From Planctomycetota bacterium (GTDB lineage: Bacteria > Planctomycetota > Planctomycetia > Pirellulales > Pirellulaceae): 64,000 nucleotides of DNA. Location of the stretch: positions 1-64,000 of the forward strand of contig VGZC01000028.1 of assembly GCA_016872725.1 (NCBI GenBank). Direction: 5' to 3'. Shown here in pieces: positions 1-64,000 of the stretch. The notes under the pieces are model-generated. The model had not been told where the DNA came from, searched no databases, and saw only the letters and a program-made list of their open reading frames with translations. A program made the position numbers and the translations under genes. Position 1 is the first letter of the stretch; every line of letters starts with the position of its first letter.

Positions 1-74
1 CAAAGATGCTCGAAAAACGCGAACTCTTGGAAACGGTATCTTTGAACCGTACCTTGGGCGACGTAACTCTAGTC

Positions 75-114
75 GTAGAAAAGAGAAAGCCGTTCGACAT
101 TCTCGCCGAACGGC
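75..114 (-). terminator. Probable intrinsic terminator downstream of tRNA-Pro
   Basis: An 8-bp GC-rich stem (GCCGTTCG at 89-96 pairing with 107-114) is followed, reading the minus strand, by a T-rich run (complement of 75-88, TTTCTCTTTT). It lies just 3' of the minus-strand tRNA gene and fits a rho-independent terminator for it. Seen directly; termination is inferred. Confidence 0.65.
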
Positions 115-130
115 CTTCAATCCAGTCGAG

Positions 131-205
<75 letters not shown>

Positions 206-255
206 GATGTGCCCATCTTAACGGTTTCGAGGCCAGTCGGCCAAGGGGGATTTTT

Positions 256-918
256 TCACGATTCGCCCACCACGAACGGCACGAATCGACACTCCACAAG
301 ATACTCCACCTCGACGCGATCTCCTCGCTTCCGACGCGCTTCGAGCCACTGCGACGCGCTCGACCCGAACGGACCCACCAGCACGCCGCCCTCCCGCAAC
401 TGGTCCCATAGGGCGTGCGGACAGTCGGCCGCCGCCGCCGTGATGAGGATCCGATCGTACGGCGCCCCTTGCGGCGCGCCGAGCGATCCGTCGCCCACCA
501 CGAACCGGATGTTGAAGTACCCGAGCGCGTCCAAGCGCCGAGCCGCCTCCTCCGACAACGCCGCGTGCCGCTCGATCGTGACCACCTCCCGAGCCAGCTC
601 GGCGAGCACGGCCGTCTGATAGCCGCTGCCCGTACCGATCTCCAAGACCCGCTCATCGCCTTCGAGTCCGAGCGCCTCGGTCATCAAGGCCACCATGAAC
701 GGCTGGCTGATCGTTTGATCGCAGCCGATCGGCAGGGCCCGGTCCCCGTACGCGTCGCTCGGCCGCACCCGATCGACAAACACCTCGCGCGGCACACGGC
801 CCATCGCGTCGAGCACGCGTTCGTCGCGGATCCCTCGGCCCCGCAGGTCTTGCCGCACCATCCGTCGGCGCGCCTCGCGGCCTTCCTCGTTCCCCCGCGG
901 ATCACCGGTTGGGACCAT
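256..918 (-). CDS. pcm: Protein-L-isoaspartate O-methyltransferase
   Basis: This SAM-dependent methyltransferase (220 aa) repairs isoaspartyl residues in aged proteins. The N-terminal helices and the RVPREVFV segment are typical of PCMT. The glycine-rich SAM site is LEIGTGSGYQTAVL at about residue 93, and the family segment DQTISQPFMVALM precedes it. Length is normal for the family. The ATG at 918 was chosen because it sits 4 bp after the recJ stop; a longer reading frame from 954 would overlap recJ and adds no conserved sequence. It is probably co-transcribed with rpmG and recJ. Confidence 0.9.
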   Translation of the reverse strand: MVPTGDPRGNEEGREARRRMVRQDLRGRGIRDERVLDAMGRVPREVFVDRVRPSDAYGDRALPIGCDQTISQPFMVALMTEALGLEGDERVLEIGTGSGYQTAVLAELAREVVTIERHAALSEEAARRLDALGYFNIRFVVGDGSLGAPQGAPYDRILITAAAADCPHALWDQLREGGVLVGPFGSSASQWLEARRKRGDRVEVEYLVECRFVPFVVGES

Positions 919-922
919 TGGG

Positions 923-2671
923 TCAGTCGCCTTTTGACGGCCGCCAATCCACAAGATGCATCTCGACGGTCTGCCGGCCTCGGAATTCGTTGATCACCGG
1001 CGAGAAGGCGACATCCAAGGGTCCCGCGTGATTCCGAAGCGCGTCGGCCCATTCACCCTTTCCGAACGCGACTCCGCGCAGCGTCGTGCGGAGCTGGACC
1101 ATTTCGATGGCGAGGTGCCGATCCCCGCCTCCGATCGTACGCGGCTCGCCGGCCAGAGTCACCCGCGACGCGCAAAGCACGGGCCTGGGGTTGCCTTCCC
1201 CGAATGGTGCGAGCATCTCGATCTGCCGCACGGTGCGGACCGTCAATTGGCTGAACGGCGTCTCGGCGTCGATCCGAAGCTCGAATTCCGTTCCGCCGTC
1301 CGCGCTCCGGCGCGACGCCGCGCCGCAAAACGCCGCGCGGAAGGCGTCGATCCGGTGCGGGTGGATCTTGAGTCCGGCGGCGGCCGCGTGCCCGCCGTGC
1401 CCCACGAGGAACTCGCCGCATTCGGCAAGCGTCGCGTGCAGATCCAGGCCGCCCCCGGATCGAGCCGAACCCACGGCCGGCTTCACCCCCGCGCCGTCGC
1501 GTGAAATGACGATGACCGGCCGATGGTATTTGTCGGCGAGTCGTCCGGCGACCAACCCGATCACGCCCAGATGCCAATCGTCGCCGTCGAGCACCAAGGC
1601 GGCGTCGCGTTCGGGATCGTGCCGTTCGCGGATCCGCCGAGCGGCCAACTGCAGGACACTCCGCTCAACGCCGTCCCGCTGCACGTTCAACGTGTGAACA
1701 TACTCCGCCAGTTCGTTGGCCCGCTCGGCCGATTCGGTCGTCAGCAGCTCGACGGCCAACTGCGCCTGGCCCATCCGGCCGGCCGCGTTGAGTCGCGGGC
1801 CGAGCACGAACGCGATGTCCTCGCTCGTCAATCGGGCCTTCTCGTTCAATCGGGTGACCCGCATCAGCGCGGCCACGCCGACGGGCGGCCGTTGGGTGAG
1901 CGATTCGAGTCCGCGGCGCACGATCAATCGGTTTTCATCGACGAGCGGCACGACGTCGGCGACCGTTCCGATCGCGGCGAGCCCGATCGCCTGCAAGAGG
2001 AAATCGCGGAGCGGTTCGGTGACGCGCGCCGCGCCGCTCGCGACGCGGCACAGGCCCCACGCGAGTTTGAACGCGACACCCGCGCCGCACAGTCCGGCGA
2101 ACGGATAATCGGAGCCGGGCAATCGCGGATGGACGAGCCCGAGCGCGTTCGGCAGCCGGTCCGACAACTCGTGGTGGTCGGTGATGATCAGTTCGAGGCC
2201 GAGCCGCGCGGCCGTCTCCGCCTCGCGCACGCTGGTGATACCGCAGTCGACGGTCACGACGAGCGAGATGCCCCGCGCCGCGAGGTTCCTCAGCGCGTCG
2301 TCGTTCAGGCCGTATCCATCGTCGAGTCGATTGGGGATGTGGTGATCGACGTCCGCGCCGACATGTCTCAGGCACCGGATCAGGATCGCGGCGGCGGTCA
2401 TGCCGTCGGCGTCGTAGTCCCCGTAGACGGCGATGCGCCGCCCGGCGCGCACCGCGTCCATGATCCGATCGACGGCGGCGGGCAAACCCGGCAGCGTGTC
2501 CGGGTCCCGCAACTGAGTGAGCCTCGGTTCGAGGAATTGGCGGATCGATTCGGGCTCGTCGATCCCTCGGGCGACGAGCAACTGGGCGACCACGGGCGGC
2601 ACGCCCGCCGAACGCTCGACCGTCGTCACGCGCTGCGCGTCGTGCGGCGATATCCGCCAACGATTGCCCAT
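923..2671 (-). CDS. recJ: Single-stranded-DNA-specific exonuclease RecJ
   Basis: A 5'-3' single-strand DNA exonuclease of recombination and mismatch repair, 582 aa and of family length. DHH-family motifs are visible: YGDYDADGMT near residue 83, the VTVDCGI strand, and ITDHHELSD. The DHHA1 part has GHGGHAAAAGLKI, and a C-terminal OB-like domain ends in LVDWRP. The open frame continues upstream to 4519, but that part is antisense to the toroid gene. Two starts are possible, 2671 (MGNRW) and 2686 (MWQEVM); an AGGAGG sits unusually close (2 nt) to the first. The 4-bp gap to pcm suggests coupling. Confidence 0.92.
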   Translation of the reverse strand: MGNRWRISPHDAQRVTTVERSAGVPPVVAQLLVARGIDEPESIRQFLEPRLTQLRDPDTLPGLPAAVDRIMDAVRAGRRIAVYGDYDADGMTAAAILIRCLRHVGADVDHHIPNRLDDGYGLNDDALRNLAARGISLVVTVDCGITSVREAETAARLGLELIITDHHELSDRLPNALGLVHPRLPGSDYPFAGLCGAGVAFKLAWGLCRVASGAARVTEPLRDFLLQAIGLAAIGTVADVVPLVDENRLIVRRGLESLTQRPPVGVAALMRVTRLNEKARLTSEDIAFVLGPRLNAAGRMGQAQLAVELLTTESAERANELAEYVHTLNVQRDGVERSVLQLAARRIRERHDPERDAALVLDGDDWHLGVIGLVAGRLADKYHRPVIVISRDGAGVKPAVGSARSGGGLDLHATLAECGEFLVGHGGHAAAAGLKIHPHRIDAFRAAFCGAASRRSADGGTEFELRIDAETPFSQLTVRTVRQIEMLAPFGEGNPRPVLCASRVTLAGEPRTIGGGDRHLAIEMVQLRTTLRGVAFGKGEWADALRNHAGPLDVAFSPVINEFRGRQTVEMHLVDWRPSKGD

Positions 2672-2793
2672 GACCTCCTGCCACATCCGGCCGATCGATC
2701 GATCGCGGATCGCCATCGGCCCAATCGTTTTCCGCGAGTCGTTTTCCACGGAGGCGTTTTCCTCGAAGCATCTTCCTCGAGGCACATGCCGCC

Positions 2794-2964
2794 CTATTTC
2801 TTCTTTTCGACGTGCACGGTGTGTTTGCGAAGCCGCGGACTGTATTTCTTGAGCCGCAGTTTTTCGCCGCCCGACTTGCGCCGAAGCGAATAGTTGTAGT
2901 CGCCGGTCTCCTCGCAAACGAGAAAGACCACTTCTTTCTTCTTGCTCTTGCCGCCCTTCGCCAT
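2794..2964 (-). CDS. rpmG: 50S ribosomal protein L33
   Basis: A 56-residue basic protein starting [10 protein letters not shown] and ending in HTVHVEKKK, with the L33 core [10 protein letters not shown] and [12 protein letters not shown]. Only one cysteine is present, so this is the zinc-free (C-minus) type. GAGGAG lies 7 nt before the ATG and fixes the start over the longer open frame. It is the first gene of the minus-strand group rpmG-recJ-pcm-tRNA-Pro. Confidence 0.95.
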
Positions 2965-3208
2965 CGCGCGCTCCTCGATCGACTGGAACCACGAGCCGTT
3001 CGCCCCGTCTCCGCGACTCGAACCACCACCATAAAAGGAACGGCCCGATTCCACAATGACGGCCGCCGATTTTCCTTGCCGGTCCCGGCGACCGGCGGTC
3101 GGCAGTAAGGTATTGCGATTGCTTGACTTTGGCAAGAGGGACCGATACCCTGAAATGCGCCGGCTTATCGTATCGTAGTGGGCCAATCGAGTCGGGAGAA
3201 CGGGGCCA

Positions 3209-4846
3209 ATGGCGGTCGTCGGACGGAAAACGGATCGCGACGCGGTGTCCGCGAAACAGGCGTCCCTCGAAAACAGGGCCGAACGCGCGGCGACCGCGCC
3301 GGCCGATCACGAGGGAACCGAACAGGAGGACGCCGGGTCGGAGGACGCCGGGTCGGAGGACGCCGGGTCGGAGGACTACGAGGAGATCGCGCCGACGGGG
3401 CGCGATTTCATGCTGTTCATGGCCGCGCCGAGCTGGATGATCAGTCTGATCGTCCACATGATCTGCATCTTCCTGCTCGCCATGATCACGTTGCCACAGC
3501 CTGAACGGGGCCGGACGGTGCTCACCGTCGCCAATCCGTCGAAGGAGCCGGAGGCGATTGAGAAGTTCGAGCTGAATCAGATCGTCGAGGTTCCCGACAT
3601 GACGATCGAGCCGAGCCGAGTCGGCCCGACCGACGCGCTCACGACGACGACGCTCGACGTCGAGGTCCCCGATGTGAGTCTCTCGACCGATCTCGACGCG
3701 GCGCCGATCCAGATCGATTTGACGGCGATCGCCGAGCGCACGGCGCCCAAGAACGTATTGACGAAGGCGATCGGCACGACGACCGGCACAGGGCTCGCCG
3801 GACGGGGCGCCGCCATGCGGTCCGAGATGGTCCAGAAGTACGGCGGCAACGCGGGGAGCGAGGCGGCGGTCGCCATGGCGCTCAAGTGGATCGCCGCGCA
3901 TCAGCTTCCCGACGGCGGATGGTGTTTTGATCATACGATCGGACCGGGAAGCCGCCTTTCGCCCAACCCGGGCGGGCTGCGCGAGGCGCGCAACGGCGCG
4001 ACGGCCATGGCCCTGCTCCCGTTCCTCGGCGCCGGGCAGACGCACCTGGAAGGCGAATACAAGGAGGTCGTCGCGAAGGGCCTCTTGTTCTTGATCGCTC
4101 AACAAAAAGCGAGCGGTTCGCTCCACGAGTCGGGCGGCGCGATGTACTCGCACGGGCTCGCGTCGATCGTGTTGACGGAAGCGTACGCCATGTCGCAGGA
4201 CCGCAAGCTCGCCGGACCCGCGCAGGCCGCGTGCAATTTCATCGTCTACGCGCAGGATCCGGTCGGCGGCGGATGGCGGTATGGCCCTCGGACCAGCGGC
4301 GACACGTCGGTCGTCGGTTGGCAGCTCATGGCCCTCAAGAGCGGCAACATGGGATACCTTCAGGTTCCGGGCAACGTGATCATCGGCGCCGGCCGGTTCC
4401 TCGACGCGGTCCAGACCGACGGCGGCGCGAAGTATGGATACGCGACGCCCGGCGCGGGCCCGGCGACGACGGCGGTCGGCTTGCTGTGCCGCATGTACAT
4501 GGGCTGGAAACACGACCACACGGCGCTCACGCGAGGCATCGATTACCTCGACAAGTCCGGCCCGAGCGATTCAAACATGTACTACAACTACTACGCGACG
4601 CAGGTCATGCGGCATTACGGTGGCGAGCCATGGGACCGGTGGAACGCCAAGATGCGGGATTTCCTGGTGAAGACGCAGAGTTCCGACGGGCCCGCGCGCG
4701 GGAGCTGGTATATCGGCGGCGATCATGGGGCCGAACGTGGAGGCCGCTTGTATTGCACGTCGATGGCGACGATGGTTCTCGAAGTCTATTATCGCCACTT
4801 ACCCATCTACGGGAAAAACGTCGAGGACGATGAGTTCCCGCTGTGA
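3209..4846 (+). CDS. Membrane-anchored prenyltransferase/squalene-oxidase-repeat protein (copy 1)
   Basis: 545 aa. A charged low-complexity N-terminus carries the pentapeptide EDAGS three times (exact 15-bp repeats at 3326-3370). One transmembrane helix ([19 protein letters not shown], about residues 78-96) follows. After an acidic linker, from about residue 215, comes an alpha/alpha-toroid repeat domain with QW-like motifs: [26 protein letters not shown] and several [15 protein letters not shown]-type helices. The catalytic DxDDTA motif of squalene-hopene cyclases is not seen, so a cyclase activity is not supported. The toroid probably faces the periplasm. The following paralogue begins within about 85 bp. 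Function unknown; the family is common in planctomycetes. Confidence 0.82.
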
Positions 4847-4930
4847 GTGAGGAAGCGACGGCGGGTTTCGGGAGCTACACTGGCGTGGAGCCGCCCGAGA
4901 TCGACCCGCTACGATCGCTACCAACCGCTC

Positions 4931-6514
4931 ATGCCGTACGACACGATCGAAACCGATCGCGATCTCCCTTCGCAAGCCGTGTCGTGCGAGGCTCCGCCCC
5001 GTTTCGAATCCGAGCCGCCGATTCCGGACCTGAGCGATCCGATCGCGCCGCCCATCGAATGGGCGATCGGCGAGCTCGACGCCGAGTCGGGGTCGCGAAG
5101 CGCGCCGTGGTCGATCGCCGGGCTGCGCGGCACGACGGGGTTCCTGATCAGTCTGATCGCGCACGCCGGTCTCGTGTTGCTGCTCGCGTTCCTCGCGGTC
5201 AGCGCGCCGCGGCGCCGCGCGGCGATGGTGATCACGGCCGTCCGATCGGACGCGCCCGCGTCACTGGACGCCGTGCCGCTCAGCGGACTCAAGACGACCG
5301 ATCCGTCGCCATTCGCGCCGGAGCCCGATCCGGCGCCGATGGTCGCGCCGGGCGTTCCCGACTTGGATCGACCGGCCGAGGGGGGCGCGGCGCGATCCGC
5401 GGCGCGGCCGGATCCGGCGTCGCGCGCGTTCCTCGATCGGATGATGGGGCCGTCGCACGCGGCGGTCGGCGGGGGTTTTGAAGGCCGGGATCCCGAGTGG
5501 CGAGGTCGGCTCGCCACGGCGGGCGGCGGATCGGCCGACAGCGAACTGGCCGTGGAAACGGGCCTCGCGTGGCTCGCCGCCCACCAACGGCCCGACGGCG
5601 GTTGGCGATTCGATCTCGACGGACCTTGTCGAGGCCAATGCCGCCATCCCGGCACGGTCGGTTGCACGACGGGCGCGACGGGATTGGCCCTGCTTCCGTT
5701 CCTCGGAGCGGGCTACACCCATCAATCGGGCAAATACCGCGACGTCGTCGACAAGGGCCTTTATTATCTGACGAGCCGGATGCTCGTGACGCCGCACGGC
5801 GGCGATCTGCAGGAGGGCACGATGTACGCGCACGGCATCGCGACGCTCACCCTGTGCGAAGCCTACGCGATGACGGGCGACGAGCGGTGGCGGCCGGCGG
5901 CGCAGGACGCCGTCCGGTTCATCTGCCACGCGCAGCACGAACGGGGAGGTTGGCGGTATGTGCCCGGCCAGCCCGGCGATACGACCGTGTTCGGTTGGCA
6001 GATCATGGCGCTCAAGAGCGCTCGGCTCGCCCGTCTCGACGTGCCTTCCGTCATCGTTTCGAACGCGATGGACTATCTCGACAGCGTGCAATCGCAAGGC
6101 GGCGCGGCCTACGGCTACCAAAAACCGGGCAACGAACCCGCTCCGACGTCGATCGGCCTGCTCGCCCGCATGTACCACGGTTGGAAGCGGGACGACCCGC
6201 GGCTCGCGCGGGGCGTCTCCATTCTCGAAACGCTCGGGCCGTCAAGACACGACGTCTATTTCGACTACTACGCGACGCAGGTGCTCCATCACTACGGAGG
6301 CGAGGGCTGGTTGAAATGGAATCCAAGGATGCGCGACTACCTGATCGCGACGCAGGACCAGGAAGGCCACGAACGGGGCAGTTGGCATTTCCTCGACAAA
6401 CACGGATCGGTGGGCGGCCGGTTGTACTCGACGGCCATGTGCGTCATGATCCTCGAAGTGTACTACCGCCATATGCCGATGTACGGCGACGACGCGATCG
6501 ACGTCGGATTCTGA
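4931..6514 (+). CDS. Membrane-anchored prenyltransferase/squalene-oxidase-repeat protein (copy 2)
   Basis: 527 aa from MPYDTIETD. It has the same architecture as the preceding gene: soluble N-terminus, one TM helix (FLISLIAHAGLVLLLAFLAV), a Pro/Ala-rich linker, then a toroid domain with HQRPDGGWRFD, GGWRYVPGQPGDTTVFGW and SVGGRLYSTAM. Many helices match copy 1 closely, so this is a tandem duplication with divergent linkers. An upstream in-frame GTG at 4847 directly abuts the previous stop and is a possible alternative start. No cyclase catalytic motif is seen. Function unknown. Confidence 0.8.
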   Translation: MPYDTIETDRDLPSQAVSCEAPPRFESEPPIPDLSDPIAPPIEWAIGELDAESGSRSAPWSIAGLRGTTGFLISLIAHAGLVLLLAFLAVSAPRRRAAMVITAVRSDAPASLDAVPLSGLKTTDPSPFAPEPDPAPMVAPGVPDLDRPAEGGAARSAARPDPASRAFLDRMMGPSHAAVGGGFEGRDPEWRGRLATAGGGSADSELAVETGLAWLAAHQRPDGGWRFDLDGPCRGQCRHPGTVGCTTGATGLALLPFLGAGYTHQSGKYRDVVDKGLYYLTSRMLVTPHGGDLQEGTMYAHGIATLTLCEAYAMTGDERWRPAAQDAVRFICHAQHERGGWRYVPGQPGDTTVFGWQIMALKSARLARLDVPSVIVSNAMDYLDSVQSQGGAAYGYQKPGNEPAPTSIGLLARMYHGWKRDDPRLARGVSILETLGPSRHDVYFDYYATQVLHHYGGEGWLKWNPRMRDYLIATQDQEGHERGSWHFLDKHGSVGGRLYSTAMCVMILEVYYRHMPMYGDDAIDVGF

Positions 6515-6545
6515 CGCGTGCCGCCGAGGCCCTTCCGGTCGCGCC

Positions 6546-7316
6546 ATGCGGATCCTCCCCGTCATCGATCTTGCGAACGGCGTCGCGGTCCACGCGGTGG
6601 GCGGCGACCGGTCGACGTACGGCCCCTTGCGAAGCCGGCTGGTCGATTCGGGCGCCGGGTCCGATTCGAATGACACACATCCGTCACTCGACCTGCTCCG
6701 CTTGGCGCGGGCCCTCCGAGCCCGTCCAGGGCTCGATACCGTGTACCTCGCCGATCTCGACGCGCTCCGGGGCGGCCCGCCTCAGTGGTCGGCCGCGGCC
6801 CGATTGTTCGCCGAAGGCCTTGAGCTCTGGATCGATCCGGGGTGCCGCGGCGCGGAGGACGCGGCGGCGTACCGGAAGCGGCTGGACGCCGAGGGGGGCG
6901 CGACGAGTTCCCTGATCGTGGCGCTCGAGACGTGGCGTGACCCGTCCGAACTCGGCCCGCTCCTCGATCGGTTCGGCGCCGACCGGTTCGTGTTCAGTCT
7001 CGATCTCCGAGCCGGCCGGCCGCTCGCCGCCGGATCGGCATGGGAGCCGACGCCCGTCGGGATCGCTCGCCAGGCCGCGGAGGCGGGATTCGATCGCATG
7101 ATCCTGCTCGACGTCGCCCGGGTGGGCCGGCGGGAGGGGATCGTTCATGGCGACACGATACGCGATCTTCGAGCGGCCGTGCCCGGAGTGCGCTGGTTTC
7201 CGGGCGGAGGCGTCCGATCGGTCGACGATCTCCGTGAGCTCGAATCGCTCGGCTGCGCCGGCGCGCTCGTCGGCACGGCCCTGCATGACGGAACGATACG
7301 GCCGTTTTCGACGTAA
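6546..7316 (+). CDS. HisA-related TIM-barrel protein (COG1411-like)
   Basis: 256 aa. Begins MRILPVIDLANGVAVHAVGG, the HisA/HisF strand 1 with its Asp8, then YLADLDAL, and ends with phosphate-binding turns WFPGGGVRS and GALVGTALHDG. It differs from true HisA in its middle region and resembles the HisA-like group found with methanopterin/methanofuran C1 genes in methanogens, methylotrophs and planctomycetes. The exact substrate is inferred, not shown. It starts 31 bp after the toroid pair and may share their transcript. The stop lies 3 bp before a 16-bp tandem array. Confidence 0.72.
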   Translation: MRILPVIDLANGVAVHAVGGDRSTYGPLRSRLVDSGAGSDSNDTHPSLDLLRLARALRARPGLDTVYLADLDALRGGPPQWSAAARLFAEGLELWIDPGCRGAEDAAAYRKRLDAEGGATSSLIVALETWRDPSELGPLLDRFGADRFVFSLDLRAGRPLAAGSAWEPTPVGIARQAAEAGFDRMILLDVARVGRREGIVHGDTIRDLRAAVPGVRWFPGGGVRSVDDLRELESLGCAGALVGTALHDGTIRPFST

Positions 7317-7319
7317 TTC

Positions 7320-7400
7320 GCCTCAAATGTCGCTCGCCTCAAATGTCGCTCGCCTCAAATGTCGCTCGCCTCAAATGTCGCTCGCCTCGGAGAGGCGAGC
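7320..7400. repeat. 16-bp tandem array ending in a CGGAG-loop hairpin
   Basis: The unit GCCTCAAATGTCGCTC occurs four times exactly (7320-7383). It runs into a perfect hairpin with stem GCTCGCCT (7380-7387), loop CGGAG (7388-7392) and return arm AGGCGAGC (7393-7400), then GACTTTGGCG. The tandem unit is the reverse complement of the hairpin's right arm plus flank, so the array is reiterated hairpin arm. Related hairpins occur at 62.8 kb. Confidence 0.9.
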
Positions 7401-7778
7401 GACTTTGGCGACCAAGGAATTACAAGGGGGGAACCCGATGTTGCAAACCGCGGAATGCGGAATGCCGCGCGTCGGAAAGCCGAACACGCGACGCAACCTA
7501 CTGCCATACGAGAACTTCGAGTCGATCGCCGTTAGTGGGCTCGCCGAGTTGGCACACAAGATGCACCAGGACGCGATCCGGGCGTCCTGGGCGGCGTCCC
7601 GGGGGGTTCGGAAAAGTCCCGGCTCGGCGGCAAACCCGCCCCGATCGCGACAAACTCCCGAATTCTCCGAAGACCGACGCAAGTTCGCAAGCGATCGGTT
7701 CGATAAACTGTTCCGCGCGGAATCCGCCTTCGAGAGCGCGGGTTGATTCACTGACCGGCATGCAAGGAGTGCAGCACA
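7401..7778. other. Intergenic region upstream of the OmpH-like gene
   Basis: About 380 bp with no convincing gene. An open frame from an ATG near 7439 to 7746 gives a basic, low-complexity product with no recognisable domain. AAGGAG at about 7763-7769 is the ribosome binding site of the next gene. No clear promoter was found. Confidence 0.5.
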
Positions 7779-8357
7779 ATGTCCATCTGTACGAAGGTCG
7801 CCGTGTCCACTTTGGTCCTGAGCCTGCTGTCGGGGCCCTCGTCGGCGTTCGCGCAGGGCGGCGTCAACGTCGCGTTGATCGACATCAGCTACGTGTTCAA
7901 GAACCATACGACCTTCACGCAGCGGAGCGAGGCGATCAAGAAGGAGGTCAAGGACTACGAATCGCAAATGAACGACCAGCGGAAGGCGCTCACCGACAAG
8001 CGCGCCGGGCTCCAGAACTATAAGGTTGGAAGCCCCGAATACGAAAAGCTCGAAGCCGACATCGCGAACGAAATCGCCCAGCTCGAAGTCGCCGCGAATC
8101 AGAAGCGGCGCGACATCCTCGAACGCGAGGCGAAAGTCTACTTCGAGACGTATCAAGAGGTGCAGGAGGCGATCGCGGCGTTTTGCGGGAAACACGGGAT
8201 CGGCCTCGTGCTGCGTTACGACAGCGAGCCGATCGATCCGGCCGACCGCGCCTCCGTTCTGCGGGGCGTGAACCGGGCGGTCATCTACCAGGACCGGATC
8301 GACATCACGCGCGAGATCCTGAGCTCCGTCAACGCGCCGCGCCAGGCCCGTCGTTGA
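7779..8357 (+). CDS. OmpH/Skp-family periplasmic chaperone
   Basis: 192 aa. A signal peptide ends near SSAFAQGG. Then comes the OmpH beginning VNVALIDISYVFKNH and a long charged coiled coil (about residues 45-125) rich in Lys, Glu and Gln, and a C-terminal strand region around LVLRYDSEPID. Skp-type trimers hold outer-membrane proteins in the periplasm. AAGGAG lies about 10 nt upstream of the ATG. It stands alone here, without bamA or lpxD next to it, and is convergent with the enoyl-CoA hydratase gene. The family is clear; the client proteins are unknown. Confidence 0.85.
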   Translation: MSICTKVAVSTLVLSLLSGPSSAFAQGGVNVALIDISYVFKNHTTFTQRSEAIKKEVKDYESQMNDQRKALTDKRAGLQNYKVGSPEYEKLEADIANEIAQLEVAANQKRRDILEREAKVYFETYQEVQEAIAAFCGKHGIGLVLRYDSEPIDPADRASVLRGVNRAVIYQDRIDITREILSSVNAPRQARR

Positions 8358-8392
8358 TCGCGAGGTTCGCCCTCGCGTCGCCTGTTCGGCGT

Positions 8393-9175
8393 TCAGCGCC
8401 AGCGCGGCTCGCGTTTTTCGAGGAATGCGGCGAGCCCTTCCTGGGCCGCCTCGGTGGTGCGCGCGGCCGCGCTGGCCGCCGCACCGGCGGTGAGCAGCGT
8501 CTGGAGATGTTCGCCGATCGTCTGGTTCAACACCTGTTTTGTGAGCTGCAAGGCCTCCGGCGCGGACTTCGCCACCTCGACCGCCAGCTCGTGGGCCCGA
8601 GCCCAGACCAGATCGGTCGCGACCAGTTCGTGGGCGAGCCCCACGCGATGCGCCTCGGCGGCCGAAATCGACTGCGCGGTGAGCAGCAAGCGGGCCGATT
8701 GGCTCCCACCGATCCGGAAATGGAGCAGCGGCGCGACAATCCCCGCGACGATCCCGCGGCGCGGTTCGGGGAGTCCGAACGCCGCGTCCTTCGCGGCGAG
8801 GACGAGATCGCAGGCGAGCACGAGCCCCAGACCTCCGGCGATCGCGGGCCCGTTCACGGCGGCGATGATCGGCTTGGGGAATTCGAGCAGTTCGGTCATG
8901 AGATCGCGGTAGGTGACGGCGTCGTCGTACCACTGCGGATGCGGATCCTCGAGTTCGCTTGTCGCGCGCATTTCCCCGAGATCCATACCGGCGCAGAACG
9001 CGGTTCCCGCGCCGGTGAGGATGACCGCCCGCACGCTGCGTTCCAGATGGAAATCACTCAACGCCTGACGCAGTTCGGCGATCAGATCGCGGGACAGGGC
9101 GTTGCGTTTCTCGGGGCGGTTCAGCACGATCGTGCCGCTCGGCGCGTGCTTCTTCAACTGCAGCAACGGGCCCAT
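8393..9175 (-). CDS. Enoyl-CoA hydratase/isomerase family protein
   Basis: 260 aa crotonase. Conserved parts are IVLNRPEKRNALS, the oxyanion-hole segment GAGTAFCAGMDL and the NGPAIAGGLGLVLACDL helix, with LPEPRRGIVAG after it. GAGGAG about 7 nt upstream fixes the ATG at 9175 (MGPLLQL). It is the last gene of the minus-strand operon with an acyl-CoA carboxyltransferase and AtuA proteins. In that setting it probably hydrates the carboxylated enoyl-CoA intermediate, as in the Liu/Atu pathways for leucine or acyclic isoprenoids. Substrate is inferred from context. Confidence 0.88.
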   Translation of the reverse strand: MGPLLQLKKHAPSGTIVLNRPEKRNALSRDLIAELRQALSDFHLERSVRAVILTGAGTAFCAGMDLGEMRATSELEDPHPQWYDDAVTYRDLMTELLEFPKPIIAAVNGPAIAGGLGLVLACDLVLAAKDAAFGLPEPRRGIVAGIVAPLLHFRIGGSQSARLLLTAQSISAAEAHRVGLAHELVATDLVWARAHELAVEVAKSAPEALQLTKQVLNQTIGEHLQTLLTAGAAASAAARTTEAAQEGLAAFLEKREPRWR

Positions 9176-9268
9176 GGGATGCTCCTCGTTCGGTTCGGAC
9201 AGGGCCGCGGGCGGCGGGCCCATCGCGCCGCGCGAACGGGGATGCGGCCGTCCACGTTCATCGGGAAT

Positions 9269-9631
9269 TCACCCGGACGCCGCACCCGGCGGATCGGTTC
9301 CTCGCGGTAGGCGCAATTCCTGAGCGGCCGTTCCAAACAACTTGCCCTGCGTGTCGCTCCGCAACGATCGGCCGGCTCCGCCATCGAGGGCATTGTACAG
9401 CATGAAATTGAGCGCCTGGACATTCGGCAACTCGAATCGCTCGACGCGATCCGTGCCGGACGAGGCGAAATGCGCCAGGATCCGGTCGGCCGTCAGTTCG
9501 CGCACCAGGAACGCGTACGACTCGGGCCGCCGCGCGATCACGCCCAGGTTGACGTGATTGCCTTTGTCGCCGCTCCGCGTGACGGCGAGTTCTCCCAACC
9601 GGATCGTCGTGGACGCGCTGGGTTCCGTCAT
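9269..9631 (-). CDS. AtuA-like C-terminal (ferredoxin-fold) domain protein
   Basis: 120 aa beginning MTEPSASTTIRLGELA, followed by VTRSGDKGNHVNLGVIAR, a signature of the C-terminal domain of AtuA proteins, and later LPNVQALNFMLYNALDGG. The start overlaps the stop of the preceding gene in an ATGA, so translation is probably coupled. In many bacteria this domain is the C-terminus of a single AtuA chain of about 590 residues; here it is a separate gene. Exact biochemical role unknown. Confidence 0.8.
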   Translation of the reverse strand: MTEPSASTTIRLGELAVTRSGDKGNHVNLGVIARRPESYAFLVRELTADRILAHFASSGTDRVERFELPNVQALNFMLYNALDGGAGRSLRSDTQGKLFGTAAQELRLPRGTDPPGAASG

Positions 9632-11070
9632 GCGTCGTTTCGCTCCGAAGTGGGCGGCAAGTCCGCGGCCGATTCGAGCCATTGCCTCGCCGTCCGAATC
9701 TCGATATGGGCTTCGACCAGATCGCGTGGAACGGTTGTGGGCCAGTACGCGAACACAGGTCGCGAGGCGCTCCGTCCGACGGCGTATCCGGCGAGTCCCG
9801 CGGGGCCGCTCGTGATAAGCGGCGCCGCTTCCTTGGTGAACCGTTCGATCGCATCCCGTCTTCGGTCCCGTGCCGAGACCCGCAGCACAACCTCGCTCGG
9901 CGATCGGTCCTGGCGGTCTTCGAGTCGTTGGAGGCCGTGGACGCACGGACGTAGGCCCGGCACGCTCTCGCCCGCGCCGAGGCACTCGATGTGGACGCGG
10001 TCGAGCGTGACGCCGGCGCGCGCGAGTCGGCCGATGATGAGTTCGGCCGTTCGCCGAGCCTTCTCGACGCAGTGCCGTCCCGCGACGACGAGCTGCACAC
10101 TCGACGTGAATCCGTCGTGATAGGCGAGCGACACCTTGTAATCGGCGGGCGGGGGAGTTCCCCGCGCGCCGCGCACCGCGACGCGATCGGCGTCCGATTC
10201 GCGCACGTCGACCGATGTGAAGTCGACGGTCACGTCGGGCGTCCGATAAGCGCGCGGATCACCGATCTCATAGACCAGTTGTTCGATCACGGAAAGCCGA
10301 TCGACGCGACCGCCGGAACCCTCGGGTTTGGTGATGATCGCATCGCCGCGCGCGTCGACTTCGGCGATCGGGTATCCGACGGCTTCGAGCTCGACGTCGT
10401 CCCACCGCACCGAGTACCCGCCCGTCACCTGCGCGCCGCATTCGATCAGATGGCCGGCGACGCTCGCGGCGGCGAGCCGATCGTAGTCGTCCCACGCCCA
10501 TCCGAAATGGTGAACGGCGGGACCCACGGTCAGCGACGCGTCGGCGACGCGGCCCGTGATGACCAGATCGGCGCGGCCTTCGAGCGCGTCGGCGATCGGC
10601 CGCGCGCCGAGGTACGCGTGCGCGGACGTGACGGGCCGATCGAGTTCGGCGAGCGGCCGGCCGGTGTCGAGATGCGCCAACGGGCATCCCGCCGCGCGCA
10701 GCGCATCGAGCCGGTCGGTCAGTTCGTCGCCCCAGATTCCGGCGATACGAAGTTCGGGAACGCCTTGGTCGACGAGCCGCCGCGCAGCCGCCTCGACGCA
10801 TGCCCGCGGATGCACGCCTCCCGCGTTCGTCACGATCCTCGGTCGATCGGGACGCGCGAGATGGTCGCGGATCGAGTCGAGCACGGTCAGGAAATCGCGG
10901 GCGTATCCGAGCGAAGGTTGTTTGCGGCGCTGATGCGCCAGGATCGACACGGTAAGTTCCGCGAGGTATTCGAGTGTCAGCACGTCGACGGACGACGCGT
11001 CGAGCAACCGGCGCGGCGCGTCGAGGCTGTCTCCGAGGAACCCGGCGGCGTTCGCGATGCGGATCGTCAT
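9628..11070 (-). CDS. atuA: Acyclic terpene utilization AtuA family protein (DUF1446)
   Basis: 480 aa starting MTIRIANAAGFLGDS. DUF1446 features include LEYLAELTVSILA, RIVTNAGGVHP, ADLVITGRVADASL, FGWAWDDYDRLA and the VTGGYSVRWDDVE segment. AtuA is required in Pseudomonas for citronellol/geraniol breakdown, but its reaction is not established. The C-terminal ferredoxin-like part is encoded by the next gene, which overlaps by 4 bp. The carboxyltransferase ends 24 bp upstream, so the three genes form an operon. The biotin carboxylase partner is not in the window. Confidence 0.83.
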   Translation of the reverse strand: MTIRIANAAGFLGDSLDAPRRLLDASSVDVLTLEYLAELTVSILAHQRRKQPSLGYARDFLTVLDSIRDHLARPDRPRIVTNAGGVHPRACVEAAARRLVDQGVPELRIAGIWGDELTDRLDALRAAGCPLAHLDTGRPLAELDRPVTSAHAYLGARPIADALEGRADLVITGRVADASLTVGPAVHHFGWAWDDYDRLAAASVAGHLIECGAQVTGGYSVRWDDVELEAVGYPIAEVDARGDAIITKPEGSGGRVDRLSVIEQLVYEIGDPRAYRTPDVTVDFTSVDVRESDADRVAVRGARGTPPPADYKVSLAYHDGFTSSVQLVVAGRHCVEKARRTAELIIGRLARAGVTLDRVHIECLGAGESVPGLRPCVHGLQRLEDRQDRSPSEVVLRVSARDRRRDAIERFTKEAAPLITSGPAGLAGYAVGRSASRPVFAYWPTTVPRDLVEAHIEIRTARQWLESAADLPPTSERNDA

Positions 11071-11093
11071 CGGGCGGTTCCCGGAAGGTCGGT

Positions 11094-12710
11094 TCAGACT
11101 TGATAAACGCCGACCCGGAACGGTTCGGAATTGGGGGCGCGGGTCACGATGGCGAGCGATTCGATGAGCGCGGTTCGGGTGGCGGACGGTTCGAGGATCG
11201 CGTCGACCCATCCCCGGGCGGCCGCGTAACGGACGTCCGTTTGCCGCTCGTACGCCTCGCCGACCCGCGCCCGCAACGCGTCGAGATCGCTCCGCTCGTC
11301 GGGGCCGACGTTCTTGGCCGTGATTTCGACGAGCGTACCGACGGCCTGATCGGCGCCCATCACCGCGCATCGGGCCGTGGGCCAGGCGAAGAGGAACCGC
11401 GGATCGAACGCCTTGCCGCACAGCGCGTAGTTCCCGGCCCCGTACGAGCCTCCCATGAGGACCGTCAGTTTCGGCGATCGGCTGTTGCTGACCGCGTTCA
11501 CCAGCTTCGCGCCCGCCTTGATGATCCCCTCCCGCTCGCTGTCCTTGCCCACCATGAAGCCGTTCACATCCTGCAGGAACAGGATCGGGAGCGTCTCTTG
11601 GTTGCAATTCAAGACAAAACGCGCCGCCTTCTCGGCCGATTCGACGTAGATCACGCCTCCGAATTCATAGTATCGATCGGGAGTCGTCACGCGGTGGTGC
11701 TGATTGGCCACGACCCCGATCGCGTAACCGCCGAGCCTCGCCGTGCCGCAGACGATCGTGCGGCCGTAGTCCGGACGGAACTCGTTCCACGTGCCCGCGT
11801 CGAGAATGCAGTCGAGGACTTCGCGGATCTCGTAATCGCGGCGCGGATCGGTCGAGACGAGCGTATCGAGTTCTTCGGGATCGCGGCGCGGCGGCCCTTC
11901 GGCGATCCGCGAGAAGGGAGGCGGCGGGTCCGCCGCATCGGGCGGACCGAGCTCGACAAGCCGCCGGATGCGGTCGATGCATGCCTCGTCGTTCGGCTCA
12001 TGGAAGTCGACCGTGCCGCTGATCGTCGCGTGCATCGTCGCGCCGCCAAGCTCCTCGCTCGACACCTGTTGTCCGATCGCGCTCTTCACGAGCGCGGGTC
12101 CGGCGAGATAGAGTCCGGACCCTTCGGTCATGAGCACCTTGTCGCAGAGCACGGGAAGGTAGCCGCCGCCCGCGACGCAGTTCCCCATGATCGCGGCGAT
12201 CTGCGGGATTCCCGCCGCCGAGATCACGGCGTTGTTGCGGAAAATGCGCCCGAAATCATCCTCGTCGGGAAACACGTCCTCCTGAAGGGGAAGGAAGATG
12301 CCAGCGGAATCCACGAGATAGATCAGCGGAAGACGATTGGCGAACGCGATGCGCTGCGCTCGAAGGACTTTCTTGGCCGTCGCCGGAAAGAACGCGCCCG
12401 CTTTCACCGTCGCGTCGTTCGCGACGATCATCTGACGTCGGCCCGCGACGCGCCCGACGCACGTGACAACGCCCGCGCCCGGAGCGCCGCCCCATTCGTC
12501 GTACATGCCGTACCCGGCCCACAGGCCCAGTTCGAGCGGAGTCGTCCGCGGATCGACGAGTCTTGTAATCCGTTCCCGGGCCGTCCATCGCCCCTTTTGA
12601 TGCTGCCGCTCGATCGCCGCCGATCCGCCTCCTTCGCGCAGCCGCCCTTCGTCGATGCGAATCCGCTCGACAAGCTCGCGCAAGTTGGACCTCGGCCGGG
12701 TCGGTGCCAT
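11094..12710 (-). CDS. Acyl-CoA carboxylase beta subunit (carboxyltransferase; methylcrotonyl/geranyl-CoA type)
   Basis: 538 aa. A biotin-dependent carboxyltransferase that moves CO2 from carboxybiotin to an acyl-CoA. N- and C-terminal crotonase-like halves are visible: ARERITRLVDP, LPLIYLVDSAGIFLP, GNCVAGGGYLPVLCDKV, and later LPILFLQDVNGFMVG, GGSYGAGNYALCGKAF and ARCAVMGADQAVGTL. AAGGAG 7 nt before the ATG at 12710 sets the start. The neighbours AtuA and enoyl-CoA hydratase point to methylcrotonyl-CoA or geranyl-CoA rather than propionyl-CoA. No biotin carboxylase/BCCP gene lies nearby, so the alpha subunit must come from elsewhere. Confidence 0.9.
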   Translation of the reverse strand: MAPTRPRSNLRELVERIRIDEGRLREGGGSAAIERQHQKGRWTARERITRLVDPRTTPLELGLWAGYGMYDEWGGAPGAGVVTCVGRVAGRRQMIVANDATVKAGAFFPATAKKVLRAQRIAFANRLPLIYLVDSAGIFLPLQEDVFPDEDDFGRIFRNNAVISAAGIPQIAAIMGNCVAGGGYLPVLCDKVLMTEGSGLYLAGPALVKSAIGQQVSSEELGGATMHATISGTVDFHEPNDEACIDRIRRLVELGPPDAADPPPPFSRIAEGPPRRDPEELDTLVSTDPRRDYEIREVLDCILDAGTWNEFRPDYGRTIVCGTARLGGYAIGVVANQHHRVTTPDRYYEFGGVIYVESAEKAARFVLNCNQETLPILFLQDVNGFMVGKDSEREGIIKAGAKLVNAVSNSRSPKLTVLMGGSYGAGNYALCGKAFDPRFLFAWPTARCAVMGADQAVGTLVEITAKNVGPDERSDLDALRARVGEAYERQTDVRYAAARGWVDAILEPSATRTALIESLAIVTRAPNSEPFRVGVYQV

Positions 12711-13214
12711 GCTTCCACTCCTTTTCCGCACTCTCCGGCAAAGGTAGCACGCCGCCGCTCACCCGGAAAGCGGTTGCGGCCGGCTCGCAACGACTCGAAC
12801 CGTTCGCGCGGAACATGTCCAAGCCGCGCGGAAACGGGAGGCCCGGCGAGCCGGTGGCGGCAAGTCGCTGTTCACGATTCAAACGCGCGCCCCGATTTGG
12901 GACGGCGCTCGACGAGCGGCCGGCCGTTCGCCGCGACGCGTCGAGTGCGGCCTTCGGCCCGCATCGATCGTTTTTTCCGCGAATGAGCCCCGTGGTCACG
13001 CGCCGAAACCGAAGAAGATCGCGATTTGGCGCGCGGAGTGCTCTCCTCTAAGAGACATTCATCGATCGTGGTCGCTTTCATTCGACCGTTTTCATGCAGC
13101 GTGATCCCGCTGATGGGCACGGCTGGCCGCAAGGCTGGTCGTGCCCTATTTTGTTTCTTGTCGCGCGGGCGCACCGCGGGACGGCGACATCGACCACCGA
13201 TCCGGAGTACGCGT
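12711..13214. other. Divergent intergenic region
   Basis: About 500 bp between the carboxyltransferase operon (minus) and a secreted esterase gene (plus). It must carry the promoters of both. The esterase frame is open upstream to 13026 but that part lacks a plausible signal peptide or conserved residues, so I leave it non-coding. No repeats or hairpins stood out. Confidence 0.45.
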
Positions 13215-14144
13215 ATGCTCGGCACGCCGCGCGCCGCCCGTTCGCGGGAATGGAAATCCACTCCTTGTCGGCCTCGTTTGTTGGGTCCGGTTCGAGCGAT
13301 CGCGGTGTGGCTCGCCTGGCACGCGATCGGATGGGCGGCCGCGGCCGGCGAACCGGAGCGGATTCCGCTTTGGAACGGCCGAGCGCCGATCGGCGACGGC
13401 CGATTCGAAAGCGCCGAGGCGTGGCTGACGATCCATGTGCCCGACAAGCCGCGCGGCGACGCGGTCGTGATTTGTCCGGGCGGAGCGTACACGGGCCTGG
13501 TGGTGGATTCCGAAGGGCATGGAATCGCCGAATGGCTCGGACGTCACGGCGTGGTCGGCGCGGTGCTCGAATACCGGCTTCCGGCGGGCCGGCATCGCGT
13601 ACCGCTCTTGGACGCGCAGCGCGCCGTTCGCCACCTGCGGGCTCGGGCCGCCGCGATCGGCATCAAGACCGACCGGATCGGCGTGATCGGGTTTTCGGCG
13701 GGAGGCCATTTGGCGTCGACATTGGGTACGCACTTCGACGCGGGTGATCCGGCCGCGTCGGATCCGATCGATCGGATGAGTTGCCGTCCCGACTTCATGA
13801 TCCTCATCTATCCCGTCATCACAATGGGCGCGGGCGGCCACTCGGGGTCGCGCGAGGCACTCCTGGGCGGGAATCGATCGGCCGAGTTGATCGGCGAGTA
13901 TTCCAACGAGACGCGCGTCACGGCCGAATCGGCGACGCCTCCGACGTTCCTCGCCCACGCGCTCGACGACACGGTCGTACCACCCGACAACAGCCGCGCG
14001 TTCCACGAGGCCATGCGAAGATCGGGCAAGGAATCGGAGCTGCTTCTCTTGCCGTCGGGCGGGCACGGCTTGAACGGCTATCAAGGCCCGATGTGGGACG
14101 CGTGGCGGCAGCGCGTGCTTGAATGGTTGAGACCCGCGGGATGA
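13215..14144 (+). CDS. Secreted alpha/beta hydrolase (acetyl-xylan-esterase-like)
   Basis: 309 aa. A hydrophobic export segment (VRAIAVWLAWHAIGWAAAAG) lies at about residues 27-46. The hydrolase fold shows VVICPGGAYTG (oxyanion region), the nucleophile elbow IGFSAGGHLAS with its Ser, an acid in HALDDTVVP and the histidine in SGGHGLNGY. This layout matches dienelactone-hydrolase/BD-FAE-like esterases that deacetylate plant polysaccharides; the substrate is inferred. The ATG at 13215 was chosen because it precedes the signal peptide. The 3' end overlaps the convergent MFS gene by 64 bp. It belongs to a stretch of exported polysaccharide-degradation genes. Confidence 0.82.
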   Translation: MLGTPRAARSREWKSTPCRPRLLGPVRAIAVWLAWHAIGWAAAAGEPERIPLWNGRAPIGDGRFESAEAWLTIHVPDKPRGDAVVICPGGAYTGLVVDSEGHGIAEWLGRHGVVGAVLEYRLPAGRHRVPLLDAQRAVRHLRARAAAIGIKTDRIGVIGFSAGGHLASTLGTHFDAGDPAASDPIDRMSCRPDFMILIYPVITMGAGGHSGSREALLGGNRSAELIGEYSNETRVTAESATPPTFLAHALDDTVVPPDNSRAFHEAMRRSGKESELLLLPSGGHGLNGYQGPMWDAWRQRVLEWLRPAG

Positions 14145-15406
14145 CGAAGCAACGACCGGCCGCCGAGCAGAAGGCAGGCGATCGACAGGAGAGCGGTTCC
14201 CGCGCACACGACAAGGAAGAAAGTCGCGAAATCGGTCGTTCCGGGCCGCGCGGCGCGGGCGAGCATCACGGCCACGTATCCCAGGTAGCCGACCGAATCG
14301 GCCGTATACATCAAGAAGCCGAGATTGCCCGGTTCGCGCGTCATCGCGATCAGTCGCTCGAACAGCGTCGTATGGACGGCGACGTACGGCAGATAGAGTC
14401 CGAGTCCGACGAGCACCATGAAGGGGAACGCGCCGATTCCGGCGGTCGCGCGGGCGGCGACCGCGATGAGGACGCATGCGAAACCGACGGCGCAGGTTCC
14501 GAGCGACGCGGCGAATGCCCTGCGATTGTCGCGGAACAGCACGGCGCCGCCGCTCGCGGCGAGCACGCCCATCGCGACGAGGATCTCGGAATGCGTGAAC
14601 GTCGCGGGAGCCGCCGGTTCGCCGAGTCCTCGCCAGAGTTCCGGCGCGAAGTCGCCTCGAAGACCGCGCGCGATCGTAACGAGCAGGTACATGGCGATCA
14701 GCGGTATCAGCCCGCCCGCGTATCGTCGCAGGAACGCGGCGCGCAGGTCCGCCGGCATGGTGACGCGCCGAGTCCGCGCGGCGATGTCCCGCGCGTCGGG
14801 CCCCGGGGTCCGCGACAACATGGCGATGAACAGGCCCATCGGCGCGGCGGCCACCAGGCCGGCGACGCTCGGCATCCACCGTTCCTCGAACCCCCATTCG
14901 AGCAGTGACGCGCCGAGCGATTTGGCGACGCCGTCGGCCAGGATGAAGCTCGTGCACAGGCCCGCCGCAAGCGCCTCGGTGAGCCGACGCCCCTCGAGGA
15001 ATCCGAGGACGATGCCGAACACCATGCCCAACGGGTAACCGTTCAAGAAGAAACAAACAACGTTCCATGGCCTTGGCAATACGGCGAAAAGAACGAGCGA
15101 GCCTTCCGCCCAGACCATCAGGGCGACCAGCGAGCGGGTTCGCCGCTCGGGCGGCAGTTCGGCGATGATCTTGATGCCGACGAACTTCGCCGTCATGTAT
15201 CCGAGCACTTGGGCGATGACAAGAAGGGTTTTGAAGTCGAGCCCACCCAGGCGGGATTCGTCGAACGGGGCGGCGGTGAACGGTTTTCGGAATCCGAACA
15301 TGCAGAAGTACGTTCCGAACGCCGCGACGGTCGCCCAAACCGCCCAGAAGGCATTGCGTTCGGATCCGTCCTTCGACGCGTCGGGCGTGGAACTCGTTTC
15401 CTTCAT
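14081..15406 (-). CDS. MFS-type membrane transporter (DUF5690-like)
   Basis: About 441 aa with roughly 12 hydrophobic helices, including FWAVWATVAAFGTYFCMFGF with FRKPFTAAPFDE after it. The FRKPF segment and overall pattern fit the DUF5690 subgroup of the major facilitator superfamily, whose substrate is unknown. Other conserved stretches are FFLNGYPLGMVFG and SFILADGVAKSLG. Two adjacent starts, 15406 and 15415, are possible with GGGAG upstream. It is divergent from the sulfatase gene and convergent with the esterase, so it may import a product of the same degradation system; this is inferred from position only. Confidence 0.78.
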   Translation of the reverse strand: MKETSSTPDASKDGSERNAFWAVWATVAAFGTYFCMFGFRKPFTAAPFDESRLGGLDFKTLLVIAQVLGYMTAKFVGIKIIAELPPERRTRSLVALMVWAEGSLVLFAVLPRPWNVVCFFLNGYPLGMVFGIVLGFLEGRRLTEALAAGLCTSFILADGVAKSLGASLLEWGFEERWMPSVAGLVAAAPMGLFIAMLSRTPGPDARDIAARTRRVTMPADLRAAFLRRYAGGLIPLIAMYLLVTIARGLRGDFAPELWRGLGEPAAPATFTHSEILVAMGVLAASGGAVLFRDNRRAFAASLGTCAVGFACVLIAVAARATAGIGAFPFMVLVGLGLYLPYVAVHTTLFERLIAMTREPGNLGFLMYTADSVGYLGYVAVMLARAARPGTTDFATFFLVVCAGTALLSIACLLLGGRSLLRHPAGLNHSSTRCRHASHIGP

Positions 15407-15489
15407 CGCGCGCATCGCTCCCTTGTCGTTTCTCGTCCCCGCATCCGCGGCGCCGCTCGACCCGCCCCCATCGGATGCGTTGGTTCCAA

Positions 15490-15555
15490 TATAATAATCG
15501 GGCCCCCGCGGGTCAGACCCTGGGGACCGTCTCCGTGGGGAAGCTTGCCCCACGG
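15490..15555 (+). promoter_or_regulatory. Possible -10 box and 5' leader hairpin upstream of the sulfatase gene
   Basis: TATAAT occurs at 15490-15495 in the AT-richest part of this divergent intergenic region; no good -35 is seen. Downstream, a hairpin with stem CCGTGGGG (15533-15540), loop AAGCTTG and return arm CCCCACGG (15548-15555) lies 14 bp before the sulfatase ATG and could affect its translation. Function is speculative. Confidence 0.35.
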
Positions 15556-15569
15556 GGGATGGAACTGCG

Positions 15570-17408
15570 ATGGAGAGTCGAACCATGGCGATGATGGCCG
15601 TTCATCGAGTGCGGCGCGATGCCGCGATGCGATTCGCGTGGGTTCTGCTGATCGGAGTCGGCGCGACGGCCGCGAGCGCGTGGGAAGCGAGGCCCGACCA
15701 TCCCAATGTTGTCGTTCTGCTCGCCGATGACTCGGGTTGGGGCGACCTGGGCATCCACGGGAATACGAATGTCACGACGCCGAATCTCGACGCGCTCGCG
15801 AGGGCCGGCGCGACGTTCGACGCGTTTTTCGTCTGTCCCGTCTGCTCGCCGACCCGCGCCGAGTTCCTCACGGGCCGATACCATCCCCGGGGCGGCGTGC
15901 GCGGCGTTTCGACGGGCCAGGAGCGGCTGGATCTGGATGAGCGGACGATCGCCGAGGTCTTCCAAAGGGCCGGGTACGCGACGGGCGCATTCGGCAAATG
16001 GCACAACGGCACGCAATGGCCCTATCATCCGCTCGCGCGCGGGTTCGACGCGTATTACGGATTCACGTCGGGACATTGGGGCGAGTACTTCGATCCGCCG
16101 CTCGACGACAACGGCGCATTTGTTCGAGGCAAGGGTTTTGTTTCGGACGACTTCGCCGACCATGCGATGGAATTCATCGAACGGAACCGTACGAAACCGT
16201 TCTTCTGCTATGTTCCGTTCAACGTTCCGCATTCCCCCTACTGCGTGCCGGCCGAATACTGGGACCGGTACCGGAACAAGCCGATCTCGATGCGAGGCGC
16301 CGATGGCCCGCGCGAATCGATCGAGGAAACGCGGGCCGTGCTCGCCATGGTCGAGAACATGGACTGGAACGTGGGACGGATCTTGAACAAGATCAACGAG
16401 CTCGATCTCGCGGAGAACACGATCGTCGTCTATTTCAGCGACAATGGGCCGAACACGGTGCGCTGGAACGGGGGCATGAAGGGTCGGAAGGGAACGACGG
16501 ACGAGGGCGGTGTTCGATCGCCGTTGCTCATCCGGTGGCCCGGGCGAATCGAGGCGGGGACGCGCGTCGAGGCGATCAGCGGAGCGATCGACCTGTTGCC
16601 CACGCTCGCCGCGCTGTGCGGCATCGCGCCGTTCCCCGACCGTCCGCTCGACGGACTCGACACCAGTCCGCTCTTGTTCGGGAAACAGCGCGCGTGGCCT
16701 TCGGACCGGATGATCTTCTCGCACTGGGCGGGGCGCGTGAGCTGCCGCACGCAGCGGTACCGGCTCGACGATCGCGGCCGGCTCTTCGACTTGCAATCCG
16801 ATCCGGGCCAAAAGACGGACGTCGCCGAGGGCCGACGGGAGACGGCCGAACGGCTGCGCGACGCGGTGGCCGCGTGGCGCGCGGACGTGTTGGGAGAGGG
16901 TTCCGGGCCCGCACGCGATGACCGGCCGTATCCGGTGGGATACGCCGAGTTCCCGGTGACGGCGCTCCCCGCGCGGGACGGTGTTCCGCACGGCGGCGTG
17001 CGGCGCAGCGCGGCGGCCCCGAATTGTTCCTACTTCGTGAACTGGACGACGGCCGACGACAAGATCACCTGGGAAATCGAAGTGAAGTCGGCGGGTGCGT
17101 ACGACGTCGACCTGTATTACACGTGCCCCGACGCCGACGCGGGGTCGACGGTGGAACTATCCGTGCGTGATGCTCGGCTGGTTGGCCGCGTGGCGCCCGG
17201 ATGGGATCCTCCGCTCATCGCCGATCAGGACGTGATTCCGCGCCCGCCGGTCGAGTCGACGATGAAGGAGTTTCGACCTTTGCGGCTCGGTACGGTCCGC
17301 CTCGAGTCGGGGCGCGGCGTTTGCGCTCTGCGAGCAATCGAGGTACCCGGCCGGCAGGTCATGGACCTGCGCATGGTCGTCCTGACGCTCCGCGCGGACG
17401 GCCGGTGA
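15570..17408 (+). CDS. Secreted sulfatase (arylsulfatase A type) with C-terminal beta-sandwich
   Basis: 612 aa. A signal segment (FAWVLLIGVGATAASAW) spans about residues 22-38. The type-I sulfatase signature CSPTR starts at Cys92, which would be converted to formylglycine. The metal-site aspartates are in LADDSGWGD (53-54), and the histidine segment FGKWHNGTQWPYHPL and YFSDNGPN follow. After about residue 470 comes an extra beta-sandwich beginning near NCSYFVNWTT, probably carbohydrate-binding. No formylglycine-generating enzyme is in the window. Planctomycete genomes carry many such enzymes for sulfated polysaccharides; the substrate cannot be read from sequence. Confidence 0.93.
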   Translation: MESRTMAMMAVHRVRRDAAMRFAWVLLIGVGATAASAWEARPDHPNVVVLLADDSGWGDLGIHGNTNVTTPNLDALARAGATFDAFFVCPVCSPTRAEFLTGRYHPRGGVRGVSTGQERLDLDERTIAEVFQRAGYATGAFGKWHNGTQWPYHPLARGFDAYYGFTSGHWGEYFDPPLDDNGAFVRGKGFVSDDFADHAMEFIERNRTKPFFCYVPFNVPHSPYCVPAEYWDRYRNKPISMRGADGPRESIEETRAVLAMVENMDWNVGRILNKINELDLAENTIVVYFSDNGPNTVRWNGGMKGRKGTTDEGGVRSPLLIRWPGRIEAGTRVEAISGAIDLLPTLAALCGIAPFPDRPLDGLDTSPLLFGKQRAWPSDRMIFSHWAGRVSCRTQRYRLDDRGRLFDLQSDPGQKTDVAEGRRETAERLRDAVAAWRADVLGEGSGPARDDRPYPVGYAEFPVTALPARDGVPHGGVRRSAAAPNCSYFVNWTTADDKITWEIEVKSAGAYDVDLYYTCPDADAGSTVELSVRDARLVGRVAPGWDPPLIADQDVIPRPPVESTMKEFRPLRLGTVRLESGRGVCALRAIEVPGRQVMDLRMVVLTLRADGR

Positions 17409-17423
17409 TCGGCCTTCCCCGCT

Positions 17424-17451
17424 CCGCCGCGCCGGACCGCGGCGGCCTTTT
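17424..17451 (+). terminator. Possible terminator after the sulfatase gene
   Basis: The stem CCGCCGCG (17424-17431) pairs with CGCGGCGG (17438-17445) across a 6-nt loop and is followed by CCTTTT. This fits a weak intrinsic terminator between the sulfatase and the DUF1080 gene. The T run is short, so termination is uncertain. Confidence 0.45.
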
Positions 17452-17536
17452 GCGGACGACGTTCGGGGCAAGTAGAATGGGGCCATCCTTCGGTCGGGTT
17501 CCGGCCGGTTCTTGATCCGCCACCGGAGCGTTTTCC

Positions 17537-17914
17537 ATGTTGATCCGCGCATTCCCGCGACACGGCGGTCGGTTGGCTTCGTTCGTCGCGCTGCATATGA
17601 TCCTCGCGCTCGCGTCCGCGCGCGGAGGGGAACCTCGACCGCTCTTCGACGGCAAGTCGTTCGAGGGATGGGAAGGTGACACGAAACAGACATGGCGGAT
17701 CGAGAACGGCGCGATCGTCGCCGGCTCGCTCGATGCAAAGGTTCCCCGCGACGATTTCCTCTGCACGAAGCGGGCGTTCGAGCATTTCGAACTCGCGCTG
17801 AAATACCGGCTCGAAGGCACCGGGGAATTCGTGAAGAGCGGCGTGCAGTTCCACGGAGACGGCAAGACGCTGATCCGGTTCGAGGATATTCGAATCGAGG
17901 AGTTGGCCGAGTAG
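17537..17914 (+). pseudogene. Internally deleted DUF1080 (3-keto-disaccharide hydrolase-like) protein
   Basis: 125 aa, in frame. A signal peptide (VALHMILALASARGG) is followed by the DUF1080 start LFDGKSFEGWEGD and the strand FELALKYRLEG. At residues 101-105 (SGVQF) the sequence jumps directly to HGDGKTLIRFEDIRIEEL, which is the usual end of the domain. The central part, roughly 80-100 residues of the jellyroll in full-length relatives, is missing. The gene is therefore an in-frame internal deletion and probably cannot fold as a complete jellyroll, though it could still be expressed. The BNR gene begins 30 bp later. Confidence 0.7.
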
Positions 17915-17944
17915 GACCGCCGCCATTTCCTTGGAGAACCCACC

Positions 17945-20900
17945 ATGGAATCCCGTATCCTGTTCGATTCGATCCACGCGCGCCGGCTCCGCCGTCATCG
18001 CGCCCAAGCCGCGATTCGAGCGGATCATCCGGCTCGCGTTCGCGGCGGCGCGATCGGCGTGATCCTCGCGATCGCGGCGATCGCCGTTCCCGCGATCGCC
18101 GCCGGCCGCGCTCAGGAACAACAACCACCGGCGAATTCGGCCCAGCAGGCAGCGCCCGCGGGCGACGCGAAGGCGAACGAGGGTGCGGCAGGCCGATCGA
18201 AGGCCGACGAGGAGCGCGAGCGGCGGCTCGGCGAAATCGAAAAAACCCTGCGCGCGTTGCTCGACGAAGTCCAGGCCATGCGGAAACCGGCCGAGTCGAC
18301 CGGCGCCGCGGAAGGCGGCGCGTCCGGCACGACGGCGGGCGCGATCCTGTTGTCCGAGAATTGGACGAGGGCGATCCAATGGCGGCCGATCGGGCCGGCC
18401 AACATGGGAGGCCGCATCACCGACATTTCGGTTTTTCCCGGCGATTCGAGCTTGTTTTGGGTGGCCACCGCGTCCGGCGGCCTGCTCAAGACGACCAACA
18501 ACGGCATCACGTTCGAACACCAGTTCGATCGAGAAGCGACCGTCTCGATCGGCGCGGTCGCCGTCGCGCCGTCCGATCCGAACATCGTTTGGGTCGGAAC
18601 GGGCGAAGGCAATCCGCGTAACTCGGTTTCCTACGGCGACGGAGTCCACAAGTCGACCGACGGCGGCAAGACCTGGAAGAACATGGGTCTCGCCGACACG
18701 TATCAGATCGGAGGACTCGTCGTGCATCCCACCGATCCCAACATCGTCTATGTCGGCGCGCTCGGCCGGTTGTACGGCCCCAATGACGATCGGGGCGTCT
18801 TCAAGACGACCGACGGTGGCGCGACCTGGAACAAGGTCCTGTTCGTCGACAACAAGACGGGCGTCATCGATTTGATCATGCATCCCACGAATCCGGAGAT
18901 CCTCATCGCCGCGATGTGGGAGCGCCGGCGCGACGGCTTCGACAGTTGGCCCGGAAGCGATGTGCCGGTTCCCGAGGGGTACAACGGATACGACCCGATC
19001 GAGAAATGGGGACCGGGCGGGGGCCTCCACAAGACGACTAACGGCGGCGCCGATTGGAAGCGGCTTGGTGCCGGACTTCCGTCATCGAAACTCGGACGCG
19101 TCGGACTGGACTGGTACGCCAAGGACCCGGCCGTCGTCTACGCGATCATCGACTGCGACGCGATCGGGAAGGGCCCCGCGCCCCAGCAGACTTTTTCAGG
19201 GATCGTCGGCGCCAACGATGGGAATCGCGCGAAAGTCGTGCAGGTGATGCCCGACAGTCCGGCCGCGAAAGGCGGTTTGCAAGTCGGCGACGTCATCACC
19301 AAGATCGACGATCAAGCGATCGACGACTTCGACAAGTTCCTGGATGCGACCCGAGCCAAGCGAGCCAACGACAAGATCGCGTTGGTCGTCGCGCGCGGCG
19401 CGGAGACGCCGACCCTCGAGATCACGCTCACGGCGCGCCCAGGCCAGGGCGGCCAAGGCGCGGCGGGCGGCGACCAACCTCGAATGTGGGCGGGATTCAT
19501 GGCCGAGGATCAGGGCGACAAAATCGTCGTCTCGCGCGTCCTCCCCGATACGTCGGCCGCGCAGGCGGGAATCGAACCGAATGACGTGATCTCGGCGGTC
19601 GCCGGAAAGCCGGTCGCCAATAGCGCGGCGCTGAACGATCTGATTCGAAACGCCAAGAGCGGCGACAAACTCAAGCTCACCGTCGTCCGCGGCTCCGATT
19701 CGAAGGAAGTCGAAGTCGTCGTGCAGGACGCGCGCGAGTTCTTCGCAGCGCGGGGAGGCGCCACGCCGGGAGGCCAGCAGGCCCCTCCGAGCGGCGTCTT
19801 TATGGGCATTCAAGGCGAGAATGCCGAGGGCGGCGCTCGATTGACCGCGATTACCGAGGGTGGTCCCGCCGAAAAGGCCGGGCTCCAACAGGGCGATCTT
19901 GTCACGAAAATCAACGGCAAACCGGTCGAGAACTACGAGGCGGTCGTCGCCGTCATCCGCGAGGGAAAAGCCGACGACAAACTGAAGATCGAGATCCGCC
20001 GAGGACAGGAAACCAAGGAGGTCGAACTGACGCTTGCGACGCGCCCCGGCGATACGACCCGCGTTCGCCCCTATGGGTTCTCGTATGGAGGTCAACACCC
20101 CAACATCCAGGATCAACAGGGAACGAAGGGGTTCGAGTACGGCGGAATCTACAAGTCATCGGACGAGGGCGAAACGTGGACTCGCATCAACAGTCTCAAC
20201 TCGCGACCGATGTATTTCAGCGTGATCCGAACCGACCCCTCGAACGACCAGCACCTCTTTGTTCTCGGCGTCGCCCAGTATCGGTCGTCGAACGGTGGCG
20301 TCACGTTCACGGATGACATGGGCCGCGGCGTCCATGCCGACGGGCACGCGCTCTGGGTGGATCCCAAGGACGGCCGCCACATGCTCATCGGAGTCGACGG
20401 CGGCGTCTACGCGACCTACGACCGAGGCAACAACTGGGACCACCTTAACCAGACGGCGATCGGCCAGTTCTACCACGTCGCCATCGCGCCCCACGCGCCC
20501 TATCGCGTCACGGGCGGCCTGCAGGACAACGGCACGTGGCTCGGCCCGAGCCTCTCGAAGAACGGGTCGGGCCCGATCAACGAGGACTGGATCTCCGTGG
20601 GAGGCGGCGACGGGTTCATGTGCCGAGTCGATCCGCAGGACCCGGATCTGGTGTACTTCACGAGCCAGGACGGCGCGATGTCGCGCAGGAATCTGCGGAC
20701 AGGCGAGCGGGCGTCGCTTCGTCCGCGGCGTCCGCAGAACGCGCCGGCGTACCGGTTCAACTGGAATTCGCCGTTCATCCTCTCGAACCACAACTCGAAG
20801 ATCTTCTACGCCGCCGGCAATTTCGTCTTCCGGTCGCTCAACAAGGGCGACAACCTCACTCCCATCTCACCCGAGATCACGCTGACCGAGCGCGGCAGCG

Positions 20901-22279
20901 CGACGGCTCTTGCCGAATCGCCCCGCGATCCCAACGTGTTGTACGCCGGAACGGATGACGGCGGACTATGGGTCACGCGCGATGGAGGCCGGGAGTGGAA
21001 GGAGATTTCGAAAAACGTCGGACTGCCCGGGCCGCGATGGGTCGCGACGATCGAGGCGTCTCGATTCGCCGACGGGCGGGTCCACGTCGCGTTCGATGGA
21101 CACCGATCGGACGACGACGACCCGTACGTCTTCGTCTCGCAGGATTTTGGTTCGACGTGGTCATCGATCCGCGCGAACCTCCCGCGAGGCTCGACGCGCT
21201 GCCTTCGCGAGGATTTGAAGAACGAGCACCTCTTGTTCGTGGGAACGGAATTCGGCGCCTGGTTCTCGCTCGACGGCGGCAAGTATTGGAACAAGTTCAA
21301 CACGAATTTGCCGACGGTTGCCGTCCATGAGTTCGCCCTGCATCCGAACAACGGCGAACTGGTCGCGGCGACGCACGGCCGCAGCCTCTGGATCACCGAC
21401 ATTTCGGCCATCCGGCAACTCACGGCGGAACACCTCACCAACACGATCGCCTTGTTCGCGCCCGAGACGGTCATCCGATGGCAGCGCGAGGCGAGTCGAG
21501 GAGGGACGAATCGGCGGTTTGTCGGAACGAATCCTCCGGCCGGAGCGCAGATCCACTATTCGCTGCCGACGGACGCGAAGCAGGTCTCGCTCAAGATCGT
21601 CGACGTATCCGGCGAAACGCTGCGCGAACTCCGCGTCGAAACCAAGGCCGGCCTGCATCGGGCCACGTGGGATCTCTCGCGTTCGGCGGCCCTGAACCGA
21701 GGAGGACCGGGCGGCGCGGGCGCGACGGGCGGCCCCGGAGGCCCGCGATCAGGCGGTCCGTCTGGCGGTCGAGGCGCCGGGCGCCGCGGGCCTCGGTCGG
21801 CCGACGAATCGGCCCCCGGCGCGGCATGGCAATCGACAGAGACACCGACGGGCGAAGGTACGCCCGATGCGACCAACCCGACGCCGATGAATCCCCCCGA
21901 AACCCAGGCAGCCGAGCCGCGCGCGCAGGCGGAAGGCGGCCGAGCGGGCCAAGCAACCGAAACGAGCGGAAGCGGCGGACCCGGCGGCCGCGCCGGCGGT
22001 GGACCCGGCGCGGGGTCGCGCGGATTCGGAGGCGGCGCTCGGCCCGTTCCCGCCGGCTCCTACCGCGTACTGCTCACCGTCGACGGCAAGGAGTTCTCCC
22101 AGGTCGTGCGCGTCGAACGTGACCCGGGCGCTCCAGCCGACGCGGTCGGCGTTGAGGAGCAGGAGTGGACCGACGAGGGCGATGAGGAAGAGCGGGAACG
22201 TGAGCACGAGAAGGAAACCGATTCGCGCGGATCATCCGCGCGGAGCGATCGGATCGACGACGAGGAATCAGCGCATTGA
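17945..22279 (+). CDS. Exported VPS10/sortilin-type BNR propeller protein with three inserted PDZ domains
   Basis: 1444 aa. An export anchor (GVILAIAAIAVPAIAAG) lies at about 35-55, then a coiled-coil segment. A first run of BNR/sortilin blades (about 140-415) has repeated motifs such as GGVHKSTDGGKTWK-like turns (GDGVHKSTDGGKTW). Three PDZ domains follow at about 418-498, 516-599 and 616-702, each with a VMPDSPAAKGGLQVGD-like core. The propeller then resumes (from about 727, YGGIYKSSDEGETW) to about 1160. A Gly/Pro-rich linker and a highly acidic C-terminus close it. GGAG upstream supports the ATG. Propellers of this type bind or cleave glycans or peptides; the role here is unknown. Confidence 0.85.
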   Translation: MESRILFDSIHARRLRRHRAQAAIRADHPARVRGGAIGVILAIAAIAVPAIAAGRAQEQQPPANSAQQAAPAGDAKANEGAAGRSKADEERERRLGEIEKTLRALLDEVQAMRKPAESTGAAEGGASGTTAGAILLSENWTRAIQWRPIGPANMGGRITDISVFPGDSSLFWVATASGGLLKTTNNGITFEHQFDREATVSIGAVAVAPSDPNIVWVGTGEGNPRNSVSYGDGVHKSTDGGKTWKNMGLADTYQIGGLVVHPTDPNIVYVGALGRLYGPNDDRGVFKTTDGGATWNKVLFVDNKTGVIDLIMHPTNPEILIAAMWERRRDGFDSWPGSDVPVPEGYNGYDPIEKWGPGGGLHKTTNGGADWKRLGAGLPSSKLGRVGLDWYAKDPAVVYAIIDCDAIGKGPAPQQTFSGIVGANDGNRAKVVQVMPDSPAAKGGLQVGDVITKIDDQAIDDFDKFLDATRAKRANDKIALVVARGAETPTLEITLTARPGQGGQGAAGGDQPRMWAGFMAEDQGDKIVVSRVLPDTSAAQAGIEPNDVISAVAGKPVANSAALNDLIRNAKSGDKLKLTVVRGSDSKEVEVVVQDAREFFAARGGATPGGQQAPPSGVFMGIQGENAEGGARLTAITEGGPAEKAGLQQGDLVTKINGKPVENYEAVVAVIREGKADDKLKIEIRRGQETKEVELTLATRPGDTTRVRPYGFSYGGQHPNIQDQQGTKGFEYGGIYKSSDEGETWTRINSLNSRPMYFSVIRTDPSNDQHLFVLGVAQYRSSNGGVTFTDDMGRGVHADGHALWVDPKDGRHMLIGVDGGVYATYDRGNNWDHLNQTAIGQFYHVAIAPHAPYRVTGGLQDNGTWLGPSLSKNGSGPINEDWISVGGGDGFMCRVDPQDPDLVYFTSQDGAMSRRNLRTGERASLRPRRPQNAPAYRFNWNSPFILSNHNSKIFYAAGNFVFRSLNKGDNLTPISPEITLTERGSATALAESPRDPNVLYAGTDDGGLWVTRDGGREWKEISKNVGLPGPRWVATIEASRFADGRVHVAFDGHRSDDDDPYVFVSQDFGSTWSSIRANLPRGSTRCLREDLKNEHLLFVGTEFGAWFSLDGGKYWNKFNTNLPTVAVHEFALHPNNGELVAATHGRSLWITDISAIRQLTAEHLTNTIALFAPETVIRWQREASRGGTNRRFVGTNPPAGAQIHYSLPTDAKQVSLKIVDVSGETLRELRVETKAGLHRATWDLSRSAALNRGGPGGAGATGGPGGPRSGGPSGGRGAGRRGPRSADESAPGAAWQSTETPTGEGTPDATNPTPMNPPETQAAEPRAQAEGGRAGQATETSGSGGPGGRAGGGPGAGSRGFGGGARPVPAGSYRVLLTVDGKEFSQVVRVERDPGAPADAVGVEEQEWTDEGDEEEREREHEKETDSRGSSARSDRIDDEESAH

Positions 22280-22319
22280 CATCGTGAGCGGTTCTTCGTG
22301 AAATCCGAAGCCGAGCGTT

Positions 22320-22443
22320 GCGAGCCGCCAGGCTCGCGACGCGGAGGCGAGGGGGCGCCGCCGCGAAACAACCTCTGGCGACCGTCGCCGCTACGGTTGC
22401 GTCGAGCCAACGCTACATTCGCGTCGGCTAGAGCCAACGCTAC
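22320..22443. repeat. Short intergenic palindrome cluster (CGCCAG-loop hairpin and GAGCCAACGCTAC repeats)
   Basis: A hairpin with stem GCGAGC (22320-22325), loop CGCCAG and return arm GCTCGC (22332-22337) is followed by two direct copies of GAGCCAACGCTAC (22404-22416 and 22431-22443). Between them lies the imperfect hairpin GCGTCGGC-TAGA-GCCAACGC. The second direct copy contains the TAG stop (22440-22442, minus strand) of the next gene. The CGCCAG loop recurs at 55.3 kb. Confidence 0.75.
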
Positions 22444-24473
22444 GGCGGCGCCGCGCCGACCATCGCATCGATGGCGGCGATCGGGTCCGATGTGTCGAGG
22501 AGACGAAACGACGCGTCGGCCCGTTCGGCGCGATACGCCGCCCGCGTGTAGGCGAACGCCTCATCGAGGTTCCCGCGAGCGACCGCGTCGCCCGATCCCA
22601 GCACGCCGCCCGCGACGACGAGCGGGCGCGGGCAGGCGAGCGCGGCGAGTTGTCCGATATCACCCGTTCGGCGCAGGATGCCCGGGACGAGCGTGCCAAG
22701 TCGCTGATTGACGAAGGGCACGTCGGAGATCCACGTCGCCAGTCCGCCGAGCGTCGCGAGGCGGTGTACGCGGCCGTCGAGCGCCGCGACGGCGAGTGCG
22801 AGCGTTGAGGCGGGGCCGATTCCGATCAGCGCGAGCGATCGGGTGAGTTCCTTCGAATGGCGTTCGAGCGCCGTGATGAGCCGCGCGACGTCCCAAATCC
22901 ACTGTCCCAGCAGGGGCCGCCCAATCCAAAGCGACCACTCGGCCGAATTATGATCGGGCGCGCGGCCGATCCGGTCGCCGTTCACCGCGAGCTCGCCCGT
23001 CGCGCGGAGATCGGCCGTCACGACGCGCCAACCCCGTTCGCTCAGCGCCGACGCGGCGCCGGAATCGATGGCGGCTCTCCCTTGATCCAGGTCGAGCACG
23101 ATGGCCGTGCCGCCGGCCGTGCCCGCCGCCGGACGCAGCCGAACGGAAATCGTGATCCCCTCCTCGGTTGTCAGCGCGAAGTCCGAATCAGCCGAATCGT
23201 CACGCTTGGGGATCGGACCGTCTCCGAGCGGCGCGCTGTCGGGTTCGGGGAACGCGCCGAGCACCTCGACGAGACCCTGGCGCAGCCTCGCGCGGTCGGC
23301 TGCCCAGTGCTCGGCGTGATCCGGTGGAGGGAACTGCGCCAACAGGCTCCGACCCTCGCGCGCGGCGAATTGCGGCAACGTGATGAACGCATCGGGGCGC
23401 GAGTCGCCGGGATAACAGCGCAGCGTCTCGGTCTCCTCGACCGTGATGGATGGCTCGGCGATCGGTGATCCGTCGCCCTCTCCCTTCAGGTGCAACGTCA
23501 TCCACCCATACATGGCCTCCCGCATCGGTTGATGGTAATCGTGGCCCGATTCGATCACCGTGTGCCGCAGGCTGCTTTCGACACCGAACGCTCGAAAAAC
23601 GGACCTCGCCGACTCGATCGACTTGCTCGCCTCGCCGACCGAGAACTGAAACGCGTCGCGCGTGGCGCTGATCACCATCAGCGCGCGGGGCGCGACGAGT
23701 CCGAGCACGGCGGACTCCTCGGTATGCGCGAGAGCGCCCGGCGTCACTTCGCACATGCAGCATGCGGCACTCAAGTAGGCCTGATAGGTTCCGACGGAGC
23801 AAACCGGTACGACGCAACGGAATCGATCGTCGATCGCGCCGGCGTACATCGTCTGATTGCCTCCGCCGCTCGCGCCGGTGACGCCGATCCGATCGGGGTC
23901 GACTTCGGGACGCGTTCGCAGGTAGTCGACCGCCCGCATGTTGTCGTAGACCTGCAATCCGGCGAGCGCGAGGCCCGACGGCCAAAGCGTGGCCGCCGTC
24001 ATTTCACCGTGGTATTCGCCGAGCTCCTTTCCGACCGCGCGTTCCCCCGCTCCGAACGCGTCGACCATGAGCACGAAGAATCCGAGCCGCGCGAGGCCGA
24101 TGCAGCGGGACTGCACAACGGGCTCTTGCTTGGCGAGCCGCCAGTGTCCGTGGACGCACAGGACGGCGGGGCGTCGACCATCGCCCCGCGGAACGTAGGC
24201 GTTCGCCGTCATGAGGATCCCCGGCCGAGTCGTCAGAGTGAGCCGTTCGACGTGATAGGCGCCGCGATCGAACCGCCCAAGGACTTTGGGATCGAGTTCG
24301 CACGGCGCGTCGGGAAACCCGCCCCAGGCCGCGATCAGCCGCCGTCGCGACGATTCCCGTCGGTCGTTCCATTCGGCGAGGTTCGCGATCGGCCGATCAC
24401 CGCTGCGCATCGCAATCGCCCGCTGTTGGACGAACGCGCGGAAGGGCGAGTCGGCGCCGGGCTGAGGATACAT
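22440..24473 (-). CDS. Two-domain alpha/beta hydrolase (acetyl-xylan-esterase-like)
   Basis: 677 aa. The N-terminal half is an alpha/beta hydrolase with RPAVLCVHGHW (oxyanion), VMVDAFGAGER-like strand (FVLMVDAFGAGER), the nucleophile elbow VTGASGGGNQT and a catalytic-type histidine in ESGHDYHQP. The C-terminal half (about 400-677) has the same fold pattern (AIVLDLDQGRAA, SLALIGIGPASTLA, PRPLVVAGG) but its elbow GIGPAS lacks the GxSxG order, so it looks inactive. No signal peptide is seen. Start ATG at 24473. It may deacetylate or hydrolyse sugar esters; substrate unknown. Its stop codon lies inside a repeat. Confidence 0.72.
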   Translation of the reverse strand: MYPQPGADSPFRAFVQQRAIAMRSGDRPIANLAEWNDRRESSRRRLIAAWGGFPDAPCELDPKVLGRFDRGAYHVERLTLTTRPGILMTANAYVPRGDGRRPAVLCVHGHWRLAKQEPVVQSRCIGLARLGFFVLMVDAFGAGERAVGKELGEYHGEMTAATLWPSGLALAGLQVYDNMRAVDYLRTRPEVDPDRIGVTGASGGGNQTMYAGAIDDRFRCVVPVCSVGTYQAYLSAACCMCEVTPGALAHTEESAVLGLVAPRALMVISATRDAFQFSVGEASKSIESARSVFRAFGVESSLRHTVIESGHDYHQPMREAMYGWMTLHLKGEGDGSPIAEPSITVEETETLRCYPGDSRPDAFITLPQFAAREGRSLLAQFPPPDHAEHWAADRARLRQGLVEVLGAFPEPDSAPLGDGPIPKRDDSADSDFALTTEEGITISVRLRPAAGTAGGTAIVLDLDQGRAAIDSGAASALSERGWRVVTADLRATGELAVNGDRIGRAPDHNSAEWSLWIGRPLLGQWIWDVARLITALERHSKELTRSLALIGIGPASTLALAVAALDGRVHRLATLGGLATWISDVPFVNQRLGTLVPGILRRTGDIGQLAALACPRPLVVAGGVLGSGDAVARGNLDEAFAYTRAAYRAERADASFRLLDTSDPIAAIDAMVGAAPP

Positions 24474-24557
24474 GGCCGGTTCTCCAGGAAGGCGGGACGT
24501 CGAGGTGGAGCCGGCATTATACGCGCCGCGTCGCGCCACGCGGACGGGGTGGACGCA

Positions 24558-25166
24558 CTACGACATCCAGGTCCGCTGCAACCGGAGGATCCAGTCGGGC
24601 GTTGTCCGGACATGCCGAGTCAGCCGCCTGCCCGATCGGAAGTAGTAGAACGCCGTTCCGCCCTGAAAGAGCAGCGCGAACAGCGCGGTGAGTCCGTAGA
24701 TGGCGAACACCAATTGGCGATGGATCCGTTCGAGTTCCTGGGTCGAGCCGAGCACCGTCGCGAGCTCGGGATAGTCGCGCAATTGCCGGCTGATTTCGCT
24801 TTCACCCGAAAGACCGCGATGGATCGCGAGCAGGCAATAGACGACGATCATCGCGAGGAAGCCGACCTGATTCCACGAAAGGACTCGGCCGGCGCGCGGA
24901 TCGAGGCGGCGGATGAGCCGGCGCCCTCGGAATTCATTGACGGCGACCAACACCAGCACGAGCGTCATCACGGCATCGATCGGGTCGCCCATCGCGAACG
25001 GCGCCGCGGTGACCGCGAGAATCGCCGATACCCAACCGTTGAACGCCGCGACCCGCTCCCACCGTTGGAATGACCGCGAACGGTCGCACGCGTCGGCGTA
25101 TTGCCGATGGTCGTCGGCCGACAGAGGCCCGCTCGATCGATCCGTACTCGACGCCACCTGCGCCAT
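24558..25166 (-). CDS. Membrane protein of unknown function
   Basis: 202 aa with about four hydrophobic helices: VSAILAVTAAPFAM, AVMTLVLVLVAVNEF, VGFLAMIVVYCLLAI and LVFAIYGLTALFALLFQG. A charged loop (GESEISRQLRDYPELATVLG) sits between helices 3 and 4, and the C-terminus is basic. No family was recognised. It lies 84 bp upstream of the two-domain hydrolase on the same strand and may share its transcript. Confidence 0.65.
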   Translation of the reverse strand: MAQVASSTDRSSGPLSADDHRQYADACDRSRSFQRWERVAAFNGWVSAILAVTAAPFAMGDPIDAVMTLVLVLVAVNEFRGRRLIRRLDPRAGRVLSWNQVGFLAMIVVYCLLAIHRGLSGESEISRQLRDYPELATVLGSTQELERIHRQLVFAIYGLTALFALLFQGGTAFYYFRSGRRLTRHVRTTPDWILRLQRTWMS

Positions 25167-25345
25167 ATCGAGTCCTCCGCCGAATGCCGCGCGATCGAAC
25201 GCGGCCCTCGATCCAACCGCGACAGCCGCCCCAACCGGACGTTGGAGGAGCGCATGCCGCGCACAAGTCTAGGTCATCGGAGGCGACACGCAAATGAAAG
25301 GAGGAGTGGGGAAACGGAAGGACGGGAAAAGGCGAGGGGCATCTC

Positions 25346-26119
25346 TCATTCGGGCGTGACGTAGGCGGCCGTGATGCCACCATCGACCAGGAACTCGGCC
25401 CCCGTCATGAACGACGATTCGTCCGACGCGAGGAAAAGCGCGGCCTGGGCCATTTCGCGGGCGAGCCCGAACCGGCCCATGGGGATATGGACGAGCCGCC
25501 TTTGCTTTTTCTCGTCGGTGTTCAGAAACTTCATCAGGAGTTCCGTGTGGAGCGGGCCGGGGCTGAGCGCGTTGACGCGGATCCTCTCGCGCGCGTGGAT
25601 GACGGCCAGTTCGCGCGACATGGCGAGCACTCCGCCCTTGCTGGCGGTGTAGGCGAGCTGCGGGGTGGCCGCGCCGAGCCGAGCGACGAACGACGCCGTG
25701 TTGATGATCGACCCGCCTCCGGCCCGGCGCAGCGCGGGGATCCCGTATTTGCAGCCGAGGAACACGCCGGTCAGATTGACGGCGAGCGTCTTGTGCCACG
25801 TCGCCTCGCTCGTCCGCTCGGCGTCGTCGTCATCGCCGAGCATGATCCCCGCGTTGTTGAAGAGGATGTCGAGTCGGCCGAACCGGCGCTCGGTCTCCTC
25901 CACCATCCGGCGGCAATCGTCGGACCGCGATACGTCGGCTCCCACGGCGATCGCCTGCCCGCCCGCCGCGCGAATCGATTCGGCGACGTTCCGGGAAGGC
26001 TCCTCGTGGACATCCACCACCACGACGTTCGCGCCTTCCCGCGCGAACAACTCGGCCGATTCCTTCCCGATACCGCTCGCCCCGCCCGTAATGAGGGCGA
26101 CCTTGTTCGTGAGCCTCAC
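25346..26119 (-). CDS. Short-chain dehydrogenase/reductase
   Basis: 257 aa classical SDR. The NAD(P) motif TGGASGIG lies at residues 11-18, NNAGI follows the central strand, the catalytic serine is in IINTAS, and YTASK is the YxxxK motif; the C-terminus ends near LVDGGITAAYV. The acidic VVVDVHE after strand 2 favours NAD over NADP. GTG at 26119 overlaps the preceding stop in GTGA and has GGGAGG 5 nt upstream. It is the last gene of the permease / ligase / amidotransferase operon, so it may oxidise a gamma-glutamylated alcohol or amine derivative; that role is inferred. Confidence 0.9.
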   Translation of the reverse strand: MRLTNKVALITGGASGIGKESAELFAREGANVVVVDVHEEPSRNVAESIRAAGGQAIAVGADVSRSDDCRRMVEETERRFGRLDILFNNAGIMLGDDDDAERTSEATWHKTLAVNLTGVFLGCKYGIPALRRAGGGSIINTASFVARLGAATPQLAYTASKGGVLAMSRELAVIHARERIRVNALSPGPLHTELLMKFLNTDEKKQRRLVHIPMGRFGLAREMAQAALFLASDESSFMTGAEFLVDGGITAAYVTPE

Positions 26120-26862
26120 CGGAGCCTCCCGTGGGTTGATGCCGCGTTGACAAGGGACTGAAAAAGGCGCTGCTGGACGGCGTCCGTCGCGGCCGTGAGT
26201 TCGGGATGCCATTGGACGCCCGCGAGCCACGCGTCGTCGCGCGATGCGTCGAGTTCCACGGCCTCGATGACGAGGTCGTCGGTCGATCGCGCCGCGACGC
26301 GGAGCCCGTTTCCCAACGCATCGATCGCTTGATGGTGCCACGAGGCCACGGAGCATCGCGCCGCGCCGAGCGTCCGGGCAAGTCGCGAATCGGCGTCGAT
26401 GGCCACCGCGTGCGTTGTCGCGCCGCGGAGCCCGTTCCGATGGGCGACCGAATTCCCGACGACATCGGGAAGATGTTGGATGAGCGTTCCGCCGAGCGCG
26501 ACGTTCAGGATTTGAACGCCTCGGCAGACGGCGAGCAGCGGCAGGGCGAGCTCGAGCGCGCGCGGCACCATCGCCAGTTCCTGCTCGTCCCGTTCGTCAT
26601 TGTCGCCATAGGTCCGCGGATCGCGCTCCGCGCCGTACCGTCGCGGTTCGATGTCGCCGCCTCCCGTCAGGATCAGTCCATCGATCGCCGTGAAGAGGGC
26701 ATCGAGCCGATTCTCACCCGGCGGGAGCAGGAGCGGCAATCCACCGGCGCGGCGCACCGCGTCGACGTACGGACGGGCGGCGAGGAAACGGTTGTTGTTG
26801 TCGACCGGATAGGTCGTGATGCCGATCCGCGGGACTTCGTGGGTTGCGTTGGTCGACGACAT
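26116..26862 (-). CDS. Class-I glutamine amidotransferase, gamma-glutamyl-GABA hydrolase (PuuD) type
   Basis: 248 aa peptidase C26 protein. It opens with RIGITTYPVDNNNR and YVDAVRRAGGLPLLLPP. The catalytic triad is visible as Cys113 in AVCRGVQILN and His219/Glu221 in GVQWHPE. ILTGGGDIEPRRYG is the family segment. PuuD releases the substrate from its gamma-glutamyl carrier at the end of the Puu putrescine pathway. Placement between a GS-like ligase and an SDR supports that role for an amine substrate. Translationally coupled to the SDR by a 4-bp overlap. Confidence 0.88.
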   Translation of the reverse strand: MSSTNATHEVPRIGITTYPVDNNNRFLAARPYVDAVRRAGGLPLLLPPGENRLDALFTAIDGLILTGGGDIEPRRYGAERDPRTYGDNDERDEQELAMVPRALELALPLLAVCRGVQILNVALGGTLIQHLPDVVGNSVAHRNGLRGATTHAVAIDADSRLARTLGAARCSVASWHHQAIDALGNGLRVAARSTDDLVIEAVELDASRDDAWLAGVQWHPELTAATDAVQQRLFQSLVNAASTHGRLR

Positions 26863-26917
26863 GCCGATACTCCGCGCCGCATTCCCGGCCGTTCACGCCC
26901 GACCGCTTCCGATCCGT

Positions 26918-28294
26918 TCAAATCCGTTCAAAATACCGGCGCCGTTCCCAGTCGGTCACGGCGCGCTCGAATGCCAGGACCTCGGTCCGATAGAAGTGAG
27001 CGTAGTGGTCGACGACATCGTCCCCCAACGCGCCGCGCGCGAAGACGCTCGACTCGAACCGTTCGACCGCGTCATCGAGCCTGGAGGGGACGCACGGCAC
27101 GTCGTGCGCCGCATAGACATTGCCCGTGTACGGGGGGGGAGGTTCGGTCCGGTTCCGCACGCCGTCGAGGCCGGCGGCGAGCGCGGCCGCGTGGGCGAGA
27201 TACGGATTGCAATCGGCGCCGGGGATGCGGCATTCGATCCGCAGGCTTGGCCCGTGCCCGACGACTCGGAATCCGGCGGTCCGGTTGTCCGGGCTCCACG
27301 CGATCCGGGTCGGCGCCCACGATCCGGGCTGGTAACGCTTGTACGAATTGACGGTGGGCGCGTAGAAGACCATCAGGTCGGGAACGCGCGCCATCCAACC
27401 GCCGAGGAACCATCGGAAGACGTCGGTCGGTTCGGAAGGCTCGCCGCTCCCGGCGAACGCCGGCTCGCCGCCGCGCCACAGGCTGACATGAATATGGCAG
27501 CTCGACCCGGCGTGCGTTTCCGAGTACTTGGCCATGAACGTGACGCTGATCCCCTGCCGATCGGCGAGTTCCTTGAGGCAATGTTTGTGGATGGCGTGGT
27601 CGTCGGCCATCTTGAGCATGCGCGCGTAGCGCACGTTGAGCTCATGTTGGCCCTTTCCCCATTCGCCCTTGGTGCATTCGACGGGGATCCCCGACGCACG
27701 GAGGTGGCGTCGGGCGGCGGCGTGGAACGACTCGGTGCGCGTGCCTTGGAGAATGTGGTAGTCCTCGATGTACCATCCGGCGGGTTCGAGCGATTCCTCG
27801 ACGTATCCGACCCGCATCGCGTCGCGGTAGGACTGTTGGAAGAGATAGTATTCGAGTTCGGACGCCGCGAGGGCCTCGAACCCCATTTCGGACGCGGCCG
27901 CGATCTGGCGCCGCAGCATCGATCGCGGCGCGCAGGCGACCGGCCCCCGAGCACGCTCGTCGTTGACGTCGCAGAGGACGAGGGCGGTGCGGTCGAGCCA
28001 ATCGGCCATGCGGAGCGTCGCGAGGTCCGGCGCCAAACGGAAATCGCCGTAGCCGCGATCCCAATTCGAGAAGGCGTAGCCCGGCACCGGGTTCATTTCC
28101 ATGTCGACCGTCATGAGGTAATCGCACGCATGCGTGCCGTGCGCCGCGACCTGTTCGAGAAAAAAACCGCCGTCGAACCGTTTCCCCAGGAACCGGCCGT
28201 ACGGATCGGTGAACGCGACCAGAACGGTTTCCACGCGCCCGTCATCGACGCGTTCGGCGAGTTCGTCCAACGTCAGCATGCCTGCCGGATTCAT
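26918..28294 (-). CDS. Glutamine-synthetase-like gamma-glutamyl ligase (PuuA/GlnA-like)
   Basis: 458 aa. GS-fold ATP-dependent ligase with ELEYYLF (metal glutamates), GEWGKGQHELN, SSCHIHVSLW, and the arginine region ECRIPGADCNPYLA. The N-terminal segment DPYGRFLGKRFDG replaces the standard GS beta-grasp motif, as in gamma-glutamylpolyamine/ethanolamine ligases. Context (amine-type permease upstream, PuuD-like hydrolase downstream) argues against housekeeping GS. Start ATG at 28294, with a weak GGGA upstream. The amine that is glutamylated cannot be told from sequence. Confidence 0.87.
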   Translation of the reverse strand: MNPAGMLTLDELAERVDDGRVETVLVAFTDPYGRFLGKRFDGGFFLEQVAAHGTHACDYLMTVDMEMNPVPGYAFSNWDRGYGDFRLAPDLATLRMADWLDRTALVLCDVNDERARGPVACAPRSMLRRQIAAASEMGFEALAASELEYYLFQQSYRDAMRVGYVEESLEPAGWYIEDYHILQGTRTESFHAAARRHLRASGIPVECTKGEWGKGQHELNVRYARMLKMADDHAIHKHCLKELADRQGISVTFMAKYSETHAGSSCHIHVSLWRGGEPAFAGSGEPSEPTDVFRWFLGGWMARVPDLMVFYAPTVNSYKRYQPGSWAPTRIAWSPDNRTAGFRVVGHGPSLRIECRIPGADCNPYLAHAAALAAGLDGVRNRTEPPPPYTGNVYAAHDVPCVPSRLDDAVERFESSVFARGALGDDVVDHYAHFYRTEVLAFERAVTDWERRRYFERI

Positions 28295-28323
28295 GTGCGA
28301 CTTCCCATGAGCGCGGATACGGG

Positions 28324-29826
28324 TCACCGGTGCGCGAGTTCCTGCTCGGCCTCGGCGATCAGCGCGTTTTCCTCCTCGGGCGCGTGCGCGACGAGCCGGT
28401 GCCGGCTGTAGGCGAGGAAATAGACGATGCCGGCCGCGAGGAATGCCGCGACGCCCGTCACGGCGGGCCGGTAGTCGGGCACCATGAATGTCGCGGCGAG
28501 CGCGACGAGCGCGAGGGCGGCGCCGAGCGCCGCGCCGGGAACGCCCAACGGGCTCCGGTAGGGCCGATGGAGGTCGGGCCGATTCCGCCGCAACCGAATG
28601 AAACTCACCATCACCAAGAAATACGAAATGACCGCTCCGAAGACGGCCATGTTGAGCAGGGCCGCGCCGACCAGGCTGTTCTTGCCGTCGACGTCCTTCG
28701 TGAATTCGATCAATCCGGCGCAGAGAAAACCGATGACGGCGCCGAGCACGAGCGCGAGGTACGGCGTCTGACGGGCGCCGGTGAGCGAGATCCAGCGGGG
28801 GATGTAGCCGGCGCGCGAGAGGGCGAACAGCACGCGGCCATACGCGTAGATGATCGTGTGGAAGCTGGCGACGAGTCCGGTGAGCGCGACGAGCGTGAGG
28901 ACGCGGCTCGTCGCGCCAGCCGGAAAGACGGCTTGGAAGGCGTCGGCGAGCGGCGCTTCGGATCGGCCGATCGCCGCCGCACCGCCGCCGACTCCCGAGT
29001 TCAGCACGAGCGTCAGAAGGGACAGGATCAGCAGCGTGAAGATGCCGAGGATCAACGCTTTGGGCATGTCGCGCACCGCGTCGTGCGACTCCTCGGCCGC
29101 GAGCGGCAACTGTTCGATGGCGAGGAAAAACCAAATGGCGTAGGGGAGGGCGGCGAACACGCCGTACGCGCCGAACGGTAGACCGCGCGCCGAATGGCCG
29201 GGGGCGGCCTTGATGTTGAACAGCTTGTCGACCCGGAATTCGCCCGTCCCGACCGCGCCGACGAAGAATACGATGAGCACGGCGGCGGCCAACGCGGTGA
29301 TGACGAGCCCGATCCGCAAGGTCAGCTCGACGCCGAGGATGTTGATGCCGACGAAGATCGCGTACGCGAGCAACCACCAAATGAACGCGGCGCCCGGCGG
29401 CGCGGCCTCGGCCGAGCCAAACACCAGCTTGTTCATGTAGCCCCCGATCCCGACGACGATCACCGCCGGAGTCAGGACGTACTCGATCGCATCGGTGAGT
29501 CCGCAAACATATCCGCCGGAGGGTCCGAGCGCGTTGCGCGTGAACGAGAAAAACCCGCCCGCGTGCGGCAAGGCCGCCGAAAGCTCGGCGATCGTGAACA
29601 CCATGCAGACGTACATCACGGCCATGACGAGCGTGGCGGCGGCGAGCCCCCAGAATCCGCCGACCGCCAGCCCGAAGTTCCATCCGAAATAGTCGCCCGA
29701 GATCACCGCGCCGACGCCGAGCGCCCAAAGCAGGACCCAGCCGGCGCTCTTGCGCAGCCGGCGCTTTTCCAGGTAATCGGACTCGACCGATTCGTATCGG
29801 ACTCCGCCCGGCGTCGTGTTCATCAT
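28324..29826 (-). CDS. APC-superfamily permease (ethanolamine/amino-acid type)
   Basis: 500 aa with about 12 transmembrane helices. Conserved APC features include VGAVISGDYFGWNFGL in helix 1, FTIAELSAALPHAGGFFSF and EYVLTPAVIVVGIGGY. Similarity is greatest to ethanolamine permeases (ISGDYFGWN). The C-terminus is charged (EEENALIAEAEQELAHR). The gene starts the operon and is followed 29 bp later by the GS-like ligase, so it probably brings in the amine that is then gamma-glutamylated. Confidence 0.87.
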   Translation of the reverse strand: MMNTTPGGVRYESVESDYLEKRRLRKSAGWVLLWALGVGAVISGDYFGWNFGLAVGGFWGLAAATLVMAVMYVCMVFTIAELSAALPHAGGFFSFTRNALGPSGGYVCGLTDAIEYVLTPAVIVVGIGGYMNKLVFGSAEAAPPGAAFIWWLLAYAIFVGINILGVELTLRIGLVITALAAAVLIVFFVGAVGTGEFRVDKLFNIKAAPGHSARGLPFGAYGVFAALPYAIWFFLAIEQLPLAAEESHDAVRDMPKALILGIFTLLILSLLTLVLNSGVGGGAAAIGRSEAPLADAFQAVFPAGATSRVLTLVALTGLVASFHTIIYAYGRVLFALSRAGYIPRWISLTGARQTPYLALVLGAVIGFLCAGLIEFTKDVDGKNSLVGAALLNMAVFGAVISYFLVMVSFIRLRRNRPDLHRPYRSPLGVPGAALGAALALVALAATFMVPDYRPAVTGVAAFLAAGIVYFLAYSRHRLVAHAPEEENALIAEAEQELAHR

Positions 29827-29852
29827 ACGAGGATCGGCGAGGGCCTGGAGAC

Positions 29853-31214
29853 CTAGACGCGGGGGATTTCAAAGCCTACGCGCGGCTTGCGCGCCAGGAA
29901 CCCCGCCGCCTGCTCGTCGCCCAGGATCGTCTCGGCCTTCGGATCCCATGCGAATCCGCGCCCCAGCCGCGCGGCGATCGCCGCCAGATGGCACGTGTTC
30001 ATCATCTGCACGTGCGAATAGACGTCGGAGACCGGCAGCCCGCCCTCGCGGATGCAGCGATAGAAGTTGTCCTTATGGCCTTCGAACGGCTTTTCCTTGT
30101 AGAGCCGCCGGAGATCCTCGTCGGTGAACTTGCCTTCGTCCCATTTCTCGTCGATCGGCGTTCCCGTGATCTTGCCCCGGTTCACGAAGAGGCGTCCCTT
30201 GGAGCCTTCGAAGAGCACGCCGTTGTCGCCTCGGCTCGTCACGATCATCTCGACGCCGCTCGCGAACCGGCACTTCACGGCGTAGTCGTGCGCCGTATTG
30301 TAGCAGTCGTCGACCGTCGGGTACCCGTCCTTGTAGGGAACGGGATGCTTGGCGTCGGACCCGTCGAATTCGACCGGTCCCATGCCGTCGCCGTTCTCTT
30401 GGATCGCCCAGGTCGCGATATCGACGTGGTGCGCGCCCCAGTCGGTGAACTTGCCGCCCGAGTATTCGTACCACCATCGGAACTGGTAATGGCACCGTTC
30501 CTTGATGTAGTCGACCATCGGGGCCTGACCGAGCCACTGGTTCCAGTCGAGTTCCGAGGGCGGCGCGCTTTTCGCGAACGGGCCGCCCACGTCGCCGCCG
30601 TTGATGCCGACCGTGATGGTCTTGATGTCGCCGAGAAGGCCTTTTTGGATCATGTTGACCGCGCGAAGGAACCGGTCCCGATCGCTGCGCTGCTGGGTTC
30701 CGATGAAGAAGATCCGGTCGCCGAACTTGCGGCACGCGTTGCGGATGAGCTGGTTCTCCTCGACGGTCAACGTCAGCGGCTTCTGGCAGAAGACGTGTTT
30801 TCCGGCCTGGAGGGCCTCGATCGCGATCTTCACATGCCAGTGATCGGGCGTGACGACGCTGACCACCTCGATGTCCTTGCGGTCGAGCATTTTTCGGTAG
30901 TCGCCGTATCCGTCGGCTTTTCCCTTGCCGATGTTCGGATCGTCCTTGGCCTTGGCGATACGCGACGCGTCGGCATCGCAGACGGCGAGGATATCGCCGA
31001 ATCCCGAATGCGCGTGGGCGTCGCCGGATCCCATGCTGCCGACTCCGATGCACCCGATCGCCGGTCGGTCGTTCTTGTCCCGATTGGCGAACGCCTTGGG
31101 GCTCCACGCGAAATACGGAACCGAACCCGCCGCGGCGGCCGCGGCCGCGGACCGTCGCAGGAACTCGCGGCGATTCGATTGGTTCGAGGAATCTTGGGCG
31201 CCGTGCAGCGACAT
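29853..31214 (-). CDS. Twin-arginine Gfo/Idh/MocA-family oxidoreductase
   Basis: 453 aa. A Tat signal (NRREFLRRSAAAAAAAGS) is followed by the Rossmann start AIGCIGVGSMGSG, then VVSVVTPDHWHVKIA, the signature HVFCQKPLTLT and the C-terminal domain with WWYEYSGGKFTDWGAHHVDIA. Members oxidise or epimerise sugars with bound NAD(P); planctomycete genomes carry many Tat-exported copies. It starts about 105 bp downstream of the RNase E/G stop on the same strand. Substrate unknown. Confidence 0.92.
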   Translation of the reverse strand: MSLHGAQDSSNQSNRREFLRRSAAAAAAAGSVPYFAWSPKAFANRDKNDRPAIGCIGVGSMGSGDAHAHSGFGDILAVCDADASRIAKAKDDPNIGKGKADGYGDYRKMLDRKDIEVVSVVTPDHWHVKIAIEALQAGKHVFCQKPLTLTVEENQLIRNACRKFGDRIFFIGTQQRSDRDRFLRAVNMIQKGLLGDIKTITVGINGGDVGGPFAKSAPPSELDWNQWLGQAPMVDYIKERCHYQFRWWYEYSGGKFTDWGAHHVDIATWAIQENGDGMGPVEFDGSDAKHPVPYKDGYPTVDDCYNTAHDYAVKCRFASGVEMIVTSRGDNGVLFEGSKGRLFVNRGKITGTPIDEKWDEGKFTDEDLRRLYKEKPFEGHKDNFYRCIREGGLPVSDVYSHVQMMNTCHLAAIAARLGRGFAWDPKAETILGDEQAAGFLARKPRVGFEIPRV

Positions 31215-31319
31215 GTGCGTAGTCCTTTGCGCGATGGAAACGGAGGACCGGTTTCGCGGCCCATTATGGCATGGCCGGACGACAATTGCACGTCCGGGCC
31301 TGGCGATTCCCGAGGGAGC

Positions 31320-32894
31320 TCAGGCGGTCGGGACGGGTATTTCGCGGCCTTCCGCGTCGCGGCAATCGAGTTCGAGGTGTTCGGGCCAGAGGCTTTCGTT
31401 GCCGAGGATCTGGACGGTCATGCCGCCTTCCTCTTCGAGCCGGCTGATCTCGCGGCGCTTCTTGTTGTTGAGGTAGGAAGCGACTTCATCGTTGACGCGG
31501 ACGGTGACCCGAGCGGCGTTCGGCTGCTGGCTCGCCAGCATCAGCATGCGGATCACTTCGATCGACATGCTTTCCCCGGTCTTCACGATGCTCCGCCCGT
31601 TGCAGCAAGGGCACTCCTGGTACACGCTCGTCTTGACGCTCGGCCGGATGCGTTGGCGGGTCATTTCGATGAGTCCGAACGGGCTGGTCCGAAGGATCTT
31701 GGTGCGGGCGCGGTCGCGGCGCATGGCGTCGCGCAGCGCGCGTTCGACGCCCCGGCGGTGTTTTTCCTTGCGCATGTCGATGAAGTCGTTGACGATGACG
31801 CCGCCGAGGTCTCGGAGCCGAAGTTGGCGGGCGATCTCGCGGGCCGCGGCGAGGTTGACCCGGAACGCCGTCTCCTCCGCGTCGTCCTCGACCCGGAAAT
31901 TCCCGCTGTTCACGTCGATCGCCACGAGCGCCTCGGTCGGATCGATGACGATCGAGCCGCCTTCGCGGAGGGGCACTTTCCGCTTGTGGATCAGGCCGAT
32001 GTCCTGTTCGAGGCGGTAGCGGTGGAAGATCGGTTCCTTGCCGTCGTAGAAATGGAGCCGGTCGGCGTAGCGGGGCATGACGAGCTGCAGGAACTCGCGG
32101 GCCCGTTCGTACGCCTCCTTTTCGTCGATGTAGATGGCATCCACGTCCGCGCTGAAGATGTCGCGGATCGTGCGGATGATCATGTCGCTTTCCTCGTAGA
32201 TGTCGCACGGGCCCGGCGTGCCGCGGAGCCGTCGGACGATCGCCTTCCACAGGCGGAGCAGGTAGGCCATATCGCGCGACAGTTCCTTGCGCGACCGTTC
32301 GATGCCCGCGGTGCGCACGATGAAGCCGAGCCCCTTGGGGGGATTGAGTTCGAGCAGGGCGTCGCGCATCTTGCGCCGGATCTCGTCGTCCTCGATCTTC
32401 CGCGAGACGCCGACGCGGCCGAGCGCGGGCATGAGCACGAGGTAGCGTCCCGGGATGCTGATGTAGGTCGAAAGGGTCGGGCCCTTGTTGCCGATCCCCT
32501 CCTTGATCACCTGCACGAGCACCTCGTCGCCCCGTTTGAAGATCTCCTGGATCGGCGGTTTCACGCGGGGCCGTCCGCCCTGGCGAGGCCGTCCGCGGTT
32601 GCGATCCCCTTCCTCCTCCTCGCGAGCGACCTCCTTCGGATCGTATCCGCCCTGCCGGAAATACTGCGGTTCGACGTCGCTGATGTGCAGGAATCCGTTG
32701 CGGCCGACTCCGAAATCGACGAACACCGCCTGGATGCTCGGCTCCATGTTGACGATGCGGCCCTTGTAGATGTTGCCGACGTAGTTGTCCTGGCTGGCCC
32801 GTTCGATGTAGAGTTCCTCGAGCACGCCGTCCTCGACGATCGCGATGCGGCATTCCTCGGGTTGGGCCACGTTGATCAGCATTTCTTTCTTCAT
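31320..32894 (-). CDS. rng: Ribonuclease E/G family protein
   Basis: 524 aa endoribonuclease of the catalytic-half type. It begins MKKEMLINV; the S1 domain (YVGNIYKGRIVNMEPSIQAV) carries an Arg/Gly-rich insertion at about 95-120. The Mg-site aspartates are in ALVAIDVNSGNF and VIVNDFIDM, and the zinc link is CPCC near residue 440. It lacks the long scaffold tail of E. coli RNase E, so rRNA/mRNA processing by an RNase G-like enzyme is likely. It follows the DUF2344 gene, a pairing seen in many bacteria. Confidence 0.92.
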   Translation of the reverse strand: MKKEMLINVAQPEECRIAIVEDGVLEELYIERASQDNYVGNIYKGRIVNMEPSIQAVFVDFGVGRNGFLHISDVEPQYFRQGGYDPKEVAREEEEGDRNRGRPRQGGRPRVKPPIQEIFKRGDEVLVQVIKEGIGNKGPTLSTYISIPGRYLVLMPALGRVGVSRKIEDDEIRRKMRDALLELNPPKGLGFIVRTAGIERSRKELSRDMAYLLRLWKAIVRRLRGTPGPCDIYEESDMIIRTIRDIFSADVDAIYIDEKEAYERAREFLQLVMPRYADRLHFYDGKEPIFHRYRLEQDIGLIHKRKVPLREGGSIVIDPTEALVAIDVNSGNFRVEDDAEETAFRVNLAAAREIARQLRLRDLGGVIVNDFIDMRKEKHRRGVERALRDAMRRDRARTKILRTSPFGLIEMTRQRIRPSVKTSVYQECPCCNGRSIVKTGESMSIEVIRMLMLASQQPNAARVTVRVNDEVASYLNNKKRREISRLEEEGGMTVQILGNESLWPEHLELDCRDAEGREIPVPTA

Positions 32895-33038
32895 GATGAA
32901 CAGGTTTCCCTTCGGGCGTTCGATGGACTTTGGGGACGCGGAGCCGCGCGGAACGGGGCGCGCCGCGGGCCGCCTTCACGGAAACGACGGTGGGGTTTCG
33001 GATTCACGCGCTTGGGAGCGAAGGGGCGGAGGCTTCGA

Positions 33039-33674
33039 TCAGCCGAATTCCGACCCGACGCGCGTCAAGACGGCGCCCGCCGCCTCGATGTCGGCGAGTC
33101 CGAGCACGGAGAGGATGTCCCGAGGTCGGGCCGACGCCTCGCGCCGCTGCGCGAGGGTCATGGTCAATCGACCCTCGACCAGATCGAGCCGCTCGATATC
33201 GGCTCGGATCTCCACGGCACCGTCGCGATCGGGGCGATCGACGGGGCATTCTCCCCGGGCGAGCAATTCGGCGATCGCCGTTCGAACGTCCGCTTGCCGG
33301 TCGGGCGGCAGGTCGACTTCGTACGTCGCGCGAACGATATGGGCTTTCGGCGCTCCGGGGGGAAGGCGGTCGATCCGATCGATGGTCAGACCGTCGGGAG
33401 CCTCGCCGCGCAGACGCCGCTCGGCGTCCTCGACGGGAATCTCCTCCACGAGCTCCACTTCCACGATCTCCACGCGACTCGCCAATCCCAGCCCCAGCGC
33501 CGACGGAAAACTCATCCTCGCCTTGGGGTGAAAGCCCTCGCTCATCGCCAACGACAATCCCGCTCGACGCAACATGCGTTCCCACAACCGGGCCAGATCA
33601 CGGTGACTGATGAACCGAAGATCGGCCTCCTTGCGGAACCAGATGCGCAGTCGGGATCGTCTCGACGGGTCCAC
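33039..33674 (-). CDS. TIGR03936 / DUF2344 family protein (radical-SAM-associated)
   Basis: About 211 aa. The family core RLRIWFRKEADLRFISHRD, then ERMLRRAGLSLAMSEGFHPK and MSFPSALGLGLAS, are clear. In other bacteria this domain is fused or adjacent to a radical SAM protein and sits beside rng; the radical SAM part is absent here. The GTG at 33674 has GGAG 8 nt upstream; a TTG at 33734, directly after the ptsI stop, is an alternative. Proposed roles are in tRNA/rRNA modification, not proven. Confidence 0.82.
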   Translation of the reverse strand: MDPSRRSRLRIWFRKEADLRFISHRDLARLWERMLRRAGLSLAMSEGFHPKARMSFPSALGLGLASRVEIVEVELVEEIPVEDAERRLRGEAPDGLTIDRIDRLPPGAPKAHIVRATYEVDLPPDRQADVRTAIAELLARGECPVDRPDRDGAVEIRADIERLDLVEGRLTMTLAQRREASARPRDILSVLGLADIEAAGAVLTRVGSEFG

Positions 33675-33734
33675 TCCGATAACTCCACCGCCGCGTTGGT
33701 CACGGCGGTCCAAAAACAAAACGACTTGGAACAA

Positions 33735-35465
33735 TCATGTACGGTTCTTCTGGAACTCCTCACGCAAATAGTGATCGACTTGACGCGCGCTTTCCATTCG
33801 CAGAGCGCGGCCCGCGACTTCCCGGCAACGCTCGACGGTCGTGCCGCGGCAGATCTGTTTGATTTCGGGGATATCGGCGGGCGGCATCGAGAGCGACCGG
33901 AGTCCGAGCCCGATCAGGAGGGGCGTGCACAACGGATTGGCGCTCATCTGTCCGCATAAACCCACCGGTTTGCCGTGCCGTTCGGCGGCGTCGACCGTCA
34001 TCGCGATCAGCTTGAGGACGGCCGGGTCCGTATCATGGTACAGGTCGGCGACCTCCCGATTGCATCGGTCGACCGCCAAAGCGTATTGGATCAAGTCGTT
34101 CGTGCCAATACTCACGAAGTCGACATCGGGCAGAAACCGGTCGAGCAGGACGACGGCGGAGGGCACTTCGACCATCATGCCGACGGGCATTTTCGGAGGG
34201 CGTGGAATGCCGGCTTCGTCGAGATCCTCGCAGGCGTCGGCGAGGATGGCCTTGGCGCGCCGCAATTCGGGGACGGTCGCGATCATGGGGAACATGACCC
34301 GCACGTCGCCCGAGGCGCCCGCGCGCAGGATGGCCCTCAACTGCCGCCGGAATTCGGTGACGTGGCGGAGGGAAATGCGGATACTGCGCAGGCCCAGGAA
34401 CGGATTGCGTTCCTCGGATTCGCCGGGAGCGCGACCGAGTTTATCGGCGCCGAGGTCGAACGTTCGGATGACGACGGGCCGCCCCCCCATCCGCTCGACG
34501 ACGTCCGCGTAGGCCCGAAAGTGGTCGTCCTCGGTCGGTTCCCGCGCCGCGCCCAGGTAGAGGAACTCGGTCCGGTACAGTCCGATTCCGTCGGCGCCCC
34601 GTTGTCGGCACGCGTCGACTTCGTGGGGGAATTCGATATTCGCGTCGATTTCGATCCGCGTACCGTCGGCGGTTTCCGCGGGCAGGTCGCGGAACCGTTC
34701 CAGGCTCGCCGCGAACGTGCGGCGGGACTCGGCCCGCCGCTCGAATTCCGCGCGCGTCGGGCCATCGGGCCGCACGATCAACCGCCCCTCGTCGCCGTCG
34801 ATGATGACGGCGTCACCCGGCCCGGTCTCGGCGAGGAACCGGCCGAGACCGACCACGGCCGGGATTTCGAGCGCGCGGGCGACGATCGCCGAATGGCCGC
34901 CCGCGCCGCCCGACTCGGTGGCGAACCCGATCACGAAGCGGCGGTCGAGCGACGCCGTTTCGCTGGGCGTCAGATCATGGGCCAGAACGGCGACCGGGGA
35001 CCCGATGTGCGTCAGTTCCTCGCGGGGTTGGCCGGTCAGGCACCGCAGCAGGCTCCGTTCGATGTCGAGCACGTCCTCGGATCGGGCGGCGAGGAATCGG
35101 TGTTCGAGTTTTTGGAAGACCGAGGCGTACCGTCGGAGCGTTTCGCTCACCGCGTGTTCGGGCGCGTAGTGCTGCTCGCGAATCAATCGGCGCCATTCCT
35201 CGTTCAGGCGCGGATCGCGGAGCATGGCGAGATGCGCGGCGAAGATGGCGCCGTATTGCGCGCCGAGCTGGCCGGTGACGAGCTCGCGATTGCGGTCGAT
35301 TTCCGCCGCGACCGCGTCAATGGCCTGTTCGAGCCTCCGGACTTCATCGTCGACGGCGTCCCGCGTGACGAACCGTCGAGGGATCCGGATCCGCTCCTTG
35401 TCGAAGATCAGTGCCTCGCCGATCGCCACGCCTGGGGAAGCCGGGATGCCGTAGTGCGTGATCAT
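33735..35465 (-). CDS. ptsI: Phosphoenolpyruvate-protein phosphotransferase (PTS enzyme I)
   Basis: 576 aa. Transfers phosphate from PEP to HPr. The swivelling domain has His191 in GGAGGHSAIVARALEIPAVVG-type context (GGHSAIVARALEIP); the residue before the histidine is Gly where classical enzyme I has Ser. The PEP-binding barrel shows GIGLYRTEFLYL, NPFLGLRSIRI, VDFVSIGTNDLIQYALAVDR and the catalytic cysteine in VGLCGQMSANP. It lies downstream of HPr and EIIA-Ntr genes, and no sugar EIIB/EIIC genes are in the window, so a regulatory relay is likely. Confidence 0.94.
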   Translation of the reverse strand: MITHYGIPASPGVAIGEALIFDKERIRIPRRFVTRDAVDDEVRRLEQAIDAVAAEIDRNRELVTGQLGAQYGAIFAAHLAMLRDPRLNEEWRRLIREQHYAPEHAVSETLRRYASVFQKLEHRFLAARSEDVLDIERSLLRCLTGQPREELTHIGSPVAVLAHDLTPSETASLDRRFVIGFATESGGAGGHSAIVARALEIPAVVGLGRFLAETGPGDAVIIDGDEGRLIVRPDGPTRAEFERRAESRRTFAASLERFRDLPAETADGTRIEIDANIEFPHEVDACRQRGADGIGLYRTEFLYLGAAREPTEDDHFRAYADVVERMGGRPVVIRTFDLGADKLGRAPGESEERNPFLGLRSIRISLRHVTEFRRQLRAILRAGASGDVRVMFPMIATVPELRRAKAILADACEDLDEAGIPRPPKMPVGMMVEVPSAVVLLDRFLPDVDFVSIGTNDLIQYALAVDRCNREVADLYHDTDPAVLKLIAMTVDAAERHGKPVGLCGQMSANPLCTPLLIGLGLRSLSMPPADIPEIKQICRGTTVERCREVAGRALRMESARQVDHYLREEFQKNRT

Positions 35466-35527
35466 CTGCACCTGCGATTCATGGCGCGCGGCGCGACTCG
35501 GATTCCCATCGCGAACTCCCGGTGCCG

Positions 35528-35845
35528 TCACTTCGTTCCGTCGCTCGCCCCGCCGCCATCCTCGCCGAATCCCCGCGCGATCAGGTCGGTCAGCGCCGCG
35601 ACGGCCTCTTCCGCGTCGTCTCCCCGCGCGCGGATCACCAACCGCGTGCCTCGGGCGGCGGCGAGCGTGAGGAGCGACAGGATGCTCTTCCCGTCGACGC
35701 ACTCGCCGTCCTTCACGATTTCGACATTCGATTGAAAACCGCTCGCGCACATCATGAGGGCGTGCGCCGGACGCGCGTGAAGTCCCTGTTCGTTGATCAC
35801 CGTGACTTCACCGGTCGCTGATCTCTCCGACTTTTCCGCCGTCAA
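35528..35845 (-). CDS. ptsH: Phosphocarrier protein HPr
   Basis: 105 aa, longer than the usual 85-90 because of short charged tails at both ends. The phosphorylated histidine is His23 in GLHARPAHAL. The regulatory serine region GKSILSLLTLAA places Ser54 at the position of Ser46 of Gram-positive HPr. It sits between EIIA-Ntr and enzyme I, completing a soluble relay. No HPr kinase gene is seen in the window. Confidence 0.94.
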   Translation of the reverse strand: MTAEKSERSATGEVTVINEQGLHARPAHALMMCASGFQSNVEIVKDGECVDGKSILSLLTLAAARGTRLVIRARGDDAEEAVAALTDLIARGFGEDGGGASDGTK

Positions 35846-35878
35846 CGCCGTTCTCCCGCGTTGATTCTCGCTCCCGAT

Positions 35879-36355
35879 CTACGAGACGAACTGGTTGTTG
35901 TCCGCTTCCGCCAGGAGCTGCTGGATGTCCTCGGCCGACTTGGCCTGCTTCAAGAACCGGCAAAACGTATCGTCGCGGAGCTGCCGCGAGATGTTTTCGA
36001 GAGCCCGCAGGTGATCGCCCGGACGATCCTCGGGGGAGATCAGCAGGAACAGCAACTGGACCTTCTCGCCGTCCAAGCTGTCGAAATCGATTCCCTCCGA
36101 ACTCACGCCGACCGTTCCCACCAGCCGATCGAGCCGTTTGTGTTTGGTGTGCGGAACGGCCACGCCCCGACCGATCCCCGTACTGCCAAGCTCTTCGCGC
36201 TTCATGATCGCGCCGATGATGCTGTCACGGTCTCCATCGGCGATCTGCCCCGCCGAAACCAACAAACCGACCATCTCACGGATGACCGTCTCCTTGCTGA
36301 CCGACGTCAAGTCGGCCTGGATGGCCTCTTTGCACACGAAGTCGCAGAATTTCAT
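35879..36355 (-). CDS. ptsN: PTS EIIA-Ntr-like protein
   Basis: 158 aa EIIA of the fructose/Ntr type. The family segments are the helix TVIREMVGLLVSAG, REELGSTGIGRGVAVPH with active-site His69, and LISPEDRPGDHLRAL. The start ATG at 36355 has AAAGGA upstream. It lies 40 bp after hpf and 33 bp before ptsH, the usual hpf-ptsN neighbourhood though without rpoN here. It would accept phosphate from HPr and act as a regulator rather than a transporter. Confidence 0.93.
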   Translation of the reverse strand: MKFCDFVCKEAIQADLTSVSKETVIREMVGLLVSAGQIADGDRDSIIGAIMKREELGSTGIGRGVAVPHTKHKRLDRLVGTVGVSSEGIDFDSLDGEKVQLLFLLISPEDRPGDHLRALENISRQLRDDTFCRFLKQAKSAEDIQQLLAEADNNQFVS

Positions 36356-36395
36356 GCTGTCTTTTCCTTTCGCCCGTCCGAGTCCAGCCGGCGCG

Positions 36396-36749
36396 TCAAC
36401 TCTCGGACTCGGACCCCGATTGTTCCTCGAACATCTGTTTACGGCCAGGCACGCGATGGCCTTCGATTTTCTTTTCCTTGTGCTTGCGGAGTTGTTGCTC
36501 CAACTTGTGCAGGGCTCCGTCCAGCGCCGCGAGCACCGACGATCCATCCGACGTCGCCACAAACTCGCCGGAATGCTCCGCCGTGACGCGAAGCTCCAGC
36601 CCGGGCTTCTCCTCGTGTTCGAGGTCGGCCGTCACGTGGATCGCCGTCAGCCGGTCCAGCAACCGCGGCAGTTTTTCGACCTTCTCTCGGATTTTCTCTT
36701 GTGTTCCGGCGCTGAGATGCCCATGACGAGCGGAAATGCTGATCTGCAC
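36396..36749 (-). CDS. hpf: Ribosome hibernation promoting factor (HPF/RaiA family)
   Basis: 117 aa short-form HPF. It begins MQISISARHGHLSAGTQEK, followed by the basic helix EKLPRLLDRL, then HVTADLEHEEKPGLELRV and the second helix ALDGALHKLEQQLRKHKEK. The C-terminal tail is charged and lacks the dimerisation domain of long HPF. The start is GTG, with AAGGAGG 6 nt upstream. It is the first gene of the group running through ptsN, ptsH and ptsI. Confidence 0.92.
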   Translation of the reverse strand: MQISISARHGHLSAGTQEKIREKVEKLPRLLDRLTAIHVTADLEHEEKPGLELRVTAEHSGEFVATSDGSSVLAALDGALHKLEQQLRKHKEKKIEGHRVPGRKQMFEEQSGSESES

Positions 36750-36906
36750 TCACCGCCTCCTTCCGTTCGATATTGGCTTCAATGCGATACCCGTTGGCAA
36801 TTTACCCATTTTTGCCATGGTCGCAAGGACGGCCAGCCTCGGCCCCCCGGTTCGGCGCCGAGAAGGGCGCCGCGGCATGCATCGGGTTCTGACAGGCTCG
36901 GCCCGA

Positions 36907-37542
36907 TCAGACGACGACCGCCGTGAGTGTCTGGAACTCGGGGTCGTCCCGGATCGGATCGAAGTCCGATTCGGCGGGCACCATGTCGCGATACTGTGGA
37001 TCGAGTTCGAGGGCCTGCGCCAGGTAGGCGAGTGCCAGCTTGCGGTTTCCGGTGAGGCTCCAATAGCAGGCCAGATTGTAGGGCACAATGGCGTCGTCAC
37101 CATCGAGTTCGAGGGCCGATTCGAGGGATTGGATGGCCAAATCGAGCCGGCCGGTCCGTTTGTGGCACCAGCCGAGCGCCAACCAGACGTGGAGGTTGTC
37201 GGGAGCCAGATCGGCGGACCGTTCGAGCGGATCGAGGGCGTCGCGATAACGCTCCATGAGCTTGAGCGCCTGGCCCTCGAGCAAGAGTGCCTGAGGGAGC
37301 GTCGCGCCCGAGAACCGGGTATGGGCGAGCGAATCGAGGGCCAGGAGGCAGGCCTCGTCACGAAGGCCCTTCGGCAGCGAGCCGAGCTCTTGGCCGGCGA
37401 TGACCAGCTCCAAGTACCCTTCGGCTTCCCGCAGGACCTGTTTTCGTCGAACGCGCTCGTAGTCGGCCATCGCCAGTGCCCACCTCTCCGCGGACAGCGG
37501 ATCCCATTCCGGATCGCCCTTCCCACGGACCGCGGTACCCAC
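36907..37542 (-). CDS. TPR-repeat protein
   Basis: About 211 aa. Tandem tetratricopeptide repeats are visible from about residue 75: RYRDALDPLERSADLAPDN, TGRLDLAIQSLESALELDG and NRKLALAYLAQALELDPQ. The C-terminus ends FDPIRDDPEFQTL, a common planctomycete TPR ending. No signal peptide or membrane helix. The GTG at 37542 was taken; an ATG at 37470 (MADYERV) is an alternative. A scaffold role is likely; partner unknown. Confidence 0.78.
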   Translation of the reverse strand: MGTAVRGKGDPEWDPLSAERWALAMADYERVRRKQVLREAEGYLELVIAGQELGSLPKGLRDEACLLALDSLAHTRFSGATLPQALLLEGQALKLMERYRDALDPLERSADLAPDNLHVWLALGWCHKRTGRLDLAIQSLESALELDGDDAIVPYNLACYWSLTGNRKLALAYLAQALELDPQYRDMVPAESDFDPIRDDPEFQTLTAVVV

Positions 37543-37804
37543 ATCCGCGACGGCCAGCCTCGGCGCGCCTTTTCGCCCGTGCGAGCCGTCCCTACTCGCA
37601 TTCTACTTGCCTTCCCGCCCGAACCCAATTGGTCGGACGGCCGTCGCGACGCGAATTCGGACTTTTTGCCGCGAACGAACGCCTATTCCCCAATTCGGAC
37701 CGATCCAGGCCGCCTGGTGAGAGAAATCGTCAAGACGGGACGATCCGACCGGATCGCGTTGGGTCGGGTCAAGCCGAATTGCCCAGATCGCCGGGACGCG
37801 CGGT

Positions 37805-38719
37805 TCAGACTTGGCACCGGCGGGACGTGTCGGGCACCGCGGCTCGCTTCCACCACGATTCGAGTGTGGGACCGACATGGGAAAGCCGCAACACATTCGC
37901 GAAATCCTGGATCTCCGCGTCGATTTCCCGGAGCAGGTCGAGCGGTTGAGGCGACTCGACCCCGGACACTCGCGGCAGGGCCTCGACGAACGACTCGCGA
38001 TCGCTCCACCGCTCGTCACACGACGCGGGCAGCAGGGCGGAACAGGCGACGCACGCCGACGCGGGGCTCAATTGGCCTTGCATCAGACGGTCGGTGCGCG
38101 CGTGATCGGCGATCAGTTCGGCAAAGCCCTCCGGTAACGACCACTTGCGTGCCATCCAGGCCGACGCGTCGGCGTGATTCCATCCGAACGCGCGGGATTC
38201 CAACGTGGACAGCCGGTCTCCCGCGCCTCGGGCGGCGAGGATCGCGTCGTATTCGGCGCCGAGTTCCTTGGCGAGCAGCGGGATCGCCATGTCTTGCAGC
38301 AGGGCACCCGCAAAAACCTCCTCGGATTCCGCCAAACCCAGGCGTTTCGCGGCGCGCCGCGCGAAGACGCCGCGGCGCAGCGAATCGGCCCAGAACAGCC
38401 GCAGGTCGAATCGGCCGCACTTGGGGTTCGGCATCAGGCTGAAAACGGCGCTCCACAGCACGAAGTTCTTGACCGTTCGAACGCCGACGAGCGCGATCGC
38501 CAGCTTGACGTTCGAGATCTCGCGCGCGAATCCGAAGTAGGACGAGTTCACGAACCGCAAAACCTGTCCGGCCAATCCCGGATCGGCCTCGATCGGACGC
38601 GCGAATTCGGCCGGTCCATTCGCCGGATCCTGGGAGAGTTCGAGCAACCGTACGGCCGTCTGAGGCAGGGCAGGCAACTGGCTGGTGGTCAGAATGTCCG
38701 CGATATTCGCCGTCCGCAT
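37805..38719 (-). CDS. HDOD-domain signalling protein
   Basis: 304 aa. The HDOD domain fills most of the protein: LPALPQTAVRLLELSQDP, the helix DPGLAGQVLRFVNSSYFGF, ISNVKLAIALVGVRTVKNFV, and ALLQDMAIPLLA in place of an intact HD pair. HDOD proteins take part in bacterial signalling without a known enzymatic activity. ATG at 38719 has AGAGGA upstream. It stands alone between a TPR gene and a divergent membrane-protein gene. Confidence 0.87.
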   Translation of the reverse strand: MRTANIADILTTSQLPALPQTAVRLLELSQDPANGPAEFARPIEADPGLAGQVLRFVNSSYFGFAREISNVKLAIALVGVRTVKNFVLWSAVFSLMPNPKCGRFDLRLFWADSLRRGVFARRAAKRLGLAESEEVFAGALLQDMAIPLLAKELGAEYDAILAARGAGDRLSTLESRAFGWNHADASAWMARKWSLPEGFAELIADHARTDRLMQGQLSPASACVACSALLPASCDERWSDRESFVEALPRVSGVESPQPLDLLREIDAEIQDFANVLRLSHVGPTLESWWKRAAVPDTSRRCQV

Positions 38720-39002
38720 CGGTCGTCCTCTCAGCTCGGCTGGTTCCTGTGCGTAAACATAGGTCGCAACAGGTCGTCGGGCAAATCCGGACCGTCGCGG
38801 CTCCCCGAGGATCCTCGAATCCGCCGGCATCGCGACGCGCGCCGTCGACGCGTTTCGGCAACGGATGATTCCCAAAACCGACACGAACCGATGGGCCATC
38901 GCAAGGTGTCGTGGGTCCGAACCCGTCCCGCCGCAAAACGTTCGGTCGATTCGGCTCGGTATGCCGAACGCATCGGCGCGCCGCATGCACGGGCTGGCTC
39001 GC

Positions 39003-39524
39003 ATGCCATCGTCCTGCGTTTCACGCCCCAGCGACGCCATCAATCATCCGTCGGCCGTTCGAACGGAAACGATCGACTCCGCGGCCCTCGCGCCGGTTCG
39101 GGGAGCCCCGCGACCCGCGCGCCGGACGTCGCTCGCCCTCGTTTCGGCCGTGGCCCTGATGGCCTTCGGCCTGAGCCTGTTGACCTGCGTCGCCCGCTCG
39201 ATTCCACTCCGGAACGATTCGAACGGGGACGCGCTCGCATCCGATCCGTGGCGGCGAACCAACCGCGGTTGGGAAACGATGGGAAACCGACCGATCATGA
39301 CGGACGGCCGAAACCGCGTTCCGTCGGAGTCCGCGGCCGTCCACCCGACCCTTGTGGGGCTCGGCATGGCCGTTTTCTGCTGGGGTGCGCTCGGCGTGTG
39401 CGGTGGTCCGCGTCGAGCCGGTCGGCGACGCGATGGCGATCGGACCGCGCGAATCCCAACAAAACCATGCGAATCGACTCCCGATCGTACGGATTTCGAG
39501 GTCGGACGCCACCAACGTCGGTAA
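39003..39524 (+). CDS. Small planctomycete-type membrane protein
   Basis: About 173 aa. Two hydrophobic helices, ALVSAVALMAFGLSLLTCVA and PTLVGLGMAVFCWGALGVC, flank a polar segment with DPWRRTNRGWE. The order helix, DxWRRTxxGWE, HP-helix resembles short unknown proteins I know from planctomycetes. The start is uncertain (the frame is open from 38865). It lies 72 bp upstream of another planctomycete-type gene. Function unknown. Confidence 0.55.
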   Translation: MPSSCVSRPSDAINHPSAVRTETIDSAALAPVRGAPRPARRTSLALVSAVALMAFGLSLLTCVARSIPLRNDSNGDALASDPWRRTNRGWETMGNRPIMTDGRNRVPSESAAVHPTLVGLGMAVFCWGALGVCGGPRRAGRRRDGDRTARIPTKPCESTPDRTDFEVGRHQRR

Positions 39525-39596
39525 GGGCGGAACGCACGCGCCTGGGGCGCGTGCGAACCGCGAACGACGTTCGGTGTCCTCCATGGGGCCTCGGCA

Positions 39597-41915
39597 ATGC
39601 GACTGACCTTACGGACCCTCTTGGCGTATCTTGACGAAGTACGACTGGCGCCCGAGGACGCCGAGACGCTGGCGACGAAGATCGAGGAGAGCGAATTCGC
39701 GACGGGCCTGGTCCACCGGATCCGACGCGCGACGCGCCAACTGCGATTGGGCGCTCCGAAAGTGGACGCCAAGGGAATGGGACTCGACGCCAACACGGTC
39801 GCCGAATACCTCGATAATGTCTTTGCCGAGGATCGCGTCGCGGATTTTGAACGCGTCTGCCTCGAGTCGGATGTGCACCTCTCCGAGGTTGCCTCGTGCC
39901 ATCAGATCCTGACGCTCGTGCTCGGCGTGCGCGCCGACGTGGATCCCGCGCTCCGCGACCGGATCTACGCGCTCGGCGATTCGGCGAGGCGGAATGGCTC
40001 CGAGCCGGATGGGCAGGCCGACGCGGCGGCATCCCGCGCGGCGCCGACCGGTTCGAACGGGGATGGAGCCGTTCGCGGCCCGAAATCCGCCGCTTCGCTC
40101 GACGACGCGGTGAACGACGACGCGCCCGTTCCGCCGGCCGAGGTCGCCGCGCCGCGGCCGGCGGTCAAGGTCGAGGTTCCCGATTATCTGCGCGCGGCGC
40201 GGCGATCGTCGTGGCGATCGTCCTTGGTGACGGTCGTGCTCGCCCTCGTTCTCGTGACGGCCGCGATGATGGCGGTCGGGAACCTCGACGGCCACCACCC
40301 CGTGCTTGGCCCGCTCGTCCGCGCGTTCCGCGAACGCTTCTCGACGTCGGTCGCCGACGGCGCCGCGTCCGTTTCCAAGCCGGAGGCCGACGAGTCGGGT
40401 CGGGATCAAGCGGCGCCGCGGGACGCGGCGACCAGCGACCTCCCGAACGAAAGGCCCGGACGACGGGAGGCGAATCCCGCCGCCGATGCGGGCACACCCG
40501 ACGAAGGTCCGGTGAAAACACCCGCCATGCCGGAACGAACGGCGGTCGACGAGCCCGCGAAAGACGTGCTCGCCGTGCCCGCGACCGATCGTCCGTCGCC
40601 GCCGACCGAATCCCCGACGTCGGACGCGCGGGCGCCCGATCGGCCGGACGGTGAGGGGCCTCGGAACGCGCGGGCGGGCGTTCCGTCGAGCGGAGGCGCG
40701 TCGGGCGACGTGCCGGACGGCGCTACCCCGCTCCCCGCGGCACCGGCGCCTTCCGATCCGGGCGCGGCTCCGGTTCCGTCGGCCCCGTCTGCCGAAGTCG
40801 GACGGTATTTGGGAGGCGAACGCCGGCATCTGCTCGCGCGCTATGACGCGGGAGCCCGCAACTGGTATCGGCTCCTCGATCGCGAGGTCCTTCGCCACCA
40901 GGACATGTTGCTCGTACTCCCCTCGTATCGGCCGCAGCTCGCGCTGACCTCGGGCGTCCAATGCATGCTTGTCGGGCCGAGCTATGTCGAATTCCAATCG
41001 CTCGAAGGGGTCGACGGTCCCGTCCTCGCGCTCGAATCCGCGCACGCCTTGTTGGATACGGCGGGCGTCGCGGGATCCCGGATCCGGATCAAGGTCGCCA
41101 ATCGCCACGGTGTCCTGACGTTCGTCACGGCGGACGCGACCGTCGCGATCTCCGTCGTCAAGCCGTTTCCGACGGGACAGGACCCGGGCGAGGCGTCCGG
41201 CGCGCCGCGTTGCCGCGTGATGGCGACGAGCGGCCAGTTGGAGTGGGCGGAGGCCGGCCGGCCGGCCGTGACGTTCCAAGGCGGCCAGCAATTGGAATGG
41301 TCGTCGGACACCATCCCGGAGCCGCGCGAACTTTCCGATCCCCCGGCATGGATCCAGGACGCCGAGACGCGTGAAATCGATCGCCGCGCCTCGCGGGAAC
41401 TGGAAGCGATGTTGGATTCGCAGCGGCCGCTCGGCCTTTCGCTGATCGAGCAGACCGGCCATCGGCAAATCGAAGTGGCTTCGCTCGCCGCGAACTCGCT
41501 GTGCGCGCTCGGGGAATTCGAACCCGCGCTGACCGCGCTCGGAAGCGACCGGTACGTTTCCTACTGGCGGCCGATCCTCGACGCGCTCCGGCTCGCCATG
41601 GTGTCCCAGCCCGAAGCGCCCTCGAAGATCCGCGCCTGGTTCGAGAAGCACCGGCCCGAGGACGCCGTATTCCTGTATCGGCTGCTGCTCGGGTTCACCA
41701 ACGAGCAACTGGCGGGCGGCGACGACGCGCGGCTTGTCGGCATGCTCGAACACCGATCGATCGACGTGCGCGTGCTGGCGTTCGAGAACCTACGTCGGAT
41801 CACCGATCGCACGTATCTGTTCCGGCCGGACCGCGACCCGGCGTCGCAGCGCCGTCCGCTCCAGGACTGGCGGAACGCGCTCGGCAAAGGCGAAATCCGT
41901 AATCCCGCCGGATGA
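39597..41915 (+). CDS. Planctomycete-type single-pass membrane protein
   Basis: 772 aa. The N-terminal domain (1-125) starts MRLTLRTLLAYLDEVRLAPE and contains RLRLGAPKVDAKGMGLDANT and LESDVHLSEVASCHQILTL, a pattern I associate with planctomycetes. One transmembrane helix (TVVLALVLVTAAMMAV) lies at about 208-223. A long Pro/Ala/Asp-rich linker (about 235-400) leads to an outer domain without recognised motifs. The N-terminal domain probably senses something in the cytoplasm and the large part sits outside. Function unknown. Confidence 0.83.
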   Translation: MRLTLRTLLAYLDEVRLAPEDAETLATKIEESEFATGLVHRIRRATRQLRLGAPKVDAKGMGLDANTVAEYLDNVFAEDRVADFERVCLESDVHLSEVASCHQILTLVLGVRADVDPALRDRIYALGDSARRNGSEPDGQADAAASRAAPTGSNGDGAVRGPKSAASLDDAVNDDAPVPPAEVAAPRPAVKVEVPDYLRAARRSSWRSSLVTVVLALVLVTAAMMAVGNLDGHHPVLGPLVRAFRERFSTSVADGAASVSKPEADESGRDQAAPRDAATSDLPNERPGRREANPAADAGTPDEGPVKTPAMPERTAVDEPAKDVLAVPATDRPSPPTESPTSDARAPDRPDGEGPRNARAGVPSSGGASGDVPDGATPLPAAPAPSDPGAAPVPSAPSAEVGRYLGGERRHLLARYDAGARNWYRLLDREVLRHQDMLLVLPSYRPQLALTSGVQCMLVGPSYVEFQSLEGVDGPVLALESAHALLDTAGVAGSRIRIKVANRHGVLTFVTADATVAISVVKPFPTGQDPGEASGAPRCRVMATSGQLEWAEAGRPAVTFQGGQQLEWSSDTIPEPRELSDPPAWIQDAETREIDRRASRELEAMLDSQRPLGLSLIEQTGHRQIEVASLAANSLCALGEFEPALTALGSDRYVSYWRPILDALRLAMVSQPEAPSKIRAWFEKHRPEDAVFLYRLLLGFTNEQLAGGDDARLVGMLEHRSIDVRVLAFENLRRITDRTYLFRPDRDPASQRRPLQDWRNALGKGEIRNPAG

Positions 41916-41956
41916 CCGGCCATCGCGACGACGGCGTCGCGGATTCGCCTTCAACG

Positions 41957-43687
41957 TCAACGCGGTCGCGTCGCCAGGGACACGATGACCAGTACGGCGA
42001 ACCCCAGCGGGATCGTCACGATGCCCGGTTGGCTGAACGGAACCCATGCCTGTTCGGCGGGCAATCCGTAGATCTTCGCGAACGACTCGCCGCTGAGCAG
42101 GATCCACACGAGCGAGCCGCACATGCCGACCAGGATCGCGGCGGTGATGCCTTGGCGCGTCGTGCCTTTCCAGAAGAGACGCATGACGAGCGCGGGGAGA
42201 TTGGCCGACGCGGCGATGCTGAACGCCCATCCGACCAGGAAGCTGACGTTCATTTTCTGGAACAGGATGCCGAGCGCCATGGCGACGGCTCCCACGCCCG
42301 CCGCGGTCCATTTTCCGAGCCGGACTTTTTCGTGGTCGGTGAGATCCCAACGCAGGAAACTGGTGAGCAGGTCATGGACGACCGCGCCGCTCGCCGCGAC
42401 GATGAGCCCGCTCACCGTTCCGAGCACGGTGGTGAAGGCGATCGCGGAGATGACCGCGAACAGCAGTTCCCCGTAGGTGCGCGCGAGGAGGGGGGCCGCC
42501 ATGTTGCTGTCCGTCACGTCGATCGCGCCGCTCGTCATGGCTCCCAGACCCATGTAGAGCGTCAGCATGTAGAAGAACCCGATGCTGGCGATGCCAACCA
42601 CCGTGCTCTTGCGGGCCGCCGCCTCGTCCTTGACCGTGTAGTAGCGGATCAGGATGTGCGGCAGGGACGCCGTACCGCAAAACAAGGCGAGCATCAGGGA
42701 GAGGAAGTCGATCTTGGGCGCGATCGCGTCGCCGCGAAGGCCCTGGAACATGGGTGCTTGCCCCGGCCGGAGCACGGCCGCGCCCTCGACGGGATTCGCA
42801 ACGTATGTCGTCACCGCCGCTCCGTCCGCGCCCTTGCGGGTCTCCGCCTTCCACAACACCACTTCGCTCTCCCGAAGGACTCGGAAAAACTCGATCGGTC
42901 CGACCGGGCCTGTCCGTTCGACGCCGTTGGGGAGCCGCCGGATATGGCCGACCGACCGGAGTCGGCCCTCGCCTTCGCCGGTTCCTTTCGGCACGCCGTC
43001 GATCCGGGTTTGCCCATCGGCCGTGCGTTCGATCGTCTGCGAGCGCATGGCCGACGGATCGGTGACGGCGACGAATCCCCGCTGGAGGATCAAGACCGTC
43101 AGGATCGTGCTGAAGAGGACGAGCAACCCGCCCTTGAGGAACTGCACATAGGTCGTGCTCGCCATGCCCGCCGTCATGACGATCAGGATCACGACCGCGC
43201 CGACGATGACGACGCCCACCCAGTGCGGAAGCTGCAACAGGGGTTGGATCAGGACTCCGGCGCCGACCATCTGCGGAATCAGATAGAAGATGCTGACGAC
43301 GAGCGTGCTGGCGGCGGCGGCGAGCTTGATGCCCCGCGAATGGAACTTCGCGTCCAACGCGTCGGCGAACGTATACCGGCCAAGCCGCCGCAGCGGCTCG
43401 GCGATCACAAACAGGGCGACGACCCATCCCGCGAGATAGCCGATCGAGTACAAGAAGCCGTCGTAGCCGTAGAACGCGATCATGCCGCAGATGCCGAGGA
43501 ACGACGCGGCCGACAGATAGTCCCCCGCGAACGCGACCCCGTTGATGAACCAGTGGATCTGGCCTCCGGCCGCGAAATAGCCGTGGGCGCTTCGAGCGCG
43601 CGAGGCGAGGAAGAAACTCAGGCCGAGCGTCACCGCGACAAAGGCGAGGAACACGGAGACGGCGAGCGACGAGGTTTGATGGATCAT
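41957..43687 (-). CDS. Sodium/solute symporter (SSS family, ActP-like)
   Basis: 576 aa with about 13 helices. SSS features: GVAFAGDYLSAASFLGICGM, IPQMVGAGVLIQPLL and SLPHILIRYYTVKDE. An extra polar loop of about 110 residues (around 215-325) interrupts the middle, as in several acetate/carboxylate permeases. It overlaps the DUF485 gene by 4 bp (ATGA), the arrangement of the yjcH-actP pair, so a short-chain organic acid is the likely substrate; this is inferred. Confidence 0.88.
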   Translation of the reverse strand: MIHQTSSLAVSVFLAFVAVTLGLSFFLASRARSAHGYFAAGGQIHWFINGVAFAGDYLSAASFLGICGMIAFYGYDGFLYSIGYLAGWVVALFVIAEPLRRLGRYTFADALDAKFHSRGIKLAAAASTLVVSIFYLIPQMVGAGVLIQPLLQLPHWVGVVIVGAVVILIVMTAGMASTTYVQFLKGGLLVLFSTILTVLILQRGFVAVTDPSAMRSQTIERTADGQTRIDGVPKGTGEGEGRLRSVGHIRRLPNGVERTGPVGPIEFFRVLRESEVVLWKAETRKGADGAAVTTYVANPVEGAAVLRPGQAPMFQGLRGDAIAPKIDFLSLMLALFCGTASLPHILIRYYTVKDEAAARKSTVVGIASIGFFYMLTLYMGLGAMTSGAIDVTDSNMAAPLLARTYGELLFAVISAIAFTTVLGTVSGLIVAASGAVVHDLLTSFLRWDLTDHEKVRLGKWTAAGVGAVAMALGILFQKMNVSFLVGWAFSIAASANLPALVMRLFWKGTTRQGITAAILVGMCGSLVWILLSGESFAKIYGLPAEQAWVPFSQPGIVTIPLGFAVLVIVSLATRPR

Positions 43688-43980
43688 CGCGCCCGCTCCT
43701 CGGAGTCGCGCGCGGCGGCGGACTCGCGGCATAGCCACGCGTAGAGCAGGGCGAGCCCGAACGCGGACACGATGAGTCCGAAACCGAACCAGATCGCGAG
43801 ATTCACTCCCGCGAACGGAACGCCATCCATCAGCGTGGGATGGAACGTGTTGATTCCGACGAAAATGCCATAGACGGCCAAATAACAAACAAACAGGACA
43901 CCGCCGTAGCGGGCGTTGCGCCGCGCCGTGGCCGGAGCCGCCTGTCCATTCCAATCTCGATTCCGCGAGTCCGACACCAC
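43684..43980 (-). CDS. DUF485-family membrane protein (symporter partner)
   Basis: 98 aa with two helices, VLFVCYLAVYGIFVGINTF and NLAIWFGFGLIVSAFGLALL, spaced as in DUF485/YjcH proteins. The GTG at 43980 has GAGGAG 5 nt upstream. The stop overlaps the symporter start, so the two are co-translated. The partner protein's role with ActP-type transporters is unclear. Confidence 0.82.
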   Translation of the reverse strand: MVSDSRNRDWNGQAAPATARRNARYGGVLFVCYLAVYGIFVGINTFHPTLMDGVPFAGVNLAIWFGFGLIVSAFGLALLYAWLCRESAAARDSEERAR

Positions 43981-44062
43981 ACCGACTCCTCGACTATCGA
44001 TCCGGGAAAACGGAAGGAACTCGCCGCGACCCGCGCCGGACCGCGTCATGCCCCGCGGCAGG

Positions 44063-44545
44063 CTAGCTCGACGAAAACAACTCGGCGAATTCCACAATCC
44101 AACCGTCGATCCGCTCGCGGAACCGGGTCGCGTCGGCGGCGTCGATCGATTCATGATGCCGACGCTGGAACAACTCGCGGTTGCGGATCGTTCCCTTGGC
44201 CTGGATATCGAGGATGTGGTATTCGGAATAGGGGCGTACGGTAATTTCGAGCCGGCTGAATTCGTTTTGCCGACGGCCCGCGGGCGCCATCCGGAGATCG
44301 TCGCGGCTACACGCGGCGCCCCATCCGCGGTCCCCATACAGGGTCTCGTGCCGGAAACCGGGGAAATGCGTTTCGAAGCTCCGCATCGACCGCTCGATAT
44401 GGTCGGACACGTCGAGCCTCAACTGCGAATGCAACCGTTTCCATTCCTCCTCGGTCAACTCGCGGGCGCGCGCCTGGGCCGCCCGAGCGTCCTGCCGCGC
44501 CTTGCCGCGTTCGGCGGCTCGCTGAAGCTGATCATCCAGGTCCAT
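44063..44545 (-). CDS. Conserved hypothetical protein
   Basis: 160 aa. The N-terminal 50 residues are strongly helical and charged (QLQRAAERGKARQDARAAQA). The remainder has FPGFRHETLYGDRGWGAAC and PYSEYHILDIQAKGTIRNRE, suggesting a small alpha/beta domain, and ends in WIVEFAELFSSS. No signal or membrane segment. I know similar proteins from planctomycetes, without function. It lies 83 bp upstream of the DUF485 gene and 102 bp downstream of the Tex gene on the same strand. Confidence 0.75.
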   Translation of the reverse strand: MDLDDQLQRAAERGKARQDARAAQARARELTEEEWKRLHSQLRLDVSDHIERSMRSFETHFPGFRHETLYGDRGWGAACSRDDLRMAPAGRRQNEFSRLEITVRPYSEYHILDIQAKGTIRNRELFQRRHHESIDAADATRFRERIDGWIVEFAELFSSS

Positions 44546-44646
44546 CGTCGATTCCCGAACCGCTCCACCAACCCACGCGGCTTGTCGCGCAGAACGGCCC
44601 GCGCGGTCGACCGGCCCACACACAGGCCAAGCGCGCCGTCACCCGA

Positions 44647-47600
44647 TCACGGCGGCGATTCGGGCGGTTGCTTCTTTTCGTAGAACTGGAAAAGATCCGA
44701 GAACGAACGCATCGGCTCGGTTCCCTCTTCCATTTCCTTGCTGATCGGTTTCGATTGAGCCGACCCGCGCGACGTCCACGTTCGAGGCTGGCCCGAACGC
44801 GGTGGACCACCCCGCGATCCCTGTTTCCCGGACCGATTCTCCGATCCTCGAGCTCCCGTGGACGATCCGCCGCCGCCTTGTCCCGCCTGCGGACGCGCTC
44901 CGTGCGATCGGGCCGCCGGCCGCGGCGGCCGCCCCGATTGCGAGTCTCCATCGCGCGGCGCCGCGTGCGGCGGACGAGCCGGACGGCCTTCTTGCCGAGG
45001 ACTCGCCTCGCTCGCTTGCGTTCCGGAGTCCTGCGCCGCGCCTCCCTCGCCCGATCCCCGCCCGCCCCGCCCGCGCGCGTCGGGTCGCGCCCGCTCCGTG
45101 CCCGGCGGTACGGCCGTCAACGAGACCCGCCGACGCGCTCGATCCACTTCGATGACCCACACCTTGAGCGTGTCGCCGACTCCAACGACCTCGTGCGGGT
45201 CCCGCACATACCGGTCGGCCAATCGGCTGATATGCACTAGCCCGCTGTCGGATAGGCCGATATCCACGAAGACGCCGAAATCGACCACATTGAGGACCGT
45301 ACCGGTGAGCTCCATGCCGGACTCGAGGTCCTCCAACCGCATGATGCCGCGCCGGAACACGGGCGGCGGAAGGTCCTCGCGCGGGTCGCGGCCCGGCCGA
45401 GTCAGCGCGGCGAGAATGTCCCGCAGCAACAGCTCGCTCTTTCCCCATTCCCGAGCTAGATCCACGATCCGCGTGTGGCTCGCCTTGTCGATCAGCTCGC
45501 GCCGCGCCTTCGAACGCCGCTCGCTCAACGACGGCCCGCCATTCACCCGGTCCGCCGATACGCCGTCCGCCGAAACAACACAGACCGCATCGGTCGGCAT
45601 TGCATCGGTCGGCATTGCATCGGTCGGCATTGCATCGGTCGGCATTGCATCGGTCGGCATTGCATCGGTCGGGCCGGCGACCACGGACCCGGCATCCGAG
45701 GACCGTGTTTCACTTGCGGTGACCCGCTCGGGAGGCAACTGGGCGACGGCCGAGCGAAGGAGATCGAGATCGGCTCCTATTTGTTCGAGCATGCGCCGCG
45801 CGACGTCGTAACTTTCTGGGTGGATCCAAGTGGCGTCGAGCGGGTTATCGCCGCCGTGGATTTTGAGGAACCCGGCGGCCTGCACAAAGGTCGCGTCGCC
45901 GAGTCCGGGGACTTTCTTGAGATCGTCCCGCGCGCGGAACGGTCCATGTTCGCACCGGAATTCGTAGACCCGGCGCGCGGTCAATTGGTTGAGTCCCGAA
46001 ACGTAGCGGAGCAGCGCGGGGCTGGCCGTATTGACGTCGACACCCACGTAGTTGACCGCCGATTCGACGACCGCGTCGAGCGAATCGCGGAGATGTTTGG
46101 CCTTGATGTCGTGCTGATAGAGGCCGACGCCGATATTGGCGGGATTGATTTTCACAAGTTCGGAGAGCGGATCGAGCAAGCGGCGCCCGATGGAAATCGC
46201 GCCCCGGAGCACGGCGTCGTATTCGGGCAGTTCCTCTCGGCCGATCGGGCTCGTGGAATACACGCTCGCGCCCGCCTCGTTCACGACCACATACGCGACA
46301 TCTTGGTCGCCGAACGATTCGGCGATCGTATCGGCGACGAGCTGTTCGGCTTCGCGGCATCCGGTGCCGTTTCCGATCGCGACGACGGAGATCCGGTAAT
46401 CCCGAATCAACGTCGCGATTTTTTGCCGAGTGTCGCGGCGGCGATCGTCGCGCCCGATGACGTGAATCATGTCGTGGCCGAGCACGTTGCCGAACGGATC
46501 GAGGGCGATCACTTTGCAGCCGCTGCGGAATCCGGGATCGAGGGCGAGGACGCGCCGTCCGAGCACGGGCGGCTGCAACATCAGGTTGCGCAGATTCCGA
46601 ACGAATACATCGACCGCGTGTTCCTCGGCCCATTCGGTGAGCTCGCGGCGGATCTCCCGCTCAAGGCTCGGCATGATCAGGCGCTGCAGCGCGTCGCGCA
46701 GGCACGTGTCAAGGAACTCGGCGTACGGATGGCCGTTTCGCACGGCGCATCGCCGCGCCGCGTCGACGACGGCGTCGGCGTCGATTTCCAACTTGACGCG
46801 CAGGATCCGCGCCCGTTCGCCTCGATTGATCGCAAGCACTCGGTGTGGTGGAATGCGGGAAAGCGACTCGCGGAACTGAAAATAGTCCTTGAACGCCGCT
46901 TCCAGCTTCTGACGCTTCTTCTCTTTCCGATTGACCCGTTCCGACCGATTCCCCGCCTTCCGATCGGCGGGAGGACCGGCCGTCGCGGACCCTTGTCGCC
47001 GGGATGGTCCGTCCGGCGCCGGACCGGATGCGACACCCGCCCCTTCCGCCGGCGCATCCGGCCCCACCCCTCCGGCACGCGCCTCCTCCGATGTTTCGGC
47101 CGGTAGCGCCGATGCGTCCCCGAGCGGCGCCTCAATCGACTCGCCGTTCACCGATTGCACCGCATGGCACTCGGTCGAATCCGAGCCGACGGTCGCCGCG
47201 GTCTCGATCGGGGCGCCCGCATGCTCGGGACTTTCCGACGGCGCTTCCGGCGCCGGCGCGCCTTCGGTCGGTTGGGGCGCGGCCGGTGGCGGGGAATCGG
47301 ATCGAACGGGAGCATGCGCCGGACGCGGCGTCTCGATGCGCGGCGTCTCGATGCGCGGCATCTCGATGCGCGACGTGACGAGACGCGCGTGCCGGCGAAG
47401 GAGTTGGCGGAGGCGGTCCCGCAAGTCGGCCGACTCGCTGAAAATTTCCGCGAGCAGATGCCGCACGCCCTGGAGCACGTCGGCGACCGCGGAAAGCCCG
47501 GAATCGGGCGCGAGGAACCCGCGCGCCAGCGTTTCCAGGTCGGGACACGGTGTCGACGGATCGGAGGAGGTCGGATCCGCGCCGTCGACCGACGCGTTCG

Positions 47601-48069
47601 CTCCCTCGGCCGTCGTCGCTTCCGCCGGAGAACCCGCGTTGGATACCCGAACGGTCGGATCGCCCGCGCCGAGGATCCTGAGCGCGAGCGGCTCAAGGCC
47701 CCGGCTCCGCGCCTGGGTCGCCAGATTCTGTTTCTTCGGTTTGAACGGAAGGTAGAGGTCTTCGAGCCGCTTGGTCGAGTCGGCGCGGCGGATCGATTCG
47801 GCGAGTTCGGGGGTGAGCTTTCCCTGCGATTCGATCGATTTGAGGATCGTCAGTTTGCGTTCGGCGAGCGAGCGGAGCCGCGCGGCGCCGAGCTGGATGC
47901 GCCGGATCTGCTCCTCATCGAGCGCGCCGGTGCGGTCTTTGCGATAACGCGTGATGAACGGGACCGTGTTGCCTTCGTCGAGCAATTCGAGCGCGCGTTG
48001 AACCTGACCGAGAGGCAGATTCAGGTCCCGAGCCAGGGGCGCGAAGTCGACTTCAAGATTCGTGTCCAT
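44647..48069 (-). CDS. tex: Tex-like S1 RNA-binding protein with low-complexity insertions
   Basis: 1140 aa against roughly 770 in usual Tex. The N-terminal Tex domain (VPFITRYRKDRTGALDEEQ), the YqgF-like core (LALDPGFRSGCKVIALD), helix-hairpin-helix motifs (ARDDLKKVPGLGDATF) and an S1 domain (GTVLNVVDFGVFVDIGLSD) are all present. Two insertions separate them: a Pro/Ala/Glu-rich block (about 150-385, with RIETP repeats) and a block with six near-identical MPTDA pentapeptides before the S1 domain. A Gly/Arg-rich tail follows S1. The ATG at 48069 begins the conserved MDTNLEVDF segment. Role in transcription/RNA handling. Confidence 0.9.
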   Translation of the reverse strand: MDTNLEVDFAPLARDLNLPLGQVQRALELLDEGNTVPFITRYRKDRTGALDEEQIRRIQLGAARLRSLAERKLTILKSIESQGKLTPELAESIRRADSTKRLEDLYLPFKPKKQNLATQARSRGLEPLALRILGAGDPTVRVSNAGSPAEATTAEGANASVDGADPTSSDPSTPCPDLETLARGFLAPDSGLSAVADVLQGVRHLLAEIFSESADLRDRLRQLLRRHARLVTSRIEMPRIETPRIETPRPAHAPVRSDSPPPAAPQPTEGAPAPEAPSESPEHAGAPIETAATVGSDSTECHAVQSVNGESIEAPLGDASALPAETSEEARAGGVGPDAPAEGAGVASGPAPDGPSRRQGSATAGPPADRKAGNRSERVNRKEKKRQKLEAAFKDYFQFRESLSRIPPHRVLAINRGERARILRVKLEIDADAVVDAARRCAVRNGHPYAEFLDTCLRDALQRLIMPSLEREIRRELTEWAEEHAVDVFVRNLRNLMLQPPVLGRRVLALDPGFRSGCKVIALDPFGNVLGHDMIHVIGRDDRRRDTRQKIATLIRDYRISVVAIGNGTGCREAEQLVADTIAESFGDQDVAYVVVNEAGASVYSTSPIGREELPEYDAVLRGAISIGRRLLDPLSELVKINPANIGVGLYQHDIKAKHLRDSLDAVVESAVNYVGVDVNTASPALLRYVSGLNQLTARRVYEFRCEHGPFRARDDLKKVPGLGDATFVQAAGFLKIHGGDNPLDATWIHPESYDVARRMLEQIGADLDLLRSAVAQLPPERVTASETRSSDAGSVVAGPTDAMPTDAMPTDAMPTDAMPTDAMPTDAVCVVSADGVSADRVNGGPSLSERRSKARRELIDKASHTRIVDLAREWGKSELLLRDILAALTRPGRDPREDLPPPVFRRGIMRLEDLESGMELTGTVLNVVDFGVFVDIGLSDSGLVHISRLADRYVRDPHEVVGVGDTLKVWVIEVDRARRRVSLTAVPPGTERARPDARGRGGRGSGEGGAAQDSGTQASEASPRQEGRPARPPHAAPRDGDSQSGRPPRPAARSHGARPQAGQGGGGSSTGARGSENRSGKQGSRGGPPRSGQPRTWTSRGSAQSKPISKEMEEGTEPMRSFSDLFQFYEKKQPPESPP
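45587..45672 (-). repeat. 15-bp tandem repeat encoding MPTDA in tex
   Basis: GCATCGGTCGGCATT is repeated exactly five times (45587-45661) with 11 further matching bases. On the minus strand it encodes PTDAM units in the loop before the Tex S1 domain. Perfect identity at DNA level suggests recent slippage or expansion; the length is a multiple of three, so copy-number change keeps the frame. Confidence 0.93.
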
Positions 48070-48485
48070 AAGGGACCCGCAGCGCGCCCACCATGAGCAT
48101 CCACCGCACGTTGCGATACTCGCATCGGAATCTAGCCGCGCCGCGCCGCGCTTGTCAAGGACTTGCGCACGGTGACTTGCGCACGGTCCGATGGGAACGG
48201 GGCGGATCAGGAGATTTGGGTCGACTCGGGTTCGGCTCGGGTTCGACTCGGGTTCGACTCGGGTTCGACTCGAATCGGCGATTCGGCGCGGGATTCGTTC
48301 AAGAATGCGATCGCGGAGTCCGATAATCGGCCCGGGACCATGGCGCGCCGAAGGGCCGAAGGACGGACGACTTGGGCCCGATCGCGCGGACGCGGTTGGA
48401 TGCCCGGGAACGCCGCATGGCGGTCGGCGACGCGACGGAGATATCCTCTTTTCGGAACGTTCCAAGCCATACCAAGGGAGAATCC
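48070..48485. other. Divergent intergenic region with 11-bp tandem repeat
   Basis: About 415 bp between tex (minus) and a small conserved gene (plus). At 48221-48275 the 11-mer TCGACTCGGGT is repeated five times with two variant copies. The other direction shows AAGGGAG, the ribosome binding site of the plus-strand gene, just before 48486. No gene is supported here. Confidence 0.7.
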
Positions 48486-48734
48486 ATGACACGAGCCCGC
48501 CTGCGAATCTACTATGGCCCGCCCGCGGAACCCGTGGGGAACGACTCGGACAACCTCTCGGACGGCCGCCGTTTGGTCACCGTTCCGCTCGGCGATATCC
48601 TGGCCGCGTTGACCGGCGCCATGGTGGAACAGCGGGCGTGGCTGCGGGATTTCGGAGACGATCCGATCACCGTTTCGAGCGACCTGTACGAGGCGATCCT
48701 GGCGTATCAGAGTTACCGCAGGACGTCGGCCTGA
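48486..48734 (+). CDS. Small conserved planctomycete-type protein
   Basis: 82 aa, no signal or helix. It reads RLRIYYGPP near the start, then VTVPLGDILAALTGAMVEQRAWLRDFGDD, and ends ITVSSDLYEAILAYQSYRR. I recall close relatives, especially the WLxDFxDDxxTxSxDLYExxLAYQ pattern, across planctomycetes, always without function. AAGGGAG lies 5 nt before the ATG. It reads in the same direction as the LOG gene 82 bp on. Confidence 0.8.
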   Translation: MTRARLRIYYGPPAEPVGNDSDNLSDGRRLVTVPLGDILAALTGAMVEQRAWLRDFGDDPITVSSDLYEAILAYQSYRRTSA

Positions 48735-48816
48735 ATCGGGCGGTGACCGATGGCCGCGCGGTCCGTAGAATGGGACGTACGGACGGAACGAGCCCTATTC
48801 CCATGGAGCCCCAAGC

Positions 48817-49941
48817 GTGCCCGAAGATCGGCGAGCGGAGCGAGACGACGCGGAGGCGGCGACGTTCCAACCGAAGGCCGACCCCGAGGGGTCGGGCGGC
48901 GACCGGACTCCGGCGCGGAAGTTCCGGATGGCGTCGGAGCCGGCGCGTCAGATCGCCGATCTCATCGAGAACATCAAGGAATCGGCCGACAAGCTCGCGC
49001 TCGACGGCTCATCGCGCGGCGATCTGAAGATCGTGAGCCGGGCGCTCCGTGAACTGCGGTACGCGTTCAAGGTCTTTTCGCCCTACCGGGCGATCCGAAA
49101 GATCACGATCTTCGGTTCCGCGCGCACCCGCGAGCACGAACCGGCCTATCGCCAGGCGATGGAGCTCGGGCGGGCGATGGCCGATCACGACTGGCTCGTG
49201 GTGACCGGCGCGGCGAGCGGGATCATGGAGGCCGGCCATCGCGGCGCGGGGCGGGAAAAGTCGATGGGGCTCAATATCCTGCTCCCCTTCGAACAAGAGG
49301 CGAATCCGATCATCGCGGGCGACCACAAGCTTGTCCACATGAAGTACTTCTTCACGCGCAAGCTGATGTTCGTGAAGGAATGCGACGCCGTCGTCTGCCT
49401 TCCCGGCGGTTTCGGGACGCTCGACGAAGCCCTCGAAGTCCTCACGCTGCTCCAGACCGGCAAACGGGACATGGTGCCGCTCGTCCTGCTCAACGCGCCC
49501 GGTCAGCGCTATTGGCAGATCCTCGACGCCTTCATCCGCGACGAACTGCTCCGCGGCGGCCTGATCAGTCCCGAGGATCTCGAACTGTACCGCGTCGCCG
49601 ACACCTGTTCGGCGGCGGTCGACGAGGTGCTCCGCTTCTATCGCGTCTATCACAGCATGCGCTACGTGAAAAGCAAGCTCGTGCTCCGACTGCTCGAACC
49701 GCTCCCTTCCGGCCTGCTCGATCGGATCAACGACCACTACCGATCGATCGTGATCGCGGGCCGCATTGAACAGACGGAAGCCCTGGCCGCCGAACGCGAC
49801 GAACCGGAACTCGCCGATTTGCCGCGGCTCGTCTTCTCCTTCGACCGGCGAAGCCTCGGAAAACTGCGCCATTTGATCAATTCGATCAACGCCGGCTCGA
49901 TCGCGCCCGGACTCTCGGGAGTCGTCGAGCCGATTCCCTAG
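48817..49941 (+). CDS. LOG-family Rossmann-fold protein
   Basis: 374 aa. The LOG core shows ITIFGSARTREHEP, VVTGAASGIMEAGHRGA and the signature PGGFGTLDEALEVLTLLQTGK. LOG proteins release cytokinin-like bases from nucleoside monophosphates, although many bacterial members have other or unknown substrates. An N-terminal helical part (about 1-85) and a C-terminal extension with RLVFSFDRRSLGKLRHLI make it longer than simple LOG enzymes. Start GTG at 48817. Its TAG stop shares the palindrome CTAG with the stop of the convergent hemDE gene. Confidence 0.85.
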   Translation: MPEDRRAERDDAEAATFQPKADPEGSGGDRTPARKFRMASEPARQIADLIENIKESADKLALDGSSRGDLKIVSRALRELRYAFKVFSPYRAIRKITIFGSARTREHEPAYRQAMELGRAMADHDWLVVTGAASGIMEAGHRGAGREKSMGLNILLPFEQEANPIIAGDHKLVHMKYFFTRKLMFVKECDAVVCLPGGFGTLDEALEVLTLLQTGKRDMVPLVLLNAPGQRYWQILDAFIRDELLRGGLISPEDLELYRVADTCSAAVDEVLRFYRVYHSMRYVKSKLVLRLLEPLPSGLLDRINDHYRSIVIAGRIEQTEALAAERDEPELADLPRLVFSFDRRSLGKLRHLINSINAGSIAPGLSGVVEPIP

Positions 49942-51869
49942 CGCCACGCGTGCACCGAGTTGACGAGGGCGGTCACGTTTTCGACGGGCGTTTGCGGCAG
50001 GATGCCGTGCCCGAGATTGAAAATGTGGCCGGGACGGCGGCCGGCCTTCTCGAGGACGTCTTGAACGCGATCGGTGATCGTTCTCCACGTTCCCATGAGG
50101 ACACCCGGGTCGAGGTTTCCCTGAATGCACCGATCGTGGCCGATCCGACGCCAAGCGTCGTCGAGTTCCACGCGCCAATCGACGCCGAGGATCGGCGCGC
50201 CGGTGGTCGCCATCGCGGGAAGCAACTCGGGATTGCCCGCTCCGAAATAGATGACGGGCGTCGTCGCGGGCAGGCATTCGACGATGGCCCGCACGTAGGG
50301 CAACGCGTAGCGGGCGTAATCGGCGGGACCGAGGCAGCCGACCCAGGAATCGAAGAGCTGCACGCACTGGGCGCCGGCGGCGATCTGCGCGGCGAGATAC
50401 CTTGCGACGGCGCGCGCCAGGATCCCCATCAGAGCCCGCCAGGCGCCGTCGTCCTCGTGCATCAGCCGTTTCGTGTGGGCGAACGAACGGCTCGATCCGC
50501 CCTCGATCGCGTAACTCGCCAACGTGAACGGAGCGCCGGCGAATCCGATGAGCGGAATATGGGACGGCAGATCGTTCCGAGTGAACCGCACGGCGTCCCG
50601 CACGAAGTTGAGCGGGTCCATCGATTCGAGCTCGCGCAGTCGGTCGATGTCGGCGCCCGATCGGACGGGATTATGGATGGCGGGCCCTTCGCCGGGCGCG
50701 AATTCCAGATCGAAGCCGATCGGCTCGAGGATCGGCAGCAGGTCGGAGAAGAGTATCGCGGCGTCGACGCCCAGAATCCGCACGGCCGTGCACATCACCT
50801 CGCTGCACGCCGACGGGTCCTTGCATAGGCCGAGGAACGAGGTACGGGCGCGGATGCGGCGGTATTCGGGCATGTATCGGCCGGCCTGGCGCATCAGCCA
50901 GATGGGCGTCACCTCGGTCGGTTCGCGGCGGCATGCCTTCATGAACGGTCCGTCTTCCCAAAGGGGCCTCGGTTCCGAACGCGGCTCGGACGGAGCGACC
51001 GGCTGGACGTCCGATCGCTTCCCGTGCCAAATGTCCCAAGCCCGCTCCGCCGCGGCGCGGACGAGGTGTCCCATCTTTCCGTGTTCGGGTTCGAAATCGA
51101 CCGGCAGATCGAACTCCCGCAGCGTCTCGCTCGTTGTCGGCCCGATCGAACCGATCACCGTGTGTCGCAAGCCTCGACGAAGCAGGTCGGCCAAGCCCGC
51201 CTCGTCGGCCGCGCGGAACAGGTTGACGATCTGATGGGCGGACGTGCAGAGCAGGACGTCGATTTGGCCGGCCGCCATTTTCGCGACATTCTCGCGGAGC
51301 GGTTCGACGTTTTCGGGAAATTCCCACCGATAGACGGGAACGCGGACGACCCGCGCGCCGCGGGCTTCGAGGCCGGCGACGAGCGACGGATTGCGGACAC
51401 CGTATTCCAACAGGCCGATGGTCTGGCCCGCGATCGGGACCTCGTGATCGATCAGGGTCAGCAGGTCGCGCCACGTGTTGGGAGGGGGCACGCGGTGCGT
51501 GCAGTCGATGCCCGCCTCCCGAAGGGCCGCCGCCGGTTTGGGGCCCCGGGCGATCGTCACGATGTCCGATAGTCCGTCGAGGAACCGCTGGATGGGAAGA
51601 TGCCGTTCGAGCGCGGTGAGCAGGAACCGGAACCCCGAACCGGTCAGGAAGACGGCGACGCCGATCTCGCCGGTCAGGACGCGGTGCGCGAAATCGAGCG
51701 CCTCGGGGCTTCGCTCGATCGGCACCTCGCGCAGCGAAGGGCTGACCGAAGGCACTCCGCCGAACCGTTCGATGAGATGCCGGAGTTCCTCGGCTCGCCG
51801 GCTTTCGAGCGCGGCGACACGCAATCCGCGCAGTCCCGTGCCGGCCTCCGGCTCGTCATCCGATCGCAT
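49938..51869 (-). CDS. hemDE: Fused uroporphyrinogen-III synthase / uroporphyrinogen decarboxylase
   Basis: 643 aa carrying two consecutive haem-pathway steps. The N-terminal 285 residues form a HemD domain (LRVAALESRRAEEL, AVFLTGSGFRFLL, IDVLLCTSAHQIVNLF, VIGSIGPTTSETLREF). A short Pro/Glu-rich linker leads to a complete HemE domain with PIWLMRQAGRYMPEYR, FSDLLPILEPIG, GFAGAPFTLASYAIEGG and the end GHGILPQTPVENV. HemD is catalytically permissive, so activity rests on the fold; the HemE motifs are intact. Uroporphyrinogen III could pass directly between the two sites. ATG at 51869. Confidence 0.93.
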   Translation of the reverse strand: MRSDDEPEAGTGLRGLRVAALESRRAEELRHLIERFGGVPSVSPSLREVPIERSPEALDFAHRVLTGEIGVAVFLTGSGFRFLLTALERHLPIQRFLDGLSDIVTIARGPKPAAALREAGIDCTHRVPPPNTWRDLLTLIDHEVPIAGQTIGLLEYGVRNPSLVAGLEARGARVVRVPVYRWEFPENVEPLRENVAKMAAGQIDVLLCTSAHQIVNLFRAADEAGLADLLRRGLRHTVIGSIGPTTSETLREFDLPVDFEPEHGKMGHLVRAAAERAWDIWHGKRSDVQPVAPSEPRSEPRPLWEDGPFMKACRREPTEVTPIWLMRQAGRYMPEYRRIRARTSFLGLCKDPSACSEVMCTAVRILGVDAAILFSDLLPILEPIGFDLEFAPGEGPAIHNPVRSGADIDRLRELESMDPLNFVRDAVRFTRNDLPSHIPLIGFAGAPFTLASYAIEGGSSRSFAHTKRLMHEDDGAWRALMGILARAVARYLAAQIAAGAQCVQLFDSWVGCLGPADYARYALPYVRAIVECLPATTPVIYFGAGNPELLPAMATTGAPILGVDWRVELDDAWRRIGHDRCIQGNLDPGVLMGTWRTITDRVQDVLEKAGRRPGHIFNLGHGILPQTPVENVTALVNSVHAWR

Positions 51870-52061
51870 GGTCGGTCCACCCGTTCGTCGCGTTCTTGGG
51901 GATTGGCGCCTTGGGCCGCGCGCCGGATGCCGTTAGCATGTCTCCAGGATCGGGCGCGCCGGCGGCCGCGACGCCCGATCCCCAAGCCTATCACGGGCGG
52001 CGATCGCGGACCACGACCCCGCGCGCCGAGCCAACGCGGGCCGCGCGGGGAGGAACCGAAC

Positions 52062-53255
52062 ATGTCGGCGGCGACACCGGCGGGCGGGATGGCGGATCGA
52101 TTTGACGAACTGGATCGCGCGGCCGGCCTCGGCATCGACCGATTGCTCGAAGCGCTCGAAGCGCGCCTGCGCGCCGAGGGCCGTTATCACGACCTGTTCG
52201 AGACGCTCAAGATGAAGGCTCGCGGCCGGGCGGGCCTTTCCCCCGCTCGGACCGACGTGCCCGACGACCTTTCCGAATCGCGCCGCCAAACGCTCGAAGA
52301 GGGACTGCTCGCCGCATGCCGCGAAACGGGTCTCTTGTTCCTCCGCCAAGCCGCCCTCCGCGACGCCTGGACCTACCTCCGGCCGATCCGCGACGTGCCG
52401 CCCGTGCGCGACGCCCTGGCGCGTGTCGAACCGGACGCGTCGAACGCCGAGCTTCTGGTCGAGATCCTGCTGCGCGAGGGAGTCGACATCGAACGCGGAT
52501 TTCGAATCGTGCTCGAACATTTCGGAACGTGCAGCGCCATCACGACCCTCGAAACGGTGCTCGCCGACAGGTCGCTCGCCGATCGGCGGCTCGTGATCGG
52601 ACTGCTCGTCGACCAGCTTCACCGAGAGCTCGTCGCGAGTCTGCGAGCGGACATCGGACGGCGGGAGGGCGCGGAACCGGCCGAGTCGACGGTGGGTGAA
52701 CTGGTCGCGAACCGAAGTTGGCTTTTCGAGGATTGCGCCTACCACGTCGACCTGTCGCACCTCATCTCGACGCTGCGTTTCGCGCGGGTGCTGGAGGATC
52801 CGGACGCGATCCGACGGGCCCTCGACCTGACGTCGTACGGACTGCGAACTCCGAATCCTCCCGTTCTGGAGCAAGACGAACCGTTCGCGGACGTCTACGT
52901 GGCCCATCGGCATTTCCTGGGGGCCTTGGTCGGCGACGCCGTCGAGTCGGGAGTCGCCTATTTCCGCGAGAAGTCGCGGCGACTGCGGTCGCATCGGCTC
53001 GGCGCCGCCGCGCGCCAATCGCTCGTCGATCTCCTCGCGCGATTGGGCCGCGACGCCGAGGCGCTTGGCGAGGCGCTCGAATTCCTCAGCGATGCTCCGG
53101 CTCCCCGCCTTCCGTTCCCGCTGCTCGAGTTGGCCGAGGATTCCGCCGCGCACGAGGCGATCCGCCGTTTTTGCCGGGAGCGGGGCGACCTGCTGGGGTA
53201 CGCGGCGTCGTGGGTCGACGAATCGGAGGAAAGGTCGACCTCCGATCCCCGGTAG
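52062..53255 (+). CDS. Helical conserved protein of unknown function
   Basis: 397 aa, soluble and mostly helical. Conserved-looking parts are LEARLRAEGRYHDLFETLKMKAR, AWTYLRPIRDVPPVRDAL, VLEHFGTCSAITTLE and YGLRTPNPPVLEQDEPFADVY. Helical hairpins suggest a TPR-like superhelix. GGAGG 8 nt upstream supports the ATG. I know similar proteins from planctomycetes without function. It is divergent from hemDE and is followed by a strong terminator. Confidence 0.78.
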   Translation: MSAATPAGGMADRFDELDRAAGLGIDRLLEALEARLRAEGRYHDLFETLKMKARGRAGLSPARTDVPDDLSESRRQTLEEGLLAACRETGLLFLRQAALRDAWTYLRPIRDVPPVRDALARVEPDASNAELLVEILLREGVDIERGFRIVLEHFGTCSAITTLETVLADRSLADRRLVIGLLVDQLHRELVASLRADIGRREGAEPAESTVGELVANRSWLFEDCAYHVDLSHLISTLRFARVLEDPDAIRRALDLTSYGLRTPNPPVLEQDEPFADVYVAHRHFLGALVGDAVESGVAYFREKSRRLRSHRLGAAARQSLVDLLARLGRDAEALGEALEFLSDAPAPRLPFPLLELAEDSAAHEAIRRFCRERGDLLGYAASWVDESEERSTSDPR

Positions 53256-53270
53256 GGACTCAAGAAAGCA

Positions 53271-53305
53271 ACACGGCCCGATCGGCGGAACCGATCGGGC
53301 CGTGT
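53271..53305. terminator. Strong hairpin between convergent genes
   Basis: A perfect 15-bp stem (ACACGGCCCGATCGG at 53271-53285 with its complement at 53291-53305) encloses the loop CGGAA. It lies between two convergent genes. On the minus strand it is followed by TGCTTTCTT, so it best fits a terminator for the cysteine-rich gene and probably acts in both directions. Confidence 0.8.
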
Positions 53306-53337
53306 ATTGTCGTCGTCTTCAAGCGACGCCAGTTGAC

Positions 53338-53961
53338 TTAGCGAACCAAGATCGTGCTGGCGTGAACGACGCGACGCTGAGCGGGAATGTACGCGGAAGG
53401 ATCATCGACGACCGGAGCCGGGGGCATGGGGGCCGCTTCGCCACCTTCCACCGCCGCCGCCGGGGCGCCGCAACCGCAGGTCGGCTCGTGGCCGCAACCC
53501 GCCTTCGCGCCGCAGTTGCTCGCGCAACCCTTGTCGCAGCCGTTGCAACGATGGCACGCGAAGATCCGTTCCAACAGGCTCGTGCGGCAGCAACGGGCCT
53601 TGCGGCAACCGTTGTCGCAACCGCAAGCGGCGTCCGCGCCGCAGGTCGGCTTCGCATCGCAGCCGCAGGTCGGCTTCGCGGCGCATCCGGCCGGCTTCGC
53701 ATCGCAGCCGCAAGTCGGCTTCGCGGCGCAACCCGCCGGTTTCGCGTCGCAGCCGCAGGTCGGCTTCGCGGCGCACGTCGGCTTCGCTTCGCAGCCGCAG
53801 CTCGCCTTCACGCCGCAGCCCGCGCCGCGGGTCGAGCAGCATCGATTCTCACATCCACAACCGCCGAGTCCCAGCATACGGTCGAGCAACTCGAAGCCGT
53901 AGCTTTGGGAACAGACGGCGAATCCAAGCACCATCGTGCTTACCATTGTGTTCCACTTCAT
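53338..53961 (-). CDS. Exported cysteine-rich repeat protein
   Basis: 207 aa. After a signal peptide (VSTMVLGFAVCSQSYG) about thirty cysteines occur in CGC, CC and CAAKPTCGCDAKPAG repeats, coded by 45-bp DNA repeats at about 53656-53787. A central segment KARCCRTSLLERIFACHRC is less repetitive, and the C-terminus is Pro/Ala-rich (APMPPAPVVDDPSAYIP). Cysteine-rich envelope proteins are typical of planctomycetes; disulfide cross-linking or metal binding is plausible but inferred. GGAG about 10 nt upstream of ATG. Confidence 0.87.
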   Translation of the reverse strand: MKWNTMVSTMVLGFAVCSQSYGFELLDRMLGLGGCGCENRCCSTRGAGCGVKASCGCEAKPTCAAKPTCGCDAKPAGCAAKPTCGCDAKPAGCAAKPTCGCDAKPTCGADAACGCDNGCRKARCCRTSLLERIFACHRCNGCDKGCASNCGAKAGCGHEPTCGCGAPAAAVEGGEAAPMPPAPVVDDPSAYIPAQRRVVHASTILVR

Positions 53962-54664
53962 CGAGCCATGTCTCCATTTCAACGATGGAACTGTCGAACT
54001 GGCTGTGTCTTCCACGGACCGGTTCGCGATCGGGCACCGCATAACGTCGCACCACGACGACTGAAGGTGGGTGTGGGATTCTCTCAGGACTTGGCGTCAG
54101 GGAGACTCGTTGCAGGTATGCGGTGTGCGGTAGGACCAGCGCCTCGAGCGCGGCGGGGTGGTGGCCCGCGAGGAAAACGTTGCCAGAACCGGTCGAGCCA
54201 TTCCTTGGCCCGATTAACCCGCTCCGGTTGTCTTGTCTCCGATCGTTTGGTTTGGCCAATCGGATCGGGCGACACCTACCGTATCGGCGAGCGTGGCAAG
54301 AGGCCTTGAGCGTTCGGAAGGAATTTTGAGCAAATGGTTTACGTCACGCATTGCAAAGGATTTTCCGCTTCCGCAATCCGGGAAAACTCCGCTGACTCTA
54401 ACGGCTGGCGGTCGAGATCCCCGTGTTCCATTCTTGACGGCGAAGAGCGGGGCGGAGTCCAATAATCGCTTCGGTGGTTCGCTCCGCGAACCACCGAAGC
54501 GTCTCGCAACTCGGTTGCCGGAACAAGGCGGATCGCGGAGCGATCCGCGACTTTGGCGTGGTTCGCTCCGCGAACCACCGAAACGTCTCACAACTCGGAT
54601 GCCGGAACGGGCGGATCGCGGAGCGATCCGCGACTTTGGCGGCAACGGTCTGGAGCAGGGCCCT
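53962..54664. other. Divergent intergenic region with hairpin array
   Basis: About 700 bp between the cysteine-rich gene and a cupin gene. The first 500 bp show no gene. The last 200 bp contain two tandem copies of an 84-bp element with paired hairpins (see the repeat entry). Open frames through this array are products of the palindromes and are not treated as genes. Confidence 0.75.
54467..54640. repeat. Tandem 84-bp element with CTCCG- and CGGAG-loop hairpins (2 copies)
   Basis: Copy 1: a 15-bp stem (54467-54481 with 54487-54501) around loop CTCCG (54482-54486), a spacer, then stem GCGGATCG (54528-54535) around loop CGGAG (54536-54540), then GACTTTGG. Copy 2 repeats this 84 bp later (loops at 54566-54570 and 54619-54623) with a few base changes. 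It ends 24 bp before the cupin ATG. Confidence 0.93.
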
Positions 54665-55048
54665 ATGAACGCGGCATCGGGTGGCTACGAGGTGGTCGAC
54701 TTCCGGGACGTGCCAGGTACACCCTGTCCGTGCGGCACGGCGCGCCGCGCGTTCGCCGATGCGGCTGACTTTCCGGGAACCATCCACGTCACGGAGATCT
54801 CCGAACAGGCGACGCTCCACTACCACCGGCGGCTCACCGAGGTCTACTATTTCCTCGAATGCGGTGACGATGCCCGAATGCAACTCGACGACGCGGTGCT
54901 TCCCGTCCATCCCGGGCTCTGCGTGCTCATTCGACCGGGGACGCGCCACCGAGCGATCGGCCACATGAAAGTACTCATCGTCGTCATGCCGAAATTCGAT
55001 CCGGCGGACGAATTCGAGGACGCGGCGGAATGTGCCGCCAGGCGGTAA
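54665..55048 (+). CDS. Small cupin-domain protein
   Basis: 127 aa single cupin. The first cupin motif is seen as LHYHRRLTEVYYFLECG (two His, one Glu) and the second as IRPGTRHRAIG. PCPCGTARRAF at the N-terminus adds a Cys pair. The metal ligands are complete, so a small metal-binding cupin (isomerase or sugar-binding type) is likely; substrate unknown. The start ATG lies shortly after the hairpin array. The frame is open further upstream but only through repeats. Confidence 0.78.
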   Translation: MNAASGGYEVVDFRDVPGTPCPCGTARRAFADAADFPGTIHVTEISEQATLHYHRRLTEVYYFLECGDDARMQLDDAVLPVHPGLCVLIRPGTRHRAIGHMKVLIVVMPKFDPADEFEDAAECAARR

Positions 55049-55108
55049 TGGGATGGTCGATCGGCTCTCGCCGGGGGATCGCCGAGCAGAAAATGCGCCG
55101 AGACAAAT

Positions 55109-55309
55109 CTAGTGGCCCATGCGGGCGGCGAAGAAGGCACCCCCGGCGGCTCCGCCGGCGATCATGAGTCCGAGCAGGGTCTTGAGCGCGCTGAACTCGC
55201 CCCATTGAAAAGGAGACATGCTCGAATTGAACAGGACCATGAATGCAATAAACGTGATGTTGCCCGCCAGGATGGCCACGTAGATCGCTTGTTTCTTCGA
55301 TGGATCCAT
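55109..55309 (-). CDS. Small two-helix membrane protein
   Basis: 66 aa. Two hydrophobic helices, IYVAILAGNITFIAFMVLF and LLGLMIAGGAAGGAFFAARM, separated by a short polar turn; the C-terminus is basic. The ATG at 55309 gives MDPSKKQ. No family recognised. It is convergent with the cupin gene and sits just downstream of a repeat cluster on its own strand. Confidence 0.6.
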   Translation of the reverse strand: MDPSKKQAIYVAILAGNITFIAFMVLFNSSMSPFQWGEFSALKTLLGLMIAGGAAGGAFFAARMGH

Positions 55310-55327
55310 ATTCCTCGTCTCGTCGTA

Positions 55328-55515
55328 GCCACGGTCGCCAGAGCGTGGCGGAATCGTCGCGCGCTTCGGCCACCGTCCAATCGTAGGAACCGTCGCGCGA
55401 TTCGGCCACCGTCTGGCGACGGTGGCTACCATCGACGGTGGCTACCATCCAATGGGCAAGATCCAATGGGCAAGATCCAATGGGCAAGATCCAATGGGCA
55501 AGATCCAATGGGCAA
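55328..55515. repeat. Hairpins with CGCCAG/CTGGCG loops and a 14-bp tandem array
   Basis: Stem GCCACGGT (55328-55335) with loop CGCCAG pairs imperfectly with AGCGTGGC. Stem GCCACCGT (55405-55412) with loop CTGGCG pairs with ACGGTGGC. Between them CGTCGCGCG plus TTCGGCCACCGTC is duplicated, and after them GACGGTGGCTACCATC is duplicated. From 55447 the 14-mer ATCCAATGGGCAAG is repeated 4.9 times, ending 5 bp before the stop of the next minus-strand gene. Confidence 0.9.
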
Positions 55516-55520
55516 ACGCG

Positions 55521-55847
55521 TCAATCGGTGATCTCGATCTTTTCTTTCTTGACGAAATGAGGCGACTTACCCGACGCAGTCAGCGCTTCGGCCTTTTCCT
55601 GTGCCTGCTTTTGTTGGTTGAATTCGAATAGGGCGACCCGTTTGAGCGACTGGTTGAAGACACCCCAGTAGAGCTTGAACCGTTTGTCGACCGGTTCCTT
55701 TGCGCGGCTCTTGCGTTTGGGCGCCGGCTTCTTTTCGACCGCAGCCTTCGCCGTCTTTTCGGCCTTGGCGGGCGACTTGGATTCCAACGCCTCGGCGGCC
55801 TCGGCCTGCTCGCGCAACTCCCGTCGATTCACTGTCTTGCGCGCCAT
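55521..55847 (-). CDS. Small planctomycete-type lysine-rich protein
   Basis: 108 aa. A Lys/Ala-rich N-terminal half (about 1-50) leads to the conserved-looking KRFKLYWGVFNQSLKRVALFE and then EKAEALTASGKSPHFVKK. The pattern YWGVFNQSxKRVALFExxxKxxAExKAExL is one I know from planctomycetes; function unknown. The charged tail suggests nucleic-acid or ribosome association, which is speculation. Its stop lies directly next to the 14-bp tandem array. Confidence 0.75.
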   Translation of the reverse strand: MARKTVNRRELREQAEAAEALESKSPAKAEKTAKAAVEKKPAPKRKSRAKEPVDKRFKLYWGVFNQSLKRVALFEFNQQKQAQEKAEALTASGKSPHFVKKEKIEITD

Positions 55848-55930
55848 TTCGGAATCCCCCTACGTCGTGACGTAATTCCAGAGGCCCGTTATCATATACC
55901 ATCCGACGCTTTTCTGCCAGCGAGCCCACG

Positions 55931-56245
55931 ATGGAACTCGACGACGAACTGTGCCTTTGTTTCCACGTGACGAAACGCAAGGTCATCAACTACCTGCGCG
56001 TCGAACGTCCGGATCGGCCGAGCCAACTGGCCGAGTGTTTTGGAGCGGGCACCGGATGCGGCTGGTGCCGGCCCTATCTGCGGCGGCTGTTCGAGGCATC
56101 CCGGCATGCGATCCTCGATGCAAACGGCGAACCGACCGAATCCGAACTCGACCGCGACGCGTTCCCGGACCGCGCGCGGTACGCGAGGCTCCGCGAAGGC
56201 TACCGGGCGACGCGCGACTCGGTCGATGACGATCGCCGAAGCTGA
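55931..56245 (+). CDS. BFD-like [2Fe-2S]-binding protein
   Basis: 104 aa. Cys8 and Cys10 (CLC) and Cys43 and Cys46 (CGWC) have the spacing of the BFD-type iron-sulfur domain of bacterioferritin-associated ferredoxin, so a [2Fe-2S] cluster is likely. The stretch CFGAGTGCGWCRPYL matches the family. A charged C-terminal tail of about 40 residues is extra. No bacterioferritin is nearby. Its 3' end overlaps the convergent rlmN gene by 46 bp. Confidence 0.8.
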   Translation: MELDDELCLCFHVTKRKVINYLRVERPDRPSQLAECFGAGTGCGWCRPYLRRLFEASRHAILDANGEPTESELDRDAFPDRARYARLREGYRATRDSVDDDRRS

Positions 56246-57246
56246 CCGCACGCCGCGTCGATGGCGTCCCCCTTCCGCTCGCGGAACTGCACATTGATCC
56301 CGGCTCGTTCAAGCGTTTCGCGAAAGGCCCGCTGCCGAGCGGCTGTCGGCGCGACATAGGGCAGACCGGCCACCGGATTGCACGGGATCACGTTCAGCAT
56401 GGCCGTCCGGCCGCGGAGCCGATGCGTCAGCTCCCGCGCGTGGGATACGTCGTCGTTGATTCCGCCAAGCAGGACGTACTCAAACGTCAGGCGGCGCCCC
56501 GACCGTTCAAAGTAGGAATCGGCGGCGGCCAGGACGGCGTCGAGCCCGATCTTGCGGTTCACGGGAACCAACTGGTTCCGCAACGCGTCGTTCGGCGCGT
56601 GCAGCGACACGGCAAGGTGGAACCGCGCGTCCTCCCGCGCGAGCCGTTCCATCGCGTCGGGCAGACCGACCGTCGAGATGGTGATCCGGCGCGGACTGAT
56701 CCCCAATGCGTCCTTCGAAGACGCTTCGCGCAGCGCCGGCAGGAGCCGATCCAGGTTGGCCAGCGGCTCGCCCATTCCCATCACCACGACATGGCTCAGC
56801 CGTTCGCCCTCGGGCATCCGCCGCTGCAGATGGAGCATCTGCTCGAGAATCTCCCCGCGCGTCAGATTGCGTTCCACGCCGTCAAGCCCGCTCGCGCAGA
56901 ACACGCACCCCATGGCGCAGCCGACCTGGCTGCTCACGCAGATCGATCGGCGAGGCCCATCACGCAGGAGGACGCACTCGATCCGCCTACCGTCCGACCA
57001 CTCGACGACCAGCTTTTCGGTGCCGTCCGCCGATTGCCGGAGGGTCGCGATGTTCCCTTCAAGAATCCGGAAATCGCGTTCCAGGTCGCCTCGCAGTCCC
57101 GACGGCAGGTCGGACATCGCGTCGAACGACGCGGCGCGCCGCGCGAACAACCAACGGCGGATCTGCGCCGCTCGGTATTTCGGCTGGCCCCGTTCCTCGA
57201 GCCACTCGGGCAATCCGTCGCTCAGCACGTCGAGCAGATGGCGCAT
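56200..57246 (-). CDS. rlmN: 23S rRNA (adenine2503-C2) methyltransferase RlmN
   Basis: 348 aa radical SAM enzyme that methylates A2503 of 23S rRNA and A37 of tRNA. The cluster motif is Cys110, Cys114 and Cys117 in CAMGCVFC. Other family parts are QPKYRAAQIRRWL, VVVMGMGEPLANLD, ISTVGLPDAM, HLAVSLHAPND and the catalytic cysteine near the end in DAACGQLR. Start taken at the ATG 57246 (MRHLLDVL); upstream sequence to 57420 is not conserved. It overlaps the convergent BFD gene. Confidence 0.93.
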   Translation of the reverse strand: MRHLLDVLSDGLPEWLEERGQPKYRAAQIRRWLFARRAASFDAMSDLPSGLRGDLERDFRILEGNIATLRQSADGTEKLVVEWSDGRRIECVLLRDGPRRSICVSSQVGCAMGCVFCASGLDGVERNLTRGEILEQMLHLQRRMPEGERLSHVVVMGMGEPLANLDRLLPALREASSKDALGISPRRITISTVGLPDAMERLAREDARFHLAVSLHAPNDALRNQLVPVNRKIGLDAVLAAADSYFERSGRRLTFEYVLLGGINDDVSHARELTHRLRGRTAMLNVIPCNPVAGLPYVAPTAARQRAFRETLERAGINVQFRERKGDAIDAACGQLRRSSSTESRVAR

Positions 57247-57449
57247 GGAAAGGACGACCTCGTTCCCGCGCCCGACCCGGTCGTCGGAAGATCCGCTCGA
57301 CGACCCCCCCGCGCGCTTGGCCTCATCAGACAGTCGCGGCGACCGCTTGCCAAGGGACCTCGGGGATGCCAGTCTTGCGGTTCGCGCACTCCCGGCCCCG
57401 ACACGCCATCCGCCGAACATGGGTCCCCTTCGATCAGGACGACGCCGAC

Positions 57450-58778
57450 ATGGCCCAATCCAAGCCCACCAAGCCGATCAAGCCGATCAAGGCCACCAAG
57501 GCGTCCAGAACCACGTCGTCCAAGAAATCCAAGATTGTCGAAGGACCCGGGAACATCGGGAACCGCGCGATCCGGGGCGGCACCCGGCGGCTCGATCCGC
57601 GTCAGGAGGCCCGTGCGCGGGACCTGGTGATGGAGCTCATGGGAATTCCGGGTCCGAGCGGCGAAGAGGGCCGGGTCGCGGAATATGTGCGGGACCATTT
57701 GCGGGACGCGGGCGTTCCGGCGTCCGCCATGCGTCACGATTCGGCGCACCGGCGCGCTCGGTTGCGGGGCCAGGTCGGCAACCTGATCGTGCGGCTCGAC
57801 GGCGACTCCCGAAAACCCCGCCGCCTTCTGACGGCCCATCTCGACACGGTTCCGATCTGCGTCGGCTCGCGACCGCGCCGACGCGCCGCGATCGTCCGTT
57901 CGGCCGACCCGGCCACGGGGCTCGGCGCCGACAACCGAGCCGGCACGGCCGTCCTGCTCGCGACGGCCCTCGCCTTGCTCGACCGCCGCGTCGACCACCC
58001 GCCGCTCACCCTCTGCTGGTTCGTGCAGGAGGAAATCGGACTCGAAGGGTCGCGGCACGTCTCCCGATCGCTGTTGGGCGCGCCGAGCCTCGCCTTCAAT
58101 TGGGACGGCGGGGATCCGAGCAAGTTGACGATCGGCGCGACGGGCGGTTATCGGATGGACGTGGAGATCGCGGGCCATGCGAGCCATGCGGGCAATGCGC
58201 CGGAGCGTGGGGTCAGCGCGATCGCGGTCGCCGCGCTGGCGATCGCCGACTTGCAACGCGATGGGTGGCACGGCAAGATCGTCAAACCGGACGGCGAGGG
58301 GACGAGCAACGTCGGCGTGATTCGAGGCGGTGACGCGACGAACGTCGTGGCCGACCGCGTCACGGTTCGGGTGGAAGCGCGGAGCCACGCGCCCCTGTTT
58401 CGAACGACGATTGTCGAGCGGATCGAGGGGGCGTTCCGCGAGGCGGCGAACGCGGTGGTCAACGTCGACGGCAAGCGGGGGCGGGTTGCGATCCGAGGCC
58501 GCCTCGATTACGAATCGTTCCGGCTCGCCGACGACGCGCCGTGCGTTCGCGCGGCGGAAGCGGCCGCCCGCTCGGCGGGCCTCGATCCGTGGACGGCGAT
58601 CTCCAACGGCGGACTCGACGCCAACTGGCTCATCCGCCACGGCATCCCCACCGTCACGCTCGGCTGCGGCCAGGTCAATCCGCACATGACGACCGAACGG
58701 CTCGACCTCCGGCAATTCACCCGCGCGTGCCGCATGGCGTATGCGCTGGCGACGGGGATCGAGCCGGCCGATGCCTGA
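57450..58778 (+). CDS. M20-family metallopeptidase (PepT-like)
   Basis: 442 aa. A Lys/Thr/Pro-rich N-terminus (about 1-30) precedes the peptidase core: MELMGIPGPSGEEG, the zinc histidine in LLTAHLDTVP, GLGADNRAG with the bridging Asp, the catalytic glutamates in WFVQEEIGLEGS, and AFNWDGGDPSKLTIGATGG with a dimerisation insert (IAGHASHAGNAPERG). This arrangement fits the tripeptidase T / M20B branch. The last histidine is probably in GCGQVNPHMTTERL. It is divergent from rlmN. Confidence 0.88.
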   Translation: MAQSKPTKPIKPIKATKASRTTSSKKSKIVEGPGNIGNRAIRGGTRRLDPRQEARARDLVMELMGIPGPSGEEGRVAEYVRDHLRDAGVPASAMRHDSAHRRARLRGQVGNLIVRLDGDSRKPRRLLTAHLDTVPICVGSRPRRRAAIVRSADPATGLGADNRAGTAVLLATALALLDRRVDHPPLTLCWFVQEEIGLEGSRHVSRSLLGAPSLAFNWDGGDPSKLTIGATGGYRMDVEIAGHASHAGNAPERGVSAIAVAALAIADLQRDGWHGKIVKPDGEGTSNVGVIRGGDATNVVADRVTVRVEARSHAPLFRTTIVERIEGAFREAANAVVNVDGKRGRVAIRGRLDYESFRLADDAPCVRAAEAAARSAGLDPWTAISNGGLDANWLIRHGIPTVTLGCGQVNPHMTTERLDLRQFTRACRMAYALATGIEPADA

Positions 58779-59444
58779 CGCCGCCTCGACGCGGACGGCG
58801 CATGGCCGTCTAGTCGTCGACTCGAAGGAGGCATTCGACCAACGTCAACGAGAACGCCTTGAGCCGAATGCGATACGCGCCGGACTTCCGCGGAGCCCGA
58901 AGGGTGGCGGAAAGCCGCGTTAAGCTCGACGGATCCGTCGTTACCGAGGCCATTCCGGAGCTCGCAATATTCCCCTTCGCGTCCATCACTTCGGCCGAAC
59001 CGTGGGTGAACAGGGCGATCCGAATGAAGTTGTGCGGATACGGTGAACTCCTGGCCGCGTCCCAATGAGAATCCGTCCGTTGGCGCGTCTTCGATCGGCG
59101 TTCCGTTGACGAACCCTTTCACACCCGTCGCGCCGATGTCGTTCGGCCACTGCTCGGTTCGGATTGCTCCACGAGAACGGTGGTCCGCGCTCAAGTGCGA
59201 ACGAAACCGCCGCCACGAATTCCTTCAAGATCCCTCCCGGCTGGGTCCCGGCAGGATATCGATGGGCGAGCCGAGCGGGCGTTGGGGGCGAACCGTTTGC
59301 GGACCGGAACCGGCGATGGGCGGTCGGGGTTTAGGGGGGGGGGGCCGTGCGGCGGGGGTCGATACTGGCTCGAACGGGCCGCCTACGTTAGGCTGGGAAC
59401 GTGCCGTCCCGCCGAGCTCGACGACCCGTCCCCGAGGTCTCCCT
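58779..59444. other. Intergenic region with degraded ORF and G11 tract
   Basis: About 665 bp before the ECF sigma gene. It holds a possible frameshifted minus-strand ORF (58810-59190) and an 11-base G run at 59334-59344, about 100 bp upstream of the sigma start. The sigma frame is open further upstream but the product is low-complexity there. Confidence 0.6.
58810..59190 (-). pseudogene. Possible frameshifted beta-rich protein remnant
   Basis: On the minus strand one frame gives a protein-like stretch (NDIGATGVKGFVNGTPIE, then FSLGRGQEFTVSAQL) up to about 59045. A second frame continues it with PHNFIRIALFTHGSAEVMD and ends at a TAG at 58810-58812 (FSLTLVECLLRVDD). Neither frame is open with good sequence throughout, so a single frameshift near 59040 would join them. 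The gene is not recognised; the two halves look like a beta-sandwich domain. Could also be chance coding potential in GC-rich DNA. Confidence 0.35.
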
Positions 59445-60092
59445 TTGGCCGTCAGCGAATCCACCGCCGCGCGCTATCAACTGGCCGATCCCGACGTTCG
59501 GCTCATGCTGCGCGTGCGCGACGACGACGCGGCGGCGTTCGAGGAGTTGGTGGTCCGGTACCAGAACCGGCTGATCGCCGTGCTCGAACACGTTGTGCCG
59601 TCGCGGGAGGCGGCTGAGGATCTGACTCAGGAGGTTTTCCTGCGGGTGTTCCGCGCCCGCAAGCGGTATGAACCGGGCGCCCGCTTTTCGACCTGGCTCT
59701 TCACCATTGCGAACAACGCGGCGAACAACGCCTTGCGCTCGATGGCCCGCCGCCACGAGGTGCAGGTCGTCTCGAACAGCGATTCCCAAGTCAAACTGCT
59801 CGAACAGATGGCCCTGGCGCAAAGCGGAAGCATGCCGACCCGCGCGCTCGACAAGGCGGAGCGGGCCGAGTTCGTGCGGGCCGCCGTGAGCCAATTGAAC
59901 GACCGGCAGCGGATGGCCTTGCTCCTTTCGAAATTCGAGGGGCTCAGCTACGCCGAAATCTCGGAAACGATGGGGATGACCACGAAGGCGATCAAGAGCC
60001 TGCTTTCCCGCGCGCGGGCGAACTTGCGCGCGGCGCTCGAACCGTACATGGAGGAGGGGCGAGGATCGCTCGGAGAAACGACCGATGAATGA
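59445..60092 (+). CDS. ECF-family RNA polymerase sigma factor
   Basis: 215 aa. Sigma region 2 is clear (DDDAAAFEELVVRYQNRLI, EDLTQEVFLRVFRARKRY, FSTWLFTIANNAANNALR) and region 4 follows (QLNDRQRMALLLSKFEGLSY, then TMGMTTKAIKSLLSRARANL). The TTG at 59445 (MAVSES) follows GAGG and precedes the conserved LADPDVRLMLRVRDDD. The gene overlaps the anti-sigma gene by 8 bp. It starts a four-gene overlapping operon ending in an S49 peptidase. Confidence 0.92.
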   Translation: MAVSESTAARYQLADPDVRLMLRVRDDDAAAFEELVVRYQNRLIAVLEHVVPSREAAEDLTQEVFLRVFRARKRYEPGARFSTWLFTIANNAANNALRSMARRHEVQVVSNSDSQVKLLEQMALAQSGSMPTRALDKAERAEFVRAAVSQLNDRQRMALLLSKFEGLSYAEISETMGMTTKAIKSLLSRARANLRAALEPYMEEGRGSLGETTDE

Positions 60093-60588
60093 AACCGACA
60101 TCGCTCGCCACGACGAGTCGTTCGACGACGAGGATCTGGTCGGTTACCTCGACGGCGAGCTCGACGCGGAAACCGCGCATCGCATCGAGCAGCGGCTCGC
60201 CCACGACGCCGACTGCCGAGCTCGGCTGCGCGATCTCCAGGCCTCGTGGGACCTGCTCGACGATTTGCCTCGTTCCGAGGTGGCCCGGTCGTTCGCGCAA
60301 TCGACCGTTTCGATGGTGGCGGTGCGCGGAGCCGACGGCGACGCGCGTCGATCGGGCGCGTTCCGACGGTCCGCCGTCTGTCTGCTCGCCGCCGTCGGCG
60401 CCGCGGCGGCCGCGTTGGGAGGCTATTTCACGGTCGACGCCGTCTATTCCTCGGGCGATCGCGAACTGATCCGCGATCTGCCGGTCATCGAACGGATGGA
60501 CATGTACCAGGCGGCCGACGACACGGCCTTCCTGCGGACCTTGATAGGCGAGAACCTGTTCCAGGAGGAGTCGGACGATGGCCCATGA
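60085..60588 (+). CDS. Anti-sigma factor, single-pass membrane
   Basis: 167 aa. The N-terminal part has DDEDLVGYLDGELDAETAHRIEQRL, the helix typical of anti-sigma domains, without the full HxxxCxxC zinc motif (only one Cys, in DADCRARL). A transmembrane helix (AVCLLAAVGAAAAALGGYF) lies at about 95-113 and a short outer tail follows. It overlaps the sigma gene upstream and the next gene by 11 bp, so it probably holds the sigma factor at the membrane until a signal arrives. Confidence 0.83.
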   Translation: MNETDIARHDESFDDEDLVGYLDGELDAETAHRIEQRLAHDADCRARLRDLQASWDLLDDLPRSEVARSFAQSTVSMVAVRGADGDARRSGAFRRSAVCLLAAVGAAAAALGGYFTVDAVYSSGDRELIRDLPVIERMDMYQAADDTAFLRTLIGENLFQEESDDGP

Positions 60589-61696
60589 CCGCGCCGATCG
60601 ACGGTCCTGGTTCTCCCGCCGGTTTGGAGGGCGCGCGGCCGCGCCGGCCGTGCTCGGTCTCGCCGGCCTCGCCGTCGGCCCCCTCGGCGCCGCCGGGCAG
60701 GACGACGGGCCGTCGCCGCGCGAACGGCTGGGCGCGATGACGGCCGCCGAGAAGGAAGAACTCCAACGCAAGGAACGCAGGTTCCGCAGCCTGTCGGCCG
60801 ACGAGCAAGATCGGCTGAGGGCCATGCATGCCGAAATCACCGAAGCGCCCGATGCGGACGAGTTGACGCGCGTGATGACGCGCTATTACGAATGGCTCAA
60901 GACGCTCCGGCCCGGCGAACGGGCCGAAGTGCTGAGCCTGCCGCCCGAGCAGCGCATCGAGAAGATCAAAGGCATGCTCGAGGAACAGTCGATCCAGCGG
61001 TTCCAACGCATGGCCGCCTCCCAGCTCGGCACGGACGACGTGACGCTCATCTTCCGATGGATCGGCGAATACGTCGCGCGGCACGACGCCGAACTGTACG
61101 ACTCCCTGTCCGAGGACCAGAAGCGATTCGTCGGGCAGAACCCGAGAACGAGGCGGTTCGTGCTGACCGGCGCGCTGATGCGCAAAAGCGTCAACTCGAT
61201 CCTCGTGTCCGACGACGAGGTCAATCAGTTGATCGACGGACTTTCGCCGACGGCGAAACAGATCCTGCAGTCCGAGAAGGACCGGCTCCAACGGGTCCGC
61301 ATCATCCGCGGCTGGATGGAGGCGGCCGCGTCGAGCATGTTCCGGAACGGAGGCCGGACGACGCCGCCCCCGAGCAACGAGCAGATCATGGAGTTCGTCA
61401 CGCGCGAGCTGAGCGCCCGCGACCGCGCGTTTTTGGAGGGGCTTCCCGCCGAGCGGTTCCGGCGCGAGGCGGAACGGTACTATCATTGGCACAAGGGCCG
61501 CCGTGAACGGGAAGGCGGAGGGGGCGGCGCACCGCCCGGATCCCAAGGCACTCCGGGCCCTCCCGGACCCCAGGGAAGGCCCGGAGAAATCGACCGATTC
61601 CGTCCGTTTCGACCGGGCGGTGATCCCCGATCGGGCCCCCCGCGATCCAACGGCCGCGAGGACGGCGCGCGAAGTGGGCCGCCCAATTCCAGATGA
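60578..61696 (+). CDS. Exported helical protein of the sigma operon
   Basis: 372 aa. An Arg-rich N-terminus (RADRRSWFSRRFGG) and hydrophobic stretch (AVLGLAGLAVGPLGAAG) form a possible twin-arginine-like signal. The body is charged and helical with repeated LSADEQDRLR / LRPGERAEVLSLPPEQR elements, resembling Spy/CpxP or DUF3106-type periplasmic proteins. A collagen-like Gly/Pro tail (GTPGPPGPQGRPGE) precedes a basic end. It overlaps the anti-sigma gene by 11 bp and the S49 gene by 4 bp. A sensor or stress-protein role is inferred from context. Confidence 0.75.
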   Translation: MAHDRADRRSWFSRRFGGRAAAPAVLGLAGLAVGPLGAAGQDDGPSPRERLGAMTAAEKEELQRKERRFRSLSADEQDRLRAMHAEITEAPDADELTRVMTRYYEWLKTLRPGERAEVLSLPPEQRIEKIKGMLEEQSIQRFQRMAASQLGTDDVTLIFRWIGEYVARHDAELYDSLSEDQKRFVGQNPRTRRFVLTGALMRKSVNSILVSDDEVNQLIDGLSPTAKQILQSEKDRLQRVRIIRGWMEAAASSMFRNGGRTTPPPSNEQIMEFVTRELSARDRAFLEGLPAERFRREAERYYHWHKGRREREGGGGGAPPGSQGTPGPPGPQGRPGEIDRFRPFRPGGDPRSGPPRSNGREDGARSGPPNSR

Positions 61697-62814
61697 TCCC
61701 AAATGACCCAACGGCCCCAATGACCCAGAACTGGCAGGTGCGTCCCATGTCGCAGGATGATTCACGTCGATCGTTGCCTGAGCGGATCACGGTCCATCTC
61801 GCGGAAAGCCGGTCCCGGCTGGTGGGCCGCGTGTTCACCTGGTTCATTTCCCTGGCCGTTCTGGTCGCCCTATTCCGGTCGTCGATGACCGGAACGACCT
61901 ACCACGATCCGCAATACGGCGTCCGCGAACGGCACGTCTCGGGCTCGCTCGACGGCGCCGACCGCATCGCCGTGATCACTGTGGGCGGCGTGATCCTCGA
62001 CGGGGACGGTTTTGTCAAAGCCCAGATCGACCGCGTGCGGGAAGACCCGTCGGTAAGGGGGATCGTGGTCCGCGTCGATTCGCCCGGCGGATCGGTGACC
62101 GCGTCGGACTATATCTACCACCATCTGCGCAAGCTCCGCGAGGAAAAAGACGTGCCGCTGGTCGTCAGTATGGGCGGCATGGCGGCGAGCGGGGGCTATT
62201 ACGTCGCCATGGCGGTGGGCGATCAGCCCGATTCCATTTTCGCCGAACCCACGACGACCACCGGCTCGATCGGCGTGTTGATCCCCCACTACGATTTCAG
62301 CGGACTGCTCGAACGGTTCGACGTGAAGGACGATTCGATCGCCAGCCATCCCCGGAAACTGCTGCTCAGCATGAGCCGCCCGATGCCCGACGACCAGCGC
62401 GCCCTGCTCGAAAAGCACGTGGGCGAGCTGTTCGAGCGGTTCAAGCGGATCGTGCATTCCGGTCGACCCGCGTTCCGCAACGCGGAGAATCGGCTTGAGC
62501 GCGGCGGGGTCGATTTGGCGACGGGCGAGATCTTCACGGCGGACGAGGCCCTGCGGCACGGGCTGGTCGATCGGATCGGGTTCATCGAGGACGCCGTCGA
62601 TCGCGTCCTCGAATTGGCACAGCTCGACAAGTCCGCCACGCGCGTCGTGCGTTACGATCGATCGGCCACGTTGTGGAGCAGCATGGTCGGCGATTGGATG
62701 ACGGCGGACCGGCCGCCCACGGGTCTCGCTTCGATTCTCGATGCCGGCGTGCCCCGCGCGTACTATCTGTTCACCACTCTGCCGCCGACATTCGCACGGC
62801 TCTCCGAGCCGTGA
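61693..62814 (+). CDS. sppA: S49 family signal-peptide peptidase (SppA-like)
   Basis: 373 aa membrane-bound serine protease. One transmembrane helix (VFTWFISLAVLVALF) lies at about 47-61. The S49 core has VRVDSPGGSVTASDYIY, the catalytic Ser166 in MGGMAASGGYYVAM, TTTTGSIGVL and a likely lysine partner at Lys222. It is the short, single-domain form. ATG at 61693 overlaps the upstream stop; an ATG at 61747 is an alternative. The last residues (ARLSEP) and the stop come from the first copy of a 78-bp repeat. Probably clears membrane or signal peptides in the ECF response. Confidence 0.9.
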   Translation: MIPNDPTAPMTQNWQVRPMSQDDSRRSLPERITVHLAESRSRLVGRVFTWFISLAVLVALFRSSMTGTTYHDPQYGVRERHVSGSLDGADRIAVITVGGVILDGDGFVKAQIDRVREDPSVRGIVVRVDSPGGSVTASDYIYHHLRKLREEKDVPLVVSMGGMAASGGYYVAMAVGDQPDSIFAEPTTTTGSIGVLIPHYDFSGLLERFDVKDDSIASHPRKLLLSMSRPMPDDQRALLEKHVGELFERFKRIVHSGRPAFRNAENRLERGGVDLATGEIFTADEALRHGLVDRIGFIEDAVDRVLELAQLDKSATRVVRYDRSATLWSSMVGDWMTADRPPTGLASILDAGVPRAYYLFTTLPPTFARLSEP

Positions 62815-62950
62815 TGCGGCGGGACGGGTTAGAGGATAAGAAAACTCGCCTCGGAGAGGCGAGCGACATTCGCACGGCTCTCCGAGCCGTGACGCGGCGG
62901 GACGGGTTAGAGGATAAGAAAACTCGCCTCGGAGAGGCGAGCGACATTCG
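62787..62950. repeat. Tandem 78-bp element with CTCCG- and CGGAG-loop hairpins (2 copies)
   Basis: Copies at 62787-62864 and 62865-62942 differ at one base, with 8 bp of a third copy. Each has stem CACGGCT with loop CTCCG (62802-62806, 62880-62884), a spacer containing GGGACGGGTTAGAGG, then stem CTCGCCT with loop CGGAG (62852-62856, 62930-62934) and CGACATTCG. The first copy begins inside the sppA coding region and supplies its stop codon. Confidence 0.95.
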
Positions 62951-63033
62951 GAGGTCCGGTTCGGTGTTGCCAGACCGGGGTAGATCCCGGTAAGCTACGA
63001 TGCACGGCCATCCGAGAAAAAGGAGTTTCCACG

Positions 63034-63777
63034 TTGTTCGTCGCCGCCTCGACCGAGTGCTTCCGCAGTTTGCCGCTCACAGAAGCCCTGGAACGGCTCA
63101 CCGATCTCGAATTCAGCAGCGTTGAGGTCGCCCTGCACGAGCAGGGTTGCCAGTTGCGGCCGAGCGAAGTCGTCGCGGACTTCACAAGGTGCGTCGACCG
63201 ATGCCGCAACACGCGCCGGCTCGACGTCGTCGCCTACAGCGTCGAGATCGCGGCGACTGGCGACGAATACTACCGCCAATTCGAGGCCATTTGCCGACTC
63301 GCCAAGGCCACGAAGGTCGTGACGCTCACCGTTCCCTCGGGCGAGCTCGGAACGCCGTTCAACGAGGAGGTCGAGCGGCTGCAGCGGCTCGTGGACATCG
63401 CGACCCTCGAAGGCATCCGCGTCGCCATGCGCAGCCAGGTCGGTTGCCTGTCCGAGGACCCCGACACGGTCGTCGTGCTCTGCGACAACGTCAAAGGGCT
63501 CGGCCTGACCCTCGATCCCAGCCACTATACGTTCGGCCGCGAACGGAACTACGACAAGCTCTACAAGTACGTCTATCACGTCCATTTGCGGGACACGACG
63601 AAAGACAAGCTGCAGGTCCGGGTCGGTCAGGGTTCCATCGAATACGGCCGGCTCATCGCCTCGCTCCGCAAGGTCGGCTACAACCGGGTCCTCGGCATCG
63701 ACATGTCGGAGATGGAGGACGTCGATCACATGGCCGAACTGCGCAAGATGCGGTTGCTCCTCGAAAGCCTGCTCTGA
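63034..63777 (+). CDS. Sugar phosphate isomerase/epimerase (AP-endonuclease-2-like TIM barrel)
   Basis: 247 aa. The family pattern is seen in FVAASTECFRSLPLTEALER, LDPSHYTFGRERNYDKLYKY, VYHVHLRDTTKDKLQVRVG and IDMSEMEDVDHM; the His/Asp/Glu residues in these segments are the probable metal ligands. Start TTG at 63034 with AAGGAG about 8 nt upstream. It lies 84 bp after the hairpin array in the same direction as sppA. Substrate (a sugar or inositol-type compound) unknown. Confidence 0.82.
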   Translation: MFVAASTECFRSLPLTEALERLTDLEFSSVEVALHEQGCQLRPSEVVADFTRCVDRCRNTRRLDVVAYSVEIAATGDEYYRQFEAICRLAKATKVVTLTVPSGELGTPFNEEVERLQRLVDIATLEGIRVAMRSQVGCLSEDPDTVVVLCDNVKGLGLTLDPSHYTFGRERNYDKLYKYVYHVHLRDTTKDKLQVRVGQGSIEYGRLIASLRKVGYNRVLGIDMSEMEDVDHMAELRKMRLLLESLL

Positions 63778-63851
63778 CAGTTCTCCCGGGATCGCCGGTC
63801 AGCGCGCGGGATTCCGCGCGCGATGGTCCAAGTCGGTCGGATCGTGAAACG

Positions 63852-64000
63852 ATGGCAGCAAGTTCGAAGCATGCCCGGCGCGGTCTCTGGACCGCGACAC
63901 TGTTCGTGCTGACGGCGGGAATCCCGGCCGCGCGGGGAGACGATCCGGACGACGGCGCGCTGGCCGCCTCCGGAATCCGGAAGCTCGAATCCGCGCATCT
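63852..64000 (+). CDS. Start of an exported protein (truncated at window edge)
   Basis: ATG at 63852 opens a frame that stays open to the window end (49 codons). It has a basic N-terminus and a hydrophobic signal region (WTATLFVLTAGIPAARG), then ALAASGIRKLESAH. The GIRKLES segment resembles the start of exported proteins I know from planctomycetes. Direction matches the isomerase gene. Function cannot be judged from this fragment. Confidence 0.6.
   Translation, partial: MAASSKHARRGLWTATLFVLTAGIPAARGDDPDDGALAASGIRKLESAH

Follow-up and report, generated by a model that had tools for sequence, protein, structure and literature searches.

REP hairpins with a fixed TCC loop and a GTCG foot in a planctomycete, and the RAYT transposases that probably recognise them

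RAYT transposases bind one strand of the folded REP, whose foot acts in the choice of the cleavage site, and biochemistry has been given for three REPtrons (PMC8266576). REPs of Stenotrophomonas maltophilia (Sm) carry a GTAG foot and their loop bases matter for activity; in the Marinomonas REPtron (Mb), cleavage at C|A is attributed to foot bases T2 and G4 (PMC8266576). GTAG REPs of planctomycetes are mentioned in PMC3733652, as are GTMG feet for unnamed families, and an automatic REP search, complemented by manual inspection, was based on GT[AG]G feet (PMC6006769).

The hairpin pairs described here come from the genome of a planctomycete of the Pirellulaceae, in line with six matches to PSCyt2, a family typical of Planctomycetota, and have much in common with these systems. 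Like the Group 3 REPtrons of Sm, they combine a 23-nt REP, an 8-bp perfect palindrome and a 3-nt loop with a RAYT of the HUH/Tyr kind (PMC8266576). With the GTAG REP super-family (Di Nocera et al., including Rhodopirellula baltica) they share a 5′ tetranucleotide foot, a short stem/loop, head-to-head heterodimers and an organisation in REPtrons (PMC3733652). Our main reading, to which we assign a probability of about 0.92, is that the pairs are REPs in inverted orientation (REPINs, in tandem BIME-like arrays) that have been spread by RAYT (TnpA-REP) transposases.

Hairpin arrays in the window

The window, by which we mean the whole 64-kb stretch of DNA that was analysed (66% G+C), contains nine perfect TCC/GGA-triloop hairpins with a closing C-G pair and stems of at least 8 bp, four each in two arrays at 54.5 and 62.8 kb and a single one at 7.4 kb. 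Pairs of hairpins with CTCCG and CGGAG loops had been noticed in the initial annotation; they are real in both arrays, and these loops are TCC/GGA triloops together with the C-G pair that closes them. On the TCC strand, the well-preserved REPs of the window read GTCG + 8 bp + TCC + 8 bp, 23 nt in all. The elements, assigned to subfamilies A and B as defined below, are the following.

7381..7403, minus strand: single subfamily A REP; foot GTCG, stem CTCGCCTC, loop TCC; a second GTCG on the other side; adjoins a 16-bp array of REP half-units
54467..54501, plus strand: subfamily B REP 1; core TGGTTCGC-TCC-GCGAACCA, stem lengthened to 16 bp; GTCG foot lost, the bases in its place pairing with the 3′ flank
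54529..54551, minus strand: subfamily B REP 2; foot GTCG, stem CGGATCGC, loop TCC; the plus strand reads GGA...CGAC
54552..54555, minus strand: CAAA flank 5′ of the GTCG foot (TTTG on the plus strand); A at −3 is the family's commonest base there
54555..54577, plus strand: subfamily B REP 3 (second copy); degenerate foot GGCG, stem TGGTTCGC, loop TCC
54612..54634, minus strand: subfamily B REP 4 (second copy); foot GTCG, stem CGGATCGC, loop TCC
62791..62813, plus strand: subfamily A REP 1; degenerate foot TTCG, stem CACGGCTC, loop TCC; overlaps the end of a peptidase S49 (SppA-like) gene
62845..62867, minus strand: subfamily A REP 2; foot GTCG, stem CTCGCCTC, loop TCC
62869..62891, plus strand: subfamily A REP 3 (second copy); foot TTCG, stem CACGGCTC, loop TCC
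62923..62945, minus strand: subfamily A REP 4 (second copy); foot GTCG, stem CTCGCCTC, loop TCC

Both arrays consist of an inverted pair with the feet outside, each pair tandemly duplicated. The TCC loops lie at 54483 and 54567 in the first array and at 62803 and 62881 in the second, and the GGA loops at 54537 and 54620 and at 62853 and 62931. Loops of one pair are thus 54 and 53 bp apart at 54.5 kb and 50 bp apart at 62.8 kb, with tandem periods of 84/83 bp and 78 bp. The two 84-bp copies described initially at 54.5 kb are a tandem duplication whose lengths differ by one base, and the similar order, spacing and CGAC flank attributed to the 62.8 kb array were all recovered. CGAC directly follows 4/4 GGA hairpins of the two arrays; GACTTTGG is CGAC + TTTG(G), the complement of (C)CAAA-GTCG. 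The TCC-side REPs of both arrays have degenerate feet. One array precedes a gene and one overlaps a gene's end, and the copy at 7.4 kb is single.

Several local rearrangements and other repeats were seen. At 7318–7403 there is a 16-bp tandem array in which each unit is the left half of a REP (foot and stem, loopless) followed by AAAT, and the array ends in a complete REP that has a GTCG foot at either side. In the REP at 54467–54501, CGCTTCGG stands in place of the foot. It is complementary to the REP's own 3′ flank, CCGAAGCG, and the stem has thereby grown to 16 bp (15 bp in the initial count, in which the closing C-G was not taken as stem); a similar flank occurs at L042. This looks like a hairpin-templated correction that destroyed the foot. 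A 15-bp perfect stem at 53271–53305, with a CGGAA loop unlike that of this REP family, lies between convergent frames and is perhaps a two-way terminator. Perfect short tandem arrays occur at 55447–55515 (14 bp x 4.9) and 45587–45672 (15 bp x 5.7), and a Cys-rich frame of 234 aa with internal repeats, on the minus strand at 53338–54042, had no Pfam match at E ≤ 0.001.

Copy number, subfamilies and pair geometry

DNA searches of the host genome with the two arrays as queries gave 41 and 108 matches at E ≤ 0.001, counting the arrays themselves and reverse-strand matches. A covariance model, built from 21 distinct elements of the same genome that it searched, returned at least 151 matches at E ≤ 1 (150 of 9773 candidates scored). 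The genome-wide search that had been proposed therefore reveals an element family with a common loop, pairing, order and spacing, and its 23-nt unit falls within the range of REPs and REPINs, which are short (20–40 nt), high-copy palindromes. Since the 21 elements were chosen beforehand for perfect stems, their 100% pairing is by construction and the informative part is the variety of pairs: in six of eight stem pairs both partners changed, the remaining two are invariant, and slid controls paired at 30–47%.

We also counted loops against chance in 20 stretches of 20 kb of the host genome (400 kb, picked regardless of matches). CTCCG/CGGAG hairpins with stems of at least 7 bp numbered 7, compared with 6 in five order-3 Markov copies (~ 1.2 per copy); with stems of at least 8 bp there were 6, compared with ~ 1.2 per Markov copy. 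Four of the 7 belong to one array (L022) and 6/7 have the CGAC/GTCG foot. The loop GCCGC was equally frequent at stems of at least 7 bp (7 vs 7), and at stem 8 it was found 3 times vs 6 for CTCCG/CGGAG. The evidence for a family from the array queries and the covariance model is stronger than this loop-versus-Markov count.

The CGAC described initially as a flank is present and is more than that. It corresponds to a conserved foot, as GTCG stands exactly at the foot of 142 of the 155 perfect 8-bp CTCCG hairpins in the fetched loci of the host genome, a set in which most loci were chosen by similarity and 4 hairpins are counted twice (L073 lies inside L022). These 155 hairpins have 15 different stems. 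The foot is of the GTAG type at the 5′ end, as in REPs; GTCG itself lies outside strict GT[AG]G and inside the GTMG variants of PMC3733652.

The stems fall into two groups. Group A, to which the 62.8 kb array belongs, mostly reads C-[A/T/G]-CG-[C/G/T/A]-C-[T/C]-C; group B, seen at 54.5 kb, has the stems TGGTTCGC, [C/T]TGATCGC, CGGATCGC and TGATTCGC. Each array of the window represents its own REP subfamily, and the two are not one free-stem element. In a census that took in stems with one or two decayed outer pairs, we found 51 tag-outside pairs closer than 70 bp, of which 41 were A-A, 10 were B-B and none was mixed. They form inverted pairs and BIME arrays of the REP/REPIN kind, with a median loop distance of 51 bp (IQR 50–52). 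Nearly all are heterodimers (50/51 pairs, or 30/31 when counted once per locus and combination). Subfamily A had 40/41 heterodimers (shuffled mean 33.3) and subfamily B 10/10 (shuffled mean 7.0); in each subfamily, the highest count among 2000 shuffles was equal to the observed one.

RAYT genes and the hairpins beside them

The Pfam Y1_Tnp profile matched three places in the host genome. On contig 32, a RAYT-like gene lies between two A arrays and has a REP in its 3′ end, so that the search for a RAYT/Y1 transposase gene suggested in the initial annotation found one inside the arrays of the family. Its frame is 286 aa long, counted from one ATG (predicted start), and the protein scores above the Pfam Y1_Tnp cut-off. 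With the NCBIfam model for REP-associated tyrosine transposases (REP_Tyr_transpos) it reaches 46.5 bits against a cut-off of 80, and we therefore describe it as a divergent RAYT-like protein and not as a certified member. A phmmer search of solved structures with this single protein gave no match; a family profile of 13 sequences (the host's own and 12 relatives) found E. coli TnpA-REP (4er8) first in the PDB, with E 4.5e-6 over the HUH-to-Tyr region. In the RAYT alignment, both HUH His residues are present in 107/107 sequences and the catalytic Tyr in 99%. The alignment also contains W-Q-x4-D-H-x2-R, the tag-binding region reported for RAYTs (PMC6006769), from which the resident protein lacks the Q.

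The other two Y1 genes have IS200/IS605 as their best NCBIfam match, one of them below the cut-off of 55, and no TCC/GGA REP hairpins were found near them. Membership of the hairpin pairs in IS200/IS605 was considered and rejected, as the pairs are dispersed without a gene and form no unit of left and right hairpin with a transposase. On contig 4 (G000, L015:9645-10448, minus strand), a protein search found a RAYT gene broken by a single in-frame stop codon. Its closest sequences are L098/L099, which are set apart from the rest of the RAYT tree, and the 20-kb stretch around the gene has no TCC/GGA hairpins with stems of at least 7 bp. On contig 2 (L079:2689-3431), an IS200-like transposase gene (150 aa) has other hairpins on both flanks, TTTGGCC-GAA-GGCCAAA and CCTGGGGC-AAC-GCCCCAGG, in a 69-bp tandem. 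This is perhaps a second, unrelated REP-like system.

Subfamily A stems resemble those beside L100 (CTCGACTC/CACGACTC), the RAYT most similar to the resident one among those found, and subfamily A matches the resident contig-32 RAYT. B stems resemble those beside the RAYTs L087, L143, L155 and L163 (CCGATCGC, AGGTTCGC, TGGATCGC). With the B-group RAYT L163 as query, the host assembly (95.8% complete, 100 contigs) yielded only contig 32 and the broken contig-4 gene, and no B-clade RAYT. We rejected the contig-4 gene as the RAYT of B, its nearest relatives being outside the B clade. Subfamily B is probably an orphan family, or else its RAYT gene lies in the missing part of the assembly.

RAYT relatives at E ≤ 1e-20 were found in 100/241 genomes of the same family and in 59/392 genomes drawn evenly across the phylum, the host included in both; the contig-32 RAYT is 33–57% identical to the relatives listed. 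A RAYT scan of a further genome-contig collection gave two Ruminococcus loci only. We examined 106 relatives' RAYT loci from the same family (46 returned by searches and 60 picked from the match list, many related to each other), counting hairpins with stems of at least 7 bp and loops of 3–5 (763 minus 167 N-run artefacts of one masked locus, leaving 596). TCC/GGA loops made up 411/596 of these hairpins and occurred in 89/106 loci; 17/106 loci had no TCC/GGA hairpin of stem at least 7. The corresponding counts were 23/145 in control DNA (20 x 20 kb from RAYT-bearing genomes of the family) and 27/235 in the host sample. Per kb, TCC/GGA loops are ~ 21-fold denser near RAYTs (411 in 336 kb vs 23 in 400 kb of control). 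A RAYT gene flanked by its own REP family, the arrangement that characterises RAYTs, is thus seen on contig 32 and in the relatives. Recognition by a REP-type transposase had been one guess of the initial annotation, and both the gene within the arrays and the loop enrichment near RAYT genes speak for it. Two outcomes named beforehand as fatal to an element family did not occur: copies extend beyond the two arrays, and loop identity near RAYT genes is far above background.

Feet could be called (at least 2 footed hairpins) at 78/107 RAYT loci, the host's included, and were GTCG at 40, GTAG at 29, GTGG at 6 and GTTG at 3. The hairpins in these foot tables were pre-selected for TCC, TCT or 4-base (TCCN) loops, and in one table also for TTCC/CTCC. 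As a check we used a loop-blind foot rule, by which 186/215 GTNG-footed hairpins near RAYTs had TCY/TCCN loops, compared with 2/10 in the control and 8/15 in the host sample; 52/106 RAYT loci had a tagged TCY/TCCN hairpin by this strict rule. Elsewhere in the phylum, a looser foot rule applied to 28 RAYT loci (two of them from the same order or class) gave a footed TCC loop in 14, a footed TCT loop in 6 and either in 16, and 8/28 had no footed hairpin.

Foot and stem co-vary with the RAYTs. On a quick maximum-likelihood tree, in which 34/104 inner branches are well supported, the third foot base changes 11 times, compared with a shuffled mean of 31.2 (minimum 25, 300 shuffles), and loop length changes 9 times, compared with a shuffled mean of 15.6 (minimum 12). 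Mean stem mismatch is 0.04–0.11 at RAYT distances < 1, 0.28 at 1–1.5, 0.50 at 1.5–2, 0.68 at 2–3 and 0.56 at > 3, and the stem–RAYT Mantel rho is 0.453 with p 0.001 (the floor for 999 permutations, none of which was as high). As mismatch rises with RAYT distance, the stem is clade-specific and not free. Selection on loop plus pairing, not on stem sequence, had been the initial explanation; it is not supported in that form, stems being near constant among close RAYTs. The "free stems" survive as a description only between RAYT clades, and within clades the stems follow RAYT phylogeny.

This co-variation also bears on whether the hairpins are instead RNA elements, that is, terminators, mRNA-end hairpins or processing sites kept for RNA structure, with an incidental RAYT association. 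The 62.8 kb array lies at the end of the S49 peptidase gene, the 54.5 kb array lies ~ 30 bp before a cupin-like gene (Pfam match just below the cut-off), and in other systems REPs have been reported to stabilise transcripts or to terminate them (PMC6006769). We consider this explanation unlikely, since foot and stem track the RAYT tree. Moreover, termination needs no GTNG foot, no A at −3 and no fixed 51-bp dimer distance. A side role of the REP hairpins as RNA may nevertheless exist beside their spread by RAYTs. Even less probable is an origin as CGTC-type REPs or another transposase-less palindrome family. The foot letters are similar (GTCG) and the dimers are head-to-head, as in CGTC REPs (PMC3733652), but here GTCG is a 5′ foot that gives way to GTAG, GTGG or GTTG in other parts of the RAYT tree, and CGTC REPs have 4–5 nt loops and no transposase link, whereas these have a 3-nt loop and a RAYT inside their arrays. 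Finally, a chance or replication artefact, with palindromes perfected by template switching and amplified by slippage, would fit the plain tandem amplification and the 54467 hairpin, which looks extended in this way by bases pairing with its 3′ flank, but it is refuted for the family as a whole by the loop, foot and distance common to unlinked copies, by the loop and GTNG foot common to other genera, and by the density of these loops near RAYTs.

Proposed recognition and comparison with described REPtrons

For REPs spread by RAYTs, we propose the following mechanism. One REP strand, 5′-(A at −3)-GTCG-8 bp-TCC-8 bp-3′, would fold in single-stranded DNA, and the RAYT would bind its GTNG foot and loop, by analogy with the E. 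coli, Stenotrophomonas and Marinomonas REPtrons. The HUH/Tyr centre would then cut beside the hairpin, and the inverted pair would be moved or copied as one unit. Loop and foot would be fixed because the whole RAYT lineage reads both, the stem bases would be set by each RAYT clade, and pairing would be kept because the hairpin must form. The GTCG-footed TCC-loop REP is thus probably read by the RAYT as foot plus loop on single-stranded DNA. The loop of the complementary strand, C-GGA-G, is one that we take to be a very stable DNA triloop of the GNA kind.

The sequence before the foot is also biased. A stands at −3 in 0.92 at GTCG loci and 0.64 at GTAG loci, often preceded by C, and CA is found four bases before the foot with a mean of 0.48 at RAYT GTCG loci. 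The bias is weaker in the host genome (−4 is C in 0.46 and G in 0.42, A at −3 in 0.62, CA in 34/125 distinct units), and we regard the CA as a lead only. An A at −3, often after C, would suit a C|A cut guided by foot T2 and G4; G1, T2 and G4 are part of the foot-calling rule, and position 3 was seen as A, C, G and T. A guide pairing of the GTCG foot with a CG cleavage dinucleotide and of GTAG with CT was rejected, as CT does not exceed 0.14 at any offset at GTAG loci. After the stem, CG at +2 is common at GTCG loci (mean 0.44); GCG is kept there at three of six GTGG loci (L175, L180 and L181), so this CG looks like a mark of the clade and not of the tag.

One alignment column, that of residue 62 in the resident protein, before a conserved Pro-His, has Arg/Lys with GTCG feet and Leu/Met with GTAG feet, concordant at 67/69 loci in a column picked post hoc as the best of all by mutual information. 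The exceptions, L118 and L158, are each a single switch among relatives with the other tag. There are only 5 A/C tag changes on the tree, and independent-pairs tests, with n = 3 pairs, had no power.

From these observations we put forward, tentatively and as the more doubtful of our proposals, that the RAYTs of the Planctomycetota include an old lineage. It would recognise a fixed loop, TCC (or TCCN/TCT), together with the three constant bases of the GTNG foot, and would cut at (C)|A 3–4 bases before the foot. The third foot base would be set by the protein, with Arg/Leu at 62 as a candidate switch, and would be free to vary because only T2 and G4 guide the cut. If this were true, the phylum would be a natural mutational scan of REP recognition.

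The lineage shows unusually clearly which parts of a REP the enzyme probably reads, which bears on how RAYTs recognise REPs and which REP parts may drift. Across ~ 100 RAYT loci, the loop and foot stay constant and the stems and third foot base differ from clade to clade, so the rules of recognition can be tested by swapping natural pairs. GTCG families would escape an automatic search that, as in PMC6006769, admits GT[AG]G feet only. The main text of PMC3733652, whose Figure 1 gives the loop sequences of each family, has 0 occurrences of GTCG. In the literature on RAYT/REPIN/REP loops, hairpins, Planctomycetes and Rhodopirellula baltica (for PMC3733652, the main text), we found no description of the TCC loop or the GTCG foot. 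The REP/RAYT kind of system is already known; a GTCG foot with a fixed TCC loop that reaches beyond the family seems undescribed.

Compared with the described REPtrons, the differences lie in loop, foot and stem. The loop is TCC here and GCT in Sm, and the foot is mostly GTCG here and GTAG in Sm (PMC8266576). In Mb, the third foot base can vary, as it does here, but the Mb REP has a 5-bp stem and a 4-nt loop two bases from the foot (PMC8266576). The E. coli REP/TnpA-REP system (4er8) is alike in the HUH-to-Tyr profile match, the Y-Z-like heterodimers and the BIME-like arrays. E. coli REPs, however, depend on a bulge, and SELEX revealed no preference for a particular loop (PMC8266576), whereas the planctomycete REPs have perfect stems and a fixed loop.
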